64,000 bases of DNA from Anaerolineae bacterium (lineage in GTDB: Bacteria > Chloroflexota > Anaerolineae > Aggregatilineales > UBA3940), in assembly GCA_016926255.1 (NCBI GenBank), contig JAFGOY010000067.1, positions 124,001-188,000 of the forward strand. The letters run 5' to 3'. The position numbers and the translations under genes were made by a program. Of the stretch, positions 1-64,000 are shown piece by piece (the stretch's first letter is position 1; every line of letters starts with the position of its first letter). The notes below the pieces were generated by a model. The model searched no databases. It saw only the letters and a program-made list of their open reading frames with translations, and was not told the origin of the DNA.

Positions 1-369
1 GAGCCATAAGCAGAACGCGACCGCCTCATACCAGGTCACGTTGACCCTGGGATTGGATACGTGTGGATAAGTTGCATCGGCTGGATCGTAACCTTTTTTA
101 TTATGTTCAAGCGCAGCATCACAATAACTCCACCACCGCCCATCACCATAGGCATAACCATCGTCGACAAAGGCATCGAACTGGGCGTTGGTTATGCAAT
201 ACCTCGCCATCTGGAAAGCTTCAACTTGATGTGTTCCCAGATTACCTTCTAACGTCACACTCCCCGCCGGGATATCGACCCACTTAAAAGGGGTATCAAA
301 CGTCATACAGAGAATATCCCGCACGGCTTGAGAGGGATCACGGGACGGTTCTGGCCCTGATTCGGTCAT
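1..369 (-). CDS. Formylglycine-generating-enzyme (SUMF1/FGE) domain protein, 5' part only
   Basis: Reading the minus strand from an ATG at 369 gives 123 codons that stay open to the window edge, so only the N-terminus is present. The peptide has the opening pattern of the FGE-sulfatase fold: a K-W-V-D-I-P-A-G-S-V stretch near residue 32, then F-Q-M-A-R-Y-C-I-T-N-A-Q-F, then a Trp pair and P-R-V-N-V-T-W-Y-E-A-V-A-F-C near the truncation. In this family the fold either makes formylglycine in sulfatases or, more often in bacteria, acts as a C-type-lectin-like module in signalling proteins. The catalytic cysteines would lie in the missing part, so activity cannot be judged. No signal peptide is visible; a cytoplasmic protein is likely. 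Confidence 0.8.
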   Translation of the reverse strand, partial: MTESGPEPSRDPSQAVRDILCMTFDTPFKWVDIPAGSVTLEGNLGTHQVEAFQMARYCITNAQFDAFVDDGYAYGDGRWWSYCDAALEHNKKGYDPADATYPHVSNPRVNVTWYEAVAFCLWL

Positions 370-686
370 CGGAACATCTCCTATCTGAATCGACCTTATC
401 CTGACAGCATCACATGTCTATTATAAGGGGGAAATCACACCGGCGGGTGATCACCCCTTCTCCCGGACATCACCCGCTCCCTGATCTCAGGCTCCCTTGT
501 TCCAAAAAACTTTATCTGTATAATCACTTATTAGAATGCCCTTTGCCGACTGACCTTATCGGATTTTGGGTCTGGCCGAAAACTTGAGGTTCGGCGGCGA
601 TGATTGATGCGTACCCGGCCCGCACTTCCGGACATCTTCCGACCGGTTGACAGTTGACACATAGTCTCAAGGAGTAAAAGAAACCT
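370..686. other. Intergenic region between divergent genes
   Basis: This 317-bp gap separates the minus-strand FGE-like gene from the plus-strand methyltransferase gene. It holds a good sigma-70-like promoter for the rightward gene at 497-524 and an AAGGAG ribosome-binding site at 669-674. I see no convincing small gene in it; the long minus-strand frame here is a shadow of the methyltransferase gene. Confidence 0.6.
497..524 (+). promoter_or_regulatory. Putative sigma-70-type promoter
   Basis: TTGTTC (497-502), a 16-bp spacer, and a perfect TATAAT (519-524). It lies about 160 bp before the GTG start of the methyltransferase gene and would leave a long leader. The -10 box is exact and the -35 box matches four of six positions. 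Confidence 0.5.
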
Positions 687-1937
687 GTGGCCGAAACCCT
701 CAGCAGCGGTGCAAGCTGTAGATTCTGTGGAAGCGATCTCCATTACACCTTTGTCGATCTGGGGATGTCGCCCCTGTGCGAAAGCTATGTAAGCCTTGAA
801 CAACTGAACCAGATGGAGCCGTTCTACCCGCTTCATGTGTTCGTCTGCGAGAAGTGCTTCCTGGTTCAACTGGAAGAGTACGTCAGCCCGGAAGAGATTT
901 TTAGCGACTATGCCTATTTTTCGGCTTATTCCGACTACTGGCTGAAACACGTCAGCGACTACACGGACATGATCACGGAACGCCTGAAGCTGGGAGCAGA
1001 CAGTCTCGTCGTCGAGTTAGCCAGCAACGACGGCTACCTGCTGCAATACTTCATTCCGAAGGGCGTCCCCATCCTGGGGATCGAACCGGCGGCGAACGTC
1101 GCAGAGGCGGCGGAAGCGCGGAACGTCCCGACGCTGGTGCGGTTCTTCGGCGAGGCACTGGCACGCGAACTGATCGCCGAAGGCAAACAGGCCGACCTGG
1201 TGATCGGCAACAACGTGCTGGCCCAGGTGCCCGACATCAACGATTTCGTGGAGGGGATGAAAATCCTGCTCAAGCCGCAGGGGGTGATCACGATGGAGTT
1301 TCCCCACCTGATGCGTTTGATGGCGGAAAACCAGTTCGACACCATCTACCACGAACACTTCTCCTATTTTTCCCTCATCTCGGTCGAGAAGATTTTCGCC
1401 GCGCACGGGCTGACGCTGTTCGACGTGGAAGAACTGCCCACGCACGGCGGATCGCTGAGAATCTACGCCTGTCACACCGAAGACACGAGCAAACCGGTCG
1501 GGCAGCGGGTGATCGATCTGAGGAACAGGGAAGAATCGGCGGGCTTTACCCGGATGGAAACCTACGACTCATTCTCCGAACAGGTAAAGGACACGAAGCG
1601 AAAGCTCCTTGATTTTCTGATCGAGGCCAAAAGTGAAGGTAAGTCTATTGCCGGGTACGGTGCACCGGGCAAAGGGAATACGCTGCTGAACTACTGCGGC
1701 ATCCGCACCGATTTCCTCGACTACACCTGTGATCGCAACCCTCACAAGCAGGGCATGTTCCTGCCCGGAACCCACATCCCGATCTTCCACCCCGACAAAA
1801 TCGAAGAAACGAAACCGGATTACGTGATGATCCTGCCCTGGAACCTGAAGGACGAGATCATGGCGCAGTTGAGTTTTATCCGCGATTGGGACGGAAAGTT
1901 CATCGTACCGATCCCGGAAGTGAAAATTTATCCCTGA
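687..1937 (+). CDS. SAM-dependent sugar C-methyltransferase
   Basis: A 416-residue protein with the three-part layout of NDP-hexose C-methyltransferases. An N-terminal zinc-binding domain has Cys pairs at 11/14 and 54/57. A Rossmann SAM-binding core follows, with the acidic motif around E110 (E-L-A-S-N-D-G-Y). The C-terminal domain carries G-Y-G-A-P-G-K-G-N at about 323-331. Relatives add a C-branch methyl to nucleotide-linked ketodeoxysugars, so the role is probably in surface-glycan or glycosylated-metabolite synthesis in the cytoplasm. The start is GTG, chosen for the AAGGAG 12 bases upstream. The next two genes, a nucleotidyltransferase and a deacetylase, support a sugar-modification operon. 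Family assignment is firm; the exact substrate is unknown. Confidence 0.9.
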   Translation: MAETLSSGASCRFCGSDLHYTFVDLGMSPLCESYVSLEQLNQMEPFYPLHVFVCEKCFLVQLEEYVSPEEIFSDYAYFSAYSDYWLKHVSDYTDMITERLKLGADSLVVELASNDGYLLQYFIPKGVPILGIEPAANVAEAAEARNVPTLVRFFGEALARELIAEGKQADLVIGNNVLAQVPDINDFVEGMKILLKPQGVITMEFPHLMRLMAENQFDTIYHEHFSYFSLISVEKIFAAHGLTLFDVEELPTHGGSLRIYACHTEDTSKPVGQRVIDLRNREESAGFTRMETYDSFSEQVKDTKRKLLDFLIEAKSEGKSIAGYGAPGKGNTLLNYCGIRTDFLDYTCDRNPHKQGMFLPGTHIPIFHPDKIEETKPDYVMILPWNLKDEIMAQLSFIRDWDGKFIVPIPEVKIYP

Positions 1938-1983
1938 CCCAGAAAAAGAGTATCCGGCAAGCGCGCTCAAGGAAGGGTAACCA

Positions 1984-2787
1984 ATGAAAGTCGTTCTGTT
2001 TTGCGGCGGATTAGGCATGCGGATGAGGGAGTTCTCGGAGAGAATCCCTAAACCAATGGTGACCATTGGATACCGCCCTATCCTGTGGCACGTGATGAAG
2101 TACTATGCCCACTACGGCCATAAAGATTTTATATTGTGTCTTGGCTACAAAGCCGACAGCATCAAAAGGTACTTCCTGGACTACGAGGAGACTCTCTCGA
2201 ACGATTTCGTACTGGCGCAAGGCGGGAAAGAAGTAGAACTGCTCAACAGCGACATCCACGACTGGCGGATCACGTTTGTCGATACCGGCCTGCACTCGAA
2301 CATTGGGCAGAGGCTGAAAGCGGTCGAGAAGTACCTGGAAGGCGAAGAGGTGTTCCTGGCGAACTACAGCGACGGCCTGACGGATATTCCGCTGCCGGTA
2401 TTGACCGACTGCTTTTTCGAGCACGGGAAAACAGCCTGCTGCATATGCGTCAATTCCACGCAGAGTTTTCACATCGTATCGGTGTCAGATGGCGATTCCC
2501 TGGTGCAGTCGATCCAGCCCATCGGGCATTCGAATATGTGGATCAACGGCGGGTTTTACGTCTTCGGAAAAGGCATATTTGACTACATTAAAGACGGGGA
2601 GGATTTAGTCGAGGAGCCTTTCAAACGACTCATCGAAGCCGGGGAACTCGTCGGCTACCGGTATGACGGGTTCTGGACGGCGATGGATACCTTCAAGGAC
2701 AAGCAGCGCCTGGACGATCTCTTCGGTTCCGGGCAGGCCCCCTGGCTGGTGTGGGAAACGAAACACGCCCCGGCAAGAAAGAAGTAA
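1984..2787 (+). CDS. Sugar-phosphate nucleotidyltransferase, RfbF-like
   Basis: A 267-residue protein close in length and pattern to glucose-1-phosphate cytidylyltransferase. The N-terminus has the nucleotide-binding signature G-G-L-G-x-R-x-R with the I-P-K-P-M motif (Lys23). It continues with P-I-L-W-H-V-M and L-G-Y-K-A-D, then N-Y-S-D-G as the metal-binding aspartate region. RfbF makes CDP-glucose, the entry to CDP-dideoxyhexoses. An RfbF-like role fits the adjacent C-methyltransferase, but nucleotide preference cannot be read from sequence alone. The ATG follows an AAGGGTAA ribosome-binding stretch, 46 bp after the methyltransferase stop. Confidence 0.87.
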   Translation: MKVVLFCGGLGMRMREFSERIPKPMVTIGYRPILWHVMKYYAHYGHKDFILCLGYKADSIKRYFLDYEETLSNDFVLAQGGKEVELLNSDIHDWRITFVDTGLHSNIGQRLKAVEKYLEGEEVFLANYSDGLTDIPLPVLTDCFFEHGKTACCICVNSTQSFHIVSVSDGDSLVQSIQPIGHSNMWINGGFYVFGKGIFDYIKDGEDLVEEPFKRLIEAGELVGYRYDGFWTAMDTFKDKQRLDDLFGSGQAPWLVWETKHAPARKK

Positions 2788-2792
2788 GGATA

Positions 2793-3434
2793 GTGCTCAA
2801 AACAAACTTCGAATCGATACACAGGGTGCTGTGTCTTGGCGCACACAGCGACGACATAGAGATCGGGTGTGGCGGGACGATCCTGAAGCTGATCGAGGAT
2901 CACCCGGACATCGAATTCTACTGGGTCGTGTTCAGCGGGTCGGCGCACCGGACGAAAGAAGCGGAAAGAAGCGCCAGCCTGTTCCTGGAGAACGTGAGCA
3001 AGAAACAGATTGTTGTCAAGGATTTTCGTGACGGCTTTTTCCCCTACGTTGGTTATGAGATCAAAGAGTATTTCGAAGAACTGAAACGCGCCTTTGTGCC
3101 CGATCTCGTATTCACCCACTACCGGCACGATCTGCACCAGGATCACCGCCTGATCTGCGAGCTGACCTGGAACACGTGGCGGGATCACCTGATCCTCGAA
3201 TACGAGATTCCCAAATACGACGGCGACCTGGGGCAGCCCAACTTCTTCGTGCATCTGAGCGAGGCGACCTGCCGCAGGAAGATCGCGGCGATCCATGAGG
3301 CGTTCGAGTCGCAGCGGGACAATCAGTGGTTCACCGAAGAGACCTTCCTGGCGATCCTGCGGCTAAGGGGGATCGAGTCGAATGCGCCGGAGAAGTACGC
3401 GGAAGGGTTCCACTGCCGGAAGATCGCGTGGTAG
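2793..3434 (+). CDS. PIG-L family deacetylase
   Basis: A 213-residue LmbE/PIG-L-type zinc deacetylase. The metal-binding motif A-H-S-D-D-I-E-I-G lies at residues 17-25 (His18, Asp20, Asp21), and the second motif, H-x2-D-x-H-x-D-H, at about 109-118. Members remove N-acetyl groups from GlcNAc-containing substrates such as lipids, mycothiol precursors or glycans. I chose the GTG at 2793, six bases after the upstream stop, because AAGTAAGGA lies directly before it. An ATG at 2751 would overlap the previous gene by 37 bp. The tight spacing argues for one operon with the nucleotidyltransferase. Deacetylase family is clear; substrate unknown. Confidence 0.88.
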   Translation: MLKTNFESIHRVLCLGAHSDDIEIGCGGTILKLIEDHPDIEFYWVVFSGSAHRTKEAERSASLFLENVSKKQIVVKDFRDGFFPYVGYEIKEYFEELKRAFVPDLVFTHYRHDLHQDHRLICELTWNTWRDHLILEYEIPKYDGDLGQPNFFVHLSEATCRRKIAAIHEAFESQRDNQWFTEETFLAILRLRGIESNAPEKYAEGFHCRKIAW

Positions 3435-3579
3435 GATTCGGATGCGCCCGGAGATAAATCCCTCCGATATCTCATTCAAACAGGATCGATAGAGACTCGT
3501 GCTCGCCGCGGTTTGACACCCAACCACGTCACGACTAAGATAAGCATGCGTCGCTCGCTCGGTTTGCCAGGGGTGCGTT

Positions 3580-6500
3580 ATGTCGCAGCAAAGCTACTCT
3601 CCGGAGTACCGCCATTCCTGGGCAATCATCATCGGCATCGACCAATACCAGGACCCCACAATCCGCCCATTAGATACCGCCGTTAAAGGATCCCGTGCCG
3701 TCGCCGCTCTATTGCGCGACGAGTTAGGATTCGAGTCCGAGCGGATCATTATCCTGACAAATGAAACCGCCACCCAGCGCGCCATCCGGCGTGCATTTTC
3801 CGATCCACTGGGCAACAGTGAGAAGGTCGGGCGCGATGACCGGGTGATCATCTACTTCGGCGGGCACGGCCTGACCTACGACACCGCCGAGGGGCTGATC
3901 GGCTGCATCGCTCCTTATGATATCGAGGGAAGCTACTGGGATACGGCGATCTCGATGGACGAACTGACCCGGCTCGCAAACCGGAGCCATGCCAAGCATG
4001 TCCTCTTTTTGATCGATGCCTGCTTCAGCGGCTATGCAACAGTACGCGAGGTCGGCAGGGGCGCACAGCGGCAGGTATCTGATTATCTCACGCGCTCGGT
4101 GCGGCAGGTCATCTCCGCCGGGACGCGCGATCAGGCTGTATCCGATCTATGGGGGCCGGGTCAACACTCTTTGTTTACCGGTTTCTTACTCCAGGCACTG
4201 CATGGCGCGATGCCCGCGCCGGGAGGTATTCTACGGGCATTCCATCTCGCGGGTTATCTGCAAGATCAGGTGGGGCAGCACTCGTATTCCCGGCAGACGC
4301 CGCAGTATGCGGCGTTGATGGGCAGCCAAGGCGGCGATTTCGTTTTCAGCGTGCGCGACGTGGTCGAGCTGCCCGACTGGCTTGTCAGCACCGTAAAAAG
4401 CACCGATCCGACGCAGCGCATGGTCGCGGTCAGCCACCTGTTGAAGATCGCACAGGGCGACGATCCACGGCTGGCGGATGTGGCAGTCGAGCAACTGGAG
4501 ATACTGGCAGACGACGAGAATCCACTGGTTAACTCATCAGCCCAGGCCGCACTGGAGCAGATTCTCCCCAGCCCGACGGTCAAACCGTCCGAGCGAGAGG
4601 AGCCTCTCGACCATGATACGCTCACCGGGCTGCGGCCTCCGGTGGAGATCAGCGAAGCGAGTATCAAACACGAACCGGAAGTACCTGCAATCGACGAGGC
4701 TCCGGGTTATGTCGAGGAAATTACGCCTGAGCCAGAGCCAGCCATCAGCAGGGTAGAACCCGACATACAACGACCGCCCGCGACACGACCCGCACCGGGA
4801 GTACCGGCAGCCAGGCCAGCGCATCAGGAGCCAAGACCGGCAAAACAGCGGCGGGGAATCCCGGTCTGGGCATGGGTGGCTGCCGCCTTCGTCGGCGTGG
4901 CGACGGTGATTGGGGCAATCGTGGTCGTTCCGCCCATTATCGATTTTATATTTGGTGGTGCCGCGACTGAAGAACCTGTTTCGGTATATGAGCCACATGG
5001 CACACAGGAACCAGCAGGTATTGGCGCGGAAATATCACCCATCGAGGGGTCGACGGAAGAAGAGCCACCACAAGGTGAACCAGCCGGAGGTGCACTGACC
5101 AACGACCCAGCCATGCCCCTATATATATCCAATACAGATGTGGGAACTCCCCAACAATGGAGTCCCTTCTTTTCAGGGGATTATATTACGTCCGGAACGG
5201 TTGGACTGGTATACGAGCCTCTCTTCCTGTATGACCCGATGAAAGATGAAATGATCCCTTTCCTGGCCAAGACTGCCGAATGGAGCGATGCAAATACGTA
5301 TCTTTTGATATTGCGCGAGGGCATTACCTGGACTGATGGAGAGCCGCTGACGGCTTTGGACGTGGCGTTTACGTTTGATATAGCCCCGACCTATGACTTG
5401 TGGTACAGCCCGGTGTGGAATTATCTCGTCGATGTGGAGGTTCTGGACGATGTAACCCTGCAGTTTACATTCAATGATCCGCTCTACCAGGATTGGGCCT
5501 ATCATCTCTACAATATCCCGATCGTGCCTGAACACATCTGGGCTGGCAGCGATGAGGATGAGATCTATGGGGAATTTCATACAAACCCGATTGGATCAGG
5601 TGCCTATCTGTATGATTCCCACACCGATGACACCAATGTCTGGGTTCGGAACCTGGATTGGTGGGGCATTGACGTGTTTGGCCCACCAGCCCCAACCCAT
5701 ATCGTTAATATCGCTGTAGCAAATGACAGTTTCCTCGCAATGCAGCTGGCCGGAGAACTGGATATCAGCAATCGTTTCCTGCCCGAAGCATCCTCGCTAT
5801 CCGCTGAGGGTTCGATATTAACCTACTATCATGAGCCGCCGTATATGGTTCCGGGCAACACGACAGTTCTATTCATGAATACAACCAAAGCCCCGCTAGA
5901 TGATTCGCGAGTCAGGCGGGCACTGGCGTATGCCATCGACTCCTATCAGATTGTCGATTATGCATATTCAGACCTTGTACTAACTGCCAGCCCATCCGGG
6001 TTGCCGCCGCATCTATACAGGTATATCGATCAGGACATAGAGAGCCTCTACGATCCCGAAGTCGCCATTCAACTCCTGGCTGAAGCTGGTTACGTTGATA
6101 CTGATGGTGATGGCTATGTCAATGGAATGGATAAAATAAGCATCAGCTGTCCAAGTGGTTGGACAGGTTGGGAGGCGGCGATTAACGTCATCGCGGACAA
6201 CGCCCGCAAAGTCGGGATTAATGTTGTCGTTGAGACACTTGACTACCAACTCTGGCGAACCGAACTCGCATACGGAACCTTCGACATGACTTTGAACAAT
6301 CAGACAGGGATGAGCAATACGCCCTGGACACTGTATGATTACATATTCAAACACCCGATCCAGGATGAAATGTGGAGTGGAAACTACGGCAGATATGACA
6401 ATGAACAATTATTCTACTGGGTGGATGAACTGGCCCGGATACCCTACGAGGACACAGCCAGCACACAAATGGGTTCATCGGCCATACAAGAAATGACGCT

Positions 6501-6675
6501 GACCGAGATGCCGGTTATTCCGCTGTGGTATACGAGTGTGTCAGCGCAATACACCGAGACCCGCTGGACAAACTGGCCATCGGAAGACGGGCCGAATATT
6601 GTCCCTTCGACCTGGCCGGGCTACTGGCAGACAGGCGGTTTGATGATGCTCATCAACCTGGAACCGGCGCGATAA
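3580..6675 (+). CDS. Caspase-HEAT-TM-solute-binding (SBP_bac_5) fusion receptor
   Basis: A 1031-residue multidomain protein. Residues ~10-255 form a caspase-like (peptidase C14) domain with both catalytic motifs: His96 in F-G-G-H-G and Cys148 in I-D-A-C-F-S-G. Residues ~262-330 resemble one or two HEAT-like helical repeats. A Pro/Glu-rich linker leads to a single membrane helix at ~428-460, flanked by K-Q-R-R before it and acidic residues after it, so N-in/C-out by the positive-inside rule. Residues ~506-1031 are a nearly complete family-5 extracellular solute-binding domain, with V-Y-E-P-L, L-R-E-G-I-T-W and D-G-E-P-L-T-A-L-D-V. No permease or ATPase gene is nearby, so the binding domain probably senses rather than transports. 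The frame is continuous through both domain borders; there is no sign of an assembly join. Ligand and protease target unknown. Confidence 0.93.
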   Translation: MSQQSYSPEYRHSWAIIIGIDQYQDPTIRPLDTAVKGSRAVAALLRDELGFESERIIILTNETATQRAIRRAFSDPLGNSEKVGRDDRVIIYFGGHGLTYDTAEGLIGCIAPYDIEGSYWDTAISMDELTRLANRSHAKHVLFLIDACFSGYATVREVGRGAQRQVSDYLTRSVRQVISAGTRDQAVSDLWGPGQHSLFTGFLLQALHGAMPAPGGILRAFHLAGYLQDQVGQHSYSRQTPQYAALMGSQGGDFVFSVRDVVELPDWLVSTVKSTDPTQRMVAVSHLLKIAQGDDPRLADVAVEQLEILADDENPLVNSSAQAALEQILPSPTVKPSEREEPLDHDTLTGLRPPVEISEASIKHEPEVPAIDEAPGYVEEITPEPEPAISRVEPDIQRPPATRPAPGVPAARPAHQEPRPAKQRRGIPVWAWVAAAFVGVATVIGAIVVVPPIIDFIFGGAATEEPVSVYEPHGTQEPAGIGAEISPIEGSTEEEPPQGEPAGGALTNDPAMPLYISNTDVGTPQQWSPFFSGDYITSGTVGLVYEPLFLYDPMKDEMIPFLAKTAEWSDANTYLLILREGITWTDGEPLTALDVAFTFDIAPTYDLWYSPVWNYLVDVEVLDDVTLQFTFNDPLYQDWAYHLYNIPIVPEHIWAGSDEDEIYGEFHTNPIGSGAYLYDSHTDDTNVWVRNLDWWGIDVFGPPAPTHIVNIAVANDSFLAMQLAGELDISNRFLPEASSLSAEGSILTYYHEPPYMVPGNTTVLFMNTTKAPLDDSRVRRALAYAIDSYQIVDYAYSDLVLTASPSGLPPHLYRYIDQDIESLYDPEVAIQLLAEAGYVDTDGDGYVNGMDKISISCPSGWTGWEAAINVIADNARKVGINVVVETLDYQLWRTELAYGTFDMTLNNQTGMSNTPWTLYDYIFKHPIQDEMWSGNYGRYDNEQLFYWVDELARIPYEDTASTQMGSSAIQEMTLTEMPVIPLWYTSVSAQYTETRWTNWPSEDGPNIVPSTWPGYWQTGGLMMLINLEPAR

Positions 6676-6719
6676 AAGCAAACCAGATCACGGATATACA
6701 GCCGGGTAGGAACTATCAC

Positions 6720-7109
6720 CTATCCGGCTTTGTTTTCTCCATGCGACATCTTATGTACAATCCACCAGGTGCCGTCGATCTTCATCATGTGGAAGTAGTC
6801 GATATAGCGAACGGTCTGGCATTCGATGCGCAGCTTGACTGAGGCAAAGTTGCCCGTCACGTCAACGCTATAGAACTCAGTTTCCCACTCAAGATCGGGG
6901 TTACGATCTTTCGGATCGTAAAACAAGAGATATTCATCCCGGGTTATGATGCGCGGCTGGCCGGACTCGTCGAGGATCATGAAGCGCCAGTCAGGATGCA
7001 GAATCGGCTCGTAGTACTTCGCGTCGTGTTTTGCATGGCCCTCGTGGTAGTAGTCGAGGATCGCCTGCTTGATCGCCTGCACCTCGGCTGTGATATCGTC
7101 TGTATACAT
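6720..7109 (-). CDS. SnoaL/DUF4440-like NTF2-fold protein
   Basis: A 129-residue protein with the NTF2-like pattern. An N-terminal helix is followed by H-D-A-K-Y-Y-E-P-I-L-H-P-D-W-R-F and a strand-rich second half ending in D-G-T-W-W-I-V-H. Relatives include small polyketide cyclases, ketosteroid-isomerase-like proteins and stand-alone domains of unknown role. No catalytic assignment is possible here. I chose the inner ATG at 7109, which has a GGGAAAGG stretch upstream, over an open extension to 7223. That extension runs through a repeated intergenic hairpin and has no family resemblance. Cytoplasmic, probably monocistronic. Confidence 0.75.
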   Translation of the reverse strand: MYTDDITAEVQAIKQAILDYYHEGHAKHDAKYYEPILHPDWRFMILDESGQPRIITRDEYLLFYDPKDRNPDLEWETEFYSVDVTGNFASVKLRIECQTVRYIDYFHMMKIDGTWWIVHKMSHGENKAG

Positions 7110-7168
7110 GGATTCGCCTTTCCCTAACATCTGAGAAAACGCCAAACTCAAGACTGGCGGACGGCACC

Positions 7169-7195
7169 GGGCAGGGACAAGTCCTGCCCCTACCG
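7169..7195. repeat. Intergenic hairpin repeat, GGGCAGGGACAAG type, copy 1
   Basis: The sequence GGGCAGGG-ACAAG-TCCTGCCC followed by CTACCG forms a short stem-loop. A close relative with GGGTAGGG arms and the same ACAAG loop occurs at 17441-17470. Both are intergenic. No function can be read from the sequence. Confidence 0.6.
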
Positions 7196-7259
7196 CCGAT
7201 CTCTTTGTCAAAATATGTTTCAAACCAGCGACGACAGGAAAGCCCGATATTCCAGGGTG

Positions 7260-8114
7260 TCAGGGCACCACGTAGCCCGAAATCGTGATCTGCCCCCCGC
7301 CGATCGTCACCGCCGTGAAGTACACTTCCGACCCCGATTGATCCTCGACCTGACCGGTCATCACCATTTCGACAGCGGTCGTCAGTCCGGTCAGGATTTC
7401 CGGCGGCACCGAACGACCCGCAGCCTGGGCGCTGACGAGCGTCACATCGATATCGCCCGTGCCATCGACCGAAACGGCGAAGACCGCGTCGGCGGATGCG
7501 GTGCGATTGGTGCCGGGAATCTGGAAGACGAAGGTCACCTTGATCTGCCCGTTGGAGAATGAGACTTCGATGTCCTGGATGTTCTGACCATAGCCGCTGG
7601 CAGACAAAGCCCTTTCAATCGCCGCCTCGATCTCTGCCTCAGACGCAGTGACGTTAAACGGCACATTCGGGCCAAGCGCGTAAGCCTGCTCCCAGGCATC
7701 GAGAAGTTCCTGGCCGGTGCCAGCATAAGCGGTGAAATCGACCGGCTCGGCAGGGACTTCGGGTTCTTCTTCGACCGGCTCTTCGGCTTCTTCCTCGACA
7801 GTTTCCTCGACCACTTCCTCTGCCGGTTCTTCGACTTCCTCAGCGGTACTTTCTTCAGATTCCTCCGCCGGTTCCTCGGCGACTTCTTCTTCCACCGCTT
7901 CTTCTTCTGCCGGTTCCTCGGCGAGCACTTCGGCAGGTTCGACCGGCGTCGCGGTGACGATGATCACCTCCGGTTCGGGGGTCGGCTCACTGACCGACAT
8001 GTCACCGGTTTCTTCCTGCTCCTGTTCAGGGGGTGCGCTCTCACCACCGGCCAGGGCACAGCCCGTTACCAGTATCGCGGCCAGTATAATCAGTAGAATA
8101 TGCTGTCTCTTCAT
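7260..8114 (-). CDS. Lipoprotein with Glu/Pro-rich linker
   Basis: A 284-residue predicted lipoprotein. Residues 1-19 are a signal peptide ending in the lipobox L-V-T-G-C (Cys19). Residues ~28-125 are a low-complexity Glu/Pro/Val-rich spacer that would hold the rest away from the membrane. The C-terminal ~150 residues form a compact alpha/beta domain I do not recognise. It has a regular strand pattern, including Q-D-I-E-V-S-F-S-N-G-Q-I-K-V-T-F and D-I-D-V-T-L-V-S-A-Q, that resembles lipid- or small-molecule-binding lipoproteins. The ATG at 8114 is preferred to an upstream one at 8135 because GGAGGAAGG sits just before it. Confidence 0.75.
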   Translation of the reverse strand: MKRQHILLIILAAILVTGCALAGGESAPPEQEQEETGDMSVSEPTPEPEVIIVTATPVEPAEVLAEEPAEEEAVEEEVAEEPAEESEESTAEEVEEPAEEVVEETVEEEAEEPVEEEPEVPAEPVDFTAYAGTGQELLDAWEQAYALGPNVPFNVTASEAEIEAAIERALSASGYGQNIQDIEVSFSNGQIKVTFVFQIPGTNRTASADAVFAVSVDGTGDIDVTLVSAQAAGRSVPPEILTGLTTAVEMVMTGQVEDQSGSEVYFTAVTIGGGQITISGYVVP

Positions 8115-8135
8115 GCCTTCCTCCGATAATGGCAT

Positions 8136-8396
8136 TTACTCTTTACACTCGTCCAGTTCAAGATGTGATCTATCACAATAGGGCGGCGTCCCGGTATGCT
8201 TGCAGCGGCACAGCTTCAAGCGCCGTGCCCGGTCGACTTCGAATTTCAACGGGGAGAATATGCCTTCCTCTCTATGCGAACTGTCACAAAACGGCTGATT
8301 CTGAGATCGACCGCAGCGGCAGTACCAATATTCGCCTGGCTCCAAATCCAGAAAGATCGGTTTACAGTCTGCAATTTTTGGTTCCTGTTTTGACAT
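8136..8396 (-). CDS. Double CDGSH iron-sulfur domain protein
   Basis: An 86-residue protein with two copies of the CDGSH 2Fe-2S-binding motif: C-R-C-G-R-S-x3-P-F-C-D-S-S-H and C-R-C-K-H-T-x3-P-Y-C-D-R-S-H. Each copy supplies three Cys and one His to a labile cluster. Bacterial proteins of this size resemble the two-cluster, soluble CISD3 type, with roles in iron/redox handling that are poorly defined. The start at 8396 is the methionine just before the conserved region. The gene ends about 20 bp before the next minus-strand gene, so the two could be co-transcribed. Confidence 0.85.
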   Translation of the reverse strand: MSKQEPKIADCKPIFLDLEPGEYWYCRCGRSQNQPFCDSSHREEGIFSPLKFEVDRARRLKLCRCKHTGTPPYCDRSHLELDECKE

Positions 8397-8494
8397 TATC
8401 CTCGCTCCTGCTATCGTTTTCTGCGCCTGTAACAAGTACGCCTTTCCAACTTTTCAGCATAGCATAAGAACCAGTCAGGTCAAAGAGAGGATAA

Positions 8495-8520
8495 AACAAA
8501 AAGAGGGGGCGGCCCCCCTC
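8495..8520 (-). terminator. Rho-independent terminator of the FHA gene
   Basis: On the minus strand a GC-only stem (GAGGGGG / CCCCCTC type, 8503-8520) is followed at once by a TTTTTGTTTT run. It lies 33 bp past the stop codon of the FHA-domain gene. Confidence 0.8.
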
Positions 8521-8552
8521 AATTGCATTACAGTCCTATCACAACGATTGAT

Positions 8553-9209
8553 TTACGACCGCGGACTGTTGACCACCTTCACCCAGAAATTGAGCTTCCC
8601 GAAGGAGATCACACTGCCATTCTTGATCGGCTTCGGCTGGCCCAGCACCACCTTGCTGCCTTCATAATACGTACCGTTGGTGCTGCCGAGATCGCTGATC
8701 AAGAGACTCTCATCGCTGGGGCGAAGCATGGCATGCTCACGAGAAACACCATACTCTTCGGCGTGATAAGGGTTGAGATCGAGATCGACCGGTGTTTCAT
8801 CAGTCAACCGCCCGATCGTTATATCGTCGACAATTTCCAGGCCAAGCGGCTCGTGTTCTTTGTCAAGACATACCAGAATGATCTGCCACGCCTTTTTCCC
8901 GAACGGCTTCTTTGCACCGGGCGGTTTGCGGATAAACTTATCGACCTTGATATCTTTATCGTCGAGGCTGATACTTCTGGGGAGACTTGCAATAGGCATA
9001 GAATCGGTGAACCGGATTTTCCGGAGGTTCAATTCGGTGCTGAGCACGTGGATCAAGGATATAAGTTCCTCGTCCGACCGGGTCTTGATCCATTCGATAT
9101 CCAGTGTAGCACCGGCTTTTACCGCTTTGCCCACTTCTGATTTCCTGGGGGAATCGAGCGTGTCTTCCGGGTCGGGTTTGATAAATCGCGTACCATCATC
9201 TGTGGGCAT
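8553..9209 (-). CDS. FHA domain protein
   Basis: A 218-residue cytoplasmic protein. The C-terminal half is a forkhead-associated domain with I-G-R (132-134), S-R-E-H (156-159) and S-T-N-G-T (176-180). These are the residues that bind phosphothreonine in this family. The first ~120 residues are charged and have no recognised domain; they may be a partner-binding region. FHA proteins read Ser/Thr kinase output. A Ser/Thr kinase is encoded at 58808-59947, but no direct link is shown. AAGGAGG just upstream of the ATG supports the start, and a strong terminator follows the stop, so it is probably transcribed alone. Confidence 0.88.
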   Translation of the reverse strand: MPTDDGTRFIKPDPEDTLDSPRKSEVGKAVKAGATLDIEWIKTRSDEELISLIHVLSTELNLRKIRFTDSMPIASLPRSISLDDKDIKVDKFIRKPPGAKKPFGKKAWQIILVCLDKEHEPLGLEIVDDITIGRLTDETPVDLDLNPYHAEEYGVSREHAMLRPSDESLLISDLGSTNGTYYEGSKVVLGQPKPIKNGSVISFGKLNFWVKVVNSPRS

Positions 9210-9612
9210 ATAACTGCCTCCTTCATCACATCAACGAAAACGCGCAGCGCCCCACAGCACGTAGCCGGCTTCATCCTCACTAGAATGCACCAAACAAATG
9301 GCTCAAGCTCCCCCACTTAATTATAACAGATTTCTTACTTTGAGGAACCTATGATCGGTAGTTCCTATCTCCTAGCGACAGCGTGTGTGCCCGAATAACA
9401 GGATTACCGCCTTTCCCTCCCATATTTTGAACACTTATTGTAATACGGAGTTACCCTGAAAGGGATCAAACAAAGATCATTCCTGAATTTGTTCAGGTGT
9501 TCCTGTATCAATACAATTGATGATAGATTCGATAATCTGAACCAACCATGCGTCCGGTTGCCACCATCGGCGGCGGCTGTTCGCAGCCTCCCGCCAGACA
9601 GGAGAGACTATC
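9210..9612. other. Intergenic region between divergent genes
   Basis: About 400 bp between the leftward FHA gene and the rightward 76-codon gene. A minus-strand TATAAT (9320-9325) may be a -10 box for the FHA gene, without a good -35 box. A small CCTGAA-TTTG-TTCAGG stem lies at 9482-9497. I see no gene or named RNA here. Confidence 0.5.
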
Positions 9613-9843
9613 ATGGCGATCCATGTCAACAAAGGGACCGTTGTGCTCCGCGTATGGAACGATCAGGGCAGCCTGACCGAACACAGCGAATCATTCACCA
9701 CAATCGACGAGATGTTTGATCTGTGTCTCCATGCCGGGACGCCTCCACTGGTCGATCGCGTTGTCATCCAGGCCGAGGACGATCAGGGAGACGCGCACAC
9801 GCTGGTACTCGCTTTCCAATCGCTCACTCGAAAAAGCCGGTAG
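9613..9843 (+). CDS. Small conserved-looking protein of unknown function
   Basis: A 76-residue acidic protein with a regular strand-helix-strand pattern and no signal peptide or membrane segment. The AGGAG ribosome-binding site lies ten bases before the ATG, and codon use matches the neighbouring genes, so it is very likely expressed. I do not recognise the family. It is followed by the TPR gene on the same strand after about 145 bp, so an operon is possible but not shown. Confidence 0.65.
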   Translation: MAIHVNKGTVVLRVWNDQGSLTEHSESFTTIDEMFDLCLHAGTPPLVDRVVIQAEDDQGDAHTLVLAFQSLTRKSR

Positions 9844-9988
9844 ATACCCGGCCAATCTCTTCTTAAAACCGGTGACGGGTTCCGGCGCTTCGATAGAAAA
9901 GCCCCGGTTTTACCTCTGTCCACCACTTGACGCCCGCCCTCGCTTGATATTTACTTAGGAGGAATTGGGGTTAGAATGGGGAGAATCT

Positions 9989-11416
9989 ATGACCCGCCGC
10001 GTGAGTAAAACAAGAAAACCAGGCGCAAGGAAAACAAAGGCCAGCGATATTCTGAAATGGCTGTGGGCCGTGCTGGGTGCCGTCGCAATGATCGTCGGGT
10101 TTGCCCTCGATGCCCCGGAGTTCATCGGCAGATGGCTCGGGCACAGGCCGTTCAAGCCCGCCGCCGAGAGCGAAGTCCTGGTGATCGTCACCGATTTCAC
10201 CGGCGATGAGACCATCGAAACCGACACGCGCATCTACCGCACCCTGAGCGAACGAGTCGAAGCCAGCCAACTTGAGAACGTTCGCGTCGAACGGCTGACG
10301 GGGAACCCGCCGCTAGTCGCCAGGGACGCGATCAAGATCGGCGAGGAATACAACGCCACGCTGGTGATCTGGGGCACCGCCGACCAGTACGGACTGGAAC
10401 CCCGCTACGAGGTCGTCCGAAACCAGGAACTGATCCCCGTTCAGGCAGAGTTCGGCATCACCACCGCCGACCTGCCGACGTTCAGCGCGTATGTCGCACA
10501 GGGGGCATCCAACGAGTTCGAATACCTGATGCTGTTCAGCCTGGGGCAGATCGCCTACTACAGCGGCGACTATCAGCAGGCGTTCAGCCTGTTAAACGAG
10601 GCGCTCGACATTCACGTCGACCCGGCCCGGCAGGAGCAGCTTGGCTGGGGAACCGTTTACTTTTACCAGGGTTATGCTGCCCAGCAAACCGGCGACGATG
10701 CCACCGCGCTGGAAAGCTACTCAAAGGCCATCGAATTCAGTCCGCGTAATTCTGCTGCTTACTACAACCGGGGCCTGATCTATGATCGCCAGGGCAGCAC
10801 CAGATTAGCCATCACCGACTATTCGACCGCGATCACCCTCAACGCGGGTGACGCCCGCTACTTCGTCAACCGGGGGCGGATGTACTTCATACTCGGCGAT
10901 TACGAATCGGCCCGCCAGGATTACGACGAAGCCCTGCGCCTTAATCCTGAACTCGCCAGCGCCTACGTCAACCGGGGACTGCTCTATCACCAGGAAGGCG
11001 ACATCGACGCGGCCATCGCCGACTACAATCGCGGCCTCGACCTCGAACCGGACAATCCCTTCGCCCTCAACAACCGCGCCTTCGCCTATGCCGTCAAAGG
11101 TGTATCGCTGAGTGAGGCGCTGGTCGATGCCAGTGCCGCCATCGACCAGCTACCGGACAATGGCAATTTTTACGATACGCGCGGATTGGTCTACCTGAAG
11201 ATGGGGAATCCAGACGCGGCGTTAATCGACTACAACGCCGCGCTTGACCTCAACACCTTATACGCTTATTATGGGCGTGGAATGACTTACGAAACACTGG
11301 GGATGACGGACCAGGCCATCTCCGATTACACCACATTTTTAGACCTGTATCCAAACCTCGACCCGGAAAGCGTCGATGCCCGCCTGCGGCTCGATGCCCT
11401 GATCGGCGGCCAATGA
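9989..11416 (+). CDS. Membrane-anchored TPR protein
   Basis: A 475-residue protein. A basic N-terminus precedes one membrane helix at ~21-41. A small alpha/beta domain at ~60-165 contains L-V-I-V-T-D-F-T-G and L-V-I-W-G-T-A-D, a pattern seen in bacterial TPR-containing surface or adenylate-sensor-like proteins. Then come about eight tetratricopeptide repeats (~175-460) with the usual A-Y-x-N-R-G and A-I-x-D-Y motifs. TPRs bind other proteins. I chose the ATG at 9989 because GGGGAG lies five bases upstream; a TTG at 9965 is also possible but its AGGAGG is too close. The gene is followed closely by the LuxR-like regulator. Confidence 0.85.
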   Translation: MTRRVSKTRKPGARKTKASDILKWLWAVLGAVAMIVGFALDAPEFIGRWLGHRPFKPAAESEVLVIVTDFTGDETIETDTRIYRTLSERVEASQLENVRVERLTGNPPLVARDAIKIGEEYNATLVIWGTADQYGLEPRYEVVRNQELIPVQAEFGITTADLPTFSAYVAQGASNEFEYLMLFSLGQIAYYSGDYQQAFSLLNEALDIHVDPARQEQLGWGTVYFYQGYAAQQTGDDATALESYSKAIEFSPRNSAAYYNRGLIYDRQGSTRLAITDYSTAITLNAGDARYFVNRGRMYFILGDYESARQDYDEALRLNPELASAYVNRGLLYHQEGDIDAAIADYNRGLDLEPDNPFALNNRAFAYAVKGVSLSEALVDASAAIDQLPDNGNFYDTRGLVYLKMGNPDAALIDYNAALDLNTLYAYYGRGMTYETLGMTDQAISDYTTFLDLYPNLDPESVDARLRLDALIGGQ

Positions 11417-11461
11417 TGGGCCGATGCTGTTTGGGTATCAGTGAAATGGAGCGGCGGCCAG

Positions 11462-12175
11462 ATGACGGTAGAACATGCAAAAGACATAGTCGTAGAAATT
11501 GCGAGTCAGGACCCTTTCTTTATCTTCACCACGCGAGGGCTGTTAGGGCGTGATCGGCGGGCACGGATTTTTAACACGGTCAACAACCTGAAGGAAATCC
11601 GGGATGATCTCGCCGGGGCGGTCAGCGACGTGCACGCGATCATCCTCGACCTGGGTTCCATTGCCGACTCGAATGCCTTTTTCGAGGACGTGTGCGTGCT
11701 GGTACACGAAACGCCCCGGTCACGGGTGTTGTGCCTGGCCGAAGGGATGATGCTCAAGCAAGCGGCTGAAAATCTGGCCAATGCACCGATCAACGCGCTG
11801 CTTTCCAAGAAAGACCTGGGCTACTGCCTGCACCTCGCCATCCGGGCGGTGATCGACGAGGATATCGTCCTGCTGACCAGCAACAGCCGCAAACTGCTCC
11901 CGGAATCCTCGACGCTGCGCATGAAGGGCCGGGCGATTGCCCCGCACAAGATGCACCCCAACCTCTCCAAGCGCATCTCCGAGATCGTCATGTGGCGCAT
12001 TTTCGTCGGGCTAGACAACCCTGATATTCAGGATGAGCTGCTACTGGGGACAGATACCGTTCGCGAGTATGTCTCGAAAGCCTACGCGACGCTCGGCGCA
12101 CGCGGCGAACTCGAAGCTTTCGAAGCCATGTCGGACTGGTGGTGGGTGTCGCGCTTCGTCCCGGCGATTACCTGA
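11462..12175 (+). CDS. LuxR/NarL-type response regulator with divergent receiver
   Basis: A 237-residue protein. The N-terminal ~120 residues follow the receiver fold (A-I-I-L-D-L-G-S-I-A, then R-V-L-C-L-A-E-G, then N-A-L-L-S-K-K-D-L) but lack the usual acidic cluster near the N-terminus. The C-terminal ~60 residues match the LuxR helix-turn-helix: L-S-K-R-I-S-E-I-V, G-L-D-N-P-D-I-Q, D-T-V-R-E-Y-V-S-K. It may be a phosphorylation-independent DNA-binding regulator. Start: ATG 11462 with GGAG eleven bases upstream; a GTG at 11441 would add seven residues. It lies 45 bp after the TPR gene, and its last 8 bp overlap the convergent next gene. Confidence 0.78.
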   Translation: MTVEHAKDIVVEIASQDPFFIFTTRGLLGRDRRARIFNTVNNLKEIRDDLAGAVSDVHAIILDLGSIADSNAFFEDVCVLVHETPRSRVLCLAEGMMLKQAAENLANAPINALLSKKDLGYCLHLAIRAVIDEDIVLLTSNSRKLLPESSTLRMKGRAIAPHKMHPNLSKRISEIVMWRIFVGLDNPDIQDELLLGTDTVREYVSKAYATLGARGELEAFEAMSDWWWVSRFVPAIT

Positions 12176-13016
12176 TCCCGGCGATGATCCGATCCCAGCA
12201 GGCCGCGTGATCGCCTTCCAGGTCGGCGGCAATCTCGTCCGGGGGAACGTCGATGAGCAGGCTGCTCACCGCGCGCAGCAGATCGCGCATCGGCAGGTCG
12301 TTCAATTCGGCAGCCCGCACCCTCGAAAGGCGAACCGTCTCAAGCCAGTTATCGCGCTCGTCGGGCCGGTCGGTGAGCACCGCAATGGTGTTCTCGGCGA
12401 TCATGTCGAGGGTTTCCGGCGGGTTCGCCATCCGCTCGAAGGCCGCCTCGATCCCGATCTCACGGCAGGTGCGCAGCAAATCCCGGTGGACGATCAACTC
12501 GCGAACGATGTTCGACTGCCCGCGCGACTTGTAGGTGGCGATCAGCCGGTCGAAAACGCGATCGGCATCGGGGCGGAGCAGTTCCGGGTGATCTTCCAGC
12601 CAGTTCCGGGCATCGTCCCAGCCTTCAGCGGTGATGAACTCGCCGATTGAGTCGACCAGCGCCTGCACCTGCACCGACTCGTAATCGACGGCGCTGGGCG
12701 TTTCGCCCATCAGGTCACGAAACTCTTTGAATGCCTCGCGGATGCCAGCAACATTACAGCGCTGCAATAACGCGCGGTGCATCAGCAGCGATTGGCTCCA
12801 GACCGGGTTATCCTGAAACTCTAAGAGCAGCCCGGCCAGCGCGGAATCGGCCAGGTGGGAGAGCAGGATCGCGTTACCCTCGACAAGGCGCTGCTTGCCG
12901 TAGAACGTCTCCGCGTTGATGAATTCGTGAAGAAGCGCCGCCAGTTCGTTGATCTGATCGTCGGTTATCTGGCCGGGCGTTCCGCTGCCATCACTCAAAG
13001 TTGACTCCTCATCCAT
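12168..13016 (-). CDS. Helical-repeat protein with duplicated module
   Basis: A 282-residue acidic, all-helical protein without signal peptide or membrane segment. It contains two clearly related ~60-residue modules. One is built around L-L-E-F-x-x-N-P-V-W and L-M-H-R-A-L-L-Q-R-C-x-x-x-G-I-R-E-A-F. The other is around W-L-E-D-H-P-E-L-L and I-V-H-R-D-L-L-R-T-C-x-x-x-G-I-E-A-A-F. Similar helical modules occur in cyanobacterial and Chloroflexota proteins, often next to CHAT- or caspase-type peptidases, as probable protein-binding scaffolds. I cannot name a function. It converges on the LuxR-like gene with an 8-bp overlap of coding ends. Confidence 0.72.
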   Translation of the reverse strand: MDEESTLSDGSGTPGQITDDQINELAALLHEFINAETFYGKQRLVEGNAILLSHLADSALAGLLLEFQDNPVWSQSLLMHRALLQRCNVAGIREAFKEFRDLMGETPSAVDYESVQVQALVDSIGEFITAEGWDDARNWLEDHPELLRPDADRVFDRLIATYKSRGQSNIVRELIVHRDLLRTCREIGIEAAFERMANPPETLDMIAENTIAVLTDRPDERDNWLETVRLSRVRAAELNDLPMRDLLRAVSSLLIDVPPDEIAADLEGDHAACWDRIIAGIR

Positions 13017-13079
13017 CGTCGTCAGGTGCTACCTGATTAAACCGCATTCGATGGTGAGGAGTCAACCGATTTCTACCAG

Positions 13080-14450
13080 CTAGTTGGCACCACCGTACTC
13101 AAACGAGAAGATCGTTTCCGGGGTCATGGGACTGCCGTCGTAGCTCATGGTGACCGTCGAGTCGTAGATCACTTCCCCATCGACCACCACATGCACCGAC
13201 ACCGGCACCGATCCGCGATCCACGCAGGCACCGCCGGACCAGTATTCAAGCATCACGTCGTAGCTTCCAGATGGCGCGTCACCATCGGGCCAGTAGATGT
13301 GCTCGGTCGGCGTGGTCGACGACTCATAACAATCGGCGTTGGCGTCCCATTCCAGCACGGCATTATCCACGTACGGATCACTGTGATACACTTCGCCTCC
13401 ACCCGGCGTCCTGACCCAGAGATCGATGTCGATCAGCGGGCTGCTCGGCCAGGTGGCAGTCACTTCGATATCGCCGGTAGAGAGCTGCTCCTCGGACGGC
13501 CCTTCGACGATCACCACATCGTCGGCGGATGGTTCGGATTCGGCTGGTTCGGCGGCAGCCGCAGCCTGACTACAGTAAAGCGAACCGGAATAGCTGCCCT
13601 CGTCAGCGAACTCGCTCGTCACCGCGACGTAGTACCAGGCCGTTTCGAGAGCAACCACAGTGACCGTCGCATAGGTGCGATCCCGTTCAGCCTCATCTCT
13701 GGAAAGGGAATCAGATGAACCGTCAGCCTGACGCAGTGTCAAATCCGGCTCAAACCCGGCAGTGACATCGAATACGATCTCCATTCCGGCATCGGCATAA
13801 AAATAGTACCAGTCGACAGACTGCCCGCCGCTGTTATTCACTTCGCCGCTGAAGGAATCGCCACACTCAAGGCGGATGTGCTGATCATCCCAATAGGCTG
13901 GGTCCTGGGCGGCGGTATCTGATCCGCTGCCACACTCGACGATCAGCTCATACATCCCGGTGTTGTCATCGTCAAAACGGGTGCGGATGATATAGGTACC
14001 GGAATCGGGAAAAGTGTAAGTCATCACCGCTTTGTCGTTGACCGGGTAGACGTAGTTGGGGAAAACATCGGCCCCTTCGGGATGGATGTAGAGCGTATAG
14101 TAGGGTAATTCTTCACCTTCAAGCGGCTGGATGATCACGGTGATCGTCTCTCCGGCCTCGGCTTCGTAAATCCAGCGCTGGGAACCAGAGGCCGGGAACG
14201 CGCTGCCGCCGTTGCAAGTTACGAGGTTCATGGCGGCACCCGGCACCTCGGTCGGGGGTTCTGATGCGGTGGATGAAGATGTGAGATTGTCAAAAATGTC
14301 AGGGAGATCGAACAGGGCGAGACGATCGACAATAAATGCGGCAATAATACAACACAGACATAGAATGATCAGGGCAGCCAGTACGCCCAGGATGATCAAG
14401 AGCGGGCCGGTTTTCTTTGGCCCGGATTGCATTTGTGGCGTTTCACTCAT
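13080..14450 (-). CDS. Membrane-anchored protein with PPC-like and DUF2135-like domains
   Basis: A 456-residue protein with a short cytoplasmic tail, one membrane helix (~15-42) and a long extracellular part. Two beta-sandwich modules at ~85-170 and ~185-295 resemble bacterial pre-peptidase C-terminal (PPC) domains, with F-P-D-S-G-T-Y-I-I-R and T-A-W-Y-Y-V-A-V-T. The C-terminal ~130 residues resemble the YfaP/DUF2135 type (D-I-D-L-W-V-R-T-P, then Y-W-P-D-G-D-A-P-S-G-S-Y-D-V). No catalytic domain is present. It is probably a surface binding or adhesion protein. Start supported by AAAGGAA upstream. Confidence 0.75.
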   Translation of the reverse strand: MSETPQMQSGPKKTGPLLIILGVLAALIILCLCCIIAAFIVDRLALFDLPDIFDNLTSSSTASEPPTEVPGAAMNLVTCNGGSAFPASGSQRWIYEAEAGETITVIIQPLEGEELPYYTLYIHPEGADVFPNYVYPVNDKAVMTYTFPDSGTYIIRTRFDDDNTGMYELIVECGSGSDTAAQDPAYWDDQHIRLECGDSFSGEVNNSGGQSVDWYYFYADAGMEIVFDVTAGFEPDLTLRQADGSSDSLSRDEAERDRTYATVTVVALETAWYYVAVTSEFADEGSYSGSLYCSQAAAAAEPAESEPSADDVVIVEGPSEEQLSTGDIEVTATWPSSPLIDIDLWVRTPGGGEVYHSDPYVDNAVLEWDANADCYESSTTPTEHIYWPDGDAPSGSYDVMLEYWSGGACVDRGSVPVSVHVVVDGEVIYDSTVTMSYDGSPMTPETIFSFEYGGAN

Positions 14451-14671
14451 CGACAGATTCCTTTCGGGCTAGTCACTCACCTCCCCTATCTGCATTATAA
14501 AGGAACACCGACGGGCAGTAAATTAAAAAGACAGCAACCGATTACCGCACCGGTGAAGATAATGTCAAAACTTACCCCGAATCCAGGGATTTTCATTGCG
14601 AGTCACCTGATTGTAGTGTACATTTGCATCATTGGGCCTTTTGGGCGTCATCGGATGGAGGGGAACAGCCG

Positions 14672-15997
14672 TTGCCGGAGGAAACAAGCGCAGGCCAGAA
14701 TAAATCGGAAGGACTCCAGCAGAAAGTCGATATGCTGAACCGGCTGGTCGAGATCAGCCTGGTGATGAACTCGACTTTTCAACTCGATCCACTGCTGGAA
14801 TACCTGATGTTCCAGGCGACCGAGATCACCAATTCGGAGTCGGCGTCGATCCTGCTGCTGGACGACAAGACCGGCGATCTGCGCTTCGCGGCGGCGCTGG
14901 GCGATGTCGCCGAGGAGTTGATCGGGATGATCGTACCACGCAAAGGCAGCATCGCCGGGAGCATCATCGACCAGGAACAGGCGATGATCATCGATGACGT
15001 CGACAAGGACCCGCGCCATTTCGACGATATCGACCAGAAGCTCGACTACGACACGCGCTCGATCCTGGGCGTGCCGATGGCAATCCGCGACAAACTGGTC
15101 GGCGTGCTGGAAGTGCTCAACCGGCGCGAAGGCCGCTACGACGAGGACGATATCCGCTATATCACGCTGCTGGCATCACAGGCAGCGGTCGCCATCGACA
15201 ACGTGCAGATGGTCGAATCGCTGGAACACGCCTATGACGACCTGGAAAAAGTCAACAAGCTCAAGACGGATTTCATCGCCATTGCCTCGCACGAACTGCG
15301 CACCCCGCTGGGGGTGATCCTCGGTTATGCGACCGTCCTCCAGGAGGATGCACAGGGCGAGAGCGGCGAGCACATCGAGGCGGTGCTGAGCAGTGCCCTG
15401 CAGATGCGATCGCTGATCGAGGGTATGACCAACCTGCGCTATGTATCGCTCGACGAGAGCGAATTGAACTTCGAAAAGGTGTGGCTGAACGACGTCCTCC
15501 AGGAGGCGATCAACGACGTGCAGTCGATGGTCGAGGCGAAGGGCCAGATTTTCGAACTGGAGGAGCCGCCCGAAGCAGTGATGATCGAAATCGACCGGGC
15601 AAAATTTGTGCTGGCGCTGACCAATGTGCTGAACAACGCGATCAAGTTTACACCACCGGGCGGCGTGATCCTGCTTTCGGCGGTGCGGCGCAACAAAGAA
15701 GTCTGGGTGCGGGTGCGAGACAACGGGATCGGCATCCCTGCCGACGAGTTGGAGCAAATCTTTGAGCAGTTCTACCAGGTGGAAGACCCGATGACCCGCA
15801 AGCACGGCGGCCTGGGATTGGGATTGACCATCGCCCGGACGGTGCTCGACCGGCACAAGGGGCGAATCTGGGCGGAAAGCCCCGGCCCGAACGAGGGAAG
15901 CTGTTTCACGCTGGTGCTCCCGCTTCCGCCCGGCATGATCTTCAACGAGATGGAAGTCCCCAAGAACCATAAGAAGAAGGCGAAGGAAAGCACCTGA
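14672..15997 (+). CDS. GAF-domain sensor histidine kinase
   Basis: A 441-residue cytoplasmic kinase. A GAF domain (~40-180) is followed by a helical linker, a HisKA domain with the phospho-acceptor in S-H-E-L-R-T-P (His207), and an HATPase domain. The latter has an N-box (N-V-L-N-N-A-I-K-F), D-N-G-I-G-I and G-L-G-L-G-L-T-I motifs. There is no transmembrane segment, so the GAF domain probably senses an internal signal. The TTG at 14672 was chosen for GGAGGGG eight bases upstream; ATG 14733 is an internal alternative. No response regulator is adjacent. A gttttcaccccc-type repeat follows the stop. Confidence 0.88.
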   Translation: MPEETSAGQNKSEGLQQKVDMLNRLVEISLVMNSTFQLDPLLEYLMFQATEITNSESASILLLDDKTGDLRFAAALGDVAEELIGMIVPRKGSIAGSIIDQEQAMIIDDVDKDPRHFDDIDQKLDYDTRSILGVPMAIRDKLVGVLEVLNRREGRYDEDDIRYITLLASQAAVAIDNVQMVESLEHAYDDLEKVNKLKTDFIAIASHELRTPLGVILGYATVLQEDAQGESGEHIEAVLSSALQMRSLIEGMTNLRYVSLDESELNFEKVWLNDVLQEAINDVQSMVEAKGQIFELEEPPEAVMIEIDRAKFVLALTNVLNNAIKFTPPGGVILLSAVRRNKEVWVRVRDNGIGIPADELEQIFEQFYQVEDPMTRKHGGLGLGLTIARTVLDRHKGRIWAESPGPNEGSCFTLVLPLPPGMIFNEMEVPKNHKKKAKEST

Positions 15998-16011
15998 TAA
16001 TAGGGGGCGCT

Positions 16012-16066
16012 GTTTTCACCCCCACCCTGTCCCTCCCCCTCAAGGTGGAGGGAACAGAATCATGTG
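16012..16066 (+). repeat. Intergenic repeat of the gttttcaccccc / ggtggaggg family, copy 1
   Basis: A 55-bp element 14 bp after the kinase stop codon. It has the shared core GTTTTCACCCCC, then CCCTCCCCCTCAA and GGTGGAGGG, where CCCTCC and GGAGGG can pair. Copies at 24195-24254 and 37616-37679 occupy the same position after other plus-strand genes. Confidence 0.7.
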
Positions 16067-16181
16067 GTATTTTGCGCGGAATTCGATTACTTCATCAATT
16101 TGTTAAAGAGCAAAATCCTCCGGTTTTTCCTTTCCGACAGCGGCTATACACAGAAAAGTGTCGTGTTCCTGGCCCGCCGGA

Positions 16182-16225
16182 GGGGCGATTGGTTGGCTTT
16201 GGTTGATACGGTTTTCTACCGAATT
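16182..16225. repeat. Intergenic repeat of the GGGGCGAT-TTGGCTTTG family, copy 1
   Basis: A 44-bp stretch with GGGGCGATTGG, TTGGCTTTGG, TTGATACGG and CCGAATT in order. The same blocks in the same order occur at 27006-27057, so this is a dispersed repeat. It lies in the gap before the C39-LysM gene, which otherwise shows no gene. Confidence 0.55.
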
Positions 16226-16296
16226 GCCAAATCACCCGGCCTGATATTTAATGAGCCTATCGAATTTTCCAGGGCAAATAACAGGAGACGGGCGGA

Positions 16297-17388
16297 ATGA
16301 CAATCTTAGAGATTCCCTATGTATCACAGAAAGACCCTCGGACAGCCGGGTACTCGATCAACGACTGCGGCCCGGCGTGCGTGGTAATGATGGCAAAGGC
16401 ACTTGGGAAAAACGTCACCACCGATCAGGTTTACCGGGATACGGGCATCACCGAAAAGGGCGGGCTGTGGGTGTGGCAGGTTCAGCGCGCAGGCGCTATC
16501 TACGGTCTGAACCTGAAACGCCACGACAAGACCAGCGATGCCGGACTGACCAACCTGAAATACTGGGTCGACGAGGGCCGCCCGGCGCTGGTACTGGTCA
16601 ATTACGCCCCGATTATGCGGGCCGGGCTGCACGAAAGCAACATCCAGGGCGGCCACTATGTCGTCGTGGTGGGCTACGACGACAGCTACATCTACGTCCA
16701 CGATCCCTACTGGAACGGCACCGGCGGTGCGTACCGCAAATGGCCGATCCAGGTGTTCAACGAGGCGTGGTATCAGCACGGTACGATGTACAACCGGATC
16801 GCGCTGGTGCCTGCGCAGGCCATCGCCAGGGGCAAGGAACCGGACTACGAAATCCCGGCAGATATCAAGAAACGGCTGCGCACCAAGGCAATCTACGAGG
16901 GAGTCCCCGCACCAATCGTCAAGAACGACGACGATTACCAGACGATGCTGAACTGGTTAGGCGACTGGGGCACGGTATCTACCAAGTACACGATCCAGGC
17001 CGGGGATACGCTGGGCGAGATCGCCGACGAATTCTACGGCAACTCCGGGCTGTACACGGTGATCGCCGTGTGGAACGACATCACCAATGTCGGGCGGATT
17101 TACGTCGGGCAGAAGCTCGAGATTCCGCTGCCGCATCCCACCGATGGGGAAGAAGAGACCGAAAAACCAGTATATCGCTTTACCCACCAGCAGTTGATCA
17201 ACGCTTTCGCGCGGTCGTTCCAGAAAGTCGGCGAGGGCGACAAATACTGGGACTATATCGAGGGGGCAGGGCTGGCCTACATCGTGCAGGACCGGAGTGC
17301 GCGCTACACCGGGCCGGACATCAACACGCTGCCGGGCATCCCGGACAACGTCAAAAAGATGGTGCTGGAGGAGTTGGGAGTCGAGTAA
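16297..17388 (+). CDS. C39-like cysteine peptidase with LysM domain
   Basis: A 363-residue protein. Residues ~5-175 form a peptidase C39-like (papain-fold) domain with N-D-C-G-P-A-C (catalytic Cys24), G-G-H-Y-V-V-V-V-G-Y-D (His120) and V-H-D-P (Asp136). Residues ~229-278 are a LysM peptidoglycan/chitin-binding domain (Y-T-I-Q-A-G-D-T-L-G-E-I-A, then I-Y-V-G-Q-K-L-E-I-P). About 80 further residues have no recognised domain. LysM normally works outside the cell, yet the N-terminus has no signal peptide, so the export route or location is unclear. GGAG upstream of the ATG supports the start. A REP-like hairpin follows the stop. Confidence 0.85.
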   Translation: MTILEIPYVSQKDPRTAGYSINDCGPACVVMMAKALGKNVTTDQVYRDTGITEKGGLWVWQVQRAGAIYGLNLKRHDKTSDAGLTNLKYWVDEGRPALVLVNYAPIMRAGLHESNIQGGHYVVVVGYDDSYIYVHDPYWNGTGGAYRKWPIQVFNEAWYQHGTMYNRIALVPAQAIARGKEPDYEIPADIKKRLRTKAIYEGVPAPIVKNDDDYQTMLNWLGDWGTVSTKYTIQAGDTLGEIADEFYGNSGLYTVIAVWNDITNVGRIYVGQKLEIPLPHPTDGEEETEKPVYRFTHQQLINAFARSFQKVGEGDKYWDYIEGAGLAYIVQDRSARYTGPDINTLPGIPDNVKKMVLEELGVE

Positions 17389-17394
17389 GCCAGT

Positions 17395-17426
17395 TATCTG
17401 CAAATTCACTGCATTGTTTCGGATAG
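17395..17426 (+). repeat. REP-like CTATCCG...CGGATAG element, copy 1
   Basis: A 32-bp near-palindromic element starting 7 bp after the C39-LysM stop: TATCTGCAAATTC, a short centre, then TTTCGGATAG. The ends can pair. Better-conserved copies lie at 24950-24983 and 49769-49802, also just after plus-strand stop codons. Confidence 0.7.
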
Positions 17427-17440
17427 CTGGACAGAATACA

Positions 17441-17470
17441 GGGTAGGGACAAGCCCTACCCCTACAAATC
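17441..17470. repeat. Intergenic hairpin repeat, GGGTAGGGACAAG type, copy 2
   Basis: GGGTAGGG-ACAAG-CCCTACCC is a perfect 8-bp stem with a 5-base loop, followed by CTACAAATC. It matches the element at 7169-7195 with compensating changes in the arms, which suggests that the stem is kept. Confidence 0.6.
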
Positions 17471-17504
17471 GGATCGACAAGTCAACACATCACAAGAATC
17501 GACG

Positions 17505-17538
17505 GCAGGGCACCCCTCGTAGGTGCCCTGCTTATTTA
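17505..17538 (+). terminator. Probable terminator after the C39-LysM gene
   Basis: A perfect 10-bp stem (GCAGGGCACC / GGTGCCCTGC) with a 7-base loop, followed by TTATTTAT on the plus strand. The tail overlaps the last codons of the convergent membrane-protein gene. The T-run is imperfect. Confidence 0.6.
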
Positions 17539-19895
17539 TCCTCAATGACCAGATCACCCAGCCAGACGAGGTTATGTTCGGCGAGGGGGCGGTCGGCGGT
17601 GACGGGGAATCGAACCAGATCGGGATAGGTGTAGAAGCCGGTCACCAGCCGGTAGGTGCCGGGCGGGAGATCGGCAGGGAGCAGCAGATCGACTCGCTCG
17701 CTGACGATCTCGCCGGACCGCCACTGCGAAGTCGGGTATGCGCCACCGAGCGGCTCCGCATCAACCTGGGCAATGAGCGTTTCCGCGTTTTCATCGAGCA
17801 GGTGGACGAAGAAATTGGCATCGGAGGTTGGGGATTCATCAATGTGCCAGGACAGCTTGACGGGGAGCGCCGCGCCGGGAGCCGCCCTACCCCATTCAAC
17901 ATCAACCCCGGAAAGAGTCAGCGGGCCGATCTTCGCATCAGGCGATTCAGCATTGCCCGCTTCGACAAACAAGATCGACTGCGCCAACAGATCAACACAG
18001 GCAGGGCGCGGATCGGCCAGCCAGCAGCCGGTATCGGCGGGCGCGTGGGTCAGCGGCTGGCTGATATGGCAGCGTGGGTCGCCTTCGACAAGCCAGCAGG
18101 GTTCTTCAACACTAAATTCGATCACATTAGGGCCGGGCTGCAGCTCGATTCCCGGTACGCTGTAGGTCAGGTATTCGGCGACGACGAGCGATGCAGCCGG
18201 TTGGCCATTGACAGTGATCGCCACATGGCGGGGACGGTCGCCGGAAAGCGCGGTGAAGGTCAGCAAGCCGGAAGCTGCATCGGGTGCATCGATCACCAGC
18301 GCGGCCTGTTCGGAAAGCCAGCGGGCGGGCCGACCATCAAAGGAGATCGATTTGCCCCAGCCAGTGGAGAGATCGAGCGCATAGGTGAGATCGACGGAAC
18401 GACCAGAGGTGGGAACTTCGTAAAGGGCGACAGAACCGTCGGCGGAAAGCGGCGCACCAAGCGCCGATCCGAGCCACTCATCGACAGAATCAGGATCGGA
18501 CAGATAGCCGCGATGAACCAGCAAATAACTGACATCGTTCGCGGCGAGGACACCAGCGACCGACAATGGATCGGAAGCGGGAAGGATATCGGCGTCAGAA
18601 TTTGTCGTCAGGTAGCTCAGCAGGGCAAGCAGGCCGGGCCGGTTGGGGATATCGCGCAGCTCGTGGCCACCCAGCATCGGGTGATGGTGGACGGTCTGGT
18701 AGAACATCGCCTCCTGACTGACCATATACACATCGCCCGGTACGTCGATCACTGCGCCGTCTTCAATATTGGCGAGCAGGCGGATGGGTTCGGGCGAAGC
18801 GGCGGGACGGATCGGCAGAGGCCATGCTATTTGATAATCGGCGATGACGAGCAGGCAGGCAGCGATGATCGACACGGTGGGAAGCCATGAATTGACACGG
18901 CGGAGGACGATCAGCAGGGCGGACATTCCCTGAGCAGCAAGCACCGCCAGCGCGATTCCGACCAGCAGATTAAAGCGCCCCGGCGTGCGTCCCAAGGAAT
19001 AGAAAGGCAGTTTACTCAAGATCGCATAAGGAAGCGGGATCAACATGGATTGATCGTCGAGCGTGATCGTGATCGGGCCACTGGCATTTTTGAGAACCAG
19101 TCCCAGGCCAAGCAGGGCAGCAGTGAGGCCGACGATCAGCCAGAGGCCGCTTTCTTCGCTGCGACGAGCAACAGCCCAGATCACAAGAAAAACCGGAAGA
19201 ATACCGAGATAGGCGGTCACCTCATGGGCGGCGTTGACCATCCCCTGCGCGTAGCCGGGGAGGAGTTTGAATCCCGCCCAGACAGGATTGGTCGCCAGCG
19301 GGCGAAAATAGGAAGCCCAGTCGGCAGCATTGGCGGTCGTGCCGCCGGGGAGCCAACTTTCGGGCGGCTGCGCCCCCTGTCGGAGAAAGCCAAACATGAA
19401 AGGCAGCATGACAATCAGGGCAGCAGCAGCGGCGATCAGATAGATCGACCAGACGGGTATTCGAACCTCCTCGACCGGCAGATCGGGATCGACACGCAGC
19501 CGGAACATCGCCCTATCGCTTCGACCGAACAGCCAGCAGAGAGCGACATAGATTACAGTCCAGGGGATGAGGACGTAAGGCAGGGCACTGATGTGGGCCA
19601 TCGACGCGAGGGCGAGGGTAAGCCCGGCAAGGACCGCCCGCTTGATCGATGGCCGGACAAGCAGGCGGCGCAGCATGATCATATAGAGCAGCACCGGGAA
19701 CAGGTCGGCGATCTCCAGGAGACCGGCCAGACCGTGCAGCACACGAAGTGGGAACTGCATGACGATCAGGCCGCCGAGAAACGCGGCGCGGCGGCCAGAA
19801 GTAAGGTCAAGGCAGAGACGGTACCCCATATAACCGGTCAGCGCGTAAGTGATCAGCCAGAGCAGATTGTAGGCGGGTACCGGGGCGGCGATCAA
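17532..19895 (-). CDS. Large multi-spanning membrane protein, apparently 5'-truncated
   Basis: A 787-residue protein. Roughly nine membrane helices fill the first ~370 residues, followed by a ~400-residue, probably extracellular, beta-rich part. The pattern is like the large Chloroflexota membrane proteins annotated as 6-pyruvoyl-tetrahydropterin-synthase-related or YfhO/glycosyltransferase-like. The N-terminus looks incomplete: the protein starts in the middle of a helix region typical of this family, the only start is a TTG (19895) with no ribosome-binding site, and the frame stays open upstream through the terminator of osmC to its TAG stop. The first ~80-100 residues seem to be missing. 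It may be a decaying gene. Confidence 0.7.
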   Translation of the reverse strand: MIAAPVPAYNLLWLITYALTGYMGYRLCLDLTSGRRAAFLGGLIVMQFPLRVLHGLAGLLEIADLFPVLLYMIMLRRLLVRPSIKRAVLAGLTLALASMAHISALPYVLIPWTVIYVALCWLFGRSDRAMFRLRVDPDLPVEEVRIPVWSIYLIAAAAALIVMLPFMFGFLRQGAQPPESWLPGGTTANAADWASYFRPLATNPVWAGFKLLPGYAQGMVNAAHEVTAYLGILPVFLVIWAVARRSEESGLWLIVGLTAALLGLGLVLKNASGPITITLDDQSMLIPLPYAILSKLPFYSLGRTPGRFNLLVGIALAVLAAQGMSALLIVLRRVNSWLPTVSIIAACLLVIADYQIAWPLPIRPAASPEPIRLLANIEDGAVIDVPGDVYMVSQEAMFYQTVHHHPMLGGHELRDIPNRPGLLALLSYLTTNSDADILPASDPLSVAGVLAANDVSYLLVHRGYLSDPDSVDEWLGSALGAPLSADGSVALYEVPTSGRSVDLTYALDLSTGWGKSISFDGRPARWLSEQAALVIDAPDAASGLLTFTALSGDRPRHVAITVNGQPAASLVVAEYLTYSVPGIELQPGPNVIEFSVEEPCWLVEGDPRCHISQPLTHAPADTGCWLADPRPACVDLLAQSILFVEAGNAESPDAKIGPLTLSGVDVEWGRAAPGAALPVKLSWHIDESPTSDANFFVHLLDENAETLIAQVDAEPLGGAYPTSQWRSGEIVSERVDLLLPADLPPGTYRLVTGFYTYPDLVRFPVTADRPLAEHNLVWLGDLVIEDK

Positions 19896-19948
19896 TTCGA
19901 AGGGGAAGGCGAGCAGCGTATGGACGAGAACCGCCGTGCGGAGCCGGG

Positions 19949-19979
19949 TATAAAAAGCGCCAGCCGATTGGCTGGCGCT
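19949..19979 (-). terminator. Rho-independent terminator of the OsmC gene
   Basis: On the minus strand a 10-bp stem AGCGCCAGCC / GGCTGGCGCT with a 4-base loop is followed by TTTTTATA. It starts 25 bp after the osmC-family stop codon. It lies inside the frame leading into the truncated membrane-protein gene. Confidence 0.85.
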
Positions 19980-20003
19980 GCGAGTCTGGATCGAAACCTG
20001 CGA

Positions 20004-20417
20004 CTACTTCTTGCCGTTGCCGTTGGCAACCATTGCAATTTCCATGCTTTCGACGGCAATGATCGTCTCGTGAACCGGGCAGTGCTCGGCCACGCGGCGG
20101 ATCGCCTTTTCCCGATCGAGGTAGTCGGCTTTGGGCATGTTGATCGTGATCTTCAGGTCGGTTAGGCGGGTCGGGCTGTCCGTCTTCTCGAAATCGACAT
20201 CGACCGTCAACCCCTCGACACAGATGTCGTTGTTCTGGCAGTAGTTGGTCACCATCGCGGCGACACAGGTGCTCAGAGAAGCAACGAAAATCTGGGGCGG
20301 CGTCGGGGCGCGATCCTCACCCCCCATCGCTGCAGGGACATCGGTCACCAGGGTATGGTTGCCAAGCGGTGTCTCGAACAACATATCGCCTTTGTAAGTT
20401 GTGGTAATTTTAGCCAT
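20004..20417 (-). CDS. OsmC family peroxide-reduction protein
   Basis: A 137-residue OsmC/Ohr-fold protein. The two redox cysteines are in S-T-C-V-A-A and E-H-C-P-V-H, and P-T-P-P-Q-I-F-V-A-S-L matches the family core. OsmC-like proteins reduce organic hydroperoxides in the cytoplasm with thiol reductants. The family shows the reactive cysteines; substrate range is inferred. The ATG at 20417 has AGGAGA upstream; an ATG further out at 20462 is less likely. A strong terminator follows. The promoter region contains a perfect CRP-like palindrome at 20468-20487. Confidence 0.88.
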   Translation of the reverse strand: MAKITTTYKGDMLFETPLGNHTLVTDVPAAMGGEDRAPTPPQIFVASLSTCVAAMVTNYCQNNDICVEGLTVDVDFEKTDSPTRLTDLKITINMPKADYLDREKAIRRVAEHCPVHETIIAVESMEIAMVANGNGKK

Positions 20418-20467
20418 CGGGTTCTCCTGATTCTGACTTATGAACGAACAAGATATGCTCATCCTAG

Positions 20468-20487
20468 ATTGTGAAAAGTGTCACAAT
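20468..20487. promoter_or_regulatory. CRP-family-like palindrome before the OsmC gene
   Basis: ATTGTGA, six bases, TCACAAT: a perfect 7-bp inverted repeat that includes the TGTGA-N6-TCACA consensus of CRP-type regulators. It lies 50-70 bp upstream of the osmC-family ATG. No CRP-family gene is in the window, so the protein that binds is unknown. Confidence 0.7.
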
Positions 20488-20540
20488 TAAAATAACGCCA
20501 TTTGGTATTGTCTGGAAAGTCCAATTGTAACCGCCTGAGG

Positions 20541-20576
20541 GTGACATCTGTCACCGGTTTGTGATTATTTTCACAA
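20541..20576. promoter_or_regulatory. Two palindromes before the hybrid kinase gene
   Basis: GTGACA-TC-TGTCAC (20541-20554) is a perfect short palindrome. Four bases later comes TTGTGA-N6-TCACAA (20559-20576), a second perfect CRP-like site. TTGTGA (20559-20564) with TACAAT (20581-20586) at 16-bp spacing could be a plus-strand promoter overlapped by the site. The geometry would suit control of the divergent osmC and kinase promoters. Confidence 0.65.
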
Positions 20577-20695
20577 TTTATACAATCAGGATAATAGAAA
20601 TCGTAGTACCGAGATTGCGCGACTCGCCCCCTAAATGAGATAATACAGGTGTGCTGCCTTACATTTACGTCCGGTAAGTAACCTCCAGATACAAC

Positions 20696-21844
20696 ATGAC
20701 AGAACACGGGGACGACCATATTGCCAAAATGAATACAACCATCCTGCTGGTCGACGACGACCCTGCCATACTGGATGGGGTAACCGATCTGCTCAACATC
20801 TACGGCTACCAGGTGATCGCCGTCGAGAACGGCCACCGGGCGTTGGAGGTGATGCAGAGCACCCCGCCCAACCTGGTGATCTCGGATATCAGCATGCCAA
20901 GCATGGATGGTTACGCACTGTTCGAAGCTGTGCGGAGCAACCCGGAATGGGTGCCGATTCCGTTCATCTTCCTGACCGCGCGCGGCCAGCTCACCGACAT
21001 CCGGCGCGGGCGCAGGATCGGCGCGGACGGCTACCTGACCAAGCCCTTCGACCCGGAAGAACTGTTGAGCGCCGTGCAGGGACAGATCAAGCGCACGCAG
21101 GATATCAGGGTAGCCACCTATACCGATGTCGAAGCGATGAAGCAGCGGCTGATCGCCGTGTTCAGCCATGAGCTGCGCACACCGCTCACCTACATCTATG
21201 GATATGTCAACTTGCTGCGCGACCAGTACCCCGAATTAGGTCAGGACGCCATCGACGAGATGCTGAACGGAATCCAGGCGGGGGCCGAGCGGCTCTACCG
21301 GCTGGTCGAAGACCTGATGCTGATGGTTCGCATCGACAGCGGGGTGGTCGAGGTGGAAATCGCGTTGGGACAGGTTAACCTGCCACTGGGAAAAATCATC
21401 GAGGATATCAGCTACGAATTTGGACACAAGGCCAAGCAGCGCAACGTCACACTGGCTTACCACGTTCCCGAAGAGTTGAAGCGGATGCCGGTGTCGCTTT
21501 ATATCCGCGATGCGCTGAAACGGTTGATCGACAATGCGATCAAGTTCTCCAAGCAGGAGGGCGGGAGCGTTGACGTGACACTATCTCATGCCGACGGAAA
21601 ACTGACTATCGCAGTATCCGATGACGGGATCGGGATCGAACCAGTGCAGCAGGATATCATATTCGAGAGCTTCCAGCAGGCGAACCGCGATACGCTGGAA
21701 CAACAGGGACTCGGACTGGGCCTGACCCTTGCCCGCGCGCTGGTGCGTCTGCACAGCGGCGAGATAGCGCTCGAAAGCCAGACGGGGATTGGCAGCACAT
21801 TCACCCTTATTCTCCCCACCGACCGAATGAACAGCTTGCAATAA
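20696..21844 (+). CDS. Response-regulator/histidine-kinase hybrid
   Basis: A 382-residue cytoplasmic protein. An N-terminal receiver (~14-130) has acidic residues 20-22, phospho-acceptor Asp64 (I-S-D-I-S) and Lys116 (L-T-K-P-F). A HisKA domain with His158 (F-S-H-E-L-R-T-P-L) and an HATPase domain (N-A-I-K-F-S, D-D-G-I-G-I, G-L-G-L-G-L-T-L) follow. Receiver-first order means that its kinase activity is probably gated by another kinase. ATG 20696 lacks a clear ribosome-binding site; ATG 20729 is an alternative just before the receiver. The next gene starts 16 bp after the stop, so the pair is probably co-transcribed. Confidence 0.88.
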   Translation: MTEHGDDHIAKMNTTILLVDDDPAILDGVTDLLNIYGYQVIAVENGHRALEVMQSTPPNLVISDISMPSMDGYALFEAVRSNPEWVPIPFIFLTARGQLTDIRRGRRIGADGYLTKPFDPEELLSAVQGQIKRTQDIRVATYTDVEAMKQRLIAVFSHELRTPLTYIYGYVNLLRDQYPELGQDAIDEMLNGIQAGAERLYRLVEDLMLMVRIDSGVVEVEIALGQVNLPLGKIIEDISYEFGHKAKQRNVTLAYHVPEELKRMPVSLYIRDALKRLIDNAIKFSKQEGGSVDVTLSHADGKLTIAVSDDGIGIEPVQQDIIFESFQQANRDTLEQQGLGLGLTLARALVRLHSGEIALESQTGIGSTFTLILPTDRMNSLQ

Positions 21845-21860
21845 GCACGGATATACCCCT

Positions 21861-24191
21861 ATGCAAATCGATCCACGCGCGATGCCTAAAGTGCTCCAGC
21901 TTTATCTGGAACTTAACCAGTACCCGATTCTCCAGCGCCGGATACGGCAGTTGATGCGACAGGAACTTTTCCAGCGCGGGGTGGTCGCCCCGGAGCTTTT
22001 CGAGGCTGAGGTACGCGAAAAGGCGATCCTATCCCAGCGGCGCGAAGGGATGGACCACCCGGAGGCCGAAGAACCGCCCGACACCTGGCAGCTTCGCGTC
22101 GAGAAAATCCGCGACGACCTGACCGATTTCTACTTTGCCTACAACCTGCCCCACGACCGGTTCAAAGACCTGGTCGAGGAAGTGGTCACCGAGCGCGCGC
22201 CCGACCGTGAATTCGTCCTCTCGTTCAACCCGGAGATGGCTCCCTGGGCGCTGCTGTTTGCCCAGGCGGAAGAATACGAACGCACCCCGCCGGAAAAGCG
22301 GGCATCGGTGGAACACCACCTGCGCGAGATCATCGTGGTGCTGATCAAGGCGATGATCTCCGACCAGCTTGGCTTCGTGCGGGTGGCGCGTGAATACTTC
22401 GACGTGGAAGACCTGAAAGAGATTCGCAAACACCGCTTTGGCCGGGGAAAGATCGGCGGGAAGTCGGCAGGGATGCTGCTGGCCTACAAGGTATTGCAGA
22501 ACAAGGCGGCGGAATACGGCATCGACACCAACTATATCCGCATGCCCGAATCGTGGTATATCGGCTCGGACGTCTACTACGATTTCCACGCGAACAACGA
22601 ACTGTTCCAGCACATGAACCAGAAGTACAAACGTCACGAGGACATGCTGGCGGACTACCCAAAGATATACAAGGAGTACCTGAGCTGCCAGCTTCCGGAT
22701 TACATCCTCTGGCATCTGGCCGACCTGCTGGAAACGCTCGGCCCGGTACCGCTGATCGTGCGGTCGTCGAGCCTGCTCGAAGACAACATCGACACGTCGT
22801 TCGCCGGGAAATACGATTCGTTCTTCCTGCCCAACCAGGGAACACTGGAGCAAAACCTTCACGATCTACAGGAAGCCGTGATCAAAGTCTACTCCAGCGT
22901 GATCCGCCCCGACGTGCTGATCTACCGCGACCGGATGGGACTGGTCGACTACGACGAACGGATGGCGGTACTGATCCAGAAAGTCGAAGGGAAACAGAAC
23001 GGGCGCTACTTCTTCCCCGACTTGGCCGGGGTGGGATTCAGCTATAACCCTTACGCCTGGAGCGAGCGCATCCGGCGCGAGGACGGCCTGCTGCGGCTGG
23101 TGGTCGGGCTGGGGACGCGGGCGGTCAACCGGGTGGGCAGCGATTATCCGCGCATGGTAGCCCTCAGCCACCCCACGCTGCGCCCCGAATGGGGCAGCCA
23201 GATGCTCCGACGCTACTCGCAGCACCTGATCGACGTGATCGATCTCGAAGAGAACCAGTTCGTGACCGTCCCGATCACTGACGTGATCGACGTCCGCTTC
23301 CCTGCGCTCAACGCGCTGGTATCGGTTGACCATGATGGGTATGTCAAGCCGCTGGTCAGCCGCCCGCTCAACCTCGACCCCGCCGAGATGGTGGTCACCT
23401 TTGACAACCTGCTGGCCCAGGATCAATTCACCGGGATGCTGCGCGATTCGCTCCACATTCTCGAAGAAGCCTACGAGCACCCGGTCGACGTGGAGTTTGC
23501 CGGGGAGGTGATCGAAACCTACCCGAAACCGCTGGTGAGGCTGGCGCTGCTGCAATGCCGGGGGTTGAGCAGCCAGGCCGAAGGGGAGACTGTCGAAATC
23601 CCCGACGACCTACCGGAAGAGGATATCGTGTTCAGCGCCAACCAGCAGATTCCGCGCGGGTGCGTCGAGGGGATCGATACGATCATCTTCGTCGATCCGC
23701 GTTCCTATGCCCGCATCCCCGATCCACATACACGGATGGAAGTCGGGCGGGTGGTGGGTCGGCTCAATCATACATTAGATGAAGCGACCTTCATTCTGAT
23801 GGGGCCGGGCCGCTGGGGAACGTCGAATATCCAACTGGGGGTCAAGGTGACCTACGCCGACATCTTCAACACGAAGGTGCTGATCGAGATCGCCTATGCC
23901 GCAGAAGGGTCGGTGCCGGAAGTCTCATACGGCACACACTTCTTCCAGGACCTCGTCGAGGCGAACATTTACCCGCTGCCGCTTTACCCGGACGACGAGG
24001 ACGTGATTTTCGACCAGTCGTTTTTCGATTCGACGCCGAACAAACTCTCGACCATTCTGTCCGACGAATCCCGCTACGCCCACTACGTGAAGGTGATCGA
24101 CATCCCGGCGGTGAGCAATGGGCGGACAATGACGATCATTATGAACAGTGAGAAACAAAAAGCGGTGGCGTTCCTGGTGGACGGATCATAA
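21861..24191 (+). CDS. PEP/pyruvate-binding (PPDK_N) domain protein
   Basis: A 776-residue protein with the ATP-grasp-type nucleotide-binding domain of pyruvate phosphate dikinase / PEP synthase spread over ~190-600. Markers are K-I-G-G-K-S-A-G-M, P-L-I-V-R-S-S-S-L-L-E-D and S-F-A-G-K-Y-D-S-F. The phospho-histidine swivel and PEP-barrel domains of true PEP synthases are absent, so it cannot carry out the full reaction. The first ~180 residues are helical and unassigned. Stand-alone proteins of this type are often found next to two-component genes, as here, and may hand a phosphoryl group to an unknown partner (inference). Probably co-transcribed with the hybrid kinase. Confidence 0.85.
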   Translation: MQIDPRAMPKVLQLYLELNQYPILQRRIRQLMRQELFQRGVVAPELFEAEVREKAILSQRREGMDHPEAEEPPDTWQLRVEKIRDDLTDFYFAYNLPHDRFKDLVEEVVTERAPDREFVLSFNPEMAPWALLFAQAEEYERTPPEKRASVEHHLREIIVVLIKAMISDQLGFVRVAREYFDVEDLKEIRKHRFGRGKIGGKSAGMLLAYKVLQNKAAEYGIDTNYIRMPESWYIGSDVYYDFHANNELFQHMNQKYKRHEDMLADYPKIYKEYLSCQLPDYILWHLADLLETLGPVPLIVRSSSLLEDNIDTSFAGKYDSFFLPNQGTLEQNLHDLQEAVIKVYSSVIRPDVLIYRDRMGLVDYDERMAVLIQKVEGKQNGRYFFPDLAGVGFSYNPYAWSERIRREDGLLRLVVGLGTRAVNRVGSDYPRMVALSHPTLRPEWGSQMLRRYSQHLIDVIDLEENQFVTVPITDVIDVRFPALNALVSVDHDGYVKPLVSRPLNLDPAEMVVTFDNLLAQDQFTGMLRDSLHILEEAYEHPVDVEFAGEVIETYPKPLVRLALLQCRGLSSQAEGETVEIPDDLPEEDIVFSANQQIPRGCVEGIDTIIFVDPRSYARIPDPHTRMEVGRVVGRLNHTLDEATFILMGPGRWGTSNIQLGVKVTYADIFNTKVLIEIAYAAEGSVPEVSYGTHFFQDLVEANIYPLPLYPDDEDVIFDQSFFDSTPNKLSTILSDESRYAHYVKVIDIPAVSNGRTMTIIMNSEKQKAVAFLVDGS

Positions 24192-24194
24192 ATT

Positions 24195-24254
24195 GACGTT
24201 TTCACCCCCGCCCCAACCCTCCCCCTCAAGGTGGAGGGTGCAGATTGCTGGCGT
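24195..24254 (+). repeat. Intergenic repeat of the gttttcaccccc / ggtggaggg family, copy 2
   Basis: A 60-bp element 3 bp after the PPDK_N-domain gene. It shares GACGTTTTCACCCCC, CCCTCCCCCTCAAGG and TGGAGGG with the copies at 16012 and 37616, including the pairing CCCTCC / GGAGGG arms. Confidence 0.7.
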
Positions 24255-24312
24255 TGTCAGGGTCGAAAAACCCACAAATAATGAGTCAATCAACACTGGA
24301 GAGACGTACCTT

Positions 24313-24945
24313 ATGCGAAAATCAACATTGTTATTCCTGATCCTGATTGCGGTTGCAGTCACCGCCTGCGGCGGCGGATCGAAGCAAGCTGCGCCTGCCG
24401 GTGAATTCTCGTGCAACCCATCCGGCCCCGCACCGCGCAGCTTCGACGGGCCGGAGCAGGTGATATCGCCCGGCCACGAATACACAGCGACGATCACGAT
24501 GGCGAACGGCGGGGAGATCGTGCTGGAACTGTTCCCCGAAGAAGCGCCGATCACGGTCAACAACTTCGTGTTCCTGGCCTGCCAGGGCTTTTATGACGGC
24601 CTCACCTTCCACCGGGTGATCCCCGGCTTCGTCGCCCAGGCTGGCGACCCGTCCGGAACGGGGTCGGGCGGACCTGGCTATACCATCGAGCACGAAGCGG
24701 ACAACGGAATCTCCTTCGACCAGCCGTACCTGATCAGCATGGCACACCGCAATATACCGAACACAACCGGCAGCCAGTTCTTCATTACTTATGCACCGGT
24801 ACAACAACTCGATCCCGATTTCACCGTCTTTGGGCGGGTGATGGACGGCACCGACGTGGTCGACAGCATTCTGCCACGCAACCCAGCGGATAACCCGGAC
24901 TACACCGGGGACGTGATCATGAAGATTCGGGTCGAGGAACACTAA
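24313..24945 (+). CDS. Cyclophilin-type peptidyl-prolyl isomerase lipoprotein
   Basis: A 210-residue lipoprotein with a signal peptide and lipobox V-T-A-C (Cys19). The cyclophilin domain (~50-208) has F-H-R-V-I-P-G-F-V-A-Q-A-G-D-P and G-S-Q-F-F-I, which carry the active-site Arg, Phe and Gln of the family. It would speed proline isomerisation in exported proteins on the outer face of the membrane. The ATG at 24313 follows GGAGAG and gives a good signal peptide; a longer frame from 24148 runs through an intergenic repeat and is rejected. A REP-like element and a terminator follow. Confidence 0.92.
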   Translation: MRKSTLLFLILIAVAVTACGGGSKQAAPAGEFSCNPSGPAPRSFDGPEQVISPGHEYTATITMANGGEIVLELFPEEAPITVNNFVFLACQGFYDGLTFHRVIPGFVAQAGDPSGTGSGGPGYTIEHEADNGISFDQPYLISMAHRNIPNTTGSQFFITYAPVQQLDPDFTVFGRVMDGTDVVDSILPRNPADNPDYTGDVIMKIRVEEH

Positions 24946-24949
24946 AAAC

Positions 24950-24983
24950 CTATCCGCAAATTCACTTCGTTCATTTCGGATAG
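24950..24983 (+). repeat. REP-like CTATCCG...CGGATAG element, copy 2
   Basis: CTATCCGCAAATTC, a TTCG-containing centre, then TTTCGGATAG: 34 bp with 7-bp perfectly pairing ends, 4 bp after the isomerase stop. A half copy in reverse orientation (ATTTACGGATAG type) is at about 25007-25020. Confidence 0.75.
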
Positions 24984-25045
24984 GTACAAAAATGAGCCTG
25001 TTCAGACAATTTACGGATAGATTGTAAGAAAGCTGCGAAGGGAAC

Positions 25046-25076
25046 AGGGCGAGTCGATGCGGCTCGCCCTTTCTGT
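25046..25076 (+). terminator. Terminator of the isomerase gene, AGGGCGAG type
   Basis: AGGGCGAG pairs with CTCGCCCT across a 9-base loop, followed by TTCTGT. It is the first of four hairpins with the same arms, the others following each of the three LRR genes. Confidence 0.75.
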
Positions 25077-25103
25077 CATCCGAATACACCAAATCCCCGA
25101 TTA

Positions 25104-25132
25104 TTGACTTCTCCCGGCAAAACACTTATCAT
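25104..25132 (+). promoter_or_regulatory. Promoter of LRR gene 1
   Basis: TTGACT (25104-25109), 17-bp spacer, TATCAT (25127-25132), about 70 bp before the ATG. Equivalent boxes at the same spacing precede the other two LRR genes. Confidence 0.65.
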
Positions 25133-25202
25133 ACTTGTATCATCGACATCTTTCCCACCCTATAGCAGTAGTTTTGAACTCTATAATTCTGGAGAAGAAA
25201 CC

Positions 25203-26837
25203 ATGACATTATCCGCGCGATATGCCCGTCTTGGCTTGCTGGTAGCCCTCCTGCTGGCGCTTGTATTTGTGATCGCACCGGTGGCCCCAGTTGAGGCTGC
25301 ACCGAGCAGGGCAACCGATGCCGAGCGAGACTCGCTGATGAGCATCTATAATCACCTGGGCGGCCCGGGCTGGGCAACCAGCACCAACTGGGGTGTTGGC
25401 GACCCCTGTACAAACGGCTGGACTGGCGTAACCTGCGATCCCGGTGGCAATGTGACCAATGTATTTTTAGCAAGCAACAATCTTACCGGCGACATCGACA
25501 ATATCGACCTGAGCGGCCTCACCAGCCTGACACAGATCGTCCTGTTGGACAACCAGCTTACCGGCGATATCAACAAAGTCGACCTGGATGGACTCGCCAA
25601 CCTGGTATGGATCGACCTGGACGACAACCAGATCGGCGGGAACCTCAACAAAGTCAACCTGAGCAAACTCCCCAGCCTGGAGACTATCTGGCTGCGAAAT
25701 AACTATATCAAAGGTAATATCGGGAAACTCGACCTGAGCAGTGTCCCCAACCTGATTCGAGTTGACTTGTCTGGTAACCAGATCCGCGGCGACCTCAGCG
25801 GCTTTGCATTGGGCGACATCCCCAACCTGCAGAACCTGTATCTACAAAATAACCAAATCGACGGCACGCTTCCCACAATAACAACCGGCTGGCCTGCGCT
25901 GATCGACACGAGACTCTGCGGAGGCGACAATATCATCCGGCCCTCCGGCGTCCCGGGTGTCGATTGGTTTGTTGCGGGCACAGACGCCACCGGCTGGACG
26001 GCTGAATATGGCTGCCCGCAGCTGGCCGCCAGCGTACGCTGTGACAACGACGACCTGGAAGTCAGAATCGACCAGGGTGACGGCCCATTCAGTATCACGG
26101 GCACCGGCTCACAGCTTCCTATTCTCGGCAGTGCCCTGCGGATCGACACGCCTGCTCTCGACGGCCCCGGCACGTGGACAGGGGTAACCGTCACCGAAGA
26201 GGGGGGCGCAGAAACGATAAACTTCGGCGACTTTGAGTGTACCCGGCGCCCCGGCGGCGACAAAGGAGAAACCGTAACGGTCGAGCCGAGCGTCGAGCCA
26301 GCACCAGCCCCCGACGTACAGATCGTGCTGACCGGTTCACCTTCGCAATCAGCCGCCGCCCCCGGCGACGTGCTCACCTGGACGTTCACCGTCACCAACC
26401 AGGGCAGTGCAGCTTCCGGCCCACTGTCGTTCTCGGCCATGCTGCCCGACAGCCTGACCGGCGTGACGGTCACCACAACGCAGGGAACGGTCATCTACAG
26501 CGGGCCGCCAACTGCTTCCGTCGACCTGGGAAGCATCCCGGCGGGCGGCAGTGTGACGATCACGCTCAGCGGGGCGTGGGGCGGCGGAACGGCGCAGCGC
26601 GGCGTCCGCGCGCGGGTGATGCCCGGCCATGCGAATCAGGAGGCAGGCGAAAGCGTCTGCGTGCTGGGGATGGTCGCCGATCAAAGCCTGAATGTGTGCG
26701 TCACCAACTTCCCCTCAGCCCTGCCCTCGACAGGCGGCCAGCCGGTCGAGCCTTTGCAGTGGGGCTGGATCGCGGCGGCGGCGCTGATGATCGGCGCGGG
26801 CGCGTGGTTCGCGGTCAGGCGGAAGGCAACCGCGTAG
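25203..26837 (+). CDS. LRR-DUF11 surface protein with LPxTG-like tail, paralogue 1
   Basis: A 544-residue exported protein. A signal peptide (~1-32) is followed by a plant-receptor-like cap (N-W-G-V-G-D-P-C-x-x-G-W-T-G-V-T-C) and five 25-residue leucine-rich repeats of the pattern N-Q-I-x-G-D-I-x-x-x-D-L-S-G-L. A ~100-residue beta-rich module and a DUF11-type Ig-like module (L-T-W-T-F-T-V-T-N-Q-G) come next. The C-terminal 38 residues hold L-P-S-T-G-G, a hydrophobic helix and R-R-K, as in sortase substrates. No sortase is in the window, so covalent anchoring is inferred. GGAG precedes the ATG at 25203. Probably ligand binding or adhesion at the cell surface. Confidence 0.9.
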   Translation: MTLSARYARLGLLVALLLALVFVIAPVAPVEAAPSRATDAERDSLMSIYNHLGGPGWATSTNWGVGDPCTNGWTGVTCDPGGNVTNVFLASNNLTGDIDNIDLSGLTSLTQIVLLDNQLTGDINKVDLDGLANLVWIDLDDNQIGGNLNKVNLSKLPSLETIWLRNNYIKGNIGKLDLSSVPNLIRVDLSGNQIRGDLSGFALGDIPNLQNLYLQNNQIDGTLPTITTGWPALIDTRLCGGDNIIRPSGVPGVDWFVAGTDATGWTAEYGCPQLAASVRCDNDDLEVRIDQGDGPFSITGTGSQLPILGSALRIDTPALDGPGTWTGVTVTEEGGAETINFGDFECTRRPGGDKGETVTVEPSVEPAPAPDVQIVLTGSPSQSAAAPGDVLTWTFTVTNQGSAASGPLSFSAMLPDSLTGVTVTTTQGTVIYSGPPTASVDLGSIPAGGSVTITLSGAWGGGTAQRGVRARVMPGHANQEAGESVCVLGMVADQSLNVCVTNFPSALPSTGGQPVEPLQWGWIAAAALMIGAGAWFAVRRKATA

Positions 26838-26860
26838 AGTAATCGAGCGGAATTAGTATC

Positions 26861-26895
26861 AGGGCGAGTCGATGTGACTCGCCCTGTTTGTTTTC
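26861..26895 (+). terminator. Terminator of LRR gene 1, AGGGCGAG type
   Basis: AGGGCGAGTC pairs with GACTCGCCCT-type arm across a short loop, followed by GTTTGTTTT. It matches the hairpins at 25046, 29483 and 31290. Confidence 0.8.
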
Positions 26896-26967
26896 GAATC
26901 CGGGGAGGCGCGAACGATCTGTAAAGCCCGGGGCTGATGAACCTTAAGAATTTAACCCGGCAAAACA

Positions 26968-27014
26968 ACCCCCTCTGTCGCTGCGCGACATCTCCCCCAA
27001 ACCTGGGGGCGATC
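26968..27014. repeat. Intergenic repeat of the ACCCCCTCTG-TCTCCCCCA family, copy 1
   Basis: ACCCCCTCTG, a small internal stem (TCGC...GCGA), TCTCCCCCA and GGGGGCGATC. The same flanks with a different internal stem occur at 46036-46080. It lies in the 430-bp gap between LRR genes 1 and 2. Confidence 0.55.
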
Positions 27015-27057
27015 AGGGTTGGCTTTGTTTGATACGGCTATTAGTTGTTCACCGAAT
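27006..27057. repeat. Intergenic repeat of the GGGGCGAT-TTGGCTTTG family, copy 2
   Basis: GGGGCGATCAGGG, TTGGCTTTG, TTGATACGG and CCGAATT in the same order as at 16182-16225. Its left end overlaps the ACCCCCTCTG repeat, so the two may be parts of one composite element. Apart from this, the terminator and the promoter, the 26838-27269 gap shows nothing. Confidence 0.55.
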
Positions 27058-27166
27058 TATTTTCTCAAACTGCATAAGCCGCCGGGCTAAGGTGGCACTC
27101 AGCCAGATGGGAGGAATCGACCTGTGTCCCCAACCATGAATGCACCACCCCTGCTAATCTTTTCCC

Positions 27167-27195
27167 TTGACAACCCTCGCACGCTCACCTAAGAT
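27167..27195 (+). promoter_or_regulatory. Promoter of LRR gene 2
   Basis: A perfect TTGACA (27167-27172), 17-bp spacer and TAAGAT (27190-27195), about 75 bp before the ATG. Confidence 0.7.
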
Positions 27196-27269
27196 TATGA
27201 CAGTCATACCGGTCGAACTTTCACCTTCAGGCGTATTGACAAGTCGCAGCTTATCCAGGAGAACGTTCA

Positions 27270-29465
27270 ATGAAAACGTCCGCCCGCATTGCCTTGTTGA
27301 CAGCTTCCCTCACCGTGACACTACTGGCTGCGCCAGCGATACCCGTTCAGGCTGCACCAAGCGGCGCATCGGCGGCTGAGACGGCCTCGCTAATGACCAT
27401 CTACGATAATATGGACGGCGCAAACTGGGCTGATAATACCAACTGGGACAACGGCGGCGATCCATGTGCCGCCGGGGTAATGTGGTACGGTGTGGGCTGC
27501 GATGGGGCAGGGAATATAGCAGGTCTCGATCTGAGCTACAACGATCTCGACGGCGATATCGGCGACATCGACCTGAGCGGCCTGACCAACCTGCAGGATT
27601 TATTCCTTGAGGGGAATTCCATCACCGGCGATATTGCCGATCTTGACCTCAGCGGCCTCATAGACCTGGACTACCTCATCTTATCCGACAACCTGATCAG
27701 CGGCGATATCGGCGGCCTGGACCTGACCGGTCTTGGCAACCTGCAGTTTCTTGTCCTGGAAAGCAACCAGATCAGCGGCGATATCGGCGGCCTCGACCTG
27801 ACCGGTCTTGGCAGCCTGCTAATTCTCTATCTGGGTGACAACCAGATCGGCGGGAATATCGGCGGCCTCGATCTCACCGGCGCCGGAAGCCTTCTGGAAC
27901 TTGATCTGTGGGACAACCAGATCGGCGGGGACATTGGCAACCTTGATCTAAGCCCATCCCCGTTTCTCTACTATGTCGATCTGGATAGCAACCAGATTGG
28001 CGGGAACATTGGCGGCCTCGACCTGAGTGGTAACTCAAACCTGGAAGAACTCTACCTGGGCGACAATCAGATCGGCGGGGACATTGGCAATCTAGACCTG
28101 ACCGGTGCCGCAAGTTTACTGGGGCTTGACCTGTGGGATAACCAGATCGGTGGGCTTATCGACAACCTCGACCTGAGCGGCGCTCCCAACCTGGAATACT
28201 TCGACGTTTATAGCAACCAGATCGGCGGGGATATCGGCAACCTGACGCTGACCGGCACGCCTATCTATTACCTTGACCTGGGCGACAATCAGATCGGCGG
28301 GGATATCAGCAACCTCGATCTGAGCAGCGTGCCCGACCTAGAAGAACTCTACCTGGACGACAACCAGATGACCGGAGACCCGTCCGCCTCAGATTTTCCA
28401 ACACTCAGCTGGTTGTACGTTCTTTTCATAGCGGATAACCAACTCAATGGCACAGTCCCCGACCTGACAGGTACAGATATCGATTGGGGAGCGGTAGCCC
28501 TGTGTGGAACCGGCAATATTGTTGCCCCTTCCGGAAACGCAGGCATCGATACCTATGCTGAAACCTATGACATCACATCCTGGACGGCAGCCAGCGGCTG
28601 CCCCGCAACGCTGATCGCCAGCGTCCGCTGTGATGTCGATGACCTGGAGATCAGGATTCTGGAGGGCGACGGCCCCTTCGACGTCACCGGCACCGGCACA
28701 CAACTTCCTATTCTGGGCACCGGACTGATGATCAACGACCCCGCGCTTGATGGCCCCGGCGAATGGACAGGGGTGACGATCAGCGAAACGGGCGGAGACC
28801 TGGAAACTATCGCTTTTGGCGATTTCGACTGTGAGCGCAACAACGCGAGTACAGGCAGCAGTGCAGCACCCGTTGTGACGGTTGAGCCAAGCGTAAGGGG
28901 CGACAGAGGTCGAGGCGGTGCGCAGATTATATTGAATGGAGCGCTATCGCAGACGGCAGCAGCCCCCGGTGACATCCTCACCTGGACGTTTACCGTCGAA
29001 AACCGGGGAACCGCACCCTCCGATCCGCTGTCGTTCTCGGCTATCCTGCCCGATCAATTAGCCGATGTAACGGTCGAGACGACACAGGGGGCGGTCGTCA
29101 CCAGCGGGCCGCCGACCACCATCGTCGACCTGGACAGCATCCCACCGGGCGGCATCGTCACAATCACGATCAATGGGACATGGGCCGGGGAGGCACCCCG
29201 GCAGGGCGGCGAGGCGCGGCAGGGCGTCCGTGCACGGGTGATGCCCGGTGCCGCGAATCAAGAGGTGGGTGAGGAAGTCTGCGTGACCGGCATGGTCGCC
29301 GATCAGAGCCTAGACGTGTGCCTGACCAACTTCCCGGCGGCACTGCCCGCTACGGGCGGTGAACCAGTCGAACTGCTGCGCTGGTTCGTGATCGCCATAC
29401 TGGCGGCTGCACTGACCATCGGCGCGGGTGCGTGGTTCATGGTCCGGCAGAAACCCGCCGCATAG
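27270..29465 (+). CDS. LRR-DUF11 surface protein with LPxTG-like tail, paralogue 2
   Basis: A 731-residue paralogue of the preceding protein with the same order: signal peptide (~1-28), capping segment with a W-Y-G-V-G-C motif, LRR array, beta module, DUF11 module (L-T-W-T-F-T-V-E-N-R-G) and tail L-P-A-T-G-G plus hydrophobic helix and R-Q-K. Here the array has about eleven 25-residue repeats, twice as many as its neighbours, with a visible three-repeat superunit. Consensus positions are rich in Asp and Asn, which might favour calcium binding (inference). The Shine-Dalgarno region AGGAGAACGTTC is shared almost exactly with paralogue 3, pointing to recent duplication. Confidence 0.9.
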   Translation: MKTSARIALLTASLTVTLLAAPAIPVQAAPSGASAAETASLMTIYDNMDGANWADNTNWDNGGDPCAAGVMWYGVGCDGAGNIAGLDLSYNDLDGDIGDIDLSGLTNLQDLFLEGNSITGDIADLDLSGLIDLDYLILSDNLISGDIGGLDLTGLGNLQFLVLESNQISGDIGGLDLTGLGSLLILYLGDNQIGGNIGGLDLTGAGSLLELDLWDNQIGGDIGNLDLSPSPFLYYVDLDSNQIGGNIGGLDLSGNSNLEELYLGDNQIGGDIGNLDLTGAASLLGLDLWDNQIGGLIDNLDLSGAPNLEYFDVYSNQIGGDIGNLTLTGTPIYYLDLGDNQIGGDISNLDLSSVPDLEELYLDDNQMTGDPSASDFPTLSWLYVLFIADNQLNGTVPDLTGTDIDWGAVALCGTGNIVAPSGNAGIDTYAETYDITSWTAASGCPATLIASVRCDVDDLEIRILEGDGPFDVTGTGTQLPILGTGLMINDPALDGPGEWTGVTISETGGDLETIAFGDFDCERNNASTGSSAAPVVTVEPSVRGDRGRGGAQIILNGALSQTAAAPGDILTWTFTVENRGTAPSDPLSFSAILPDQLADVTVETTQGAVVTSGPPTTIVDLDSIPPGGIVTITINGTWAGEAPRQGGEARQGVRARVMPGAANQEVGEEVCVTGMVADQSLDVCLTNFPAALPATGGEPVELLRWFVIAILAAALTIGAGAWFMVRQKPAA
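27765..28214 (+). repeat. Higher-order LRR duplication (two 225-bp units)
   Basis: Repeats 4-6 (27765-27989) and 7-9 (27990-28214) of the second LRR gene match in order. In both triplets the repeats end L-Y-L-G-D, then L-D-L-W-D, then a D/Y-S ending. This implies duplication of a 75-residue block on top of the basic 75-bp unit. Confidence 0.7.
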
Positions 29466-29482
29466 GATAATCGCAGTTTTTC

Positions 29483-29515
29483 AGGGCGAGCCGAACCGGC
29501 TTGCCCTTTTTATAT
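29483..29515 (+). terminator. Terminator of LRR gene 2, AGGGCGAG type
   Basis: AGGGCGAGCC pairs with GGCTTGCCCT, followed by TTTTTATATT. Same arms as the terminators around the other LRR genes. Confidence 0.85.
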
Positions 29516-29581
29516 TATGGTTATGTTCTCAGTACGTGAGTTCATATCTGAACATATACAGATTCTGTTACCATCCAGTTA

Positions 29582-29610
29582 TTGACATTCAAAGTAAACT
29601 TGTTTATGAT
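29582..29610 (+). promoter_or_regulatory. Promoter of LRR gene 3
   Basis: A perfect TTGACA (29582-29587), 17-bp spacer and TATGAT (29605-29610), 60 bp before the ATG. The -10 box runs into a CGATCGCGATCATG-like palindromic stretch. Confidence 0.7.
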
Positions 29611-29669
29611 CGCGATCATGAATAATCCTTAATCTTTGCCCCCGGGGGCAATCACCTGGAGAACGTTCG

Positions 29670-31265
29670 ATGACAACGTCCGCAAAGCATGCTCGTATTG
29701 CTCTAGTTGCCTTTTCCCTCTTAGCAGCCTCTATCTTTATACCGGCAAACCCCGTTCAAGCTGCGCCAATCAGCGCCTCAGCAGCCGAAACCGCTTCATT
29801 GATGACTATATACAACAGTCTGGATGGTCCCAACTGGACAGACAATGACAACTGGAACAACGGCGGCGATCCGTGTGCCGCTGCGACCCCATGGTATGGT
29901 GTTATCTGCGATGCCCCCGGTGGGAACGTGGTATGGGTCAGCCTGAGCAGCAACGGACTCGACGGCGATATCGCCGGTGTCGACCTGAGTGGTCTGGTCA
30001 ACGCCTGGAGCGTGGATTTTGAAGACAACGATATCTACGGCAATATCGGTGACCTCGACCTGACCGGCCTCGCCAACCTGGAAGACCTCCGGCTGGAAGG
30101 CAACCAGTTCAGCGGTGACATCGGCGGCTTAGATTTGAGTGGTGTTCCCAACCTTGGCTTCCTGTTTCTATCATTCAACCAGATTACCGGAGACCTGGCT
30201 CTATTAGACCTTTCCAGTAATTCCAATCTGGCTGTCTTCTGGATAACCGACAACCTGCTCGATGGCGAAGTCGCCGATATGACCGGCACCAGTATACACG
30301 ATGAGGCTTCGAGCCTCTGCGGCGGCGACAATATCATCCGGCCCTCCGGTGATGCAGCAGTCGACACTTATGCAGAGAACTTCGACAACTCCGGCTGGTC
30401 GGCGACCTATGGCTGTCCGCAGCTGGCTACCAGCGTAAGCTGCAATGCAGACAACCTCGAAGTGACGATTGACCAGGGCGATGGCCCCTTTAATGTCAAT
30501 GGCACCGGTACGGGTCTGCCGATGCTCGGCATCGGTTTGAGGATCGGCGAACCCGATCTGGCCGGTCCCGGCACATGGACCGGGGTCGCCATCAGCGAGA
30601 CGGCAGGCGACACCGAAACGATAGACTTCGGCAACTTCACCTGTGGGACGCCCAGCGGTGGATCGAAGAAAGGCAGCAACAGCAGTAAAAAAGCAGAGGA
30701 AGAAGTAACGGTCGAAGCAAGCGTCAGCGCGCCCGCCAGCGCACAGATCGTATTGAGCGGGTCAGTCTCACAAACGACAATGGCCCCCGGTGACATCCTC
30801 ACCTGGACGTTCACGGTCGAGAACCGGGGAGATGCGACATCCGACCCGCTGTCATTTTCCGCCACGATCCCCGATGGCCTGACCGGGGTGACGGTCACGA
30901 CGACACAGGGAGCAGTAATCACGGCAGGGCCACCGACGACAACCGTCGACCTGGATAGAATCCCACCGGGCGGCATGGTGACGATCACGATCAGCGGGAC
31001 GTGGAGCGGCGGAACGGCACAGCACGGCGTCCGCGTACGGGTGATGCCGGGCCATGCGAATCAGGAAGCAGGCGATGAAGTCTGTGTGCTGGGGATGGTC
31101 GCTGATCAAAGCCTGAATATCTGCGTGACCAACTTCCCCTCGACCCTGCCTTCGACGGGCGGGCAGCCGGTCGAGCCGGTGCCGTGGGGTTGGATCGCGG
31201 CAGCGGGGACGCTGCTTATCGGCGCAGGGGCATGGTTCGGAATCCGGCAGAGGGCGTCGGCGTAA
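29670..31265 (+). CDS. LRR-DUF11 surface protein with LPxTG-like tail, paralogue 3
   Basis: A 531-residue paralogue with the same architecture and the shortest repeat array, about four 25-residue LRRs. The beta module is followed by a Ser/Lys-rich linker, then DUF11 (L-T-W-T-F-T-V-E-N-R-G) and the tail L-P-S-T-G-G with hydrophobic helix and ending R-Q-R-A-S-A. The C-terminal halves of the three proteins are far more alike than their LRR arrays, as expected if the repeats define ligand choice while the anchor stays constant (inference). GGAGAACGTTC lies directly before the ATG. Confidence 0.9.
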   Translation: MTTSAKHARIALVAFSLLAASIFIPANPVQAAPISASAAETASLMTIYNSLDGPNWTDNDNWNNGGDPCAAATPWYGVICDAPGGNVVWVSLSSNGLDGDIAGVDLSGLVNAWSVDFEDNDIYGNIGDLDLTGLANLEDLRLEGNQFSGDIGGLDLSGVPNLGFLFLSFNQITGDLALLDLSSNSNLAVFWITDNLLDGEVADMTGTSIHDEASSLCGGDNIIRPSGDAAVDTYAENFDNSGWSATYGCPQLATSVSCNADNLEVTIDQGDGPFNVNGTGTGLPMLGIGLRIGEPDLAGPGTWTGVAISETAGDTETIDFGNFTCGTPSGGSKKGSNSSKKAEEEVTVEASVSAPASAQIVLSGSVSQTTMAPGDILTWTFTVENRGDATSDPLSFSATIPDGLTGVTVTTTQGAVITAGPPTTTVDLDRIPPGGMVTITISGTWSGGTAQHGVRVRVMPGHANQEAGDEVCVLGMVADQSLNICVTNFPSTLPSTGGQPVEPVPWGWIAAAGTLLIGAGAWFGIRQRASA

Positions 31266-31289
31266 GATTTACACAGGCCGAATTTTACC

Positions 31290-31322
31290 GGGGCGAGTCA
31301 ATGCGACTCGCCCTGTTTGTTG
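31290..31322 (+). terminator. Terminator of LRR gene 3, GGGCGAGTC type
   Basis: GGGCGAGTC pairs with GACTCGCCC across AATGC, followed by TGTTTGTT. Fourth member of the shared terminator set. Confidence 0.8.
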
Positions 31323-31552
31323 ACAGCCGCAGCCGGATCGATTATCATCCTCGCGGATGTTTAACTCAATCAACAATACCGCCGCTGCATAGTCGGGGAA
31401 ACGGCCCCGGCACCCTCTAAATAAGTTCTTCACGGTTCCCGCTCTACCACCGGGGCGCTAACCGTACTCATTGATATTCCCATTTACCCAGTTTCATATT
31501 TTTCCAATGCGATAGTTTGCTGTCGCTATATACCAACAGGAGAGAAAAACCA

Positions 31553-32812
31553 ATGTTTACAAACGGTAACACGTTTCGACGCTCACTTTCCGATTCACTG
31601 GTCATGAAATCGATCAGCACCGAAGAAGAAGTCGAACAGTTGGAAGCATTCAACATATCGATTCATGGCGAGGAGGTCAAAAACCTGACCCGCCATTTGA
31701 TCAACCATCACCCGCGCACAAACCCCGATCAATGGCTGATGATCATTGACGAACAGACGGATCAGATCGTCTCGTCACTGTGCCTGATCCCCTGGACATG
31801 GCGCTATGAGGAGGTCGAACTGCGGGCGGGCGAAATGGGGATCGTCGGGACGCTGCCGGAGTACCGGGGGCACGGACTGATCCGCCAGCTTGACCGGCGC
31901 TTCAAGGAACTACTCGACGAGGGCGGCTTCGACGTGAGCCACATTCAGGGCATCCGGTACTTCTACCGGTTGTTCGGCTACGAATATGCAATGCCGCTTC
32001 AGGTATGGAATTCGCTCGAACTGCGTGACATTCCCGACGGCGACGACGCGATATCGTTCCGCCCGGCGACCGTAGATGACATCCCGATGCTGTCGAAGCT
32101 GTACGACGAAGCGGGACAAACGCTCGGCGTGTCGGCGGTGCGAGACGAGGAATCATGGCGCTACCTGTTCGAATACGGGCCGAGCACCGAATGCGGTCGA
32201 GAATTCTATCTGGCGCTGAATACCAGCGGAGAGGTCAGCGGCTACTGGGGGATCGAACCACACGGGTTCGGCGAGGGATTGAACGTCAGCGAGACATCGT
32301 TGATGGACTATCAGACCGCGCGGGCGTCGATCAGGAAGTTCAAGGCACTGGCGATTGAACGCCAGAAACCATACGTCCGGCTCAACCTGCCCGATAGCAT
32401 CCTGATCGAAACAGCCCGGTCGATGGGACTGAAAGACGACGGTATCTACCCGTGGCAAATCCTGATCCCCGACACGGTGCGGTTCCTGAAAACGATCGCG
32501 CCCGTCCTCGAACGGCGCATCGCAGAGAGTCCTTACATGGGAATCAGCGAAATGGTGATCATCAACCAGTACCGGAACGCGGCAAAGCTGCAAATCGAGG
32601 CGGGGAAAATCACCGCCATCGAGCGGCAGCCGGGGATGATCGGACACGAGATCAGCATTCCGCCGAACGTATTCGCACCGCTGGTACTGGGATATCTCAG
32701 CGTGGATACGCTTATCGAACGCTACCCCGATTTCAGTGTCGATGGGGCAAACAGCGGGTTGATCAGGACGATGTTCCCGGAGATGGAATCGTTCATCTAT
32801 GAGCAGTACTAA
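31553..32812 (+). CDS. GNAT family N-acetyltransferase
   Basis: A 419-residue protein. Its N-terminal half has the GNAT acetyl-CoA-binding motif (V-G-T-L-P-E-Y-R-G-H-G-L-I-R-Q-L) preceded by the usual beta-strand pair. The length and the C-terminal sterol-carrier-like half resemble Eis-type or multi-domain acetyltransferases. The acceptor is unknown; relatives modify aminoglycosides, small amines or proteins. Cytoplasmic, no signal peptide. The ATG at 31553 follows GGAGAG; a TTG/CTG-led extension upstream is not supported. A bidirectional terminator separates it from the convergent STAS gene. Confidence 0.85.
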   Translation: MFTNGNTFRRSLSDSLVMKSISTEEEVEQLEAFNISIHGEEVKNLTRHLINHHPRTNPDQWLMIIDEQTDQIVSSLCLIPWTWRYEEVELRAGEMGIVGTLPEYRGHGLIRQLDRRFKELLDEGGFDVSHIQGIRYFYRLFGYEYAMPLQVWNSLELRDIPDGDDAISFRPATVDDIPMLSKLYDEAGQTLGVSAVRDEESWRYLFEYGPSTECGREFYLALNTSGEVSGYWGIEPHGFGEGLNVSETSLMDYQTARASIRKFKALAIERQKPYVRLNLPDSILIETARSMGLKDDGIYPWQILIPDTVRFLKTIAPVLERRIAESPYMGISEMVIINQYRNAAKLQIEAGKITAIERQPGMIGHEISIPPNVFAPLVLGYLSVDTLIERYPDFSVDGANSGLIRTMFPEMESFIYEQY

Positions 32813-32823
32813 ACACTCGCAGA

Positions 32824-32862
32824 AACAAAAAATGGGCGACCTACGTGGTCGCCCATTATCGT
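32824..32862. terminator. Bidirectional terminator between convergent genes
   Basis: ATGGGCGACC pairs with GGTCGCCCAT across TACGT. An A-run on its left gives a TTTTTTG tail on the minus strand, and TTATCGTTAT follows on the plus strand. It can serve both the acetyltransferase and the STAS gene. Confidence 0.8.
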
Positions 32863-32884
32863 TATCATCAGTATGGACGCTGGT

Positions 32885-33250
32885 CTACGATTGATCTTTA
32901 ATCTTTTCGATGGCGGCTTCTAAAGTAGGATAGAGATCGAACAACTCGTGGAAACCGGCCAGCGACAGAACCTCAAGTACGCGGGTGCTGGCGGCGGCAA
33001 TCACAAGCTTCTGCTCGTTTTTACGAAGTGCCTTCCCCTTCACCAGTAGCATCGCCATGCCTGCCGACGAAATGAAGCCAACCTTCGCCAGGTCAACGAT
33101 CACGTCGTCTTTGCTGCCTTTGGCGGCTCTGGTGAAATCGTTCTGAACCATATGGGTGCCCATCGAATCGAGATCGCCTTCGATATGAACGAGGGTCAAC
33201 CCTTTGGAGTGTTCTTCGATTTTAACTATCGTTGGATCGTATGTGGGCAC
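32885..33250 (-). CDS. STAS domain anti-sigma-factor antagonist
   Basis: A 121-residue SpoIIAA-like STAS protein. The phosphorylatable serine lies in F-I-S-S-A-G-M-A-M-L (Ser61/Ser62), and the strand-helix order fits the whole family length. Such proteins bind an anti-sigma kinase in partner-switching control of stress or development genes. No anti-sigma kinase, phosphatase or sigma factor gene is in the window, so this one is an orphan here. Start GTG at 33250 with AGGAAAC just upstream. Confidence 0.88.
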   Translation of the reverse strand: MPTYDPTIVKIEEHSKGLTLVHIEGDLDSMGTHMVQNDFTRAAKGSKDDVIVDLAKVGFISSAGMAMLLVKGKALRKNEQKLVIAAASTRVLEVLSLAGFHELFDLYPTLEAAIEKIKDQS

Positions 33251-33397
33251 GTTTCCTAGCCTATGCTATCACTCGACGCTGTTCAATTTTCTGGCATGGC
33301 GTTAAGGATACCCCAGCCCAGATTTCAGCGCCAGTCTGCAAGAAAGCAAATCCGAGTTAATTCTATACCCATGGTAACTACCCAGACTATCAGGTTA

Positions 33398-33501
33398 GCC
33401 CTCATCCCCCGTCCCCTTCTCCCTCAGGTAGAAGGGGAGCATCTGACCTTCCCCTGGTTTCTCAAGTCCCTCGCCCCGAAGGAGAGGGATTAAGTGAGGG
33501 C
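33398..33501. repeat. Long palindromic intergenic repeat (GCCCTCA...TGAGGGC)
   Basis: A ~104-bp element whose ends GCCCTCA and TGAGGGC pair. Inside is a second hairpin, CCCCTTCT / AGAAGGGG, and a CTCGCC...GGAGAGGG pair. The nested structure is typical of folded intergenic repeats in large bacterial genomes. It fills the gap between the STAS and Cys-rich lipoprotein genes. Confidence 0.6.
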
Positions 33502-33528
33502 CATATTCGACAATGCTTAATCCATGAA

Positions 33529-34632
33529 TCAATCACAGTCCGCCGGGCAGGTATCGTTGAACAACTCCGGATCGGTGCAAAAGCCATCGCCGCACCATCC
33601 ACAGTCGTACGGGCAGAAATCTCCACTGTCGACAGATTCGCTCTCTTCGCAGACACCGTCGCCGCACGGCCCAGGGTTGACCGGCGGATTGCAGTCGGCG
33701 GGGCACAAATCGTAGCTCTCGCCGGGACTGCACCGGTCATCACCACAGGTCGTGGTTTCGCCCGGCTCCACCTCGCCGATGACCAGCGTGCGCGTGTTAG
33801 GATCGAGCGAATCGCTACCATATGTATTGTATCCATCGAATATCTCTCCGTTGAAGATGTACTCGATCTCAAAGGTATGAGAACCTTCTTCAAGACCGTC
33901 GATGGCAAAGTCCCAGTAGACCAGCGCATACTCGCCTGAAATGCCGAAACAGCCAAGCTCGGCGATATCGGCGACCGATACACCGGGATGACGCACCGGT
34001 TCAATGGAGTCCTGAACCTTCCCGTCGATTGAAAGCACCAGATTGATCTGGTCGGCGTTCTGCTCGGCGATGTCGACCGTTGCGGCAATCCAGGGGGTGC
34101 GAACGACGAACGGGTCGCCAGGAGCGATTGCCGGGAGCAAACAGGGTTCGGTAATCCAGACAATGATTGCTTCAGTGTCGGGTTTTTCGGAAGGCTGAGC
34201 TTCGACGACGGCGGCTGTCTCGACCAGTGGGAAGGTCATATCCTGAGTGATGGCGAGATCGCGCACCTCGAATACCTGTCCGGGACAGGTGATCACCTGG
34301 AGATCATAGGTATTGGGTGGAAGGACGATCTCATGGACGCTCCCCGGCGCGATGGGGACACTGCCTTCAAGCCGGTTGACTCCCCAATTTGGAGCAGTGA
34401 CATAAGACAGATAGACCTGGCACACATCGTCGGGGAGTTGGTTGAGAATTTCCAGGGTCACCCCCGCTTCGGACAGCGCCGCCTCTTCGTCGACCGGTGT
34501 GGCGGTGGGCGCGGGGGTCGGTGTGGGCGGCCCGGCGACGGCCCCGATATTGCAGGCGAGCACCAAGATCAGCAGCGCGGCAGATGCAGTGAGCAGTATA
34601 GACCGGCGATGTTTAGCGTTGGGTGAGAACAT
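33529..34632 (-). CDS. Lipoprotein with three Cys-rich C-terminal repeats
   Basis: A 367-residue lipoprotein with signal peptide and lipobox L-V-L-A-C (Cys27), then a Pro/Thr-rich spacer. The middle ~240 residues are beta-rich and unassigned. The last ~75 residues contain three copies of C-G-D-x-x-C-x3-E-x(4-7)-C-P-x-D-C, each with four cysteines that would form two disulfides, and conserved Asp/Glu that might bind metal. The pattern suggests a compact extracellular stalk or binding module; I do not know a named family. GGAGGA seven bases before the ATG supports the start. Confidence 0.8.
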   Translation of the reverse strand: MFSPNAKHRRSILLTASAALLILVLACNIGAVAGPPTPTPAPTATPVDEEAALSEAGVTLEILNQLPDDVCQVYLSYVTAPNWGVNRLEGSVPIAPGSVHEIVLPPNTYDLQVITCPGQVFEVRDLAITQDMTFPLVETAAVVEAQPSEKPDTEAIIVWITEPCLLPAIAPGDPFVVRTPWIAATVDIAEQNADQINLVLSIDGKVQDSIEPVRHPGVSVADIAELGCFGISGEYALVYWDFAIDGLEEGSHTFEIEYIFNGEIFDGYNTYGSDSLDPNTRTLVIGEVEPGETTTCGDDRCSPGESYDLCPADCNPPVNPGPCGDGVCEESESVDSGDFCPYDCGWCGDGFCTDPELFNDTCPADCD

Positions 34633-34865
34633 TTCTAATCCTCCGGTTCGTAGCGGGTAGTATCACAGAACTGCGGGGGGCAGATCGCGTATCCTCCGGC
34701 CATTTCTTCGACCGTCCATGGCTTTCTCCCTATGATCATGCCAGAGACTATGCGCGGGTTCAGAACGAAAAGCAGACTCGCGCCCGGCAGCGGCGAGACT
34801 GCGCCGGGGATAGGTAGTTGAGACTGGTCAATTCTTATTGTATCACAGGGCAGCCCGACGTATGG

Positions 34866-36005
34866 CTATTCCTGCGCAGGCGATTTATCTTCTTCTGGCT
34901 CGTCCTCGTCAGGGCATGGAGTGGGCGGCTGTTTGCCCAGCGTATCGTAGACGTACAACTCGCGGATCAGGGTGATCAGGATCGCCAGCAGGGGCACGGC
35001 GAGCAAAAATCCGACCGGCCCGATCAACGCGGCGAGCGTCAACTGGAAGATGACCAACCCGGCAACCGGAATGTCGAGTTCGGTGCGCATGATGGCCGGG
35101 GTAACGACCCGGTCTTGAAGCGTACCGACCGCCGCGTAGAGGACAACGGCGGCGATCAGTTTGGTCCAGCCCAGTGGCGCAGCGACGATGATCACCGGGA
35201 TGACCGCCAGCGTGTTGCCGATGGTGGGGATAATCGTCGCTATACCGGCGATGACGCTCAAGGCCAGCGCGTTCGGCAGCTGGACAATCGCGCCGAGCAC
35301 CAGCGTATACAGCGCCGAGGTCACACCAACCGAGAGAAAAATCGCCCCTGACCAGGTAGTGACATTCTTGCGCACCATGCAGATAATCTCGCGGGCACGC
35401 TTTTCGTAGCGGGAGGGGATCACGGCGACCAGCGCATCGTAGTAAATCTCCGGCTCCAGCATGATCAGGATGGTAAGGAACAGGTAAAGCACCACCTGCC
35501 CGATCAACGTACCGATCCAGGCCCCGATATTGGTGATGATCGGCAAGGCCTGCTCGACAGCCGCAGCGACGCTCGTGCCGGTTGCTTCACCGAGGATGAA
35601 AGCGGGAAGCTCCTGAGAAGTGGGCGGCAGGATCGTCTGCAAGATCGGCAGGCTGTTGCGGAAGGTCGAATAACCGGCGAGAAGCTCGGCGATCAGATCG
35701 GGAAGCTGCAAGGAAAGCTCGAATAGATTGACAAACTCCTCAATGACCGGAGGCACGACGATGATCAGGATCAGGGCAATGGCCACGAGGCCAAGCAAAA
35801 AAGTCAGGCCGACGGCGGCAAAGCGCGGTATCTTGCGCCGCATGAAGAACTGGACGGGAATCTCCAACGTCTCGGCAGTGATCCAGGCGGTGGCGACGAT
35901 GATCAGCACGGTGGTAATCTTGTTGACGACGAACACGAACAAAGCGATCACGCCGACGACAAATGCGGCGATAAGAACACGTCTGGCAAAATCACGGTTG
36001 TTCAT
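34866..36005 (-). CDS. AI-2E family transporter (YdiK/TqsA-like permease)
   Basis: A 379-residue membrane protein with seven to eight hydrophobic helices and the long extracytoplasmic helical segment typical of the AI-2E (UPF0118) family. Family landmarks include P-P-V-I-E-E-F and the C-terminal G-P-V-G-F-L-L-A-V-P-L-L-A. Some members export autoinducer-2, others are sodium/proton antiporters, so the solute is not known. The charged C-terminal tail is cytoplasmic. GGGGGAG precedes the ATG. Monocistronic by position. Confidence 0.9.
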   Translation of the reverse strand: MNNRDFARRVLIAAFVVGVIALFVFVVNKITTVLIIVATAWITAETLEIPVQFFMRRKIPRFAAVGLTFLLGLVAIALILIIVVPPVIEEFVNLFELSLQLPDLIAELLAGYSTFRNSLPILQTILPPTSQELPAFILGEATGTSVAAAVEQALPIITNIGAWIGTLIGQVVLYLFLTILIMLEPEIYYDALVAVIPSRYEKRAREIICMVRKNVTTWSGAIFLSVGVTSALYTLVLGAIVQLPNALALSVIAGIATIIPTIGNTLAVIPVIIVAAPLGWTKLIAAVVLYAAVGTLQDRVVTPAIMRTELDIPVAGLVIFQLTLAALIGPVGFLLAVPLLAILITLIRELYVYDTLGKQPPTPCPDEDEPEEDKSPAQE

Positions 36006-36249
36006 AAGCAGGCTCCCCCTGTGTCGCTGTTGATTATCGCTTTTTGGCGCAGCAGGGTCAAGGAGGATGCAGAGTAGTTTTTCAAGCTCTCTACGATTCC
36101 CGGGGCTAAAGCCGCCGGGCTAAAATTGGTGATCGACCTTTCAGCACAGCGCGATGAAAAAGACCTTTCAACTCCGGGTGATGACATGATAAAATCAAAG
36201 AACCGTTTTGATCGCAGCATTCCCAACCAGTGAGAGGAAACAACAGGAC

Positions 36250-37599
36250 ATGTCCAGAATTCAATTCCCCGACGGCTTCCTGTGGGGCACGGCGACCGCC
36301 GCCTATCAGATCGAAGGGGCGTGGGACATCGACGGGAAGGGCGAGAACATCTGGGATCGCTTTTCGCATTCGCCGTATCGCGTGGCGAACAGTGACACGG
36401 GCGACGTCGCCTGCGATCACTACCACCGGATGCCGGAGGATGTCGCCTTGATGAAGGCGCTCGGCCTGAACACCTACCGCTTCTCGATCTCATGGGCGCG
36501 GGTGCTGCCGGAGGGGATCGGGCGGGTCAACGAGAAGGGCCTCGACTTCTACGACCGGCTGGTCGACGCGCTGCTCGACGCCGGGATCAAGCCGAACGCG
36601 ACCCTGTATCACTGGGACTACCCGCAGGCGCTCCAGGACAAAGGGGGTTGGCCCAACCGGGACAGCGTCGACTGGTACACTGAGTATGCCAGCCTGATGT
36701 TCGAACGGCTGGGCGACCGGGTCGACTACTGGGCGACGCACAACGAACCACATGCCATCATCCACATGGGGTACGCCGACGGCACTTTCGCCCCCGGCTA
36801 TGGCAGCTATTCACAGGCGTATCAGGGCGCGCATCACCTTAACATGGCACACGGCAAAGCGGTGAAGCTATTCCGCGAAGGCGGCTACAAGGGCGAGATC
36901 GGGATCGTGATCTACTTTGGCAACTATCTCCCCGCCACAGACAGTGAAGCCGACCGGGATGCCGCGCAGCGGGCCGCCGATCACTGGTACGGGGTGTTCT
37001 CCGATCCGATCTTCAGGGGCGAGTATCCTGCCGCGCTGATGGAATGGATCGGGCAGCAGGGACCGAAGATCGAAGCGGGCGATATGGCGATCATCAGGCA
37101 GCCGCTCGATTTCATCGGGGTGAATCACTACTTCACCCAGGCGGTAGCCCACGATCCGCGCGGTGGGATGCTGAAATACGCGATGAACATGTTCTCCGCG
37201 CCGAACACTGGCCGCACCGCGATGGGCTGGGGGATCAATCCGCCGGGGATCAAACAGATGCTGCTGCGGATCAACGAGCGATACGATCTGCCGAAGGTGA
37301 TTATCACCGAGAACGGCACGGCGATGAACGACGCGCCGGACGCTACCGGCTTCGTCGACGACCGGATGCGGATCTCCTACCTGCGTGAACACATACGGGC
37401 CGTCCACGAGGCGATGGAGGCCGGGGTCGATATCCGGGGCTACTATGTGTGGAGCCTGCTGGACAACTTCGAGTGGGCGCACGGGTACGGGCCGCGATTC
37501 GGGTTGGTGCGGGTGGATTATGACACGCTAAAGCGGACGCCGAAGGCCAGCTATGAGTGGTATAAAGAGGTGATCGAGCGGAACGGGGTGGAGTATTAG
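36250..37599 (+). CDS. Glycoside hydrolase family 1 beta-glucosidase
   Basis: A 449-residue GH1 enzyme of normal family length. The acid/base Glu166 is in T-H-N-E-P and the nucleophile Glu354 in I-T-E-N-G. The N-terminal F-P-D-G-F-L-W-G-T-A-T-A-A-Y-Q-I-E-G signature is intact. It would hydrolyse beta-glucosides or beta-galactosides from cellobiose-like sugars. There is no signal peptide, so it acts on imported sugars in the cytoplasm. ATG 36250 is preferred to one at 36208 because the family signature starts there and AACAGGAC precedes it. No sugar transporter is adjacent. Confidence 0.95.
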   Translation: MSRIQFPDGFLWGTATAAYQIEGAWDIDGKGENIWDRFSHSPYRVANSDTGDVACDHYHRMPEDVALMKALGLNTYRFSISWARVLPEGIGRVNEKGLDFYDRLVDALLDAGIKPNATLYHWDYPQALQDKGGWPNRDSVDWYTEYASLMFERLGDRVDYWATHNEPHAIIHMGYADGTFAPGYGSYSQAYQGAHHLNMAHGKAVKLFREGGYKGEIGIVIYFGNYLPATDSEADRDAAQRAADHWYGVFSDPIFRGEYPAALMEWIGQQGPKIEAGDMAIIRQPLDFIGVNHYFTQAVAHDPRGGMLKYAMNMFSAPNTGRTAMGWGINPPGIKQMLLRINERYDLPKVIITENGTAMNDAPDATGFVDDRMRISYLREHIRAVHEAMEAGVDIRGYYVWSLLDNFEWAHGYGPRFGLVRVDYDTLKRTPKASYEWYKEVIERNGVEY

Positions 37600-37615
37600 T
37601 AAGGCAGCATATAAC

Positions 37616-37679
37616 GACGTTTTCACCCCCTCCCCTTGCCCTCCCCCTTCCAGGTGGAGGGAGCGGAGTCGTATGTGGA
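37616..37679 (+). repeat. Intergenic repeat of the gttttcaccccc / ggtggaggg family, copy 3
   Basis: A 64-bp element 17 bp after the beta-glucosidase stop, with GACGTTTTCACCCCC, CCCTCCCCC and GGTGGAGGGAGC. Third copy of the family in the same 3'-flanking position. Confidence 0.7.
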
Positions 37680-37751
37680 TGACGTTGGTGGGCAAATCGA
37701 GGCGATCACCGGCAGACAGCGTCAGTGACTCACCTCTCCCGTTCTAAATTC

Positions 37752-38819
37752 TCAGTTATCTATTTCATCGCTCAATTGATAGACAATTTCACCCGAGTCG
37801 ATGTTCCACACAAATATACCAGTATCGCGTGAAGACGTTGCCAGAAGTAAGCTGTCCGGCGACCATACCAGATCAGAGAATGCTCCGGCTTCAGATAGTT
37901 CGTATATAAGTTCACCTGATATTGCATCCAGTATCAAAACGGTCCCATTTGATAGGGTTACAGCGATTTTGGTTTCATCGGGCGACCATGACAGGTTTGT
38001 CATATAAATCCAGGTCATATCCACGTATGTTAAAGGTAGAGTTCGTAGTTGTGTCCCAGTTTCAATATCCCAGATGATAACTTCTTTACCCCCGGTAGCC
38101 AGGAGTGTCCCGGTAGGAGACCATGCAGCCTCATCATAGGCGATTTCATGAACCAATTCATAACTACTGGTGTCAGACTCTGGGTAGTAAACCGTCAACA
38201 TATTGCCATATCCGGCAGCGACTACTGGAACGTTTTCCATTTCCCAACTGACCAAAACGTAGTTTCGTGTGCGACGATCATTCATGATATACGAGTCCAG
38301 GACGTATACAGGTTTGCCAGTATCTGCTTCCCAGATAATTGCGAAATTGGTTGTTCTATCGAACACATCGCCAACTATATACTTCGAGTCAGGGCTAAAC
38401 CACGCCTGTGTTATGGTCAGCTTTTCAGAAGCTCTCCAGCTAAACAGTGGTTCCAAATCTTGAGCATCCCAAATAGTCAGTGTGTTATCGAAATGGCAGG
38501 TTATTATCCTTTCATCATCAGCACTATATGTAATACTGCTTACATAAAGATCAAAAGGCTGGCGACGTATTTCTTCGAAGTTTTCAGTATCGAATAGTGT
38601 CAAACCATCATCGATGCTAACCAGAAAGGTGTTCCCGTCAGGCGAAAAACTTATCGCATGATATTGCGATTGAAGTGATTGAATCGTAGCCACATATCCG
38701 GTTTCGTGAGGTTCCTGTGTCGCTACATCCTGCCTGGTAAGCGACTTGCTATAGCAGCCAGCAAGGCCTATTCCAACAATGATGACAAGCATCAACCTAG
38801 CCAGGTTTCTTGTTGACAT
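37752..38819 (-). CDS. WD40-repeat lipoprotein
   Basis: A 355-residue lipoprotein: signal peptide, lipobox G-L-A-G-C (Cys22), then about six or seven WD40/beta-propeller blades with S-x-D-G/E motifs such as F-S-P-D-G-N, W-S-P-D-E-T and W-S-P-D-S-L, and D-x-x-T/S-G-x blade ends. A propeller of this size would be a protein-binding platform outside the membrane. The DNA is visibly richer in A+T than flanking genes, suggesting acquisition. ATG 38819 is 2 bp from a 52-bp repeat of the end of the 39606-40406 gene. Without the inserted toxin-antitoxin block the two genes would be directly adjacent. Confidence 0.82.
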   Translation of the reverse strand: MSTRNLARLMLVIIVGIGLAGCYSKSLTRQDVATQEPHETGYVATIQSLQSQYHAISFSPDGNTFLVSIDDGLTLFDTENFEEIRRQPFDLYVSSITYSADDERIITCHFDNTLTIWDAQDLEPLFSWRASEKLTITQAWFSPDSKYIVGDVFDRTTNFAIIWEADTGKPVYVLDSYIMNDRRTRNYVLVSWEMENVPVVAAGYGNMLTVYYPESDTSSYELVHEIAYDEAAWSPTGTLLATGGKEVIIWDIETGTQLRTLPLTYVDMTWIYMTNLSWSPDETKIAVTLSNGTVLILDAISGELIYELSEAGAFSDLVWSPDSLLLATSSRDTGIFVWNIDSGEIVYQLSDEIDN

Positions 38820-38821
38820 TG

Positions 38822-38873
38822 AGCTACACGTCCTCATCTAGCCAGGCGAGGATCGGGCCTTCGAATGCCCCGG
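38822..38873 (-). repeat. 52-bp direct repeat, left copy
   Basis: This 52-bp stretch matches 39604-39655 at 51 of 52 positions (difference at 38839). It is a copy of the last 16 or so codons, stop codon and two following bases of the 266-residue gene. Together the copies bracket the YoeB-YefM genes exactly. Confidence 0.9.
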
Positions 38874-38964
38874 ATCGCTGGTTTAAGTGACGGATAAACA
38901 ATTAGTGCCGAACAGGTAATTCATTCGATTGGATCGCGTTCTTTTTGGCTACCCAAATGCTCTC

Positions 38965-39231
38965 CTAATAATGGTAGCGGGCCTGTAGAAAGTCGATGCG
39001 ATCTTCCCCCACCAGATAGACGATTCGATGCTCCTGGTTGAGACGACGTGACCACACGCCCGGCGCGAGGTATTTGAGCGGCTCAGGCTTGCCGATGCCG
39101 CTGAACGGGTCTCGAAGAATATCTTCGATCAGCTTGAAGGCACGCAGGGCCAGCTTACGGTCGGTTTCCACCCAATAGCGCAAATCTTCGATGAACTCTG
39201 GATGGAATACGGCCTCATGCTTCTTGCTCAT
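38965..39231 (-). CDS. yoeB: Txe/YoeB-type mRNA endonuclease toxin
   Basis: An 88-residue RelE-superfamily toxin that matches YoeB over its full length: F-H-P-E-F at the start, G-I-G-K-P-E-P-L-K, W-S-R-R-L-N-Q-E-H-R-I-V-Y, and the hallmark C-terminal A-R-Y-H-Y with the catalytic His and terminal Tyr. YoeB binds the ribosome and cuts mRNA in the A site. The start overlaps the end of the antitoxin gene by 17 bp, so translation is coupled. Key residues are intact, so it should be active. Confidence 0.93.
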   Translation of the reverse strand: MSKKHEAVFHPEFIEDLRYWVETDRKLALRAFKLIEDILRDPFSGIGKPEPLKYLAPGVWSRRLNQEHRIVYLVGEDRIDFLQARYHY

Positions 39232-39505
39232 CCAGCCCGACCCGTTCCTTCAGTTCATCAAGAGAGAGCGGCGCCTCATCGTGCTGAAGAGCACGATTCA
39301 AGGCGGTCAGCAAGCGTTGGGCATTGGCCGGTGAGCGCAGCAGGTAGGCCGTCTCAAGCAGGCTGGAAAGCTCATCGGCGGAGATCAGGGCCGCAGCAGC
39401 TTTATCACGACGCTGGATGATGATAATCTCGCGGTCGTCGGTGGCCTGATCGAGCAGCGCGGCCAGATTTGCGCGAGCCTGGGTATAGGTGACATCAACA
39501 GGCAT
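39215..39505 (-). CDS. yefM: YefM/Phd-family antitoxin
   Basis: A 96-residue antitoxin: the N-terminal Phd/YefM DNA-binding fold (V-T-Y-T-Q-A-R-A-N-L-A-A-L-L, then I-I-I-Q-R-R) and a C-terminal tail that would wrap the toxin. It neutralises the toxin and represses its own promoter. ATG 39505 is preferred over 39511 because GGAGA sits seven bases before it. A perfect 13-bp inverted repeat with two TGTACA cores lies 21 bp upstream. Confidence 0.9.
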   Translation of the reverse strand: MPVDVTYTQARANLAALLDQATDDREIIIIQRRDKAAAALISADELSSLLETAYLLRSPANAQRLLTALNRALQHDEAPLSLDELKERVGLDEQEA

Positions 39506-39525
39506 AACCATTCTCCAAACATAAC

Positions 39526-39556
39526 AAAACATGTACAGATATACTGTACATGTTTT
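39526..39556 (-). promoter_or_regulatory. YefM operator: perfect 13-bp inverted repeat
   Basis: AAAACATGTACAG, five bases (ATATA), then CTGTACATGTTTT. Each arm contains TGTACA, the core hexamer known from the E. coli yefM-yoeB operator; centres are 13 bp apart. The A+T centre may include the -10 box of the promoter. Confidence 0.85.
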
Positions 39557-39603
39557 TAAGTCTGCCGTCAACTACAAAATAAGAGGCGGGAGTGGATGGA
39601 TTA

Positions 39604-39655
39604 AGCTACACGTCCTCATCCAGCCAGGCGAGGATCGGGCCTTCGAATGCCCCGG
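39604..39655 (-). repeat. 52-bp direct repeat, right copy (3' end of the 266-residue gene)
   Basis: The parental copy of the repeat also found at 38822-38873. It covers the C-terminal codons (ending W-L-D-E-D-V), the TAG stop and two bases of the 39606-40406 gene. Confidence 0.9.
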
Positions 39656-40406
39656 CGACCCGCTCAAGGACTGCATTCGCCTCGTCCTGGTTTAGATAGC
39701 TCAGGGCATCGTCGTCAAGGCCGATGCTCGACAGATCAAAGCTCTCGTACTGACCTTCACCGACGGTGCGCGTTATGTCTATCCCGAATCGCTTACCGAA
39801 CTTGACCCGGCCCATGTAAATCGATGCTTCGCGCCCGTGGGCGTTCGTGCGAACGAGGATCATGTCCTCTTTCCACTTCGGGCTGTCTTCTCCGTACCCA
39901 ACACGGAAACCAATCGCACGCAGCCGGGGATAGAGGATTCGATTGATCGCCTGGGTCAGCCTGACCCGGCCTTTACGAAGCTCGATTTCCTTGAGTTTGT
40001 GATAGCCTTCAAGCCGGTGGGTGTACTCAGGATCGAGGGCGGCGGCTTCGACGAGCTTCTGAATGGCTTCATCGTATCGCTTCTGCCAGAAGATATCCTC
40101 GGCCTCCCGCGCCAGCTCAAAGGCCCGCCGCTTTGCCGGGTCTTTGAGCTTCTCTTTCATGTGATCCTGTACCTGCAACCTGACTGTTAAATACTCCTCG
40201 AACGGATAAACCGGCTGATCGAGTTCGCCCTCTGCCTGGATTCGCATCTCAATATGCAGTCTCATTCCCTCGTCAAGAACATCGTGGGGAATCGTAATCT
40301 CGCCCTGCATCTGCCGGACAAGCTGCAGCTTCTCCTCCAGATCACGAAGCTGCTCTTCGAACGTCTGCTCAATTTCAGGATTACGATCTGGATCATCCGT
40401 GCCCAT
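39606..40406 (-). CDS. Unknown protein with a TPR-like segment
   Basis: A 266-residue acidic cytoplasmic protein of unknown family. The N-terminus is a predicted coiled coil (E-E-Q-L-R-D-L-E-E-K-L-Q). Residues ~105-150 resemble one TPR motif (R-Y-D-E-A-I-Q-K-L-V-E-A-A-A-L-D-P-E). The C-terminal ~100 residues form an alpha/beta domain with F-R-V-G-Y-G-E-D and I-Y-M-G-R-V-K-F-G-K-R-F-G. It lies just downstream of the FHA membrane gene and could belong to the same signalling operon. ATG 40406 follows GGAGGC. Its last codons are duplicated at 38822-38873. Confidence 0.75.
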   Translation of the reverse strand: MGTDDPDRNPEIEQTFEEQLRDLEEKLQLVRQMQGEITIPHDVLDEGMRLHIEMRIQAEGELDQPVYPFEEYLTVRLQVQDHMKEKLKDPAKRRAFELAREAEDIFWQKRYDEAIQKLVEAAALDPEYTHRLEGYHKLKEIELRKGRVRLTQAINRILYPRLRAIGFRVGYGEDSPKWKEDMILVRTNAHGREASIYMGRVKFGKRFGIDITRTVGEGQYESFDLSSIGLDDDALSYLNQDEANAVLERVAGAFEGPILAWLDEDV

Positions 40407-40510
40407 GCTGCCTCCAGGATCGATGCTGCCCCGACCCACAAGCTAAAAAGTGAAACGGGAGTGGAAGGCAGTTGAATATTCCTCTGCCCTCACCCCTAAA
40501 TTCCCCTCGT

Positions 40511-40534
40511 GTGAATTGGCAAAAGCCAATTCAC
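40511..40534. repeat. Perfect 10-bp stem-loop without T-run
   Basis: GTGAATTGGC-AAAA-GCCAATTCAC between two minus-strand genes. The stem is perfect but neither strand has a T-run directly after it, so it is not a classical terminator. It could be an operator, an RNA-stability hairpin or a repeat remnant. Confidence 0.6.
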
Positions 40535-40562
40535 CGACTTAATGCCCCGATTTTTCCCGGCA

Positions 40563-41852
40563 TCAGCGGGTGACGAACTCAATTGTCCCCTCGCCGACCG
40601 ATTCGACCGTTACCGGGACGGCATCTTCGCCTGCGCCTTCCTCGTAGCTGAGGGGCAGCGTCACCCGGTCGGCGGCAGCATCGGGTAAATCGAACCGGAC
40701 GGGCAGATCGGCGGGCAGCGCGATCAGCGCCGCGCCTTCGCCACCATAAACGGTCAGCGAAGCGACATCAAGCCCGGAGAGATCGATCTCCGCCGCCCCC
40801 TCCCCCAGGGTGATCGTCAGGTTGAGGGCCACCGCCGGATCGAAGTTGATCACCCAGCGGTACAGGTCACGGTTGACGCCAATCGGCATGACAATATCGG
40901 GCGAATCGTTGTCGAGCATGGCAATCGTCACCGAGCGGTCGGACCCCTCCTGCACGTCGTAGATGAAATCCTCGAGATAGTAGACATTGGCCTCGACAAT
41001 ATTGACACCTTCCGGCAGCGCCCCGACCATTGTATCGAAACGCCCCAGGCCAAGCTCGACATAGGCCGTCTCGATCCCGACCGCCGGTTGATAAAATCGC
41101 GCCGACTGGATCGACAGGGCAAGATCGCTGCCCGGCGGTTGGAAATCATTGAAAAAAGTCTCGACGCTTTCGGGGAGCGTGTTCAACTGTACGCCAAACA
41201 CCTCCGTGCCGCTCGCATCGACCCAGCCTTTTTGCGGGCCGGTGACGGTCAGCAAATACAGCACACAAACAGTCAGCAGGCCGAACACCCCGCCGAGAAT
41301 CCACGAGATGCGGCCAAGCACCAGATCAATGATGATCGCGGCAGCGATCAGCGGCCACAGACTCAACAGCGTGATCAGGCGCATGGGGGGAATCAGGCCA
41401 ATCGCCCCGGCGATATAGACTGCCGAAAGTCCGCCGGTGAGGATCAGCCAGAAGGGGGAGCGATAGCCGCGCTTCTTCCGCACGACCCGTTTGACAGCCT
41501 GCTGCAAGGGCTGCGCCTGCTGTTCAGCGGCGAACTGGTCAGTGGTAAGGATCTCGTAGACCAGTTCAAGCGATTCTCCCAGACGGATCACGTCGCCGTG
41601 CTTCAGCGGGCGGGGCATCGGAACTGGCTGGCCGTTGACAAAGGTGGCCGGTGGGCTGTTCAGATCGGAGATGAAGTACCCGGCTTCGGCATAGGTCAGA
41701 CGAGCATGGTGACGCGCTACCTGCGGATCGTCGAGGACAATCTCGGCGGCGAGATCGCGGCCCAGCGTGATCGCGCTGCTGGATAGGACGAACTGGCGTT
41801 GTATTTTCGGACCTTCGCGTTCTACGAGGCGATAAACGAGGTCTGTTTGCAT
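40563..41852 (-). CDS. FHA domain membrane protein
   Basis: A 429-residue protein. A cytoplasmic FHA domain (~20-110) has L-G-R-D, R-H-H-A-R and F-V-N-G-Q, though the S-x-x-H position is R-x-x-H and the T-N-G-T turn is altered (P-A-T-F-V-N-G). Three or four membrane helices follow (~135-215). A ~200-residue extracellular beta-helix-like tail, with repeated short strands such as L-D-L-S-G-L-D-V-A-S-L-T-V-Y-G-G, ends the protein, as in LiaF-type envelope sensors. It may couple an external state to phosphopeptide binding inside. GAGGAGC lies before the ATG. Only 30 bp separate it from the rhodanese gene upstream. Confidence 0.83.
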   Translation of the reverse strand: MQTDLVYRLVEREGPKIQRQFVLSSSAITLGRDLAAEIVLDDPQVARHHARLTYAEAGYFISDLNSPPATFVNGQPVPMPRPLKHGDVIRLGESLELVYEILTTDQFAAEQQAQPLQQAVKRVVRKKRGYRSPFWLILTGGLSAVYIAGAIGLIPPMRLITLLSLWPLIAAAIIIDLVLGRISWILGGVFGLLTVCVLYLLTVTGPQKGWVDASGTEVFGVQLNTLPESVETFFNDFQPPGSDLALSIQSARFYQPAVGIETAYVELGLGRFDTMVGALPEGVNIVEANVYYLEDFIYDVQEGSDRSVTIAMLDNDSPDIVMPIGVNRDLYRWVINFDPAVALNLTITLGEGAAEIDLSGLDVASLTVYGGEGAALIALPADLPVRFDLPDAAADRVTLPLSYEEGAGEDAVPVTVESVGEGTIEFVTR

Positions 41853-41882
41853 GACGTGCTCCTCAGAGGCTGATCGACATGA

Positions 41883-42299
41883 TTACGGGCCGCACTGAAC
41901 CGGGTAGCCAAGCGCTTTCCAATCATTGATACCGCCCATGTCGCTGACGTTGGTATAGCCGTTCTCGACGAGATAGGCCGCTGCCTCGGCGCTACGATTC
42001 CCCGACCGACAGTAGGTGACAATCTCGGCACCTTTGTCAGGGAGAATCTCCGACGCCCTGAGGGTAATCGATTCGAGCGGGAGCAGGGTTGCACCCTCGA
42101 TGTGGCAGTCGTCGATCCACTCCTGCGGGGTGCGCACGTCGAGCAGGATCAGACCCTCGTCATAGGCCGCTGGGAGGCGCGTTTTGATTTCAAGCGGCGT
42201 CACTTTTTCGGCAGTGGCCGGGGCCGACGAACAGCCTATCAGAAGGACAATAACAACGATCAACAGGGCAATAATAATCCGATCTTTTTTAATCACCAT
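41883..42299 (-). CDS. Rhodanese-like lipoprotein
   Basis: A 138-residue lipoprotein: lipobox L-L-I-G-C (Cys23), then one rhodanese domain with the active-site loop Y-C-R-S-G-N-R-S and L-L-D-V-R-T-P-Q-E-W. Single-domain rhodaneses carry sulfur as a persulfide; extracellular ones may act in thiosulfate or redox chemistry. The ATG at 42299 has AAAGGAA upstream and gives a proper signal peptide; an upstream GTG/ATG at 42368 is less likely. It sits between the caspase gene (76 bp) and the FHA gene (30 bp) on the same strand. Confidence 0.88.
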   Translation of the reverse strand: MVIKKDRIIIALLIVVIVLLIGCSSAPATAEKVTPLEIKTRLPAAYDEGLILLDVRTPQEWIDDCHIEGATLLPLESITLRASEILPDKGAEIVTYCRSGNRSAEAAAYLVENGYTNVSDMGGINDWKALGYPVQCGP

Positions 42300-42375
42300 A
42301 CCGCAGGGGTTCCTTTCAACACAGGGTTGTCGTTTTCCCAAGTATAGACGAGACGAAAAGCCCGTCAAAATATGG

Positions 42376-43842
42376 TCATGATTTCTGAGGCAGAAAACCG
42401 TCGACCACCACCCAGATCAGCAGAGAGGCGATGATCAGCGGCGGGACAAACCGAAAATCGTATAGATCGAACAGCTCTTCAACGTTCCATTGGTAATACA
42501 TGGCCGGGATAATCCAGATCAATGCGCCAACGACAAATGCCCCGGCCTGCCACCAGCGCTGTTGGATCGCCCTGACGACGCCAACCGCAACTAAGATCGC
42601 GACCGTCGAGAGATACCAGCGGTTATCATCGAGCGAGCGTGTCATATCGTAGATCAAAGCAGTCAGGCCGACCAGGATCGCCAGCACAGGCCAGAAACGC
42701 CGCAGCAGGCTCAGGGCGGGGCTTTCAGCGGATCGCGCCGCAGGCTTTATTTCAGCCGTCTCCAGACGCCCTGCCCCGGATTCGCGCTGGCGCTTGAGCC
42801 GCTTCTCGATTCGATCCGCCGAAACGGGGACGGTCGGCGCGGCGCGGCCTTTGACACCGGGAGCCGGGCCGCCGCCCTGCTGAGTGAGGGTCGGCCCCAT
42901 GCCGAGCACCGCACGGGCAGCGTAGGATACCCGGCGGCTGTCGTCTTCGGAGAGGTGAAGCAGGGCTTCACGAGCAAGCTCGGCCAGGGCGGGATCGCTG
43001 CCCCGGAGGATGCTCGCCAGTTCCCTGATCACCCCTTCACGCACACCCGTCAGCGGGCTTTCGATGGCGACGCTGATTTCGGGCGGCAGATGGCGGATCG
43101 GTTCATCGGCCCAGAAGACGAAATCGCCGCCGCCCGATCCGAGCAGGTGACCGTAGTGGGGGGTCTGGCGGCTGTGGGTGTTCGATCCGACCTCGCGCTG
43201 GAGGTAGAGGCCAAGCTCGTTGGCGGTGAGCATTCCCCCGCGCTTATTAAGACGGTCGAGGAGGAGGCCGGTAAACATCGAGTGGCCTTCCGGGCCATAG
43301 AGATCGAGCACCACCTGATCGGCCTGCCCGGCGGCGATGGCCTGCACCGCGCGCCTGCTGACGAGATCGGCAACCAGCCGCCTGCCCATCGACACCGACC
43401 GGGTGAAGGCCAGCCCGCTGAAACAGGCGTCGAGCAGAAAGAGGATGTGCTTGGCCGGGATGAACTTGCTGCGGTCGACGAGATCGTCCATCTCGATGGC
43501 CCGGTGATACTGGCCCGGCCTGACGCCGTAGGGCATCAGAAAGCCGACCGGCGACCCGGTGGTGGTCTGGCGGGTGAAGCCGTGACCGGCAAAATAGATC
43601 ACCAGCCTATCGTCGGGGGACGTGGCACAGAAAGCGCTGTCGATGTGGCCGAGGATCGCCTCACGGGTGGCGGCCTCGTTGCAGAGGGTGGTCACCTCGA
43701 AGCCATCGTCGCGCAGCCAACTGGCGACCGCTTCCGCGCCGCGAACGGCGGTTTTCAGCGGCGGCAGAGCATCGTACTGATCGATGCCGATCACCAGTGC
43801 GTACGACTGGCCGTAGCGGTCGTGATAGGTCGTCTCCTCCAT
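42376..43842 (-). CDS. Caspase-like peptidase with four C-terminal membrane helices
   Basis: A 488-residue protein. Residues ~12-250 form a peptidase C14 caspase domain with His87 (F-A-G-H-G) and Cys140 (L-D-A-C-F-S-G). Residues ~260-325 form HEAT-like helices like those of the caspase-solute-binding fusion at 3580. A basic linker leads to four predicted membrane helices (~385-485). The catalytic domain should face the cytoplasm. Both dyad residues are present, so it may be active; bacterial members of this branch usually cut after Arg/Lys. AAGGAGC precedes the ATG. It heads a run of minus-strand signalling genes. Confidence 0.9.
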   Translation of the reverse strand: MEETTYHDRYGQSYALVIGIDQYDALPPLKTAVRGAEAVASWLRDDGFEVTTLCNEAATREAILGHIDSAFCATSPDDRLVIYFAGHGFTRQTTTGSPVGFLMPYGVRPGQYHRAIEMDDLVDRSKFIPAKHILFLLDACFSGLAFTRSVSMGRRLVADLVSRRAVQAIAAGQADQVVLDLYGPEGHSMFTGLLLDRLNKRGGMLTANELGLYLQREVGSNTHSRQTPHYGHLLGSGGGDFVFWADEPIRHLPPEISVAIESPLTGVREGVIRELASILRGSDPALAELAREALLHLSEDDSRRVSYAARAVLGMGPTLTQQGGGPAPGVKGRAAPTVPVSADRIEKRLKRQRESGAGRLETAEIKPAARSAESPALSLLRRFWPVLAILVGLTALIYDMTRSLDDNRWYLSTVAILVAVGVVRAIQQRWWQAGAFVVGALIWIIPAMYYQWNVEELFDLYDFRFVPPLIIASLLIWVVVDGFLPQKS

Positions 43843-43907
43843 AGCGCTGCTCCTTCAAGTCGACCGTCCCTGAGTTGGGTCTGATCCCTATTATAGTGCA
43901 TCAGGTG

Positions 43908-43959
43908 GAAGATAAAAGTTTAGAAAAGAAGATAAAAGCGGAAAGATGAAAGATAAAAG
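43908..43959 (+). repeat. Three purine-rich direct repeats before the TIR-TPR gene
   Basis: GAAGATAAAAG starts at 43908 and 43928, and GAAAGATAAAAG at 43948, a 20-bp period of about two helical turns. They lie 88-139 bp before the TIR-TPR start codon. A looser AGTAGAAAG pair occurs at 47614-47636. Confidence 0.6.
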
Positions 43960-44046
43960 TGGGGATGAGTCAGCGATGTTGACTCTCATGGTGAGGATGG
44001 TCGATAATGGGATGGGTATCAATCACATCACATTCAAGGATTTCAT

Positions 44047-45978
44047 ATGTCGTCCACACAAAAGACAGTATTCATTAGCTATCGACGCAGTGTTGCATCA
44101 TACATCGCTAGAGCAGTATTTCTATATTTGCGTTCGAAAGACTTTGACGTATTTATGGATGTAGAAAGTATCGGAGCTGGAGAGTTCGAATCAATTATCC
44201 TCAACCAGATTGAAGCCCGCGCCCATTTCCTACCTATTCTTACACCAGGTACGCTAGAACGATGCAATGAACCAGGTGACTGGCTGCGCCGGGAAATCGA
44301 GCACGCAACCAACATACAACGAAATATTGTTCCAATACTGGTGAATAACTTCCGATTCGAAGACGTGCGGAACCATTTGACTGGTGAACTGGGAAAACTA
44401 CCAGGATATCAAGGGGTAATGCTTTATCATGATTATTTTGATGCGGGGATGGAACGGTTGTGTGATCGCTTCCTATCAAAACAGATAAGTGTTGAAATTG
44501 AGTCTCCCCCACCTGAGCAAAGTCAGGAAGTCAACCGTATGATCGATGTAGCAGATGAAAAACCTTATCCGACAGAAATAGAGCTTGATTCTGAAGCTCA
44601 TTTCTTTCGAGGTTTGGCAAAGCATAACGCAGGCGACCTTGAAGCAGCCTTTTCGGAGTACAGTAAAGCGATCCATCTCGATCCACAAGAAGAGGCTGCG
44701 TTCTATAATCGAGGATTGATATGCTGGAAGCAAGGGGATTTAGAAGGAGAAATCGCTGATTATTCAAAAGTTATTGATATCAATCCACAGAATGCAGATG
44801 CGTACTTAAATCGGGGAATTGCACAGATCAACCAGGACAAACTTGAATCCGCCATCGCCGACTATAACGAAGCTATCAGACTCAATCCTGAGTATGACAT
44901 GGCATACTTCTGTCGAGGTAATGCTAATGCGTCTCTAGGCAATATTGAAAGAGCCATAGATGACTACAATATGGCAATTGAACTCGTCTCTGAAAACAGT
45001 GACTATTTTTGGGCTAGAGGAGTAACTTACAGAAATCTTGCCAACTTTGATGATGCGATATCCGATTTTAACATGGCCATCAACCTCAGTACCAACAATG
45101 CCGAATTGTACATGTCACGAGGCATAACACACTATATGAACAGCGATCTGGATCAGGCATATAAAGACTTTGAAAAGTTTATATATCTCAAGCCACAGGA
45201 TGTAAGGGGGTACGCCGGAAGGGGCTCAATAAAGGCGGAAATGGGAGACCTAGAAGCAGCAATCGCGGAGTTCGATGCTGCTCTACAAATCAACCCAGAG
45301 TGGGTTTCAGGATATGTTGATCGTGGCGAAATAAGAAAGCGACAAGGTGATATACTTGGAGCCATCTCCGATTTCAGCGAGGCAATACGGCTTGATCCAC
45401 AGCGCGAGACCGCATATTTCAGTCGTGGAGAAACCTTTGAGCAACAAGATGACCTTGAAAGCGCCATCTCCGACTACAGCAACGTGATCCAGATTAACCC
45501 AGACTCAGTCGTCGCACATAATAATCGAGGACATGCGCTTATACGGCAGGGAAGTTACAAAAAAGCAATAGAAGACTTTAGTGAATTAATCCGAATCGAA
45601 CCCCAAAATGCTGATGCATTCAATGAGAGAAGTTGTGCCAGATTAGTGCTCGGCGAACTACAGAAAGCACTTGAAGATGTAAATAAATCGCTAGAGCTTA
45701 GTCCTGAAAACGCCTATGCATACGATACACGTGGTTGTATCTATCTCGAATTCGGCAAAAATGAACAAGCTAAAAACGATCTAGACAAAGCCATCGATCT
45801 CGATCCTACTCTAGACGAACCGTATAGAAACCGTGCGAAAGCGCAGTGGGCGCTGGGCGATCTGCACGATGCACTGGCCGATTATGAAAAGTATCTCGAA
45901 TTAGGTGGCGGGGAGCGCAACGGGGATCGAGAGGAGATCGAGCGGCTAATTGAGGAGATTCGCGGGCAGATCGGGTGA
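44047..45978 (+). CDS. TIR domain-TPR protein
   Basis: A 643-residue protein. Residues ~6-140 are a TIR domain with V-F-I-S-Y-R-R, the D-V-E-S-I-G-A-G-E-F loop, L-T-P-G-T-L and D-W-L-R-R-E-I-E-H-A, in which Glu83 sits where the catalytic Glu of NAD-cleaving TIRs is expected. Residues ~185-640 hold about thirteen tetratricopeptide repeats (A-x-x-N-R-G, A-I-x-D-Y). TIR-TPR proteins are widespread in multicellular-type bacteria and some are NADase immune effectors; a role here is inferred. Most of the gene is clearly A+T-rich relative to neighbours, but the last ~145 bp switch to host-like GC. No signal peptide. Confidence 0.9.
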   Translation: MSSTQKTVFISYRRSVASYIARAVFLYLRSKDFDVFMDVESIGAGEFESIILNQIEARAHFLPILTPGTLERCNEPGDWLRREIEHATNIQRNIVPILVNNFRFEDVRNHLTGELGKLPGYQGVMLYHDYFDAGMERLCDRFLSKQISVEIESPPPEQSQEVNRMIDVADEKPYPTEIELDSEAHFFRGLAKHNAGDLEAAFSEYSKAIHLDPQEEAAFYNRGLICWKQGDLEGEIADYSKVIDINPQNADAYLNRGIAQINQDKLESAIADYNEAIRLNPEYDMAYFCRGNANASLGNIERAIDDYNMAIELVSENSDYFWARGVTYRNLANFDDAISDFNMAINLSTNNAELYMSRGITHYMNSDLDQAYKDFEKFIYLKPQDVRGYAGRGSIKAEMGDLEAAIAEFDAALQINPEWVSGYVDRGEIRKRQGDILGAISDFSEAIRLDPQRETAYFSRGETFEQQDDLESAISDYSNVIQINPDSVVAHNNRGHALIRQGSYKKAIEDFSELIRIEPQNADAFNERSCARLVLGELQKALEDVNKSLELSPENAYAYDTRGCIYLEFGKNEQAKNDLDKAIDLDPTLDEPYRNRAKAQWALGDLHDALADYEKYLELGGGERNGDREEIERLIEEIRGQIG

Positions 45979-46035
45979 TGGGCGGTCGCAAAGGCCGGGT
46001 GACCACAAGGATTGCCCCTCGGAGCGTGACGAATC

Positions 46036-46080
46036 ACCCCCTCTGGGTCTACGACCCATCTCCCCCACAGGGGCGATCAA
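46036..46080. repeat. Intergenic repeat of the ACCCCCTCTG-TCTCCCCCA family, copy 2
   Basis: ACCCCCTCTG, an internal GGGTC...GACCC stem, TCTCCCCCA and GGGGCGATCA. Flanks match 26968-27014, while the internal stem is changed on both sides, so pairing is kept. Confidence 0.6.
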
Positions 46081-46116
46081 CGAGCAGCTAAAATTCGTGT
46101 AATTGGCGGATAGATA

Positions 46117-46761
46117 TCACGGAATCCTGATCGCGGGGGCACTTCTGGCGCGGTCGAGCGGCAGGGCGACGATCCGCGATTCTTCGCGCCAGTCGAGGGC
46201 GAGCGTGGTGAACGAGGGTGCGCTGCCCCAGCCTTCGAGCAGGCGCACGCCCGGCGCGGTAACGATCCGCATCAGCAGCAGTTCGATCACCTGCCAGGAC
46301 TCAGGCCCCGTGTAGGGATAAGCCAGCACCACCTGCTTGCCGTCCTTCAAGCGGGGGATGATCTTATTCAGCAAGCGCCGCCACAGGTAGGCGCTCATTT
46401 TTTTCTGGGCCGCATTCTGAACGGAGGGCGGATAGGCGGCCTGCATGATCGCAAGGGTCGACGAGAGCTTCTGCTGAGGCAGCACGGTGATATCAGCGCG
46501 GCGAATGCCCGACCGCCCTACCTCGTCCTGTTGATCGGTCACTTCGACGCGGGAAATCGCCATCGTGGCGCGATCAACGGGGAAGCATTTGATCGAGGTG
46601 GCGGACTGATAACTATCAGCGCTCCACCCCTGGCCGCGCGGCATCGCCTGCCGCCAGATCGACTTGAGCATCTGCTCATCGAAGTCGTCGGTGGGTGGGC
46701 GATAGCGGTAGCCGGGCTGGCTACCGTTCAGATGGTATTCGATCACCAGGTGGCGGATCAC
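46117..46761 (-). CDS. Unknown partner of the GTPase
   Basis: A 214-residue protein with no signal peptide or membrane helix. The N-terminus, I-E-Y-H-L-N-G-S-Q-P-G-Y-R-Y, loosely resembles the first strands of GTPase-associated GAP1-type proteins; this match is weak. The rest is alpha/beta with a C-terminal strand-rich part (V-V-L-A-Y-P-Y-T-G, L-L-E-G-W-G-S-A-P-S-F). I do not recognise a catalytic motif. The GTG start overlaps the stop of the GTPase gene (GTGA, 4 bp), which shows translational coupling and suggests a 1:1 partner or effector of the GTPase. Confidence 0.7.
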   Translation of the reverse strand: MIRHLVIEYHLNGSQPGYRYRPPTDDFDEQMLKSIWRQAMPRGQGWSADSYQSATSIKCFPVDRATMAISRVEVTDQQDEVGRSGIRRADITVLPQQKLSSTLAIMQAAYPPSVQNAAQKKMSAYLWRRLLNKIIPRLKDGKQVVLAYPYTGPESWQVIELLLMRIVTAPGVRLLEGWGSAPSFTTLALDWREESRIVALPLDRARSAPAIRIP

Positions 46762-47495
46762 TGGTTTCCTTGCCCGTCGCCGGGTATGCGTGACCTGGGC
46801 CGGATCGCGTCGAAGAACTCGATCATCGCCTCGCGCACGCCGACCCCGGTTTTCAGGCTGGTATGGTAGATGCGGTACTCGTAGCCCAATCGCTCCGACT
46901 GGGACTTGAGCCGCCGGATTTCGTTGCGGAAATTATCAAGCAGCGCATCGACGTTGGTTTCATCGCACCACAGGTCTTCCTTATTGACCAGCAGCGTGAA
47001 CATCTTGACGTAACGGCGGGCCAGCGGCTCGTCGTCGAGCATCTGCAGGACGAAGTTCAGCGCGTCCTTGTGCTGGTAAGCGTTCTCGTGATCGACCAGG
47101 AAGATGATCCCGCGCGGGCGCGTCTCGTAGAACAGTTCGACCCAGTCGGTGTCCCACATCGAATATTCGCCGCCGACATCACGCCTGGGCCGCAGACGCA
47201 TTCCACCGCCGTCGGCGCTCATCCTGGTCGTAAACGCGGGGACGGCGTCACCACCGGCAGCGGTCGGCTCCGGGGCGAACTGTTCGAGCAGCTCGGAATC
47301 GTGACGCAGCCATTCGAGCAGGGTCGTCTTGCCGGTCTGACGATAGCCAAGCACGATGAACGGCAGGCCGAAGACCCGCGCATAGGCAAAGTCGATGACC
47401 GTGTCGAGGCTGTCGCCGACCCTGCGCGTGAACGCCGCAATGGATTTCAGTATTCCCGATACAACGCGTCCAAATGAATTACCAGACTGGCTCAT
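46758..47495 (-). CDS. Arf/Ras-like small GTPase
   Basis: A 245-residue protein with a TRAFAC-type GTPase core: P-loop G-Y-R-Q-T-G-K-T (50-57), switch II D-V-G-G-E (107-110) and N-K-E-D (171-174) for guanine specificity. D-V-G-G rather than D-T-A-G places it nearer the Arf/Gtr-like group. The first ~45 residues form an amphipathic, partly hydrophobic helix that may touch the membrane, as in Arf proteins. ATG 47495 is chosen for AAGGGTGA just upstream; a GTG three codons earlier is possible. It is coupled to the next gene by a 4-bp overlap. Confidence 0.85.
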   Translation of the reverse strand: MSQSGNSFGRVVSGILKSIAAFTRRVGDSLDTVIDFAYARVFGLPFIVLGYRQTGKTTLLEWLRHDSELLEQFAPEPTAAGGDAVPAFTTRMSADGGGMRLRPRRDVGGEYSMWDTDWVELFYETRPRGIIFLVDHENAYQHKDALNFVLQMLDDEPLARRYVKMFTLLVNKEDLWCDETNVDALLDNFRNEIRRLKSQSERLGYEYRIYHTSLKTGVGVREAMIEFFDAIRPRSRIPGDGQGNQ

Positions 47496-47766
47496 AACAC
47501 TCACCCTTTTTAAACCTATCCCGCGTGATGCCCTGGATAGAGATTATACCGAATCGACGTGCTGTTGTATGTATCTACGCATAACGGGGCGATTCGTTGC
47601 TTGGCGAGTCAAAAGTAGAAAGATAAGAGTAGAAAGCTACAGAGAACTCTTTCATCTTTCTCCTCCGTCTCCCACGCTCGATTTTGGGCTTTTTTCAAAG
47701 ATCACTACAATGAATGTCACGACGATCTGACCTGCCTTGTTGAACACACTCAAAGGGGGAAAGATA

Positions 47767-49026
47767 ATGCCCGGAGATGACTACTCCGAATTGAGAATCA
47801 ACAGCGACCGCCTGCTGGCCGAAATGGACGATCTGGCGGCAATCGGGGCAACGCCTGACGGGGGTGTCAACCGCCCGGCATTCTCCAACGCGGACCTCGA
47901 AGCACGGCGCTGGTTCCGCAAAAGTGCCGAAGAAGCCGGGCTGGAATTCCGGCAGGATGGGGCGGGCAACCTGAGTGCCGTCCTGCCCGCAGCCAATGCC
48001 GAATCGGCACCAAAGACGATCCTGTGTGGCTCACACCTCGACAGCGTCCCGAAAGGTGGGCGCTACGACGGTGCTCTGGGCGTCATTACCGCGCTGGAAG
48101 TGGTGCGGACGTTGAAAGAGTCGGGGATCAGGCTGCCGGTCAACGTGGAGGCGGTCAATTTTTCCGACGAGGAAGGCTCCTGGATATCGCTGTTCGGCAG
48201 CCGGGCACTGACCGGGATACTGAATCAGGATATTCTCAACAACCCGAAAGGCGGCTCACAGGCATTCGAGGCACGGCTGGCCGCCGCCGGGCTGACCAAA
48301 GCCGGAGCGCTGGCTTCCACCCGAGACCCGTCAATGATCAAGGCCTGGGTCGAATGCCACATCGAGCAGGGAACGAAGCTCGAAGAAAGCGGCAGCGCGA
48401 TCGGGATCGTGTCGGGCGTTGTGGGGATTGCAATGTACTGGCTGAACTTCATCGGGCGGGCCGATCACGCCGGGACGACACCGATGGACAGGCGGCTCGA
48501 TGCCCTGCGCGGGGTAGCGGCGTTTGTCGGGCAGGTCCGCGAGCTGGTGATCAACCGTTTCCCGCAGGGCGTATGCAACTGCGGCATGGTCGAGGTCGAG
48601 CCGGGGGCACATAATATCATCCCGGAACGGGCGAAGCTGGCGCTGGAATTCCGTCACAGCGATCCGGGGGCACTCGACGCGATGCGTGAGGCACTGATCA
48701 ACCTGGCGCTCCACGTCGTCGAGGTCGAGGGGCTGAGCCTGGAGGTCGAGCAGATCGGACTGCACGAACCGGCGCTGACCGACCGCGAGGTGTCGACGGC
48801 AATCGAGACAGCCTGCAAGAAACTGGGACTGTCGAGCATCCATATGCCCTCCTACGCCGGTCACGATACACAGAACATGGCGGCGATCACCCAGGCGGGG
48901 ATGTTCTTCGTACCGTCGGTGGAAGGGGCGAGCCATTCACCGCGCGAGTTCACCCCGGACGAGGACTGCATCAACGCAGGAAACGTGCTGCTGCACACGG
49001 TGTTGGGGCTGGCGCTGGCAGAGTGA
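47767..49026 (+). CDS. M20-family Zn amidohydrolase (hydantoinase/carbamoylase type)
   Basis: A 419-residue peptidase-M20-fold enzyme of the allantoate amidohydrolase / N-carbamoyl-L-amino-acid hydrolase / beta-ureidopropionase group. Metal ligands are visible: G-S-H-L-D-S-V, the R-Y-D-G loop, F-S-D-E-E-G-S, H-I-E-Q-G and A-G-H-D-T-Q-N. It would cleave a carbamoyl or ureido group in purine, pyrimidine or amino-acid salvage; which one is not decided by sequence. ATG 47767 follows GGGGGAAAG. The next gene starts 24 bp after its stop, suggesting an operon. Confidence 0.92.
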   Translation: MPGDDYSELRINSDRLLAEMDDLAAIGATPDGGVNRPAFSNADLEARRWFRKSAEEAGLEFRQDGAGNLSAVLPAANAESAPKTILCGSHLDSVPKGGRYDGALGVITALEVVRTLKESGIRLPVNVEAVNFSDEEGSWISLFGSRALTGILNQDILNNPKGGSQAFEARLAAAGLTKAGALASTRDPSMIKAWVECHIEQGTKLEESGSAIGIVSGVVGIAMYWLNFIGRADHAGTTPMDRRLDALRGVAAFVGQVRELVINRFPQGVCNCGMVEVEPGAHNIIPERAKLALEFRHSDPGALDAMREALINLALHVVEVEGLSLEVEQIGLHEPALTDREVSTAIETACKKLGLSSIHMPSYAGHDTQNMAAITQAGMFFVPSVEGASHSPREFTPDEDCINAGNVLLHTVLGLALAE

Positions 49027-49050
49027 TTTAATAAGAATCAGGGGTGGGGA

Positions 49051-49767
49051 ATGTACAGCTTTGGATTGAATGAGGCGGCGCTTGCGGTATATCAGGTCGC
49101 AAGCTGGACGCGGAAAAACCCCTGCGGGGTGATTTCGGCGACTCAGGCAGCAGCGCTGTTCCGCAATGAACCGGCGACGGAGGACGAGATCGAGGAGAAG
49201 ATCGGGTTCGCCAACCGGTGGACGGCGCTCCACGCGCTGATCATCTTCCCGGCGCTGCCGGTGCTGATGGCTATCGGGGCGGTGCGCAGGACGATCCCCG
49301 GCTGGGCGACCACGCTGCGAATGTCGGCGGGGCTGATCCGGCGGTTTGGGAAGGATCAGGGCCGCAGGCTGTGGACGAAGGTCAGATCGGGAACGATGGA
49401 CGAACTCAGGCAGGCTATCGGCACGCCGCGAACGGCGGTGCTGGTAACGGTCGGCTGGAACAAGGCGATGTCCGGCGTCATCCGCATGGATCACCCGAAA
49501 CGCGGGCTGCTGCCACTGAGTAAATTTGCGATCACGTCGTGGCCGTTCACCGCTCACACGATGATCGCCGCCGCGTATGACCCCGATCACACATCGACCG
49601 GACCAGATGGTGAAGCCGTCTCGACGCCCTGGGGATTCATCAACTCGTGGACAAAACCAGTCGACAAGCTGTTCTGGATGACCGAGGACGATTTCGCAGC
49701 GATCTGGGGATTCCGTGCGGTAGTCGTGCCACGTCACCGGATGCTGATCGTGACCGAGGAGAAATAG
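49051..49767 (+). CDS. Unknown protein with one hydrophobic segment
   Basis: A 238-residue protein I do not recognise. It has one hydrophobic stretch at ~57-80 and an alpha/beta C-terminal half containing V-L-V-T-V-G-W-N-K and F-R-A-V-V-V-P-R-H-R. The short gap after the amidohydrolase and the GGGGTGGGGA ribosome-binding stretch support a real, co-transcribed gene. A nitroreductase-like fold, as in some deazaflavin (F420)-dependent proteins, is one possibility suggested by the C-terminal pattern, but evidence is thin. A REP-like element starts 2 bp after the stop. Confidence 0.65.
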   Translation: MYSFGLNEAALAVYQVASWTRKNPCGVISATQAAALFRNEPATEDEIEEKIGFANRWTALHALIIFPALPVLMAIGAVRRTIPGWATTLRMSAGLIRRFGKDQGRRLWTKVRSGTMDELRQAIGTPRTAVLVTVGWNKAMSGVIRMDHPKRGLLPLSKFAITSWPFTAHTMIAAAYDPDHTSTGPDGEAVSTPWGFINSWTKPVDKLFWMTEDDFAAIWGFRAVVVPRHRMLIVTEEK

Positions 49768-49768
49768 A

Positions 49769-49802
49769 CTATCCGTAAATTCGCTGCGTTCATTTCGGAT
49801 AG
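49769..49802 (+). repeat. REP-like CTATCCG...CGGATAG element, copy 3
   Basis: CTATCCGTAAATTC, a GCTGCG centre, then TTTCGGATAG: 34 bp with perfectly pairing 7-bp ends, 2 bp after the preceding stop codon. Closest relative is the copy at 24950-24983. Confidence 0.75.
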
Positions 49803-50026
49803 TCGGGGATACTGACAGTAAGTATCACCGACTTTTCCATCTAACCTTTAACCTCACACTTATATTTGCTATCCTCATTACTGCACCGACCCTGCAACTC
49901 GACAGGTAATACAGCGTATACAGCTATAGATAATCACCTCCTGAGAAGGGAGGTATCCCCCCGTCCACCAGATGACAGGCAGCAGGGTGATCGCCGCCAT
50001 CTGCTATTTTTGTTTCGGAGACATGA

Positions 50027-50677
50027 ATGCCCTACAAAACAGACACACGTTTACAGTCATTTACCAAAGGCGAACGGATCGCCAACAGCGTTTCGCACGG
50101 GATCGGCGTTGGACTGAGCATCGCCGGGCTGGTGCTGCTGATCGTCCGCGCGGCGCGGCTGGGAACCGCCTGGCACGTCGTCAGCTTCTCGATCTTCGGC
50201 GGCACGCTGATCTTCCTCTATCTCGCCTCGACACTGTATCACAGCCTGTCGGAGCGGCCTATCAAAGCCTTCTTACAGCGGATGGATCATATCGCCATCT
50301 ACTTTTTGATCGCCGGGACGTATACGCCGTTTCTGCTGACCGAACTCAAAAGCCCGCTGGGGTGGACGATCTTTGGCATTGTCTGGGGGTTGGCCCTGAT
50401 CGGACTGATCCTGAAACTGAGTATGACCTCGCGATTTCAGAATCCATCGGTGTGGCTGTATCTCGCGATGGGCTGGCTGATCGTGGTGCTGCTCAGGCGC
50501 GTCATCCACTCATTCGACCTCACCACGCTGCTGATGATCGCCATTGGCGGCGCATTCTATACTTCGGGAATCCTCTTTTACCGGGCAAGAAAACTATCAT
50601 ACAGCCATGCCATCTGGCATGTTTTTGTGCTGGCCGGGAGTGTGTTCCACTTCTTCGGAGTGATGGCGATCCTGTAG
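50027..50677 (+). CDS. Hemolysin III / PAQR-like membrane protein
   Basis: A 216-residue, seven-helix membrane protein of the hemolysin III (TrhA/YqfA) family. The zinc-binding-type motifs are intact: S-V-S-H-G near the start, L-Y-L-A-S-T-L-Y-H-S, M-D-H-I-A-I-Y-F-L-I-A-G-T-Y-T-P-F, and A-I-W-H-V-F-V near the end. In E. coli the homologue affects membrane fatty-acid homeostasis; the haemolysin name reflects early assays. The ATG follows GGAGAC. Family is secure, the local role inferred. Confidence 0.92.
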   Translation: MPYKTDTRLQSFTKGERIANSVSHGIGVGLSIAGLVLLIVRAARLGTAWHVVSFSIFGGTLIFLYLASTLYHSLSERPIKAFLQRMDHIAIYFLIAGTYTPFLLTELKSPLGWTIFGIVWGLALIGLILKLSMTSRFQNPSVWLYLAMGWLIVVLLRRVIHSFDLTTLLMIAIGGAFYTSGILFYRARKLSYSHAIWHVFVLAGSVFHFFGVMAIL

Positions 50678-50796
50678 ACCGGGCTGGCCGATCCCCCCAT
50701 TTGTGGGGTAGACGGTACGCCAAAGTAAAAGCATAATGATAGACGTTAACCGGGATGGCTTTTATCCGTATACAGGAATTTGGGAGCTGTTAAAAC

Positions 50797-51537
50797 ATGG
50801 AACATTCTACCGAGGATACCGCCGATTCAAGCTGGCGGGCGCTCATGCGCACGGGGGGCATCGCCTCCTTTTTGCAGTTGGGCTGCATACTGGCGATCTT
50901 CGTTGTCTTCTCTATGCTGGGAACGAAACCGGTCACTGCCGAAGAAGCCTTCACCCTCTTTCAGGGCGGCAGGCTTACGGGCATCATACAGAATGAACTG
51001 TTCAGCCTGCTCATCATCGGACTATGCCTGTTCTCGTTCACCGGGGTATATGCTGCCTTCAGACGAAGTAAAGACGAGGGATTTGCCGTTCTGCTGACGG
51101 TCCTTATCTTCATCGCGGTGACGATCACATTTGCCAACCAGTCGACTTTTTCACTGATGCATCTCAGCGACCGGTACGCAGCCGCAGCAACCGACATCGA
51201 ACGGTCACAACTGCTGGCAGCGGGAGAAGCGGTGATCGCCTCGGATATCTGGGACAGCACCGGCGGTTATATGGTCGGGATCCTGCTGCAGGGCGCAGGT
51301 GTGGCGATGTCGCTGCTGATGCTGCGGCACAGTGGCTTCAGAAAGGTGACCGCCTATTCAGGGCTGATCGCCAATGCGCTCGACCTGATCCAGCACCTGC
51401 TGCACCCGTTCATGGCTGCCTCGACGATCCCCGGCACGATCCTGATGGCCGCCGGGCCGTTCTACATCGTATGGTATATCATGCTGGGCCTCGACCTGCT
51501 CAAGCTGGGGCGGAAATCAGTAGAAGTAACCGTATAA
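50797..51537 (+). CDS. DUF4386-like membrane protein, paralogue 1
   Basis: A 246-residue membrane protein with six predicted helices: an N-terminal helix pair, a conserved F-S-L-M-H-L-S-D-R-Y-A-A-A block before helix 4, and a C-terminal W-Y-I-M-L-G-L-D-L-L-K-L-G. It is the first of three consecutive paralogues. The general pattern fits DUF4386, whose function is unknown. ATG 50797 follows GGGAG at nine bases. Separated from the hemolysin III gene by about 120 bp. Confidence 0.75.
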   Translation: MEHSTEDTADSSWRALMRTGGIASFLQLGCILAIFVVFSMLGTKPVTAEEAFTLFQGGRLTGIIQNELFSLLIIGLCLFSFTGVYAAFRRSKDEGFAVLLTVLIFIAVTITFANQSTFSLMHLSDRYAAAATDIERSQLLAAGEAVIASDIWDSTGGYMVGILLQGAGVAMSLLMLRHSGFRKVTAYSGLIANALDLIQHLLHPFMAASTIPGTILMAAGPFYIVWYIMLGLDLLKLGRKSVEVTV

Positions 51538-51562
51538 CACTTTAAAAATGGGGGTTTTCAAC

Positions 51563-52300
51563 TTGGAACAATCAAGGACTGAGACGGTCGATACCGGCTG
51601 GCGCAAAATGATCCGTGTGGGCGGTATTTCGTCGTGGATGCAGCTGGGCTGTGTCATCGGAATGACCATCGCGCTTGCCGCCCTGGGAATGCGGCCCGAA
51701 ACGGCAGAAGAAGCCTTCACCATTTTCCAGAGCAGCAAACTCGTCGGCTTGCTGCGTGATGATCTTTTCAGCCTGCTCATCGTTGCATTCTACCTGGGCA
51801 CTTTCACCGGAATCTACGCCGTCTACAGGAAAACCAGCCACCAGGCATATGTCACGCTGCTGACGGTGCTGGTTTTCATCACAGTCATCCTCACCTTTGC
51901 CAACCACTCGGCCTTTTCCCTGATGCACCTCAGCGATCAGTACGCGGCGGCGACCAGCGAGGCCCAGAGATCACAACTGATCGCAGCAGGGGAAGCGGTG
52001 TTCGCCAGTAACATATGGTACAGCACCGGGGCCTATATCGGGGGAATCCTGCTGCAAGGATCGGGCATCCTGATCTCGGTATTGATGCTGCGGCACAAGG
52101 GAATCAGCAAGGTGACGGCTATCGCCGGGATCATCGCCAACGCGGGCGACCTGGCACAGCATCTCCTCAGCCCCTTTGCGCCTTCGATTGCGGGCACGAT
52201 CGGGATGTTCGGTTTTCCCTTTTATCTGGTCTGGTTCCCAATGCTCGGCCTGAACCTGCTGAAGCTGGGACGCACTCCCAAAGAAACGGAAGCCGAATAA
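51563..52300 (+). CDS. DUF4386-like membrane protein, paralogue 2
   Basis: A 245-residue close paralogue of the preceding protein, with the same six-helix layout and F-S-L-M-H-L-S-D-Q-Y-A-A-A and G-L-N-L-L-K-L-G blocks. I prefer the TTG at 51563, which aligns with the ATG of paralogue 1 and has GGGGG eight bases upstream. The ATG at 51548 would add five residues and has no ribosome-binding site. Gap to paralogue 1 is only 25 bp, so co-transcription is likely. Confidence 0.75.
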   Translation: MEQSRTETVDTGWRKMIRVGGISSWMQLGCVIGMTIALAALGMRPETAEEAFTIFQSSKLVGLLRDDLFSLLIVAFYLGTFTGIYAVYRKTSHQAYVTLLTVLVFITVILTFANHSAFSLMHLSDQYAAATSEAQRSQLIAAGEAVFASNIWYSTGAYIGGILLQGSGILISVLMLRHKGISKVTAIAGIIANAGDLAQHLLSPFAPSIAGTIGMFGFPFYLVWFPMLGLNLLKLGRTPKETEAE

Positions 52301-52321
52301 CGGGAAAAGGAACGGATCAAT

Positions 52322-53053
52322 ATGGACGAAAGCACAGTTGAATTGCACTGGAAGAAGTTCTTTAAATTTGGCGCATGGGCGGCAGTGATTGGCGTGCTGG
52401 TCGGGGTGGTCGAGTCAGGCATCCAGTTTTTCCCCGGCGCGGCAGGTGGAGACGCCGTTACAGCCGCCGACTGGTTCGCCCTGATTCAGGATCACTGGTT
52501 CATAGGGCTGCGTAATCTGGGGCTGCTCAACATTCTTTTCGCCCTTACGGGCATCCCCTTCATGATCGCGCTGTATGGCGCACACCGGAAGAGCCAGCCA
52601 ACATTTGCATTGCAGGCGATGATCGTGTCGATGATCGGCGCGGGGGTATTCCTGGCAACGAACCGGGCATTCGCCATGCTCAGTCTCAGCCAGCAGTACG
52701 CGGCAGCGACATCTGAAGCCCAGCGTGCAGCACTGGTTGCTGCGGGCCAGTCGATGCTGGTAGTCGGGCAGAGCCACACACCCGGAACCTTCCTGGCGTT
52801 CCTGATGACGGAAGGGGCCGGACTGCTCATGTCAATCGTGATGCTCCGCGGAGGCGTATTCAGCAAAGGCAATGCCATCGCCGGGATTGTGGCCTTCGGC
52901 GGGCTGCTTCTCTACGATATCAGCTACTCTTTCGTGCCAGCACTGCAAGATCTGGCAATGATTTTCGTATTTCTCGCCGGGGCAGCCAGCATTGTCTGGC
53001 AGATCATGGCTGCGCTGAAGTTGTTCCAACTGGGGAAGGCCGATGTGACGTAA
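52322..53053 (+). CDS. DUF4386-like membrane protein, paralogue 3
   Basis: A 243-residue membrane protein that keeps the S-Q-Q-Y-A-A-A-T-S-E-A-Q-R block and the C-terminal A-L-K-L-F-Q-L-G of paralogues 1 and 2 but has diverged most, including in its N-terminal helices. AAGGAA precedes the ATG, 21 bp after paralogue 2. The three genes form a small expanded membrane-protein family of unknown role. Confidence 0.75.
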   Translation: MDESTVELHWKKFFKFGAWAAVIGVLVGVVESGIQFFPGAAGGDAVTAADWFALIQDHWFIGLRNLGLLNILFALTGIPFMIALYGAHRKSQPTFALQAMIVSMIGAGVFLATNRAFAMLSLSQQYAAATSEAQRAALVAAGQSMLVVGQSHTPGTFLAFLMTEGAGLLMSIVMLRGGVFSKGNAIAGIVAFGGLLLYDISYSFVPALQDLAMIFVFLAGAASIVWQIMAALKLFQLGKADVT

Positions 53054-53138
53054 TCAGCCGGTCGGGTGTTTATTGGTTTAGAAGCTCCTAACTATTGTTA
53101 TGTTTGATCTGTTCATTCGTAAGAAAGGGAGTTGAATC

Positions 53139-53447
53139 ATGAAAAAGGTATTGATTGCAGTTCTATTAATCGTTGTACTGATCGCGGCGACCGGCTGCGC
53201 GGCTGGCCCCAACGAGCTGGCCGATCCCGGAAACCCGGAACAGGCAGGCTTCTGGCTGGGACTGTGGCACGGGTTCATTTCGCCATTCGCTTTCATCATC
53301 TCGCTGTTCAACCACAACATCAGCATCTATGAAGTCAACAACAACGGCGGCTGGTACAACTTCGGGTTTATGTTCGGCGTCAGCATCATCTTCGGCGGCA
53401 GCGGCGGCGGCGCGTGCAGGAGCAGGCGTGCACGCAGGATAGAGTAG
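53139..53447 (+). CDS. Small conserved-type membrane lipoprotein
   Basis: A 102-residue protein with signal peptide and lipobox A-A-T-G-C (Cys20). A second hydrophobic part includes G-L-W-H-G-F-I-S-P-F and the G-W-Y-N-F-G-F-M-F-G block, a pattern I recognise from small uncharacterised proteins across many phyla. A Gly/Ser-rich stretch and a basic C-terminus end it. AAAGGGAG precedes the ATG. Function unknown. Confidence 0.78.
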   Translation: MKKVLIAVLLIVVLIAATGCAAGPNELADPGNPEQAGFWLGLWHGFISPFAFIISLFNHNISIYEVNNNGGWYNFGFMFGVSIIFGGSGGGACRSRRARRIE

Positions 53448-53492
53448 GCTGCACAGCGAAACATTTGGCCGCTGAGTAATCCATTTTTGATT

Positions 53493-53520
53493 TTGCTGTT
53501 CCTGTCAAGTTACCTATAAT
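53493..53520 (+). promoter_or_regulatory. Promoter before the 267-residue membrane gene
   Basis: TTGCTG (53493-53498), 16-bp spacer, perfect TATAAT (53515-53520). A strong hairpin (53532-53558) lies just past the expected start site. Confidence 0.55.
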
Positions 53521-53531
53521 CGACCTGAGAG

Positions 53532-53558
53532 TCTCCCCCGGCACTTTACCGGGGGAGA
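53532..53558 (+). terminator. Strong hairpin: terminator or 5'-end stem
   Basis: TCTCCCCCGG pairs with CCGGGGGAGA across a 7-base loop, followed by TTTGCAAAA. It may terminate the upstream gene, but it also starts about five bases after the predicted transcription start of the promoter at 53493-53520, so it could be a 5'-end stem that protects or attenuates that transcript. Confidence 0.5.
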
Positions 53559-53674
53559 TTTGCAAAACCGGGCGACGCCTTCTTCATAGCACAGCAGCAC
53601 GTCTCCTTCGTCCAACCTGACTATTAATAGTCGTGGAATGATCCACATATCGTGAATAAGGAGGAACATGCAAC

Positions 53675-54478
53675 ATGCAAACGCCTGAAACGGGTCTGCC
53701 GGTTAAACGGAAGCTCACTATTGAGACTATTCTCTCGATTATCATTGCCCTGATCATGGCCGGGACATCAATCACCAGTTTGATATACCGAACCCAGGTC
53801 TACCCACCGGAACACCAATCGTTGTATCTACAGGATTGGTTCAACCTGGCCGTCAACCTGCCGCTGCTGTTGATCATCATGTTCCTGGCATGGCGTGGGA
53901 AGCTGATCGGCCTGCTCCTGTGGCCGGGCCAACTGCTGATGATCACCTACGCCTATCTCGCCAACTTCCTGAACCTGCCCTTCAATGTCCTGTACCTGCC
54001 CAATCTATTCATCATCACCCTGAGCGTCTATACACTGATCGCGGTGGTCGCAGCCATTGACGGAGAAGTGGTGCGCCAGCGGTTTGAAGGCCGCGTCCGG
54101 GAAAAGTTCGGTGCAATCGTTTTGCTCGCTCTGGCCGTCTTCAACACCTTCCGGCAGGTAACCATGATCGTCATGGCGATCCTCGATAATGGCGAGATGG
54201 ATGTCACCTGGACAACCGACATCCTGCTGTATATCCCGGTGATGCTCGCCTGCGGGATTCAGTTGTGGCGAAAAAAGACGCTCGGATACGTTGGCAGCGT
54301 GGGAATGCTTTTCGCCTACGGGGTGCTGGCGATCAGCGCAATTCCCTTCGTCACCATCGAACCTGTCAGCAATGGATCACCTGTCGATTGGGGGGCGGTC
54401 ATTGTGCTTGCGGTGATGACCGTGATCTGTTTCGTGCCGATGTTCTTCTTCATCCGGCCACGTCGGGACGCCGGGTGA
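53675..54478 (+). CDS. Multi-spanning membrane protein, unknown family
   Basis: A 267-residue protein with seven predicted membrane helices, a short cytoplasmic N-terminus and basic C-terminus. The helix 2-3 region (W-F-N-L-A-V-N-L-P-L-L-L) and the A-I-D-G-E-V-V-R-Q-R-F loop are the most distinctive parts. I do not recognise a family or catalytic motif. AAGGAGG lies 14 bases before the ATG, with a second ATG nearer to it, so the start may be a few residues off. Converges on the SIMPL gene. Confidence 0.7.
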   Translation: MQTPETGLPVKRKLTIETILSIIIALIMAGTSITSLIYRTQVYPPEHQSLYLQDWFNLAVNLPLLLIIMFLAWRGKLIGLLLWPGQLLMITYAYLANFLNLPFNVLYLPNLFIITLSVYTLIAVVAAIDGEVVRQRFEGRVREKFGAIVLLALAVFNTFRQVTMIVMAILDNGEMDVTWTTDILLYIPVMLACGIQLWRKKTLGYVGSVGMLFAYGVLAISAIPFVTIEPVSNGSPVDWGAVIVLAVMTVICFVPMFFFIRPRRDAG

Positions 54479-54495
54479 TGGAATAATCACCAGAT

Positions 54496-54532
54496 CAAAA
54501 ACGGCTCACCCGGCAGCACCGGGTGAACCGTC
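54496..54532. terminator. Bidirectional terminator between convergent genes
   Basis: ACGGCTCACCCGG pairs with CCGGGTGAACCGT across CAGCA. The minus strand has a following TTTTTG run, and the plus strand has CGTTCGTT. It suits the SIMPL gene best. Confidence 0.75.
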
Positions 54533-54553
54533 GTTCGTTGATTGACCGGCTGA

Positions 54554-55306
54554 CTACTCGATGGTATAGGTCACGCTGACCGATACGCTTATGGTCATCT
54601 CGCCTTCGCTGATGGGCGGCGCGGCGAAAGCCGCTTCCATCATATCACCACCCATTCCGTACGCCTCGCGGTACAGCGGTGTACCGCCGCTGTACGAGTC
54701 GCTGACGGCGAGCGGCGTGCCCAGCGTCACACCCAGGCCATCGGCTAACTGCTCGGCGCGGTCTTTTGCATCGGCGATGGCAGCGGCGCGGGCTTCTGCT
54801 TCCAGGTCACTCGTATCTTCGATGCCAAAGCTAAGACTCTGCACCTGATTGGCCCCGGCATCCAACCCGGCACCGATCACATCGCCTGCCTTGCCGATCT
54901 CACGGACGGTGATCCGCAGCATATTTTCGACATGATATATCCGCTGCCCGGTCGGCTCGCCCCGGTCGTTATACGGTTCTTCGATCCAGACGTTGAAATT
55001 CTGTGTCCGCAGGTCTTTCTCTTCGATACCGAGATCGGTCATCGCAGACTGAATGCGTTCCATGATCCCGTTGGCTTCATCGACTGCGTTTTGCAGGTCG
55101 CCGGAACTGGTCTGAATGCCCAGCGAGACATAGGCGACATCCGGGGCGGCGGTCGCCTCCCCCTGCCCTGAGACGTTGATCACGTGTTCCTGTTCACAGC
55201 ATGTGTTCGAAGTTGACGCGGCAGGCATGCAGCCGGACACAGCCAGCGCCGCCAGCGCGATGATACTCATCAATGCGATCGTTCTCAATCCTGACTTCTG
55301 ATTCAT
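54554..55306 (-). CDS. SIMPL-domain (DUF541) lipoprotein
   Basis: A 250-residue lipoprotein with lipobox A-V-S-G-C (Cys26). The SIMPL domain runs from ~42 to the end: V-S-G-Q-G-E-A-T-A-A-P-D-V-A, D-L-R-T-Q-N-F-N-V, A-A-A-I-A-D-A-K-D-R-A-E-Q-L-A. In Gram-negative bacteria the family includes oxidative-stress defence proteins, and in Brucella a channel-forming protein; its role in other phyla is not settled. GGGAGGAA directly before the ATG supports the start. Divergent from the PadR operon. Confidence 0.9.
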   Translation of the reverse strand: MNQKSGLRTIALMSIIALAALAVSGCMPAASTSNTCCEQEHVINVSGQGEATAAPDVAYVSLGIQTSSGDLQNAVDEANGIMERIQSAMTDLGIEEKDLRTQNFNVWIEEPYNDRGEPTGQRIYHVENMLRITVREIGKAGDVIGAGLDAGANQVQSLSFGIEDTSDLEAEARAAAIADAKDRAEQLADGLGVTLGTPLAVSDSYSGGTPLYREAYGMGGDMMEAAFAAPPISEGEMTISVSVSVTYTIE

Positions 55307-55426
55307 TTTTTCCTCCCAGAATAATCATTTTGATAAACCGGTTGTGGTTTATCATATTCTCACAGGTAGAGACGAACAATCGGGGTGAAAGGTTCCCGCG
55401 ATCTTGACTCAATTAGAAATTCGGCT

Positions 55427-55464
55427 TATATTACACATAACGATATATCGTAATACGTAATATA
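55427..55464. promoter_or_regulatory. Nested 38-bp dyad before padR
   Basis: TATATTAC, five bases, ACGATATATCGT (a perfect 12-bp palindrome), five bases, GTAATATA. Outer arms and inner palindrome share one centre. It ends 8 bp before the PadR start codon, as expected for an autorepressor site. Confidence 0.75.
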
Positions 55465-55472
55465 GGGCGATC

Positions 55473-55790
55473 ATGAGCAGAGAAAAAGACGATCTCGGTC
55501 GATATCACAGCCCGGCCCTGCTGATCCTGGTCAGCCTGGCGAACGGCAGCAAACACGGCTATGCCATGATGGAAGACATCGAGGATATATCCGGGGTAAA
55601 ACTCGGCCCCGGCACACTCTATGGAGCGATCTCCCGGCTCGAATCGCGCGGGCTGATCGTTCCGCTGGACGCCGACACACGGCGGCGTCCGTATGCCCTT
55701 ACCGGCGAGGGGCGGCGATTTCTGCAAACCGAACTGGATCGCATGCAAAGCTGGAGCGCCGAAGGACTGCAAAGGCTGGCGAACACATGA
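55473..55790 (+). CDS. PadR family transcriptional regulator
   Basis: A 105-residue winged-helix regulator of the short PadR type: A-L-L-I-L-V-S-L-A, G-Y-A-M-M-E-D-I, G-T-L-Y-G-A-I-S-R-L-E-S-R-G-L-I and R-P-Y-A-L-T-G-E-G. Members usually repress their own operon until a ligand binds. The following gene overlaps it by 4 bp (ATGA), and a 38-bp dyad covers the promoter region. Family assignment is secure; the inducer is unknown. Confidence 0.93.
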   Translation: MSREKDDLGRYHSPALLILVSLANGSKHGYAMMEDIEDISGVKLGPGTLYGAISRLESRGLIVPLDADTRRRPYALTGEGRRFLQTELDRMQSWSAEGLQRLANT

Positions 55791-56545
55791 ACCTGATCGC
55801 ACGAATACTGGTAAACCTGTACCCACCGGAATGGCAAGATCGATACCAGGATGAATTCCTCGCCGTGCTGGAACAGAAGTCGATTGACATACAAGACGTG
55901 GTCGATATCATCGTGGGCATTTTCGATGCCTACCTGAATCCACAAAAAGGATGGGAGATGAACACAACACCGGAACGGAAGCCTGTTACCTATTTCACGC
56001 TGGGGAGCATCCCACTGGTCAGCACCATTCTGTTCCTGCTGGGGGTTCTATCCATACAAAGTGATGCAGCCGCTTCGATTCTGTTTGTGCTGGCGGCGCT
56101 GCCCTATTTCATCCTGCCCTTTGTCCTCGCTGCCAATAAGCAGCGGCGGATCGCCATTGCATGGCAGGCCCCAGTCATTGCGATTGGTATCGATCTCCTG
56201 CTGCTGCTTCTCACCGGGCCAATCTCGATGAACCGGTGGGTGGCCTCGCTGGTATTCCAGACAATCTATGTGACGGTTGGGATCGCGCTGATCCTGGCGA
56301 ATATCAAAGACAACGGACTTCCCCGCCCACTGTCCATTCTGGGGATCACGCTGGGGGCGGTCTGGGCTTTCTATCACTGCGTTTTGATGATGAACCTTCG
56401 CTCACCCCATGTTGTTGACACACTGTCGCCAATGCTGGGTTTGCTGGCCGTCCTGATGTTGACTTTCCAGTTTACCTGGATGCTGGGGATTTTTATCTGG
56501 CTGATCATCCGAAAGCGCACGCTGCCGACAATCGAGCAGGCATAA
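55787..56545 (+). CDS. Membrane partner of PadR
   Basis: A 252-residue membrane protein. The N-terminal ~45 residues (L-Y-P-P-E-W-Q-D-R-Y-Q-D-E-F-L-A-V-L-E, then D-V-V-D-I-I-V-G-I-F-D-A-Y-L) match the cytoplasmic prefix that commonly accompanies PadR genes. Six hydrophobic helices follow. The role is unknown; the constant pairing suggests that PadR controls it or that the two respond to the same membrane signal. A 4-bp overlap with padR shows translational coupling. Confidence 0.82.
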   Translation: MNLIARILVNLYPPEWQDRYQDEFLAVLEQKSIDIQDVVDIIVGIFDAYLNPQKGWEMNTTPERKPVTYFTLGSIPLVSTILFLLGVLSIQSDAAASILFVLAALPYFILPFVLAANKQRRIAIAWQAPVIAIGIDLLLLLLTGPISMNRWVASLVFQTIYVTVGIALILANIKDNGLPRPLSILGITLGAVWAFYHCVLMMNLRSPHVVDTLSPMLGLLAVLMLTFQFTWMLGIFIWLIIRKRTLPTIEQA

Positions 56546-56575
56546 TTCCCTCAGAGTGTCTGAAGTTTAATAAGG

Positions 56576-56625
56576 AGGACGGCCTCACTTCAAAGTTCAC
56601 CACCTGAAGCAAGGCCGTCCTTTCA
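56576..56625 (+). terminator. Terminator of the PadR operon
   Basis: AGGACGGCCT pairs with AGGCCGTCCT across a 26-base loop that itself holds a CTTCA / TGAAG stem, followed by TTTC. It starts 31 bp after the stop. Confidence 0.75.
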
Positions 56626-56879
56626 GTTACCAGTGTGCCGATTGACAACACGCTGGCAGCCACTTCCAGACAATTAAGTCCCCTTTTATGCTTGAATCAA
56701 CCATGCTTCCATAGTAATATTGTCGGCGTCACCACACCGATCATATATTTCAAGATCGATATCACATCAAATTCTATAAAAACAACCATCGCGCCAACCT
56801 CTTCAGAGAGCCATCACCTGTTTTAATCAGTGATGCAAATCGTGACCATTATTCATAACCGGACAAGGAACACCACGAC
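56626..56879. other. Intergenic region after the PadR operon
   Basis: An A+T-richer 254-bp stretch up to the next ATG. Together with the terminator it makes a 333-bp gap. It contains GTGATGCAAATC and AATATTGTCGG-type sequence but no clear promoter boxes, hairpin or gene that I would support. Confidence 0.4.
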
Positions 56880-57473
56880 ATGGCGGGAACAACGGGGAAA
56901 AGCACGGGGATCAGGGAATTTATCATTGCACTCATCGTGCCGATACTATCGGCGGCGCTGGTCGAAGTTGTATTCGGCAGGGCGGATCCCTGCCTGTCGC
57001 GCTGGTTTTTCCTGGCTATCGGCTCTGTAAGCCTGATCATCTTTTTGTGCGCCGTTATCTGGCCGGTATGGATAAAAAACCAGTTAAAAATCAAGTCAAC
57101 CCGATTTCTGAACATTGCGCTGATCAGCCTGATGATAGCCAGCACCGCGCTCTATCTCTGGCAGCCTTTCTGCGACCTGGTTGCAGTCGATCTGGTCGTC
57201 GAAAATATCCCGTCCAGCGGCAGAGTGGTTACGGTGCGAGGAGGAGAAACAATCAAAATCGATGCACAGGATTTCTGCCCAAGAAGCCCGGCGGAGCTAT
57301 CCTGCAAGTGGACTTACATCGGGGATGGGAGGACGGTACGAGAAGCAGGCTGCACGATTGAAATTCAAACCGGCAGTGACCGCGCCAACGATTTGCTGAC
57401 CGTGATCACCCATCAAAAATGCTGCTCCGGACAGATCACAGAGGCGCTGGTTATCATACCTGAAACAGAATAA
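56880..57473 (+). CDS. Membrane protein with Cys-rich outer domain
   Basis: A 197-residue protein with three membrane helices in the first ~100 residues and a ~95-residue, probably extracellular domain holding six cysteines. The domain has an Ig-like strand pattern with V-V-T-V-R-G-G-E-T and C-K-W-T-Y, like the first domain of the following lipoprotein. The two genes are 12 bp apart, share this theme and probably act together. No known family is recognised. Confidence 0.68.
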   Translation: MAGTTGKSTGIREFIIALIVPILSAALVEVVFGRADPCLSRWFFLAIGSVSLIIFLCAVIWPVWIKNQLKIKSTRFLNIALISLMIASTALYLWQPFCDLVAVDLVVENIPSSGRVVTVRGGETIKIDAQDFCPRSPAELSCKWTYIGDGRTVREAGCTIEIQTGSDRANDLLTVITHQKCCSGQITEALVIIPETE

Positions 57474-57485
57474 AGGAAGGTTATT

Positions 57486-58379
57486 ATGTCTAAACGTTTT
57501 ACGTTTTGCTTGCTCATTATCACGGTGTGCTTCAGCTTCCTTTCGGGTTGTGGAAAAAACGAATCGCCGCCGGTCATCGAGATCGCAGCCTCTACACCCT
57601 GCCAGATTAATTCGGGTGGTACAACGTCGTTCAGTGTTACCGGAAGCTACCCCGCTGACGCCGAAGTACATTGGGAGGCTTCGCTGGGAACCTTTGCCAA
57701 TCCATCCGCAATTGCGTCCAGTTATACAGCCCCTCAAGTCAGTGAGGATACGGATGTAACGATTGCCGTCAACGTTATCGACGGTGATAACGCATACCCG
57801 CGCACGCTGATCTGCAAGATCATCGCCCCGACTCTCGCCTCGCCGCCTACCCCGGAGCCTGCTCCAATTGAAGCGGAAGAGGAACCGGTTGAAGATACCG
57901 AGGGATCAGTCGAACAGCCGGAGGAGCCGGTCGCAGAACCCGAAGAGCCAACCGAGGAACCCACCGTCGAACCCACCGAGGAGCCCACCGCCGCGAATCC
58001 CTGGGTGGGTATCAGTTTCCCAACAACAGGCGGGACGGTAGGAATCAATATCAACGTTCAAGGGACGTATTCCAATCTTCCGACTGGTAATACGATCTGG
58101 GTTGCATCCATGCCGCACAGCAATGGCCTCTATTATTTCCAGAATGGCCCGGCAACTCTTTCTGGCGGAACATGGCGCAATGAAGCCTGGATAGGCAGCG
58201 ATGCACCGAGTGAATCCGGCCAGGCATTCGATATCATCGTCTACATCGCCAACCAGAGCGCGGCGACACATATCAGCGGACTTCTTGCACAGTGGAAGGC
58301 AGCTAACAACTATCCTGGTATCGACTACATCCCGGCTGGGATGACCGAATACCACCGGGTGACCGTCGCCCGCCAGTAA
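57486..58379 (+). CDS. Two-domain lipoprotein with Glu/Pro/Thr linker
   Basis: A 297-residue lipoprotein: lipobox F-L-S-G-C (Cys22), an Ig-like domain (~30-115, with T-T-S-F-S-V-T-G-S-Y and V-H-W-E-A-S-L-G-T-F), a spacer of Glu/Pro/Thr repeats (~120-180) and a C-terminal beta domain (~185-297). The last includes G-N-T-I-W-V-A-S-M-P-H-S-N-G-L-Y-Y. The beta domain resembles modules found in bacterial surface binding proteins. Starts 12 bp after the preceding membrane-protein gene; likely the same transcript, which ends at the terminator at 58397-58425. Confidence 0.75.
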   Translation: MSKRFTFCLLIITVCFSFLSGCGKNESPPVIEIAASTPCQINSGGTTSFSVTGSYPADAEVHWEASLGTFANPSAIASSYTAPQVSEDTDVTIAVNVIDGDNAYPRTLICKIIAPTLASPPTPEPAPIEAEEEPVEDTEGSVEQPEEPVAEPEEPTEEPTVEPTEEPTAANPWVGISFPTTGGTVGININVQGTYSNLPTGNTIWVASMPHSNGLYYFQNGPATLSGGTWRNEAWIGSDAPSESGQAFDIIVYIANQSAATHISGLLAQWKAANNYPGIDYIPAGMTEYHRVTVARQ

Positions 58380-58396
58380 CCACCAATTGAACCTGA

Positions 58397-58425
58397 GAGG
58401 CAGGCGTTTTGAGCTGCCTCTTTTT
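58397..58425 (+). terminator. Rho-independent terminator
   Basis: GAGGCAG pairs with CTGCCTC across a 10-base loop, followed directly by TTTTT. It ends the lipoprotein transcript. Confidence 0.8.
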
Positions 58426-58624
58426 GATTCCGCGGCCTGATCGCCGGTTTACCCACATCCGGTGGGGAGATCGCGGAAACACCCCCATCAGAGATGGGTA
58501 TTTATTTGATCGACATGCTTCATAATTGAAGTAGGGATGCTGTTGTTTAGTGTCGACCGAGTTTTTTAGGAGAAACGTTCGATAAGGCCGCTGTGCAGGG
58601 CGCCTCCGGAGAAGGGGGCAGAGG

Positions 58625-58798
58625 ATGTACAAATTTATGGCGTGGCTAATAGATTTGATCATGAAAATAATCGACCGGCTGATCAAAGCTGCCGTCATCC
58701 TCTTCACTTCGTCTATCTTCTTCGTGATTTCGGTGAGTATGCTGGCGCTGCTTCTGTTCATCTGTCTGGCCGTCATCTATGCCATCAACTGCCTGTGA
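58625..58798 (+). CDS. 57-residue membrane protein
   Basis: A short frame with a good ribosome-binding site (GGAGAAGGGGGCAGAGG) right before its ATG. The first ~20 residues form an amphipathic helix with alternating charged and hydrophobic residues (L-I-D-L-I-M-K-I-I-D-R-L-I-K). Residues ~24-52 form one long membrane helix. The size, the amphipathic lead-in and the single helix resemble small regulatory or toxin-like membrane peptides, but no family can be named. It lies in the 430-bp gap before the convergent kinase gene. Confidence 0.6.
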   Translation: MYKFMAWLIDLIMKIIDRLIKAAVILFTSSIFFVISVSMLALLLFICLAVIYAINCL

Positions 58799-58807
58799 CA
58801 ACCAGCC

Positions 58808-59947
58808 TCAATAGACCGGCGTGTGAGCCAGGCTGAGCATCAACAGGACAAACAACCCGACCAGCAGAATTACCAGCCCGGCGGTGAGCAGTGCGGGCAT
58901 CGTGCGGGATAGTTTGTCGACGGGCGAAGGCGACGGCGGCACGTGAACCTTCGTCTTGAGGTCAAACGATCCGCCCAGTTCATCGGGAGGCGGGGTATTA
59001 TGTACCGGCAGGGCGGGCAGATCGGCGAGGTCGATATCCGGTGGCGGGGTCGGGATAGCCTCATTGGTTGAATTATTGCGCTCGATCAGCGCCTTGAGCG
59101 AATCGAGATAGGCGGGCTGGGACAACCCGGCAGCCTGGGCGAGCGTCTGCGCGAACGCCATCGCGGTCGGCGGGCGGGCAGAAGGAACGGCATGAAGCGC
59201 CTGCTGAACAACGACTCCGACCCCCGGAGGCAGTTCGGGACGCCAGACACGCACATCGAGCGGGTTCAACCAGCCGCGTTCACTCATCGACAACTGGGTG
59301 TCGTCGTTTTCATTCGGGCGGCGGCCAGTGAGCATCTCGAAGACAAGCACCCCCAGGCTGAAGATATCGCTCGCCGGGCCAGCACCGCCGCCGAGGGCGA
59401 CTTCGGGAGCCATGTAAGCCCCGGTGCCGACCGGCTTCGCCGCCGAACGCCCGACATTTTGCATGAACAGCGCAATCCCAAAATCGGCGAGATAGGCATT
59501 GCCCTGCATATCGAACAGCACGTTATCGGGCTTGATGTCGCGGTGGACCACCCCGGCCTGATGCGCATAGTCGAGGGCTGAGGCCATCTGCGCCGTCACC
59601 CTGACGACTTCTTTCAGCGGGATGCCCCCCGGCCTGGAGGCAATGCGCCGGGTGAGCGTGCCGCCCGGCAGGAAAGCCATCACGAGGTAGGGCCGCCCAT
59701 CATCGACTCCGGAGTCGTAGATCGGGAGGATGTGGGGATGCTGCAAGCGGGCATTGGCCCGCGCCTCGATCTCGAATCGCTGCAAGAAAGCCGGGTGACC
59801 GGCAAATGGGGCGGTGATCACCTTGATCACCACATCGCGTTCGACGCTGGGCTGGTAGGCATGATAGACACAGCCCATTCCTCCCTGGCCGATCACATCA
59901 TGCAGAATATAGGGGCCGATTGTGTGATTATTCTCGGTGCGGCTCAC
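58808..59947 (-). CDS. Ser/Thr protein kinase (Hanks type)
   Basis: A 379-residue kinase. The domain (~10-270) has G-Q-G-G-M-G-C-V-Y, the lysine in V-V-I-K-V-I, H-R-D-I-K-P-D-N, D-F-G and M-A-P-E, so it should be active. A Pro-rich region and a single C-terminal membrane helix follow, with only about six residues outside, so it lacks an extracellular sensor such as PASTA. The GTG at 59947 has GGAGAA seven bases before it and puts the glycine loop about 20 residues in; a longer frame to 60016 is unlikely. Its likely readers are the FHA proteins elsewhere in the window. Confidence 0.92.
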   Translation of the reverse strand: MSRTENNHTIGPYILHDVIGQGGMGCVYHAYQPSVERDVVIKVITAPFAGHPAFLQRFEIEARANARLQHPHILPIYDSGVDDGRPYLVMAFLPGGTLTRRIASRPGGIPLKEVVRVTAQMASALDYAHQAGVVHRDIKPDNVLFDMQGNAYLADFGIALFMQNVGRSAAKPVGTGAYMAPEVALGGGAGPASDIFSLGVLVFEMLTGRRPNENDDTQLSMSERGWLNPLDVRVWRPELPPGVGVVVQQALHAVPSARPPTAMAFAQTLAQAAGLSQPAYLDSLKALIERNNSTNEAIPTPPPDIDLADLPALPVHNTPPPDELGGSFDLKTKVHVPPSPSPVDKLSRTMPALLTAGLVILLVGLFVLLMLSLAHTPVY

Positions 59948-60201
59948 CGGGTTCTCCGGTCGGTAAAATGCGAACAGTGATAACTCGTTATAGCATACTT
60001 CGGCATTTCGCCGCAATCAGGGGACGGGGTAGAAAAGAAGATAACGGTCTTAGCCCGGCGGTGGGAAATCAAACCGCAAAGGCCGAGGAGAGCACAAAGG
60101 AAGTACATTCGCAACTTTTCGCATCGACCGCACGTATAGACTGGTGTAGATTGTTGGTTTACCGGTATTGATAACGCTGTTGAAGAACGTGGAGGAATGT
60201 A

Positions 60202-60393
60202 ATGGAAGAAAAGAGACTGCACCGCTCCAGCACCGATCAGATGATCGCGGGTGTTTGCGGCGGACTGGCCGACTACTTCGGTATCGACCCGACCATCGTG
60301 CGCCTGGCGTTCGTTCTCTTCGAAGTGCTGACGGCGGGCGCGGGCGGAATCATTGCCTATATCATCTTATGGGCGATCATGCCCGAAGAATAG
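60202..60393 (+). CDS. PspC domain protein 1
   Basis: A 63-residue PspC-domain protein: L-H-R-S-S-T-D-Q-M-I-A-G-V-C-G-G-L-A-D-Y-F at the start, then one or two membrane helices. PspC proteins act in phage-shock-type envelope stress signalling, though many stand-alone ones are unstudied. Ribosome-binding site GTGGAGG precedes the ATG. A paralogue follows after its terminator. Confidence 0.88.
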   Translation: MEEKRLHRSSTDQMIAGVCGGLADYFGIDPTIVRLAFVLFEVLTAGAGGIIAYIILWAIMPEE

Positions 60394-60413
60394 GCAGCAG
60401 CCTGCGAACCAGG

Positions 60414-60446
60414 AGAGGGCTTGCACCGATGCAGGCCCTCTTTATG
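60414..60446 (+). terminator. Terminator of PspC gene 1
   Basis: AGAGGGCTTGCA pairs with TGCAGGCCCTCT (one G-T pair) across CCGA, followed by TTATGGTT. Confidence 0.75.
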
Positions 60447-60551
60447 GTTAATGGTTTCCGTAACCACGTCTTTATTTTGGGGTTTGCGGTATCATAAGAA
60501 CCCTGTAAACTGTAGTCACCATTTCCAGACTTATTTATGGAGGAGTGAAAA

Positions 60552-60791
60552 ATGGAAGAAAAGAAACTCACACGCTCGACCACCGAAAAGTGGGTTGCCG
60601 GAGTCTGCGGCGGTATGGCCAAATACTTCGACATGGACCCAATCCTAGTGCGGGTTATCTTCGCTCTACTCGGCTTCTGGGGACCCGGCCTGCTGGTTTA
60701 CATCGTCATGTGGATCGTCGTACCTGAGGATACCGCAGGCGAAGAAGCTCCGATGGCTGACGAGCCGGTAGAAGAACCCGCCGACGAATAG
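60552..60791 (+). CDS. PspC domain protein 2
   Basis: A 79-residue paralogue of the preceding gene product: K-K-L-T-R-S-T-T-E-K-W-V-A-G-V-C-G-G-M, one membrane segment (G-P-G-L-L-V-Y-I-V-M-W-I-V-V-P) and an acidic C-terminal tail of ~20 residues that the first copy lacks. The tail may bind a partner protein. GGAG precedes the ATG. Separate terminators suggest that the two PspC genes are expressed independently. Confidence 0.88.
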   Translation: MEEKKLTRSTTEKWVAGVCGGMAKYFDMDPILVRVIFALLGFWGPGLLVYIVMWIVVPEDTAGEEAPMADEPVEEPADE

Positions 60792-60838
60792 GCGGCTGCA
60801 CCAGGGAATAATTATCCCCTCAATAACCTTAGAACAAT

Positions 60839-60874
60839 AATGCCCTGCACACTACGCAGGGCATTATGTTTTTT
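60839..60874 (+). terminator. Terminator of PspC gene 2
   Basis: AATGCCCTGC pairs with GCAGGGCATT across ACACTAC, followed by ATGTTTTTTG. An inverted partial copy (GCAGTGTGCAGGGCAT) lies at 60901-60916, next to the end of the opposing gene. Confidence 0.82.
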
Positions 60875-60914
60875 GTTCTCTCTGGCGACAGGCCGCCCCG
60901 CAGTGTGCAGGGCA

Positions 60915-61211
60915 TCAGCCTTCGAACTTCGCCTTGACCTCCTCGGCCTTCTTCTTCTCTTCCTCGCTGGCGCCTTCTGAATCGAGGACGGACAGCGCCT
61001 GGATGTAATCATCCATCGAGACTTCGTCTGCGTCCTTTTTGCCTTCGTCTTTGCCTTCGAGGGCTTTCTTCATCTTGATTGCAGACGCGACCTGCTTCTT
61101 CTCCTCGTCGGAAAGCGGGCCATGTTCGGTGATGATCTCCTTCGCCTTGTCATCATCGATCTTGCCCTCTTTTTGAATGATCTCCATGATCGCGTCAAAA
61201 CTCTTGCCCAT
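60915..61211 (-). CDS. Small charged helical protein
   Basis: A 98-residue, very Lys/Glu/Asp-rich protein that is predicted all-helical (E-I-I-Q-K-E-G-K-I-D-D-D-K-A-K-E-I-I and E-E-E-K-K-K-A-E-E-V-K-A-K). No signal peptide, membrane helix or known domain. The ATG at 61211 has AGAGGA eight bases upstream; a GTG two codons earlier is poorly placed. It might be a small chaperone-like or regulatory protein, but this is a guess. Confidence 0.68.
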   Translation of the reverse strand: MGKSFDAIMEIIQKEGKIDDDKAKEIITEHGPLSDEEKKQVASAIKMKKALEGKDEGKKDADEVSMDDYIQALSVLDSEGASEEEKKKAEEVKAKFEG

Positions 61212-61310
61212 ATCCACCGTCCTCTCGCACGTCAGCGGGATTGTTGAGACATCTTTATTCTACTGTTTGTTGGTTATAACACAACCCAGACCGCAGCGGT
61301 TCACAATCGG

Positions 61311-61994
61311 TCAGCCTTCGATGATGATCTGGTAATCCCCCGGCGCGATGAGATCGACGCGAACGGTGTAAAGACCCGTAACCGGGAGCTTGGTGATAAT
61401 CGACACGTCCTTCTTGCCCGTGTCCAGGTCGATGTCGTCCATCTCGATCAATACCGCACCGTTGGGATCGATCAGCCGGGCGCGGGGATCAGCTCCGTTC
61501 AGGCCCGTCACATTGATCGCCACGGTCTGCCCGCCCTGCCCTTCGAACAACCAGTTATGGGCTTCACTGCCGCCGGTAATTGTCGCCTGCTGCTGGGCCT
61601 TCAGCGGGATGAGCTGCAAAAGGGTGGTCTGCATCGAATCGCCGCCGGTATACTGCGGCAGTTCGCCTTCCTGCGCTTCGGCAGTGGCGACTGCATCAGC
61701 GTCGATTGTCGCCTGCACGTCCCCAATATCCGGCAGTTCGCCCCCCAACGCATCGGCGGTGCCGACAATCGCGGTCAGCGTGGCGTTGAACTCCGGCCCC
61801 GATTCGGTCACCTGCCCGATGATGAGCGTGGCCTGAGCCTGGAGCGTGGGGGCCAGCTCGGTGAGTTCGGCTCCGGCGGCTTCCAGGGTTTGCTGGACAC
61901 CGGACAGCTCTTCGCCGATCCCCGACGTGATCCCACAGGCCAGCGCCAGTACCGCCAACCCGATCAAAATGAATAAGGCATGCCTGGTTCTCAT
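61311..61994 (-). CDS. Lipoprotein with helical stalk and PPC-like domain
   Basis: A 227-residue lipoprotein with lipobox A-L-A-C (Cys20). Residues ~25-110 are a Leu/Ala/Gln/Thr-rich helical stalk (T-L-E-A-A-G-A-E-L-T-E-L-A). Residues ~130-227 form a beta-sandwich like PPC domains (N-W-L-F-E-G-Q-G-G-Q-T-V-A-I, L-I-D-P-N-G-A-V-L, G-L-Y-T-V-R-V-D). Probably a surface-exposed binding protein. GGAGGAGGGG precedes the ATG. Confidence 0.75.
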   Translation of the reverse strand: MRTRHALFILIGLAVLALACGITSGIGEELSGVQQTLEAAGAELTELAPTLQAQATLIIGQVTESGPEFNATLTAIVGTADALGGELPDIGDVQATIDADAVATAEAQEGELPQYTGGDSMQTTLLQLIPLKAQQQATITGGSEAHNWLFEGQGGQTVAINVTGLNGADPRARLIDPNGAVLIEMDDIDLDTGKKDVSIITKLPVTGLYTVRVDLIAPGDYQIIIEG

Positions 61995-62114
61995 CGACGC
62001 CCCTCCTCCAGATGACGCATCCATTCACCGGCATTGTAGCGCGGTATCTGCCCACCTGTAAAGTCGAGGTGATCGCGGTATCATTCCTGCACACTCAAAC
62101 AGAAGGGATCGATC

Positions 62115-62870
62115 ATGGCCGAAATGTCCGACCTCAACGACGTATTAGAATCACTCGAAGCTGATACCCCTTACGCACGCGGCGTGCTCGACGTGCTGCG
62201 CCTGTCAGGGCTGGTGCGGCTGGCCGGCGGAAAACTCGAACCGGCAGACGAGGTCGCAGGGATGCTGATCGACAGCCTGCGGGCGCATCTCGCCGATGGG
62301 GTGGTAGTGGGCATCGAGTGGGGCGACCTGGACGCAGAGGGCTTTCGCGGGGTCGACCTGCTGAAAGCTATCGAAGCAGCGCGGATCGAGCGGGTCGACG
62401 AGCCGACGCCGGGGCGGATCGTACAGGTGACGCAGGGGATCATCAAGGCGAGGCGCGGGGATCAGGACGTGTACCTGATGCAGTACGACGCACACGCGGG
62501 GCGGTATCAGCCGATTGGTGGGAAGAAAGACCCGGAGGACGCCGACACAGCCGAAGCGCTGCGCCGCGAGATGATGGAGGAACTCGGCCTTGACTCACTG
62601 CCGGGGCCGGATCAGTGCACGCTGACACTCGTTAAAGCTGACTGGCGAACCACAACGATCAGCGCGACGTATGGGATCGTTACCGCTTACGCGATGGATT
62701 TTTACCATGTCCACGATCTGACCTTCGAAGTGCCCACCGACGCCGACACGCGCTGGATCAGCCGCGAGGAGATCGCGACAGAGCAGGCCTCCGATGGCCG
62801 CCCGATATCGACGGTGTATCAGGATGCGCTGGGATTGGCCGCACTCGATGCACTAACAGCAGATTCCTGA
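62115..62870 (+). CDS. NUDIX hydrolase
   Basis: A 251-residue protein with a NUDIX box in the C-terminal half: G-G-K-K-D-P-E-D, then A-L-R-R-E-M-M-E-E-L-G-L, with the R-E-x2-E-E-x-G metal-binding core. The first ~110 residues are an unassigned helical extension, longer than in house-cleaning MutT enzymes. NUDIX enzymes hydrolyse nucleoside diphosphates linked to other groups; the substrate here is unknown. AGAAGGG lies before the ATG. Confidence 0.88.
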   Translation: MAEMSDLNDVLESLEADTPYARGVLDVLRLSGLVRLAGGKLEPADEVAGMLIDSLRAHLADGVVVGIEWGDLDAEGFRGVDLLKAIEAARIERVDEPTPGRIVQVTQGIIKARRGDQDVYLMQYDAHAGRYQPIGGKKDPEDADTAEALRREMMEELGLDSLPGPDQCTLTLVKADWRTTTISATYGIVTAYAMDFYHVHDLTFEVPTDADTRWISREEIATEQASDGRPISTVYQDALGLAALDALTADS

Positions 62871-62948
62871 CTTCACGCCTGCCCGACATTCATGTATAAT
62901 GATCGTCACACAACTGCTGATCTCAACCTCTCCACCGGCGGGTGATCT

Positions 62949-63737
62949 ATGTGGATAATCATTGGATTGATAATCGTACTGGCCTCATGGATCGGGCTGC
63001 ACTTTGCATTCCGCGATAAGCCGATCATTGGCCCCTACCTGATCGCCCACCGGGGAGCGGCAGGGCTGGCCCCTGAGAACACGCTGGCCGCCGTCCGCCT
63101 GGGGCTTGATCACGGGGCGGAGTGCGTCGAGGTCGACATCCAGCAGACGAAAGACGGCAGGCTGATCGTGCTGCACGATGCGACCGTCGACCGCACGACC
63201 AACAGCAGTGGTGCCGCCGCCGATCTGACCTGGGACACGATCCGGCTGCTGGATGCCGGGTCATGGTTCAGCAGGGCATTTGCAGGTGAGAGCGTGCCGC
63301 TGCTCGACCAGGTGTTGGATCTGGTCGAGCCAACCGAGGCAACGCTGGTGATCGAGGTCAAGGAGCCGGAACGTTCACCCGGCATTGTCGAAAACCTGAT
63401 CAACTCGCTGCATCGTTACAATGCCGTGCAGCGGGTGATGATCATTTCCTTCGACCATGAGTGGCTGGTCGAGTTCAATCACACTGTCCCGGATGTGGCA
63501 ACCGGGATGGTGTTTACGTGGCCGCGAGGCAAAAAAGCCGGAGAGCATACGGTTCTATTCGATTACCGCTGGACGGGCGTGCTAATCGACCCGACGCTGG
63601 TCAGACGGGTTCACCGGCAGGGACGGCAGATCGGCGTCTGGACAGTCGACCATGTGTGGCAGATGAAGCTGATGCGCTGGCTGGGCGTCGATGCAGTGAC
63701 CAGCAACAGGCCAGATATCTGGCGTGACAGCCTATAG
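62949..63737 (+). CDS. Glycerophosphodiester phosphodiesterase, membrane anchored
   Basis: A 262-residue GDPD. One N-terminal membrane helix (~1-20) precedes the TIM-barrel domain with A-H-R-G-A (catalytic His34), P-E-N-T, E-V-D-I-Q-Q-T-K-D-G and L-H-D-A-T-V-D-R-T-T. The domain would hydrolyse glycerophosphodiesters to glycerol-3-phosphate on the outer or inner face of the membrane depending on orientation, which I cannot fix. Its stop overlaps the end of the convergent gene by 6 bp. Confidence 0.9.
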   Translation: MWIIIGLIIVLASWIGLHFAFRDKPIIGPYLIAHRGAAGLAPENTLAAVRLGLDHGAECVEVDIQQTKDGRLIVLHDATVDRTTNSSGAAADLTWDTIRLLDAGSWFSRAFAGESVPLLDQVLDLVEPTEATLVIEVKEPERSPGIVENLINSLHRYNAVQRVMIISFDHEWLVEFNHTVPDVATGMVFTWPRGKKAGEHTVLFDYRWTGVLIDPTLVRRVHRQGRQIGVWTVDHVWQMKLMRWLGVDAVTSNRPDIWRDSL

Positions 63738-64000
63738 ATCAGGCTGCGGGGCGCTGCCGTAGTCCTCACCGTAAAGCACAGCCATCCGCTCTTTTACGTA
63801 GTCAGCGACCATCCGGCGTTGCTTCTTGTGCGGCGCGGTGAGCGTCCACTGCTGCCAGTCCGCGTCGTTTTCGCCCCAACCTGCCGTCGTATTGGCAAAC
63901 TCCCAACCGAGCGCATCAGCCAGCCGTTCGAGATCGCCGCCGCGCAGGGGTTTGCCCTGTTCGACCCGTTCCAAAATATGCTGCCCGACCGGCAGTTCAC
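63732..64000 (-). CDS. Unknown protein, C-terminal part only
   Basis: The last 89 codons of a minus-strand gene that continues past the right edge of the window. The visible peptide has G-Q-H-I-L-E-R-V-E-Q-G-K-P-L, then L-A-D-A-L-G-W-E-F-A-N, W-Q-Q-W-T-L and a Lys/Arg-rich helical end. I do not recognise the family. Codon use is normal. The stop overlaps the glycerophosphodiesterase gene tail to tail by 6 bp. Confidence 0.6.
   Translation of the reverse strand, partial: ELPVGQHILERVEQGKPLRGGDLERLADALGWEFANTTAGWGENDADWQQWTLTAPHKKQRRMVADYVKERMAVLYGEDYGSAPQPDL

Follow-up and report, generated by a model that had tools for sequence, protein, structure and literature searches.

Results

Layout of the caspase-SBP gene

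The DNA analysed here (the window) is a stretch of 64,000 nucleotides corresponding to C15:124001-188000 of a 4.6 Mb genome assembled in 82 contigs (G000). Reading of the open reading frames of the window revealed a frame on the + strand that extends from the ATG at 3580 to the stop at 6675 over 1031 codons without interruption, as had been described in the initial annotation. The encoded chain joins a caspase to a solute-binding protein (SBP) domain. The features assigned to the locus were the following:

3513..3541, + strand: promoter-like site, TTGACA-17-TAAGAT, 39 bases 5' of the ATG; the count of such sites is not above chance
3580..6675, + strand: protein of 1031 aa with the order caspase, HEAT-like segment, linker, membrane helix, SBP_bac_5 (profile and frame analysis)
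3616..4272, + strand: Peptidase_C14 (caspase) domain, residues 13-231 (profile matches and predicted fold)
3865..3867, + strand: putative catalytic His96 in GGHG
4021..4023, + strand: putative catalytic Cys148 in DACFSG
4375..4563, + strand: HEAT-like four-helix segment, residues 266-328 (AF2 pLDDT about 83-94; HEAT_2 match in the relative L080)
4573..4872, + strand: Pro/Glu-rich linker, predicted to be cytoplasmic, residues 332-431 (sequence; partly alignable to the relative in genome G006)
4873..4929, + strand: single membrane helix, residues 432-450, after AKQRRGIPVWAW (hydropathy; PVWAW-type entry in relatives)
4930..5115, + strand: acidic linker, predicted to lie outside; homology to the G006 protein stops here (alignment)
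5116..6672, + strand: SBP family 5 domain of the mannoside-binding type, residues 513-1031 (profile and relatives of solved structure)
6700..6729, + strand: terminator-like stem of 11 pairs with a T-rich tail, directly past the stop (stem search; called strong)

Judged from the sequence, this architecture, from which we infer function, is real and well supported.

The upstream neighbour of the gene is an unrelated PIG-L deacetylase. It belongs to a co-directional set lying just upstream (687-3434, + strand) that comprises C-methyltransferase, nucleotidyltransferase and PIG-L deacetylase genes, which are probably sugar-modifying. The initial annotation had noted the lack of transporter genes beside the frame; this holds for importers, but an ABC-2 exporter pair is present some 5 kb upstream, beyond the edge of the window. 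The window contains a second caspase, which is 44% identical over residues 1-325 and ends in a membrane-helix bundle. It is divergent from a protein with TIR_2 and TPR domains (the two genes are at 42379-43842, - strand, and 44041-45975, + strand), after which come genes for a rhodanese lipoprotein and an FHA protein.

The N-terminal part

When residues 1-270 were scanned alone, PF00656 was matched with an E-value of 4.4e-16, whereas hmmscan of the whole chain and a PF00656 search of the protein's own genome both missed the caspase. Since the whole-chain scan lost this match, any absence of such proteins from domain databases may reflect filtering. The chain also matched NF047832 (E 9e-23) with 80.8 bits, or 85.1 bits for the N-terminal part, against a curated cut-off of 140, and the PADLOC 'caspase' profile with an E-value of 5e-18. 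The dyad His96/Cys148, previously reported as intact, was invariant in 46/46 aligned homologues. An AF2 model of residues 1-334 built from six sequences had a mean pLDDT of 82 and a pTM of 0.80; it replaced a run with two sequences (pLDDT 53). In a Foldseek search against the PDB the model resembled MALT1 paracaspase, metacaspases and the bacterial protein GSU0716 with E-values of about 1e-11 (best 8e-12). The N-terminal part is thus predicted to fold as a caspase, and by its modelled fold and His-Cys dyad the protein is a member of the caspase family with putative proteolytic activity.

The HEAT-like segment seen in the initial annotation appeared in the AF2 model as four helices forming a mini-solenoid. 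HEAT profiles matched it below threshold; in a relative (L080) HEAT_2 was found at the equivalent place with an E-value of 0.002, which is also below the cut-off.

The solute-binding domain and its origin

The C-terminal part had been described as a nearly full-length family-5 domain, and the profile match agrees with this: residues 557-924 cover positions 1-362 of the 368 positions of SBP_bac_5 (PF00496; E 1.7e-64). The closest solved structures were mannoside-binding proteins of Thermotoga maritima (E about 1e-123; 43% and 40% identity). The entries concerned, 4pft, 1vr5 and 4pfu, correspond to TM1223/TM1226. All SBP relatives detected at E <= 1e-70 in class-level genomes (24/24) were stand-alone frames of 595-698 aa, as were the two relatives from the same family (54% identity in G008, 45% in G001). 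Each of these two, the only ones whose neighbourhoods were read, heads an operon of the type permease-permease-ATPase-ATPase, and the relatives whose N-termini were read have lipoprotein-type signals. In the 1031-residue chain neither a signal peptide nor a lipobox was found, and importer genes were absent from the neighbourhood.

Searches of the same genome (G000) did not find a second SBP of the TM1223/TM1226 type, nor a close copy of the cognate importer permease, the best candidate being 33% identical and located beside another SBP; a full-chain scan of the genome's contigs yielded distant SBPs only. At a genome completeness of 96%, permease and stand-alone SBP are likely to be absent from G000. 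It thus seems from the sequence comparisons that the binding domain of an importer was joined to a caspase in a genome that apparently lacks the matching importer. The fused domain could also be a working part of transport, delivering ligand to an ABC importer with the caspase regulating uptake. Its intactness, its closeness to importer SBPs and the presence of other peptide-type importers in G000 would fit such a role, but with no adjacent importer gene, no close permease copy in the genome, no lipobox and, in the relatives described below, swapped partners that are unrelated to transport, we regard it as highly unlikely.

The fused domain differs at 22% of the positions that are invariant among 16 stand-alone relatives; the values for TM1226 and TM1223 are 22% and 16%, respectively. 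Relaxed constraint had been considered for the fused domain (22.8% against 0-10% changed) and was dropped because TM1226, a genuine binding protein of like divergence, has 22%; the figure thus speaks neither for nor against ligand binding. Of the 32 invariant aromatic residues, 27 are kept.

A caspase family with exchanged ectodomains

Homologues of residues 1-331 (E <= 1e-20) were present in 17 of the 154 genomes of the order; within the same family, 8 of 9 genomes have one. In fourteen proteins, counting the present one, the caspase is followed by a single central helix with over 150 residues on its far side; their ectodomains are of at least seven kinds. Among the caspase relatives the protein G006:C359 is the closest, with 57% identity over residues 1-330. 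It can be aligned through the linker and the membrane helix, but beyond the helix the SBP is replaced by an FGE-sulfatase domain. A PVWAW-type entry to the helix is common to our protein and members from G006, G007 and G005, among them carriers of beta-propellers. Because even beta-propeller members share it, linker and helix are part of the caspase chassis. The border of the SBP, at about 4930-5115, is exactly where the other members switch ectodomain.

FGE-sulfatase ectodomains were found in the G006 protein and in G000:C40; the latter caspase (L078:4453-7446, + strand), encoded in the same genome as the SBP fusion, matches FGE-sulfatase repeatedly on the outer side of its single membrane helix. 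WD40 or PD40 propellers occur in G007, G003 and G005, and a C39-like peptidase fold in G005. A further G005 member (G005:C390; L080:584-3199, - strand) contains five CxxCH motifs beyond the helix and matches Cytochrome_C7 with an E-value of 9e-5, just under the cut-off; by these motifs its ectodomain is probably a multiheme cytochrome c, and the protein is possibly a redox-sensing caspase. Beta-sandwich ectodomains were recognised by eye as concanavalin-like, with weak Pfam support for one of them.

In a maximum-likelihood tree of the caspase part, sister pairs carrying different ectodomains were well supported: SBP/FGE (100/99), C39/PD40 (100/98), multiheme/FGE (100/100) and small domain/WD40 (99/96). 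Such sisters show that ectodomains have been exchanged on a constant chassis. Further members of the family have a tail helix only, a multi-helix bundle or no helix, which indicates that the caspase can do without a sensor on the outside.

A second caspase-SBP_5 fusion was detected neither in the 154 genomes of the order nor in samples of the class and of the phylum (roughly 850 phylum genomes), and a plasmid search returned distant caspases only, with no binding domain in the annotations among the 20 matches listed. The lack of homologues with the same fusion had been named beforehand as an argument against the gene. The exact fusion occurs here only, but the relatives share the chassis through the membrane helix, and since they change the ectodomain alone, we do not consider this absence fatal.

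Related caspases occurred in other settings as well. In other genomes of the class (L084, L085, L086) two different caspase genes are in tandem, one with a C-terminal helix bundle and the other with the metacaspase-like motifs SGHGSQM/DCCHSG. Three IMG/VR contigs filed as viral (L116-L118) encode related caspases of about 580-660 aa, which have an unassigned C-terminal region in common.

The exact fusion was found in one metagenome-like assembly of 82 contigs without a close congener, and such a chain might be a false join of two genes. Apart from the single genome, this would fit the drop of third-position GC from 0.71 in the caspase to about 0.56 in linker and SBP (mean 0.69, sd 0.10 for long ORFs of the window). 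The shift, however, starts in the linker of the caspase gene itself and not at the SBP border, which fits domain capture; moreover, the frame has no stops and is followed by a terminator-like stem, linker and helix align to the G006 protein, with the PVWAW-type entry present in others too, and the ectodomain begins where those of the relatives begin. Taking into account that the chassis recurs, that the close SBP relatives located are stand-alone and that no close copy of the importer permease was found in the genome, domain capture is the better reading and an assembly chimera is extremely unlikely.

A genuine fusion could still be a recent accident without a selected function, as its single occurrence and the divergence of the SBP at positions conserved among importer SBPs might indicate. 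Against this, the frame has neither stop nor frameshift, the invariant aromatic residues are largely retained (see above), and fusions of this sort have been kept repeatedly in the same caspase family. In addition, the SBP is at most 55% identical to any SBP searched, which argues that the fusion is not very recent. We consider an accident very unlikely.

Topology

The initial annotation had proposed one membrane helix flanked by basic residues on the N side and acidic residues on the C side. A hydropathy script gave the same picture for residues 432-450: four K/R flank the helix N-terminally, and its C-terminal flank has three D/E and no K/R. Script and sequence reading revealed no second membrane helix or signal peptide in the 1031-aa chain. 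Among the 14 single-helix members, the K/R bias was towards the N side in 11, with two ties and one reverse case. The c-type haem motifs mature outside the membrane, so a cytochrome domain of the kind seen in G005:C390 must be outside. The lack of a signal peptide, the single helix, the K/R bias, the exported SBP relatives and the relative with CxxCH motifs together point to an N-in/C-out orientation. Caspase and SBP are thus predicted to lie on opposite sides of the membrane, the caspase inside and the SBP outside, an arrangement that the initial annotation had also required.

Discussion

We estimate the probability at about 0.5 that the gene encodes a single-pass receptor protease switched by a ligand, in which a cytoplasmic caspase with a HEAT-like adaptor is joined to a captured oligosaccharide-binding ectodomain, as one member of a lineage-specific family with swapped ectodomains. 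Architecture, family and swapping are shown by the sequences; the topology is deduced from several lines of evidence, and ligand, gating, activity and outcome are inferred. In such a protein the binding or loss of an oligosaccharide-like ligand would make the SBP lobes move or close, or the chains cluster; the membrane helix would then bring caspase domains together in the cytoplasm, and the activated caspase might cleave cytoplasmic targets, perhaps including its own linker. A receptor-switched caspase had been suggested from the start and is still the best reading; the swapping of ectodomains within the family, the failure to find a close cognate permease in G000 and the predicted N-in/C-out topology all strengthen it. 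The accompanying idea that the architecture is unprecedented did not survive (see below).

The main rival to the receptor reading treats the C-terminal domain as cargo, tether or effector: the trigger would be cytoplasmic, reaching the caspase by way of a partner or of the HEAT-like segment, and either self-cleavage would free the ectodomain or the ectodomain would simply hold the protease at the cell surface. Kaur et al. see the variable domains of EACC1 caspases as effectors deployed via auto-proteolysis, members with a tail helix, a helix bundle or no helix would suit this scheme, and many of the ectodomain folds are binding or structural. On the other hand, SBP and the probable redox cytochrome are typical sensor material, and a cut in the cytoplasmic linker would not obviously free anything useful outside. 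We hold this reading to be rather improbable, if worth serious attention.

Returning to the receptor reading, it may tentatively be extended to the whole group, which would then be a death-receptor-like family with a constant caspase and interchangeable sensors that respond to sugars, proteins, surfaces and redox state, signalling through one helix. For the beta-propeller, beta-sandwich and FGE ectodomains, an adhesive or structural role is possible in place of a sensory one. To our knowledge prokaryotic caspases are numerous and their triggers largely unknown. A caspase chained by one helix to an SBP with relatives that bind known mannosides has a candidate input that can be named, and offers a direct test of ligand-gated caspase signalling in bacteria. 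The family, whose chassis was repeatedly wired to new outside domains, would parallel the death and immune receptors of animals by convergence.

Searches of the literature text found no described case of a caspase with a solute-binding or SBP_bac_5 domain, and neither the SBP_5 version nor the present swapping family was found in the literature searched. The claim of the initial annotation that no system with this architecture had been described must nevertheless be withdrawn, since fusions of a caspase, a membrane segment and an extracellular periplasmic-binding-protein (PBP) domain have been reported (Kaur et al. 2020, PMC7159879). In the EACC1 systems of that study a constant caspase is combined with about 50 alternative C-terminal domains, and some of the caspases have membrane helices followed by the extracellular PBP domain. 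The present family resembles them in its constant N-terminal caspase and variable C-terminal domains, and the present protein also in its membrane helix and outside binding domain. EACC1 systems, in contrast, occur mostly in actinobacteria and sporadically in proteobacteria and have the EACC1 gene next to the caspase gene, whereas our gene comes from a different lineage and no EACC1 gene was found among the ten neighbours scanned; its caspase is below the NF047832 cut-off and its SBP belongs to family 5, of the oligosaccharide-importer type. A genome-wide PF19953 search in G000 gave no match, but the control was likewise silent. By the sequence tests possible, the gene is not an EACC1 system.

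EACC2-caspase proteins also join a constant caspase to a highly variable C-terminus, which can include the extracellular receptor CHASE2, and activation by auto-peptidase activity has been proposed (Kaur et al. 2021, PMC8195603). In these proteins the caspase is preceded by an alpha+beta domain, and their partners are of the TRADD-N or ECF sigma/TPR type. In our chain the caspase already begins with residue 13, and the neighbours scanned include none of these partners. Among cyanobacteria, metacaspases carrying ANF_receptor (Cyanothece PCC 7424) or CHASE2 (Trichodesmium) domains have been described (Asplund-Samuelsson 2012, PMC3501461). These likewise combine a caspase with an extracellular ligand-binding domain, and for the CHASE2 protein the proposed logic is the same; they differ in receptor domains, helix numbers and phylum, and are single sequences rather than a swapping family. 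TM1223/TM1226 match our binding domain over its whole length, but each is exported as a protein of its own that serves an ABC importer, whereas in our protein the domain is carried by a membrane-anchored caspase. The swapping family carries the caspase-PBP concept of Kaur et al. past the EACC1 systems.
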